A stretch of 11,486 nt of DNA, taken from contig RBNI01006309.1 of NCBI GenBank assembly GCA_003990745.1, forward strand, positions 1-11,486, given 5' to 3'. Below the pieces are notes generated by a model that was not told where the DNA came from, ran no database searches, and was given only the letters and a program-made list of their open reading frames with translations. Both the position numbers and the translations under genes were made by a program. Positions 1-11,486 of this stretch are shown here, one piece after another. Within the stretch, counting starts at the first letter, position 1. Every line of letters begins with the position of its first letter. This DNA comes from Jimgerdemannia flammicorona (taxonomy: Eukaryota; Mucoromycota; Endogonomycetes; Endogonales; Endogonaceae).

Positions 1-54
<54 letters not shown>
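1..54 (+). repeat. Homopolymeric A tract at left edge
   Basis: The window opens with 54 consecutive A residues that run straight into degraded Ty3/Gypsy coding sequence. The two LINE pieces further right also end in A runs, so this could be the 3' tail of a plus-strand LINE lying outside the window and inserted in element A. An assembly-edge artefact is equally possible. The 5' flank is missing, so no target duplication can be tested. Confidence 0.9.
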
Positions 55-56
<2 letters not shown>

Positions 57-61
57 AGCCT

Positions 62-605
62 GGAGAACAAACCACTTTCGAAATCTTTGCACCACCTGAC
101 CCCAGAAATCTTTTCTTTAAACCCAATGAAGATATCCCACACCTGGGCATAGAAGGACACACATTCTCTGACAAAATGAACCCAGTACACTTCTAAGCAA
201 CCAACCAAAGTTGGAAAATCAACTTCTTGCTAAAAGGAACTATCATAGGACATCTGGTGCCTTTCCTCAGCCGAACTCATAGCAAAGTTTATGTACTAAA
301 CTTATTGAGAAATGGTAAAAGGTCCCAGGAGACAGTAAAGCCTTCCACTAACATTGGAGAAGAATTGACACCCCAACAACAGTAACAACTAGTAGAACTT
401 CTCAACAAATATCAAGATATCTTCACTACTGATTATGGCAACCTGCCATACAATCCATTATATCTCTACAGCATAAATACAAGAAATGCAACACCCATCC
501 AGCAGAAACTCTATAGAATCTCCCATCACTTAAAAATATTTGAAAAGGAGTATATTTAAGAACTCTTGGACAATAGAGTCATCTGACCCTCTACTAGCCC
601 AGTCC
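62..605 (+). pseudogene. Element A pol, protease-RT connector region (degraded)
   Basis: One frame (starting at 62) reads through about 180 codons interrupted by in-frame TAA and TGA stops. It gives a sensible run including VPFLSRTHSK, then LVELLNKYQDIF and PIQQKLYRI just ahead of the RT. In Ty3/Gypsy polyproteins the stretch before RT commonly has a 'L(L)..Y.DIF' helix followed by a proline-rich segment with 'PI.Q..YR', and this matches that layout. No protease active site is visible, so that part lies upstream or is lost. There is a frame change at about 605-620, where the reading moves to the frame used by the RT. Confidence 0.6.
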
Positions 606-1403
606 TATATTTATCATCTCAAAGAAAGGAGGATGGAGATTCTGTATAGATTACAGGAAACTCAATTCAGTCACCGAAAAGGATGCCTATCCTCTACCCA
701 GAATCAATGACCTTTTGGATCAGTTACAAGATATCAGATACTTCAGCAGTATAGACCTTTTTACAGGATTCCACAAGATCTCCATGGACCCCAAGAACAT
801 TCAAAAGACAACCTTTCTTGCTCTAGAAAAACTGTTTGAATACCTCTGAATGCTCTTTGGACTTTGCAATGCACCTCCCACCTTCCAGAGGATGATGAAT
901 TCAGTCTATGCCCCCTTGATCTACCACTGTCTGATTGTATACATGGACAATTCCAACATCTATTCAGCAAATTTCGAAGACACCTAAACCACCTAGAGGA
1001 ATTCTTCAAGCTTATCTGCATAAACCACTTGAGACTAATTACAATGAAATGCTACTTCAGGAAACAGAAACTTGAATTCCTTGGATTCATAATTTCAAAA
1101 GAAGGAACTCATGCAGACCTAAAGAAAAATGAGAAGATCAACAATTGGCCAGTACCCAAGACCCTGAAGGAAATACTATCATTCTTGATGCTAGTATCCT
1201 ATTACAGAAGGTTTATTAAGGACTTTACCCAAATCACTTCCCCAATCCAAGTCCTTCTCAAGAAAGGAGTACCTTATAAATAGACAAAATCACAAGAAAA
1301 AGCCTTCAAAGAACTGAAGGAATGTATGACCACAGCACTAATCCTTGTATGCCCCATTTTATAGAAACTATTCATCTTGTATACAGATGCTTCTAAAGAT
1401 AGA
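606..1403 (+). pseudogene. Element A reverse transcriptase and start of RNase H
   Basis: The RT would copy element RNA into cDNA inside the particle. In order the frame shows KKGGWRFCIDYRKLN, PLPRINDLLDQL, SSIDLFTGFHKI (first catalytic Asp kept), FGLCNAPPTFQRMM and the catalytic box VYMDNSNIYS at about 937-966. Here YMDD has become YMDN (940-951). A frameshift near 982 moves the reading into another frame, where LEFLGFIISKEG and SYYRRFIKDF (RT thumb/connection) are seen up to 1283. An in-frame TAG and further sequence lead to LYTDASKD at 1377-1400, the first RNase H motif. The sequence then stops resembling RNase H. Loss of the second Asp of YMDD, together with stops, means no activity. Confidence 0.88.
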
Positions 1404-2005
1404 CAACTCATGCAGAAAATGATGCTGATGTCATACTGACAGCACAGAAGACCTGGCTCTGAAACATCTATTACATAAATGAGATCAAGCAAGCCCTGAA
1501 GGACCAGCTCAATACAAAATGCCAAGGGATAAGTGAGGATCCAAACATATTCTACACCAGAATCTGATATCAGATAATCCTTGCAGATTATGCTGATGCT
1601 ATCTGAGATCAAGTAGCTGAAGCAACCTTTATGAAAGGAGTCCACCCAGAGATAGCTATGGCCATTCACTCATCACCAGTAGTTCTGGATCTGCCATAGA
1701 AGATTACCTATGCTCAGTGATATTGGATAGTCAGACACCCACAAGACCACACAATAGAAAGAGCCACTGGAGTTAGAATTGATGCATCTAAGGCAACCAG
1801 CATAATCCCTACCACAATGATAAATTGAAACACACCTCAGCCAAGAGCTAAAGAGGAGTAGAGAAACAGCAACTCTATGGAGGAGCTTTCTAAGCAGTTC
1901 GCCAAAATGACTGCCTACCTAGGAGATATAGTGAAGGAAATCAGAGAAAGAGACCACTGCCCAGTTCAGAAGTTCACTGCCACCACAGACAAGAAGAAAG
2001 GTACC

Positions 2006-2046
2006 TGCTAACATACAGAGAAGAAGGCCACTACTTTTATGAGTAT
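2006..2046 (+). other. Decayed CCHC zinc knuckle in gag
   Basis: A C-x2-C-x4-H-x4-C pattern can be traced: TGC at 2006-2008, then after a one-base loss TAC (Tyr, in place of Cys) followed by REEGH with His at 2029-2031, and TAT at 2044-2046 (Tyr in place of the last Cys). Knuckles of this type bind element RNA during packaging. Two of the three Cys have become Tyr by G-to-A changes (TGY to TAY), and the frame is shifted within the motif. The identification rests on spacing and on the position at the end of gag. Confidence 0.6.
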
Positions 2047-2480
2047 ATGAGTGAAACCAAGTACAAAGCTCAACCAAGCAATGCCATATAAAACAAGGAG
2101 CAGGCCAATACAATTATCTTCAAAGAAATTGGAGAGTCTGATGAAGAGGAATGGGAGACATTTCCTGCCCAGACCACCTAAAAAGATGTCTGCAAAGAAC
2201 TCTATAAGAGTCTGCCAGAAAGATCTAAGAAGAACCCAGCAGAAAAACAGACGGAAATACTATAGAGAGCTAAGCTGAAGAAATAGACCAAGATATGGAA
2301 CTGGAACAAGCAGTTCAAGATATCATCTGAGGAACCACTCCAGCCAGTGAGGGAGAAAAAGAAAAGAAGCTTCACAAGACCAAGACCTTCAAGTATGATA
2401 TTTTCAAGGACCTCAGCCAACAAAAGGTCAATGCAACCTTTGGTCAGCTTGCAGAAATCACAACATTCAGACAACAAATG

Positions 2481-2493
2481 AGGTTTGGACTTG
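2481..2493 (+). repeat. Target-site duplication, left copy, of LINE piece 1
   Basis: GAGGTTTGGACTT here matches GAGGTTGGGACTT at 2919-2931 with one mismatch in 13. The pair flanks a segment ending in A10, which is the signature of target-primed LINE insertion. Confidence 0.8.
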
Positions 2494-2918
2494 CTTGATG
2501 GGAATATTTGAGAACTAGATTAGTGGGAGGTATGGACAATGACTGGCTCACTATAGGGTGGGTTTTAGCTATATAGATAGGGCTGGCAGGATATTGACTC
2601 TTTGTTTTTGAGGAGGGGTGACAGATAGGTCTGCAAGAGAAGTTGTTAAGATGGGAGAGGTTGTTGGGAGATTTATTGATAGAGTGGTGAGTAGGTTGGG
2701 GATCCCAGGGGGGGTGCCATCACCATCTGGTAGAAGGCATCTGTGAACAGAGTGGTGGATGGGTAGTGATGGTTAATAACTTAGTGGTCTTTAATTATGA
2801 TAGCATGGATAGAGGGGGGCCCCCTAGGGGGATCAGTTAGGGGTGGGCTCAATGTATTTATACCAGATAGATAGGTGTAGTAATAAAAGATAGAGTCCAA
2901 GAGACAATAAAAAAAAAA
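2494..2918 (+). mobile_element. LINE (non-LTR) piece 1, 5' truncated, plus strand
   Basis: This 425 bp G-rich segment interrupts the gag-protease reading frame and ends in ten A residues at 2909-2918. It has no similarity to gag or pol. It aligns by eye, colinearly, with the 3' end of the larger LINE on the other strand: 2501-2524 with the complement of 3487-3510, and TTTGTTTTTGAGGA at 2601-2614 with the complement of 3396-3409. The spacing is nearly identical (114 versus 115 bp), and so is the distance to the A tail (about 295 versus 283 bp). It holds only the last part of the LINE coding region and its 3' UTR, so it is a dead-on-arrival copy. A G/C palindrome-like run lies near 2814-2833. 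Confidence 0.82.
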
Positions 2919-2931
2919 GAGGTTGGGACTT
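2919..2931 (+). repeat. Target-site duplication, right copy, of LINE piece 1
   Basis: GAGGTTGGGACTT immediately follows the A10 tail and pairs with 2481-2493 (12 of 13 identical). Reading across the empty site (…2493 then 2932…) keeps the element B frame open and in phase. Confidence 0.8.
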
Positions 2932-3097
2932 TTCAAAACAACCAAGAAATAAGGATGGAAGATAACTGAGGCCAACAATATTCAAGAGAACTCAGGAGAA
3001 GAAAGCAAAGACAACCACAAGACCTCTGTTTATGCAACCTGTCAAATTGAGGACAGAATCTTTAAAGCCATAATCAATACTAGAGCAAGAGGATGCC
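2932..3097 (+). pseudogene. Element B aspartic protease, N-terminal part with active site
   Basis: The frame reads FKTTKK, one stop, then SVYATCQIEDRIFKAIINTRARG. The retropepsin active-site box normally reads (I/L)-(I/V)-D-T-G-A. Here it is I-I-N-T-R-A at 3070-3087, so the catalytic Asp is Asn (AAT 3076-3078) and the Gly is Arg; both are G-to-A changes. The enzyme would cut the gag-pol polyprotein as a dimer during particle maturation. The larger LINE interrupts it three codons after the active site. The remainder resumes at 5041 in the same frame once the LINE and one target duplication are skipped. Confidence 0.8.
3083..3097 (+). repeat. Target-site duplication, left copy, of LINE piece 2
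   Basis: GAGCAAGAGGATGCC here is repeated without mismatch at 5026-5040 (16 bp if the following T is counted). It overlaps the codons just after the protease catalytic triplet. Confidence 0.95.
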
Positions 3098-3112
3098 TTT
3101 TTTTTTTTTTTT
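3098..3112 (-). repeat. Poly(A) tail of LINE piece 2 (T run on plus strand)
   Basis: Fifteen T residues lie directly against the left target duplication. On the minus strand they end the LINE. The sequence before the tail (AAGTAACTAT) corresponds in position to the end of LINE piece 1 before its own A run. Confidence 0.9.
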
Positions 3113-3565
3113 ATAGTTACTTAGACTCTACTATGTATTACTAGTCTATTAATAAGTTTACAGTATCATCTCCCACTACCTGATCTCCATAGGGGAGCCT
3201 CTCCTCATATCATGAATAAAGACCACCTTCTCACCTACTACTCCAACTCTCCCCCCACTCTGCCTACAGATTTTCTCTACCAAGTGACACCTTTGACTAC
3301 CCTACAACCCCCAACCAAGCCACCAGCCTGTCAAGGTGTCTTCTATAAGGCTATGCTAATATGACAGCTGGTCCCCCAAGCCCAGTCTCTTCCCATCCTC
3401 AAAAACAAATAACTAGTGACTGGCCAGCCCCACCCAAATTGCCAAAACCCAGCCTAAGATAAGCCACTCCTTTCCCACCCCCCCCACTAGTCTGTCTCTC
3501 AAATACTCCCACTGACTCTGTATGCTATCTTCCCTACACACTACCCCCAAACAATCCCCAATAGC

Positions 3566-3760
3566 TCACCAAAAGTCACTAAGTATCTCATACTCTCCAA
3601 GCCAATGTTCATGTGTCTGCACATATCTCCCTTTCTGCTCTACATCATGGCACTCTTCACAGTCAAAGCAATCTCCCTCGATAAGATGACCCAAGTGAAA
3701 GTTGAGCATTACATTCCTCCTCACCAGACCACTCAGCACTTCAGCAGCATCCACCTCCTC
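3566..3760 (-). pseudogene. LINE piece 2, possible Cys-containing C-terminal region
   Basis: On the minus strand an open stretch contains a C-x2-C-x2-C cluster (residues DCFDCEECHD) followed by a His about 17 residues later (THEHWL). Many LINE ORF2 proteins carry a zinc-binding Cys/His segment near the C terminus, and this lies in the right place, after the post-RT region and before the 3' UTR. The match is weak and could be accidental. The sequence to its left (3113-3565) is the last coding part plus the 3' UTR of the LINE, with no motif I recognise. Confidence 0.35.
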
Positions 3761-4169
3761 ACCTTAGCACTCCAGGTCCAAATGCCTTACCAGTTTCACT
3801 CTTCTCCAATACCCGCTCCCTGCTATCTACTAGGCCACAGATCCTGGCCTAGTCCCCTTTGACATTCAATCCCATCACTAATGTTGAACTCAATTAAGAG
3901 AATGCCTCCCAGCAATACTTGGTCATATCTCTATATTGCTGAGTCCCAAGCCACCTCTCCTTCATTTCCCTGTCAACAAATTTCAATATAGTGTACCCCC
4001 TCCACTACTCACCACCAGAAGCCTTTGTATCATAATTGTTCAGTGTTCTGAAGCCTAACCAATGATAGGAGATCTCCTGTTGAGCCTCTTGGTGAGGATC
4101 TCATATCTCCCAGACCTTCTGCAAAAGGGGGGCCCAACTACCTCCTCTTAACTCCACTGCTCTCTTCAA

Positions 4170-5019
4170 CTACCATGCTCTCAAGCAGTATAGCCTCTTC
4201 AGAAAGTCAACCAGCCTAAGTCCTCCTCTTGCCACTAGTAAGGATAAGACCTCCCAACTGATCTGACTTCTTCTTCTAGCCCAGATCCACCCCTTGGCCA
4301 GCTTCATTAATCTCTTCATCACCCAAGCTGGGAAGTCCAGATTATAAGCCAGATACCACAACTTCAGCAGCCAATAGATATTCAAAATTGAGACATGCCC
4401 TGCTAGAGGCAAGTGGTGACCCCCCCAACTCCACAGGGCCTCCCCCCAGTTTCCAACCCTCTGTTCTCACCAAAGTCTGGGTAGTACCAACTCATATACT
4501 GACAAATAAATACCCAAGTACCTCACTATCTCACCAGTAGGGATGATTGTTCCAATAATATCCCCTCCCACCAGGCCATTGCCTAATATCATTGTTTCAC
4601 ACTTATATTAATTGAGTTTAGCCCCAGAGTTCTCCTCATACCACTCCACTGTCTCCTTGAGCTCCTCAATATCAGCAATCAATCCCAGACTAACCACTAT
4701 GTTATCTGCAAAGGTCCCAACTTTCCACCCAATTCCAAAGAAGGAGAGCCCTACTATCTTCTGCCTGATTCTGTTCATTAGGGGTTTCAGGAAAAGAGCA
4801 TATAGAATGGGGGACAGTGGGTCTCCTGGGGCATACCCCTATCCAAGGGAAATGATACCCCTCTATATCTATTACATATGTATGAGTTCAGCCCTACTCC
4901 CTTCCAGTTGACTGATTATTACTGACTGGAACTGTTGTAGTACCCCAGTTCTATCCAATACTTTTGCCAGCCAGACTTGCCACACTCTGTCAAATGCCTT
5001 CTCCTGATTCTAGAAGACC
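4170..5019 (-). pseudogene. LINE piece 2 reverse transcriptase and post-RT region
   Basis: Reading leftwards from 5019 the frame shows EKAFDRVW (motif with the first catalytic Asp), then several stops, then APGDPLSPILYALFLKPLMN (the GxPQGDPLSP motif with Gln lost) and FADN at 4701-4712, where the family has F/Y-A-D-D. This is followed by an IADIEELKETVEWYEENSG helix and KLN, all typical of non-LTR RTs. Further on, 4170-4412 on the same strand shows the characteristic post-RT stretch with LLKLWYLAY, FPAWV, WIWARRR, ISWEVLSL and ARGGLRLVDF. In an active LINE this domain would prime cDNA synthesis at the nicked target. Loss of the second catalytic Asp and the stops make it inactive. The bases between about 4412 and 4610 are LINE coding sequence with possible indels. 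Confidence 0.88.
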
Positions 5020-5025
5020 AGTCAG

Positions 5026-5040
5026 GAGCAAGAGGATGCC
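5026..5040 (+). repeat. Target-site duplication, right copy, of LINE piece 2
   Basis: This is identical to 3083-3097. The protease reading frame resumes directly after it. Confidence 0.95.
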
Positions 5041-5483
5041 TCCTCAGCAAGAAAGCAGCAGACTACCTAGGTTGGGAAGTTTAAGAAGCAACCAAGTTGG
5101 TGTTCATTACAGCTGATGGTACAAGAGCCACACCTCTAGGAAAGATTTGAGATGTTCTCATCAAGTTTGGAGAAGCAACCATCTCAGTGGATATAATTGT
5201 AACTAATGCAACTAACTACAATATTCTCATCAGTAATCAATGACTTCATAAAGCCAGAGCAATAATCAATCTCAATGTGCTGAAGATACAGATCATCTAC
5301 TGAGATAAGATATGAATTCCCATCAATGTCAACAAAGAAGTCCTGCCCAATATAGAGGAACAAGAGAGTGAATAAGAGGAAGCTTATATGGTGACCACTC
5401 AGAAAAAGAAGAAGAAAGTTGGATGGATGAGTAAAGAAGAATGGTGCAAGAAGATTACAGAAGGATATGCACTATAAGGAGTC
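5041..5483 (+). pseudogene. Element B aspartic protease, C-terminal part
   Basis: The frame continues in phase from 3097 once the LINE and one duplication are ignored: LLSKKAADYLGWEV, then KLVFITADGTRATPLGKI, a VLIKFGEATISVDIIV strand and NYNILISNQ. This pattern (flap-like segment, then a hydrophobic strand before N-x-x-(I/L)-G) fits retropepsin-type proteases of Ty3/Gypsy elements, where the second motif usually reads I(I/L)G; here the Gly is Ser. Seven in-frame stops occur (TAA or TGA), the last just before 5484. The C terminus becomes lysine-rich (QKKKKKVGWMSKEEW) and leads without a frame change into the dUTPase segment. Confidence 0.75.
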
Positions 5484-6221
5484 TGCCCCCATGGGATCAA
5501 AATGTACTGTATAGAGCATATCAATGATTGCTATCAGTGTACTGGCAAAATCAAAGAGATTTACCATCAAAGAAGACAGAAGGCCCTTGAGAAACAGGCT
5601 AAAGAGGAAAAGAAGGAGGAGGAAGAAAACAAACCACCAGCCCTCCTGGAGGACAGTGATGATGAAGAAGAAATTAAGCTCAAAATTTGGAAGATCCATC
5701 CAGATGCAGTTCTACCAGAATATAAGTCAGAAAATATAACTAAAATAGACATCACTAGAGTAGAAGAAACTGTACTAGAGTTCCAGAGAACTACCTTGCT
5801 TACAACTGGTTTGGAAATGATCATACCAAAAGACCATATTGGAATCCTCAAGACAAGAAGCAGCCTGGCTAAAAGGGAAATTACTATTAAAGGAGGAGTC
5901 ATCAACTCAGACTACTCTGGAGAAATTCTACTCATTGCCAGGAATCACAATTCTACAATCTCATTCCCAATTAAGAAGAAGGACCAATTGGCACAGATGT
6001 TGATCTTTCTGATTCTACAACCAAAGATCATAGAAGTTAAGAAGCTGGAGGTAACGGAAAGAGAAAGGAAAGAATTTGGATCCACTGGAAGAGGAGTATT
6101 CATCAGTACTAAGATCACTGAACTAGAGCATAGGAAGGGGAAACCACAAACAAGCACAGCTATACCATCAGAAATGAATTCCTACTTAAGGAAGAACTCA
6201 AGAAATACTCTACAAATTTGA
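5484..6221 (+). pseudogene. dUTPase domain with charged N-terminal linker, inside element B pol
   Basis: A trimeric dUTPase converts dUTP to dUMP and keeps uracil out of new cDNA. The frame is open from 5484 to 6221. Numbering from the Met at 5502: residues 20-56 are a Lys/Glu-rich, probably disordered linker. The domain runs from about 85 to 200. Motif 1 is seen as TTGLEMIIP (101-109). Motif 2 is TRSSLA (118-123). Motif 3 is GGVINSDYSGEI (131-142). Motif 4 is KKDQLAQMLI (159-168). Motif 5 is EFGSTG (191-196). In the family motif 3 reads G-x-I-D-x-D-Y, so N135 (AAC, 5904-5906) replaces the catalytic Asp. It is in frame with the protease upstream, while the RT follows after a one-base frame change near 6200, so it is part of the polyprotein and not a host gene. 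It has no internal stop, unlike its neighbours. Confidence 0.88.
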
Positions 6222-7126
6222 GGATGTCCTTGCCACAGATTTCAAGGATATCAAAGAAAAGACCCCACACTACTATTATGAGGTAAATACTGAAGACACC
6301 AAACCAATTTCCCAGAATGCAAGACCTGTCCTGCCAGCCTATCAGGAATGGCTCAGAGAAGAAATCAAGCAGATGGAAGAAGCTGGTATCATCAAAGAAG
6401 CCAGTAGCCCCTGGTCTTTACCAGTTGTGCTAGCACCGAAAAAAGGCAGCAAGCCTGGAGAATTCGCCCCAAGACTCTGTGTTAACTATAGAAAGCTCAA
6501 TGTGGTTATCAAGAAGGACTGCCAACCACTGCCTCTCATCAATGACATCCTTATAACTCTGGGAGATGAAGCACAGTACTACAGTACCTTGAATCTATAC
6601 TGAGGATTCCACCAAATCAGACTCACAGAAGTGCCAAGTGAAAAGTCTGCCTTCATAACCCCAGATGCAATATATGTCTACCTGCAAAGTCATTCAGAAT
6701 GTGCAATGCACCAGCAAGTTTCTAGTGAATGATAAATGAAGTCTTCCACTATGACATAGAAAGATGGATGATGGTTTATGTTGATGACATAATCATCTAT
6801 AGCCATATACCAGAAGAATATCTGTAGCACATCTGGCAGATAATGGAAAGACTGAGGAAGGATAGCCTATACATCAAGGCCAAGAAGTGCAAGTTTGCAG
6901 AAATTGAGATCTCCTATCTTGGCCATATCATCAACCAAGACAGAACACATACTGACCCCCTCAAGATACAAGTAGTAGCAGCATACCCAAGACCCACTAT
7001 GGTTACTAAAGCTCAGGCCTTCATGGGACTCACCTCATATGACCAAAGATTTATAAGAGGATTCTCTAATATTGCAGGTCCAATTTATAAACTCAACAAG
7101 AAGAATACCAAGTTCCAATAAACTGG
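6207..7126 (+). pseudogene. Element B reverse transcriptase
   Basis: From about 6207 the frame gives a pre-RT helix (KFEDVLATDF), KPISQNARPVLPAYQEWL, EEAGIIKEASSPWSLPVVLA, RLCVNYRKLN, PLPLINDILITLGD and STLNLY-stop-GFHQIRL. A one-base loss near 6685 shifts the frame. FRMCNAPASF, two stops, and the catalytic box MVYVDDIIIYS (YVDD at 6777-6788) follow, then SYLGHIINQ and RFIRGFSNIAGPI in the thumb and connection. The second and third catalytic Asp (YVDD) are intact. The first, expected in the S-T-L-D-L motif, is Asn (6592-6594). With the stops and frameshift the protein cannot be made intact. Confidence 0.92.
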
Positions 7127-7572
7127 TAAACAGCAACAAGCATTTGACAAGCTCAAGATCAGACTGACCCAAGCACCCATCCTTAGAAGACCAGACTGGA
7201 CCCAAGAATTCATTCTTCAGACAGATGCAAGTACACAAGTACTAGGAGCAGTTCTAGCTCAAAAGAAGACAAAGTAGAGTATATCATTACATACCTCAGC
7301 CATGGAACCTAAGGAGCTAAAAAAGAATATGAATCATATAAGTTTGAGTACCTCACAGTCATTTGGGCTTTAGAAAAGTTCCACTACTACCTGGCCAGAA
7401 GACACTTTACTATCCAAATGGACCACTCAGCTCTTACCTAACTACTGGAACAGGACAACCTAAGGGAATCTATGGTAGATAGATCATAAAGTTGCAAGCC
7501 TATGATGTAATTATCATGTACTGCCCAGGAAGAACCAATGCCAATACAGATACCCTCTTATGGACACTCTGA
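7127..7572 (+). pseudogene. Element B RNase H
   Basis: RNase H would remove the RNA strand of the RNA-DNA hybrid. Motif 1 is LQTDASTQVLGAVLAQ with the catalytic Asp at 7224-7226. After a frame change near 7270 come ITYLSHGT (family LSR), KEYESYKFEYLTVIWALEKF with the conserved Glu region, and RHFTIQMDHSALT with Asp at 7421-7423. A further frame change near 7485 leads to LQAYDVIIMYCPGRTNANTDTL, the usual end of Ty3/Gypsy RNase H (normally PG..N..AD.LSR). A stop is at 7570. The stretch 7573-7739 is a spacer with no recognisable motif. Confidence 0.88.
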
Positions 7573-7739
7573 AGGTCTCTCAACCAACAAACCAATAATG
7601 AATAAGGAGCTCTACTATGGAATCATCACATATCTGGGACAGTGAAAGATGCCCCAATATCTGGAAGAATGGATACAAATAATTATCAACAGAACATAAA
7701 AACAATTCAAAACTGATGGAGAAACACTGAAGAAAGAAA

Positions 7740-8600
7740 AACTACTAGTTATACCAGAACACAAGAAGGAGCAAGCAATGAAATCAGTATATGAACTCAG
7801 TCATCTAGGAGGAATCAACACATATGATAAAGTAAGAAAAACAAAATGGTGGCCAGAAATAGAGGAAGATATCAGACAATTTGTCAAGATCTGTGACAAA
7901 TACCAGAAACAGAAACAAGACCAAAGAAATCAAGCCCCAGGATCAGCACACATAGAGCTAGTGCCATTTGCCCATGTTGTAATAGATGTAATTGGCCCTC
8001 TACCCTTGACCCTGACTGGCAATCAATACATCATCATCATTGCAGACCTCTTCACAAAATGGATAGAGGCAGGACCTCTCAAATAAGCCAATATACAGTC
8101 AATTGCTGATTTCTTTTACAAAGAAATCATCTGCCGATTCAAGACCCCAATGCAATTAACCACAGACAGAGGGACAGAATTTGTGAGCTAGTTCTTTGAG
8201 GTTCTCTACAAAAAGTATAACATCCAGCATAATTGAACTACAGCCTATTACCCTCAAGGAAATAGACAAGCAGAAAGGACCAATAAGACTCTCAAGAATA
8301 TTATGGCAAAGATCTGCAATAACTACAAAAACTGAGATCACTATCTGCCAATAGCATTATCTGCTCTCTGGGATATCTGATTACAAAGCACTCACTTTAT
8401 CCCTCAAGAAATGCTATTTGGAGAAGAAAGTTCTCAAGGAACTCTATTGTTCAATAGAGATGCTGTATGGAAACATGTGGATATAGATATATGGAAACTA
8501 TACCAAATCGGGAAGAAGGCTAAGGATTACATAATCAAGGCACAGATACTATAGCAGAATAATGCAGAAAAGATTCACAAGCCCCTGGAGATTATCAAGA
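7740..8600 (+). pseudogene. Element B integrase, zinc-binding and catalytic core
   Basis: Integrase would join the cDNA to the host chromosome. A single frame holds the whole domain. The N-terminal HHCC module is VYELSHLGG…CDKY, with Tyr at 7790-7792 where the first His is expected, His at 7802-7804, Cys at 7892-7894, and Tyr at 7901-7903 in place of the last Cys. WWPEIEEDI and KYQKQKQDQ lie in their usual places. The catalytic Asp lies in VVIDVIGPLP (7985-7987), the second Asp in TTDRGTEF (8165-8167), and Glu in GNRQAERTN (8273-8275). The 35 residues between the last two give a canonical D,D35E spacing. In-frame stops at 8084, 8189, 8234 and later break it. Three acidic residues are kept, but two of four zinc ligands are lost. 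Confidence 0.92.
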
Positions 8601-8780
8601 TAGCAGACAAAGTTCTGGTATATTGGAATATAGTAGAAGCTTCATGGTCATGAAAACTAGAGCCTAAGTAGGAAGGACCTAACCTTGTGCAAGATATAAA
8701 AGAGACTACCTTTTGGCTATAAAAACTCTCAGGCATAATCATCTCCACTACTATTCACCAAAACTAACTCAAGAAGTATC
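8601..8780 (+). pseudogene. Element B integrase C-terminal GPY/F-like module
   Basis: In the same frame as the integrase core, the sequence shows ADKVLVYW, a stop, LEP-K-stop-EGPNLVQDI and a following TTFWL segment, ending with LKKYHD. Ty3/Gypsy integrases often have a module with K(W/L)-x-GP(Y/F)-x-V here; GPN is one change away from GPY. No chromodomain with its aromatic cage is visible after it. Stops interrupt it about every 20-25 codons. Confidence 0.65.
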
Positions 8781-8831
8781 ATGACTAGTCAATGAAGTAA
8801 TGCTGCTGCCCTCAAGATTACTAGTGTGGCC

Positions 8832-9242
8832 CAGTGAGCTATAGAAAGACAGTGGTGTTTCACTGAGCCACCAATGATGGAGGAATCCTTTGACAGCATC
8901 CAGAGTATAGTGCAAGCATACTTATCATGAATCTCATATTTCAAGGCCTACCTGGACTGAACTAAGTTTCAGAAATACTTCAAGTTGAGACAGCTACTGA
9001 ATTCAAAACAGAAGATGGAAAATGAAGACTATATCAAGGAATGTCAGCTCTCCTATGCTCAAATTACAATCACAAAAAGAGTATATAAGTTATTCAAGGA
9101 TAATAAGTCAGCCTTAGCCCATTTCCAAGAAGTAACCCCAGGAGACTTTGGATATATCATAAGACAATATTGGAAGAACATAATGACACAAATCACACAG
9201 TACAAGGAAATACAAATTGTAGAAGCCTGGAAATTCAAGTGA
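8832..9242 (+). pseudogene. Unrecognised reading frame downstream of integrase
   Basis: This frame differs from the integrase frame. After early stops it reads MMEESFDSIQSIVQAYL from 8874, then ISYFKAYLD and TKFQKYFKLRQLLNSKQKM, and from 8985 to 9242 it is fully open for 85 codons: a basic, helical-looking start, then FKDNKSALAHF, EVTPGDFGYIIRQYW and a charged end. From 8874 it would be about 122 residues with only two stops (8928 and 8958), fewer than in the integrase. I recognise no domain; it is neither a chromodomain nor an envelope (no signal or membrane segment). It could be a separate small ORF, an extended integrase tail reached through an ancient indel, or acquired sequence. It ends 31 bp before the polypurine tract. 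Confidence 0.5.
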
Positions 9243-9273
9243 ATAAGATGCTCTAGGGATGAATCACCTATTC

Positions 9274-9283
9274 AGGAGGAAGA
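9274..9283 (+). promoter_or_regulatory. Polypurine tract of element B
   Basis: AGGAGGAAGA directly precedes the proposed start of the 3' LTR. In LTR retrotransposons this purine run primes plus-strand DNA. The next bases, TATGATGG, would have begun with TG before a G-to-A change. Confidence 0.55.
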
Positions 9284-9535
9284 TATGATGGCTGATCGCA
9301 ATTAGTAACATGAAACAGGGGAATTAGACATATGATCATACTACCTGAATCTGATTCCCAGATAGAGTAGCCTTATAAATAGTAGTTATATTCTGCAAAG
9401 TATAGAAACTTTAAGATTTGCAAAGATTTAGAAGAAGTTAGAATATTTGTAATCAGCACAATTCTAGCAGATGTTAAAGGATTCAATACTTGTAAAATGA
9501 CTCATAACTTAGCCACCTTATAAGCTAGCAAAACG

Positions 9536-9544
9536 TATATAAAT
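9536..9544 (+). promoter_or_regulatory. TATA box in 3' LTR of element B
   Basis: TATATAAAT is a good match to a eukaryotic TATA box. In an intact element the matching copy in the 5' LTR would drive transcription. Confidence 0.5.
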
Positions 9545-9563
9545 AACCCAGCATCTTGGAGTG

Positions 9564-9569
9564 AATAAA
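9564..9569 (+). terminator. Polyadenylation signal in 3' LTR of element B
   Basis: AATAAA lies about 20 bp after the TATA box, so the signal would be close to or upstream of the transcription start. Such a compact arrangement lets the 3' LTR copy, not the 5' copy, be used for polyadenylation. Confidence 0.45.
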
Positions 9570-9717
9570 CCTCAGATGGAAATAGTTCAAAGTAAAGAGA
9601 AAGCAAAGAAACTAGTAAGCCTGTGGGCAGATACACTTCAAACTCATCCACCTCTGCAACCCTGAGAACTCTGTAAGAGTCAGAATAAGTCAAGTTTCAA
9701 GATACAGAAATCTGACA

Positions 9718-10603
9718 TACTTCAAAGGTTAAGTGTCCACTATATTAAAATATATATACCAAAGAGTATAGTAGTCTATATAGGTTATAAAAGACTATTT
9801 TAGTCAAAAGTGATACTATTCCCAAAGAGTAATAATGATGGCCAGAAGTTTCTTTTTATAGATAGTATAATGTATTTCTCAGGCTTTAATTTCTAGGATA
9901 GATAGGATACTGTAAGATCCTCTTTACTAAGTACAGCTCTATAGTAATGTTTGATATATCTATTGTCAATATGAAAGGCCTAATAGAGTCTGATAGTATA
10001 GAGGTCTTGATAATTAGCCTCTTGAGGTATTCTATAATGATTGTACAGGCAGAAGTCCATTCAGCCTTAATATTGACTCCTTTTTACACCAGACTAGTAA
10101 GTATAGTAGTAATTATAGAGTATTCTCAGATGAACCAGTACTAGTAATCTATGATTTTCAGGAAGTATTAAAGAAGCTTGAGGGTGGTTGAAATGAAAAT
10201 ATCTGGTAGACTGATATCTTTCTGAGGTCTACATTGATACTATTAGCTGATATACTATGTTTCAGATATTCTATTGAATTATGGTAGAACTTATATTTAC
10301 TTATCTTAGTATAGAGCTAGTATTCTCATAGTAAGATCAGTATCCTTTTAAGGTAGATATAATATAATTAAACTGTTTTACTATAGATCTAAATATCATC
10401 AATATATACTAAGATACATATATTAAACAATAGTCTAATGATGTTATTTGCAAGGTTCTGAAAGGTAGTAAAAGTATTAGTTAGGCTAAAAGACATGATA
10501 TGGAATTAGTAATATCCAAACTATATCTTAAAGGAAATTTCTCTATATCTTTCTCATTATTGAGAATCTAGTTATTGTATAATAGCAGTACTTCTTTGGG
10601 ATA
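9718..10603 (-). pseudogene. Element D: heavily degraded Ty3/Gypsy RT and RNase H fragment
   Basis: On the minus strand, reading from about 10603 leftwards, several frames together show a decayed start of DLRSAYYQL type, NEKDIEK, FHIMSFSLTN, TFTTFQNLANNII and the RT box LVYIDDI-stop-IYSK (YIDD intact at 10395-10406). NSIEYLKHSISANSINVD (family EYLGHIIS..GI..D) follows. Near 9960 comes an RNase H motif, FILTIDIS, with AVLSKEDL and KLKPEKY shortly after in another frame. These are Ty3/Gypsy signatures. Stops occur every few codons and several single-base indels are needed. The segment is visibly richer in A and T than elements A and B. It starts directly beside the LTR of B and ends at the Copia LTR. 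Confidence 0.82.
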
Positions 10604-10715
10604 TTGGGGGAAGAGCAGCTGTTTATTGGATAACATGTGATGTGAATTTATGCATACTGATTGATAACATCTCCTATGATGATATCTATATATATCAAGT
10701 TATCATATCTCAACA
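10604..10715 (-). repeat. 3' LTR of the Copia element (outer end estimated)
   Basis: On the minus strand the LTR begins TGTTGAGATATGATAAC at 10715, next to the polypurine tract; TGTTGAGATATG-type starts are common in Copia LTRs. It contains a CCAATAAACAG polyadenylation signal. The outer end is placed near 10604, where the sequence begins to read as element D RT. That makes the LTR only about 110 bp, short for the group, so it may be truncated. Confidence 0.6.
10622..10627 (-). terminator. Polyadenylation signal in Copia LTR
   Basis: AATAAA on the minus strand, within TCCAATAAACAG, near the end of the LTR. Confidence 0.45.
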
Positions 10716-10725
10716 CTCCCACTCA
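10716..10725 (-). promoter_or_regulatory. Polypurine tract of the Copia element
   Basis: GAGTGGGAG on the minus strand immediately precedes the LTR start TGTTGAGA, the usual arrangement for plus-strand priming in Copia elements. Confidence 0.65.
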
Positions 10726-10965
10726 GGGAGATATGTACTAAAAAAGAATACAAACTAGACAAAAAGAGCAGTGCAATACATGCAAAACTAGAACTGCAAT
10801 AACCTAAATCTAAGGAATTTTCATGGATTGAAAAGTGTTCTGAAATACCCATAATACCTACAGAAATGTAATGTATATAATCCACTTGTAGATGAGGGAT
10901 GCAATCAACATATGTCAATATCAATGTCAATACAGTATGAGGGACTTTTAACAGCTTGAAAAGTC

Positions 10966-11486
10966 TCATGACCTGTTCGTAAGACTCATTCCTTTGGTGC
11001 ATAGCTCAAACTTCGGTTTTGGAAGGACTTTCATAGGTGAATTGGCAATCATATACTCTATGGGAATGTATTCCAAGTGTATACTCCCACACTCTACACA
11101 TTCTTGAATGAAATGATAGAGTATATTAATGTACTTCGTTCTGCTGTTGTGTACTAGATTTTTGGCAATTACTATCATTGATTGGTTGTCTTGCCTGATC
11201 AGTGTAGAGTACTATTCCTGAGAGAAGCTGAGGTCTTTTAACAGCTCATGGAGCCCAACAGCCTCCTTTGTTGCCAATGACAACACCTGATACTCCACCT
11301 GGAATGATGAGGTTGCCACAGAACTCTGCTTGTGTGTTTTCCATAAAACAACAGACTCTTTGTCTTCATTTGTGCTGATGTGAAAGAGATACACAGTCAT
11401 AGACCAGCAATCATCCAAGTCTCTGGCCCAATTGGCATCACATATGCCAAATAGCTGGATGCCATTATTCTTACTCCTATTTTTTT
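10966..11486 (-). pseudogene. Copia RNase H, C-terminal end of pol (partial)
   Basis: A single minus-strand frame from the right edge reads GIQLFGICDANWARDLDD (family GY.DADWA.D.DDR), VVLWKTHKQSSVATSSFQVEYQ (family W.SKKQ..VA.SS.EAEY), LATKEAVGLHELL, a TAG at about 11209-11211, then RQDNQSMIVIAKN, HNSRTKYINILYHFI, HLEYIPIEYMIAN and KVLPKPKFELCTKGM before TGA at 10966-10968. These are the standard closing blocks of a Copia polyprotein. The DDR of the family reads DDC, and nearby Arg codons look changed to Cys and Trp, as expected from CGN to TGN. With one stop and no frameshift in 173 codons it is far better kept than the other elements. Confidence 0.9.

What the first reader, a model, noticed from the sequence alone, without database searches (positions are those of the whole stretch)
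5041..6800. dUTPase fused between protease and RT in a Ty3/Gypsy-type polyprotein
Seen in the sequence: the five dUTPase motifs lie in order (TRSSLA, GGVINSDYSGEI, KKDQLAQMLI, EFGSTG and a motif 1 remnant). They are in phase with the aspartic protease upstream and followed by RT with only a one-base shift. Known from the families: retroviral dUTPases sit in pro (betaretroviruses) or between RNase H and integrase (non-primate lentiviruses). A protease-dUTPase-RT order is not the standard Ty3/Gypsy plan. Inference: this lineage captured a dUTPase independently, perhaps to limit uracil in its cDNA. I cannot say whether this arrangement has already been reported for fungi.
Basis: partly seen in the sequence, partly recalled or inferred. 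Interest (0 to 1): 0.8.

Follow-up and report, generated by a model that had tools for sequence, protein, structure and literature searches.

The report
dUTPase domain in a fungal retrotransposon
A very common jumping element of a repeat-rich fungus carries, between its protease and its reverse transcriptase, an enzyme that keeps uracil out of DNA; this layout is already in print for fungi, the copy in this window is a broken fossil, and the less familiar part is a small zinc-finger-like piece that sits between protease and uracil enzyme whichever of the two comes first.

Summary
Real, but the headline is not new. Window 5478-6218 gives a clear trimeric-dUTPase match (PF00692, E 3.5e-20) and a dUTPase fold, between protease and RT of a Ty3/Gypsy element. 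This is the family's plan: 22 of 22 other family-A loci have PR-dUTPase in that order (21 show RT downstream; L012's contig ends), L022 has CCHC-PR-dUTPase-RT-RNase H in one open frame, and dUTPase codons are about as constrained as RT. These loci were found through the dUTPase, so copies without it could not appear. The window copy is dead: catalytic Asp is Asn in protease and dUTPase, an antisense LINE with a 16-bp target duplication splits the protease, and CpGs are decayed. The order is published for fungi (PosPlaTy3-5, Novikova 2010) and rotifers. RT places family A in one clade (100/99) with dUTPase-RT proteins P0005-P0009, so the capture is older than this genome. Three further dUTPase-bearing families (B, C, D) have dUTPase before PR. 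Less expected: a ~45-residue CxH...CxxC module lies between PR and dUTPase in A (PR-CH-dUT) and in C and D (dUT-CH-PR), in different RT clades, with no Pfam family above cut-off. Host: fungus, probably basidiomycete (recalled comparison).

The parts
1404..2494 (+). Gag remnant of the same element; start of gag and 5' LTR not found
   Evidence: tblastn of L033 gag ORF from its residue 73 on: 1406-2008 (76%), 2020-2259 (73%), 2259-2315 (84%); blastn 1404-2494 at 83-84% to L033, L034, L037, L028
2495..2914 (+). LINE 3'-end fragment (boundaries approximate; identity inferred), sense, A-run at its end, imperfect target duplication 2480-2492 / 2919-2931 (12 of 13)
   Evidence: alignment break against L033, L034, L037, L028; sequence at both ends; 2499-2618 is inverted to 3392-3511 in the other LINE
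2915..3098 (+). Protease, first part; active-site Asp read as Asn (INTRAR; L022 reads IDTGAG)
3083..3098 (.). 16-bp target-site duplication, left copy
3099..5025 (-). Antisense LINE inserted in the protease; T-run from 3099 on; an RT piece matches RVT_1 at E 6.5e-6, 26.4 bits, below the 29.6 cut-off (a similar frame, L043:5738-6103, reaches 44.9)
   Evidence: identity as LINE inferred from RT, poly-A and TSD
5026..5041 (.). 16-bp target-site duplication, right copy
5028..5330 (+). Protease, second part, same frame as the dUTPase, with stops
   Evidence: tblastn 76% to L010; Asp_protease_2 E 7.4e-4, 20.6 bits, below cut-off, stops as X
5418..5585 (+). Cys/His module (CPHGIKMYCIEHINDCYQC), putative CHCC zinc site; one in-frame stop at 5475-5477
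   Evidence: profile hit E 4.8e-20, tblastn
5664..6122 (+). dUTPase domain (PF00692 core 5712-6089)
   Evidence: fold
5904..5906 (+). Motif 3 catalytic residue, AAC = Asn instead of Asp
6367..6965 (+). Reverse transcriptase, in two frames
   Evidence: 6367-6687 frame 1, 6693-6965 frame 3
7113..7515 (+). RNase H, in three frames
7646..8404 (+). Integrase, 80% to L033; H2C2 domain E 2.1e-12
9300..9758 (+). LTR-like stretch: 9300-9750 also matches the stretch upstream of gag in L033, L034 and L037

Best explanation
The window holds an old, inactivated copy of a high-copy fungal Ty3/Gypsy family (family A) whose Pol reads NC(CCHC)-protease-[Cys/His module]-dUTPase-RT-RNase H-integrase. Shown: domain order, single open frame from CCHC to RNase H in a better-kept copy, constraint on the dUTPase codons, and death of this copy. 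Inferred from known dUTPase biology: the lineage's enzyme is made with the polyprotein, released or kept next to RT inside the particle, and turns dUTP into dUMP so that RT does not put uracil into the cDNA, which would be attacked by uracil repair before integration. More speculative: the CxH...CxxC module binds zinc and ties the dUTPase to the RNA or the reverse-transcription complex, as the nucleocapsid part may do in the NC-dUTPase fusion of betaretroviruses.
For: PF00692 above cut-off; AF2 pLDDT 83-95 over residues 71-180 of the frame, and Foldseek to 3lqw, 1smc and 4ooq at TMt 0.88-0.89, rmsd 1.6-1.7. PR-CH-dUT in 22 of 22 other family-A loci, RT downstream in 21, at 330-334 and 247-250 bp. 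One 1111-aa frame CCHC-PR-dUT-RT-RH in L022. Pooled pN/pS dUTPase 0.187, RT 0.191, PR 0.244, linker before the dUTPase 0.300; 60% subsamples 0.146-0.229, 0.166-0.215 and (linker) 0.232-0.354 (24 loci entered, 22 with the dUTPase); mean dN/dS 0.139 (23 copies, window's own included) against 0.162 for RT (21). P0005, P0007, P0008 and P0009 have CCHC-PR-dUT-RT-RH, P0006 dUT-RT-RH, and all five keep GGVID. Catalytic role of the motif 3 Asp and the NC-dUTPase fusion: PMC4531489 (passages).
Against: 6 of 22 copies carry Asn at the catalytic Asp, so many copies are dead at this site; all six read AAT after ATC where the 16 others read GAT, which fits CpG decay. Copies were ranked by similarity to the window's dUTPase, which favours copies with a conserved dUTPase. 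The dUTPase-RT linker is more constrained than the dUTPase (0.132). pN/pS pools decay after insertion with selection. No expression, activity or trimer data; the host's own dUTPase was not found, so host dUTP supply is unknown.
Confidence: 0.75

Rival explanations
1. The dUTPase domain is kept for a non-enzymatic role (structural part of the polyprotein, protein or RNA binding), catalysis being dispensable.
For: The dUTPase-related protein of bovine immunodeficiency virus is needed for replication without detectable activity (PMC4261571, abstract read); 6 of 22 copies and the window have Asn at the catalytic site.
Against: L022, A2 and P0005-P0009 keep the motif 3 Asp and motif 2 RS[SG] across deep divergence; the six losses sit at a CpG, and CpG loss is strong in the window copy.
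Confidence: 0.12
2. Recent capture: this fungus's element took up a dUTPase on its own.
For: B, C and D in the same genome have dUTPase at another place, so capture or transfer happened more than once or was followed by reshuffling. P0010/P0011 have it after integrase and P0072 in a Copia-like protein.
Against: RT of A groups with P0005-P0009 at 100/99, each with dUTPase before RT.
Confidence: 0.1
3. Chance or one-off insertion of a host dUTPase gene into this copy.
For: None found.
Against: 22 of 22 other loci share the order and spacing; the first look flagged 6135 candidate places for the window's protein and 5391 for PF00692, of which 150 each were scored.
Confidence: 0.01

Closest known systems
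PosPlaTy3-5 of Postia placenta, with Phanerochaete chrysosporium elements and Tmt1 of Tuber (Novikova et al. 2010, PMC2864245, passages; the two older papers are known to me only through its text)
   Same: Ty3/Gypsy, fungal, dUTPase between PR and RT (PosPlaTy3-5)
   Different: Sequences not compared (not held). The passages read mention no Cys/His module between PR and dUTPase. PosPlaTy3-3 has dUTPase at the Pol amino end, a place like that in families B, C and D here.
Bdelloid rotifer Juno, Vesta and TelKA elements (PMC5408684, passages) and giant planarian Gypsy elements (PMC6431247, passages)
   Same: dUTPase between PR and RT; Juno has an extra Zn knuckle after the dUTPase
   Different: Animal hosts; knuckle after, not before, the dUTPase. 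Sequences not compared.
Betaretroviral NC-dUTPase-PR (PMC4531489, passages)
   Same: Families B, C and D here have dUTPase between Gag and PR, and zinc-knuckle-like parts adjoin the dUTPase
   Different: Family A has PR first; different virus family. Sequences not compared in a tree.

Membership tests
Trimeric (all-beta) dUTPase, PF00692 | Profile match above curated cut-off | tested here: met
   72.5 bits against 22 in the window; 83.5-95.7 in L010, L013, L022
Trimeric (all-beta) dUTPase, PF00692 | Five motifs in order | tested here: met
   By eye in the 23 rows; some copies have single losses and the window's motif 1 is degraded; motif positions recalled
Trimeric (all-beta) dUTPase, PF00692 | Catalytic Asp of motif 3 | tested here: not met
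   Window: Asn. Lineage: Asp in 16 of 22 other copies, Asn in 6. So the window copy is a dead member of the fold family.
Trimeric (all-beta) dUTPase, PF00692 | Fold | tested here: met
   AF2 + Foldseek, 245 PDB matches at E <= 0.001; the 50 rows shown are dUTPase entries by title or by the names
Trimeric (all-beta) dUTPase, PF00692 | Homotrimer and dUTP hydrolysis | not testable with these tools
   needs protein
Ty3/Gypsy (Metaviridae) | Pol order PR-RT-RNase H-integrase | tested here: met
   window 2915-8404; L033 and L037
Ty3/Gypsy (Metaviridae) | Two LTRs, primer site, polypurine tract | tested here: inconclusive
   3' LTR-like stretch 9300-9758; no direct repeat in the window, so no 5' LTR seen; primer site and tract not tested
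Chromovirus (Ty3/Gypsy with chromodomain) | Chromodomain after integrase | tested here: inconclusive
   None in L033:5143-5901 and L037:6002-6733, but these frames may end early
Betaretrovirus-type NC-dUTPase-PR | dUTPase upstream of PR | tested here: not met
   Family A has PR upstream; B, C and D have dUTPase upstream

The most novel reading that the evidence does not exclude
An undescribed zinc-binding module (CxHG...CxxC, ~45 residues) is a standing partner of retroelement dUTPases: it sits between PR and dUTPase in Gypsy lineages of different RT clades although the two enzymes have swapped sides (PR-CH-dUT in A, dUT-CH-PR in C and D). It tethers the dUTPase to the template RNA, and module and enzyme have been exchanged between element lineages living in one genome.
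Probability: 0.3. Interest if true: 0.5.

Novelty: new member of a known kind. Interest (0 to 1): 0.32.

Why it matters
It extends a little-studied kind of retrotransposon with one genome that holds four dUTPase-bearing Gypsy families with two enzyme orders, so capture, swap and loss can be compared inside one host. If the Cys/His module does tether dUTPase to the template, it would link fungal elements to the NC-dUTPase fusion of betaretroviruses as repeated solutions to the same need: a dUTPase at the site of cDNA synthesis. The window copy itself is an inactive fossil.

Tried and rejected
One-off insertion: rejected. How often the dUTPase was captured: (28 rows; D not yet found, P0072 left out) a single clade of the transposon dUTPases A, B, C, P0005-P0011 is not rejected (p-AU 0.34), A+B alone 0.046, A+B+C 0.055. 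The Cys/His-bearing dUTPases as one clade: p-AU 0.021 with P0010 outside, but found as a branch at 93/90 when P0010 is left out. C+D 0.199 and B+C+D 0.065. 137-139 columns are too few to settle it. On RT, A+P0005-9+B+C as one clade is rejected (p-AU 0.0016). Known family for the Cys/His module: only matches below cut-off, zf-C5HC2 (18 of 22 bits) and Herpes_UL69 (13.9 of 25) on the A sequence, DUF1451 (17.9 of 26.1) on the D sequence, none on P0008's; no PDB match for the A sequence; the protein search on that region had 9 candidates, none at E <= 10. Host dUTPase: the 150 scored matches of yeast Dut1 are at 39-46% identity; the six cut out as loci (L044 to L049) are transposon copies of family D, some others lie at places listed, and none stood out as a host gene. 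rRNA and HSP70 look-ups did not complete. Rfam: no match in window, L041-L043. Retroviral dUTPases were not put in the tree; by score A is nearer to eukaryotic cellular chains (3so2 85.7, yeast 3f4f 65.6, human 2hqu 63.4 bits) than to FIV 1f7d (54.6), which is above E. coli 1dud (51.3) (the organisms of 3so2, 2hqu, 1f7d and 1dud are recalled). Rows left out of trees: most family-A copies throughout (near-identical; 15 of them, the window's included); P0072, P0003, P0004 and 8hrv from then on; P0002 and P0011 from then on; P0010. In one search, 26 proteins without a precomputed dUTPase were hand-picked from a longer list of RT stretches.

Full report
What is in the window. The reading frame 5478-6221 matches the Pfam dUTPase family at E 3.5e-20, 72.5 bits against a cut-off of 22.

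What is wrong with this copy. Comparison with other copies shows an element from 1404 to about 9758: Gag remnant 1404-2494, a short LINE fragment 2495-2914 with an imperfect duplication (12 of 13), the start of the protease 2915-3098, an antisense LINE 3099-5025 flanked by a perfect 16-bp target duplication, the rest of the protease from 5026, then Cys/His module, dUTPase, RT, RNase H, integrase and an LTR-like end. The protease active-site Asp reads Asn (INTRAR; L022 reads IDTGAG). The dUTPase motif 3 Asp, which coordinates the attacking water (PMC4531489, passages), reads Asn. RT and RNase H are in several frames. Of 47 CpGs of L010 in the aligned part, 34 are TG or CA in the window, which keeps 3 (24 of 36 to 34 of 47 over five copies compared); 363 of 443 differences to L010 are transitions. 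In 22 other copies, 16 have Asp and 6 Asn at motif 3; all six read AAT after ATC, a CpG change. So decay at this site recurs.

The family. A search of the own genome with the window's protein flagged 6135 places at first look and scored 150, at 71-80% identity apart from itself. Domain searches over the fetched loci give PR-Cys/His-dUTPase in 22 of 22 other family-A loci (L010-L022, L026-L029, L033-L037) and RT downstream in 21; in L012 the contig ends. Spacing is 330-334 bp from PR to dUTPase and 247-250 bp from dUTPase to RT. These loci came from dUTPase hits, so they cannot show copies that lack it. L022 has one frame of 1111 residues with CCHC, protease, dUTPase, RT and RNase H; L010 has 811 residues with protease, dUTPase and RT. 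A second version (A2, dUTPase 61% identical) in L024 is itself split by a family-B element.

Constraint. With 24 loci entered, some partial, pooled pN/pS is 0.187 for dUTPase (22 copies), 0.191 for RT, 0.244 for protease, 0.228 for the Cys/His module, 0.255-0.300 for the linkers around it, and 0.132 for the dUTPase-RT linker; 60% subsamples give 0.146-0.229 for dUTPase, 0.166-0.215 for RT and 0.232-0.354 for the linker before the dUTPase. Mean dN/dS is 0.139 for dUTPase (23 copies, the window's own included), 0.162 RT (21), 0.162 RNase H (18), 0.245 protease (21). The dUTPase is thus kept about as strictly as RT. Copies were ranked by dUTPase similarity, which biases towards this.

Other families in the same genome. 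B (12 loci with both domains: L001-L008, L024, L025, L038, L039; L032 has the dUTPase at a contig end) runs Gag-dUTPase-PR-RT with dUTPase and PR adjoining and no Cys/His module. C (L023, L030, L031, L040, L042) and D (L044-L049) run dUTPase-Cys/His-PR, with RT downstream where the locus reaches it (L030 and L045 stop at contig ends, L042 at the end of the stretch; in L031 a short RT piece lies in the expected place and a fuller one elsewhere). A gag zinc knuckle lies before the dUTPase in all three, by eye in B and D and at 19.8 bits against a cut-off of 20.8 in C. L041 holds a D-like dUTPase piece without detectable Cys/His module or PR, which speaks against a strict link. Two of three stretches of 10 kb taken from contigs C1-C3 hold a dUTPase piece (L041, L042).

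The Cys/His module. Six sequences (A, C, D, P0007, P0008, P0009) share four invariant residues, C-x-H and C-x2-C. A profile built from A, D, A2 and P0007-P0009 finds family C, which was not in it, in 5 of 5 loci at E 5.1e-16 to 7.2e-13, finds P0001 (a family-A-like fragment), and lists none of P0002-P0004 or P0010-P0084. P0005 and P0006 have a cysteine-rich variant by eye only; the profile gives P0005 E 1.4 and does not list P0006. Pfam has only matches below cut-off, two of them to zinc fingers. Zinc binding is inferred. The module lies between PR and dUTPase in both orders.

Relatives elsewhere. Of 80 proteins found with the linker-dUTPase-RT region (only the 7987 best candidates were scored), P0005, P0007, P0008 and P0009 have CCHC-PR-dUTPase-RT-RNase H and P0006 dUTPase-RT-RNase H; P0010 and P0011 have dUTPase after integrase, and P0072 has Pol_BBD-dUTPase-rve, a Copia-like order. 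Their organisms are not named. On RT (40 rows), A and P0005-P0009 are one clade (100/99); B and C lie elsewhere with P0083, whose precomputed domains include a chromodomain and no dUTPase, and joining them with A is rejected (p-AU 0.0016). D's RT is 55-61% identical to C's. dUTPase trees are too short to decide how often the enzyme was captured: A's lineage splits from B, C, D and cellular enzymes at 97/95 and B groups with cellular enzymes (97/89), but B does not group so and a single clade of the transposon dUTPases then held is not rejected.

Host. EF-1alpha exons of the same genome are 80-93% identical to yeast, and the last exon scores higher to yeast (1f60) and one further chain (5o8w), 330 bits each, than to the next chains, 317 and less; wording of the second exon (SGWHGDNMLEES) reminds me of basidiomycetes, which is recall, not a test. 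The parts of the genome that I saw are dominated by transposons.

Literature. PMC2864245 (passages): dUTPase at the amino end, carboxyl end or between PR and RT of Pol in Postia placenta elements; earlier reports from Phanerochaete and Tuber, acquired independently in its view. PMC2774666 (passages): betaretroviral dUTPase called similar to that of fungal chromoviruses. PMC5408684 (passages): dUTPase between PR and RT in rotifers. PMC6431247 (passages): planarians. PMC3248453 (find): no occurrence of dUTP. PMC11105155 (passage): dUTPase domains enriched in Entomophthora muscae. PMC1142308 and PMC4241990 (passages) added nothing on this. Seven search listings were seen; none showed me a Cys/His module next to a fungal transposon dUTPase, but Tmt1 and the Phanerochaete paper were not read and figures are not held, so I do not claim that it is unpublished.

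How it most likely works. Shown: order, frame, constraint, predicted fold, death of this copy. Inferred from known dUTPase biology: lowering dUTP at the site of reverse transcription keeps uracil out of the cDNA. Speculative: tethering by the Cys/His module, by analogy with the NC-dUTPase fusion of betaretroviruses.

Noticed in passing
window 5418-5585; L023 2467-2616; L045 461-631: CxHG...CxxC module between PR and dUTPase in families A, C and D although the two enzymes stand in opposite order; no Pfam family above cut-off.
   Followed up: yes
P0072: A Copia-like protein (Pol_BBD, rve) with a dUTPase between Pol_BBD and integrase core.
   Followed up: no
P0010, P0011: Gypsy proteins with dUTPase after integrase; P0010's dUTPase sits near family A's while its RT does not.
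   Followed up: partly
L024 207-8806: An A2 element whose protease is split by a family-B element.
   Followed up: partly
window 598-1118: Remnant of another Gypsy-like RT upstream of the element (RVT_1 E 5.8e-9 in 598-846; tblastn 601-1118).
   Followed up: no
window 10703-11484, minus strand: Frames that look like a Copia RNase H end (recalled motif); Pfam gave no hit. A further RT match at 10212-10535 minus.
   Followed up: no
window 5028-7500: Strong CpG loss in the window copy (3 CpG left in the part aligned to L010; 34 of 47 CpGs of L010 are TG or CA), which suggests cytosine methylation in this fungus.
   Followed up: partly
window 2495-2914 and 3099-5025: Two LINE-like insertions with inverted 3' ends in one Gypsy element, opposite orientations, one with a perfect and one with an imperfect target duplication.
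   Followed up: yes
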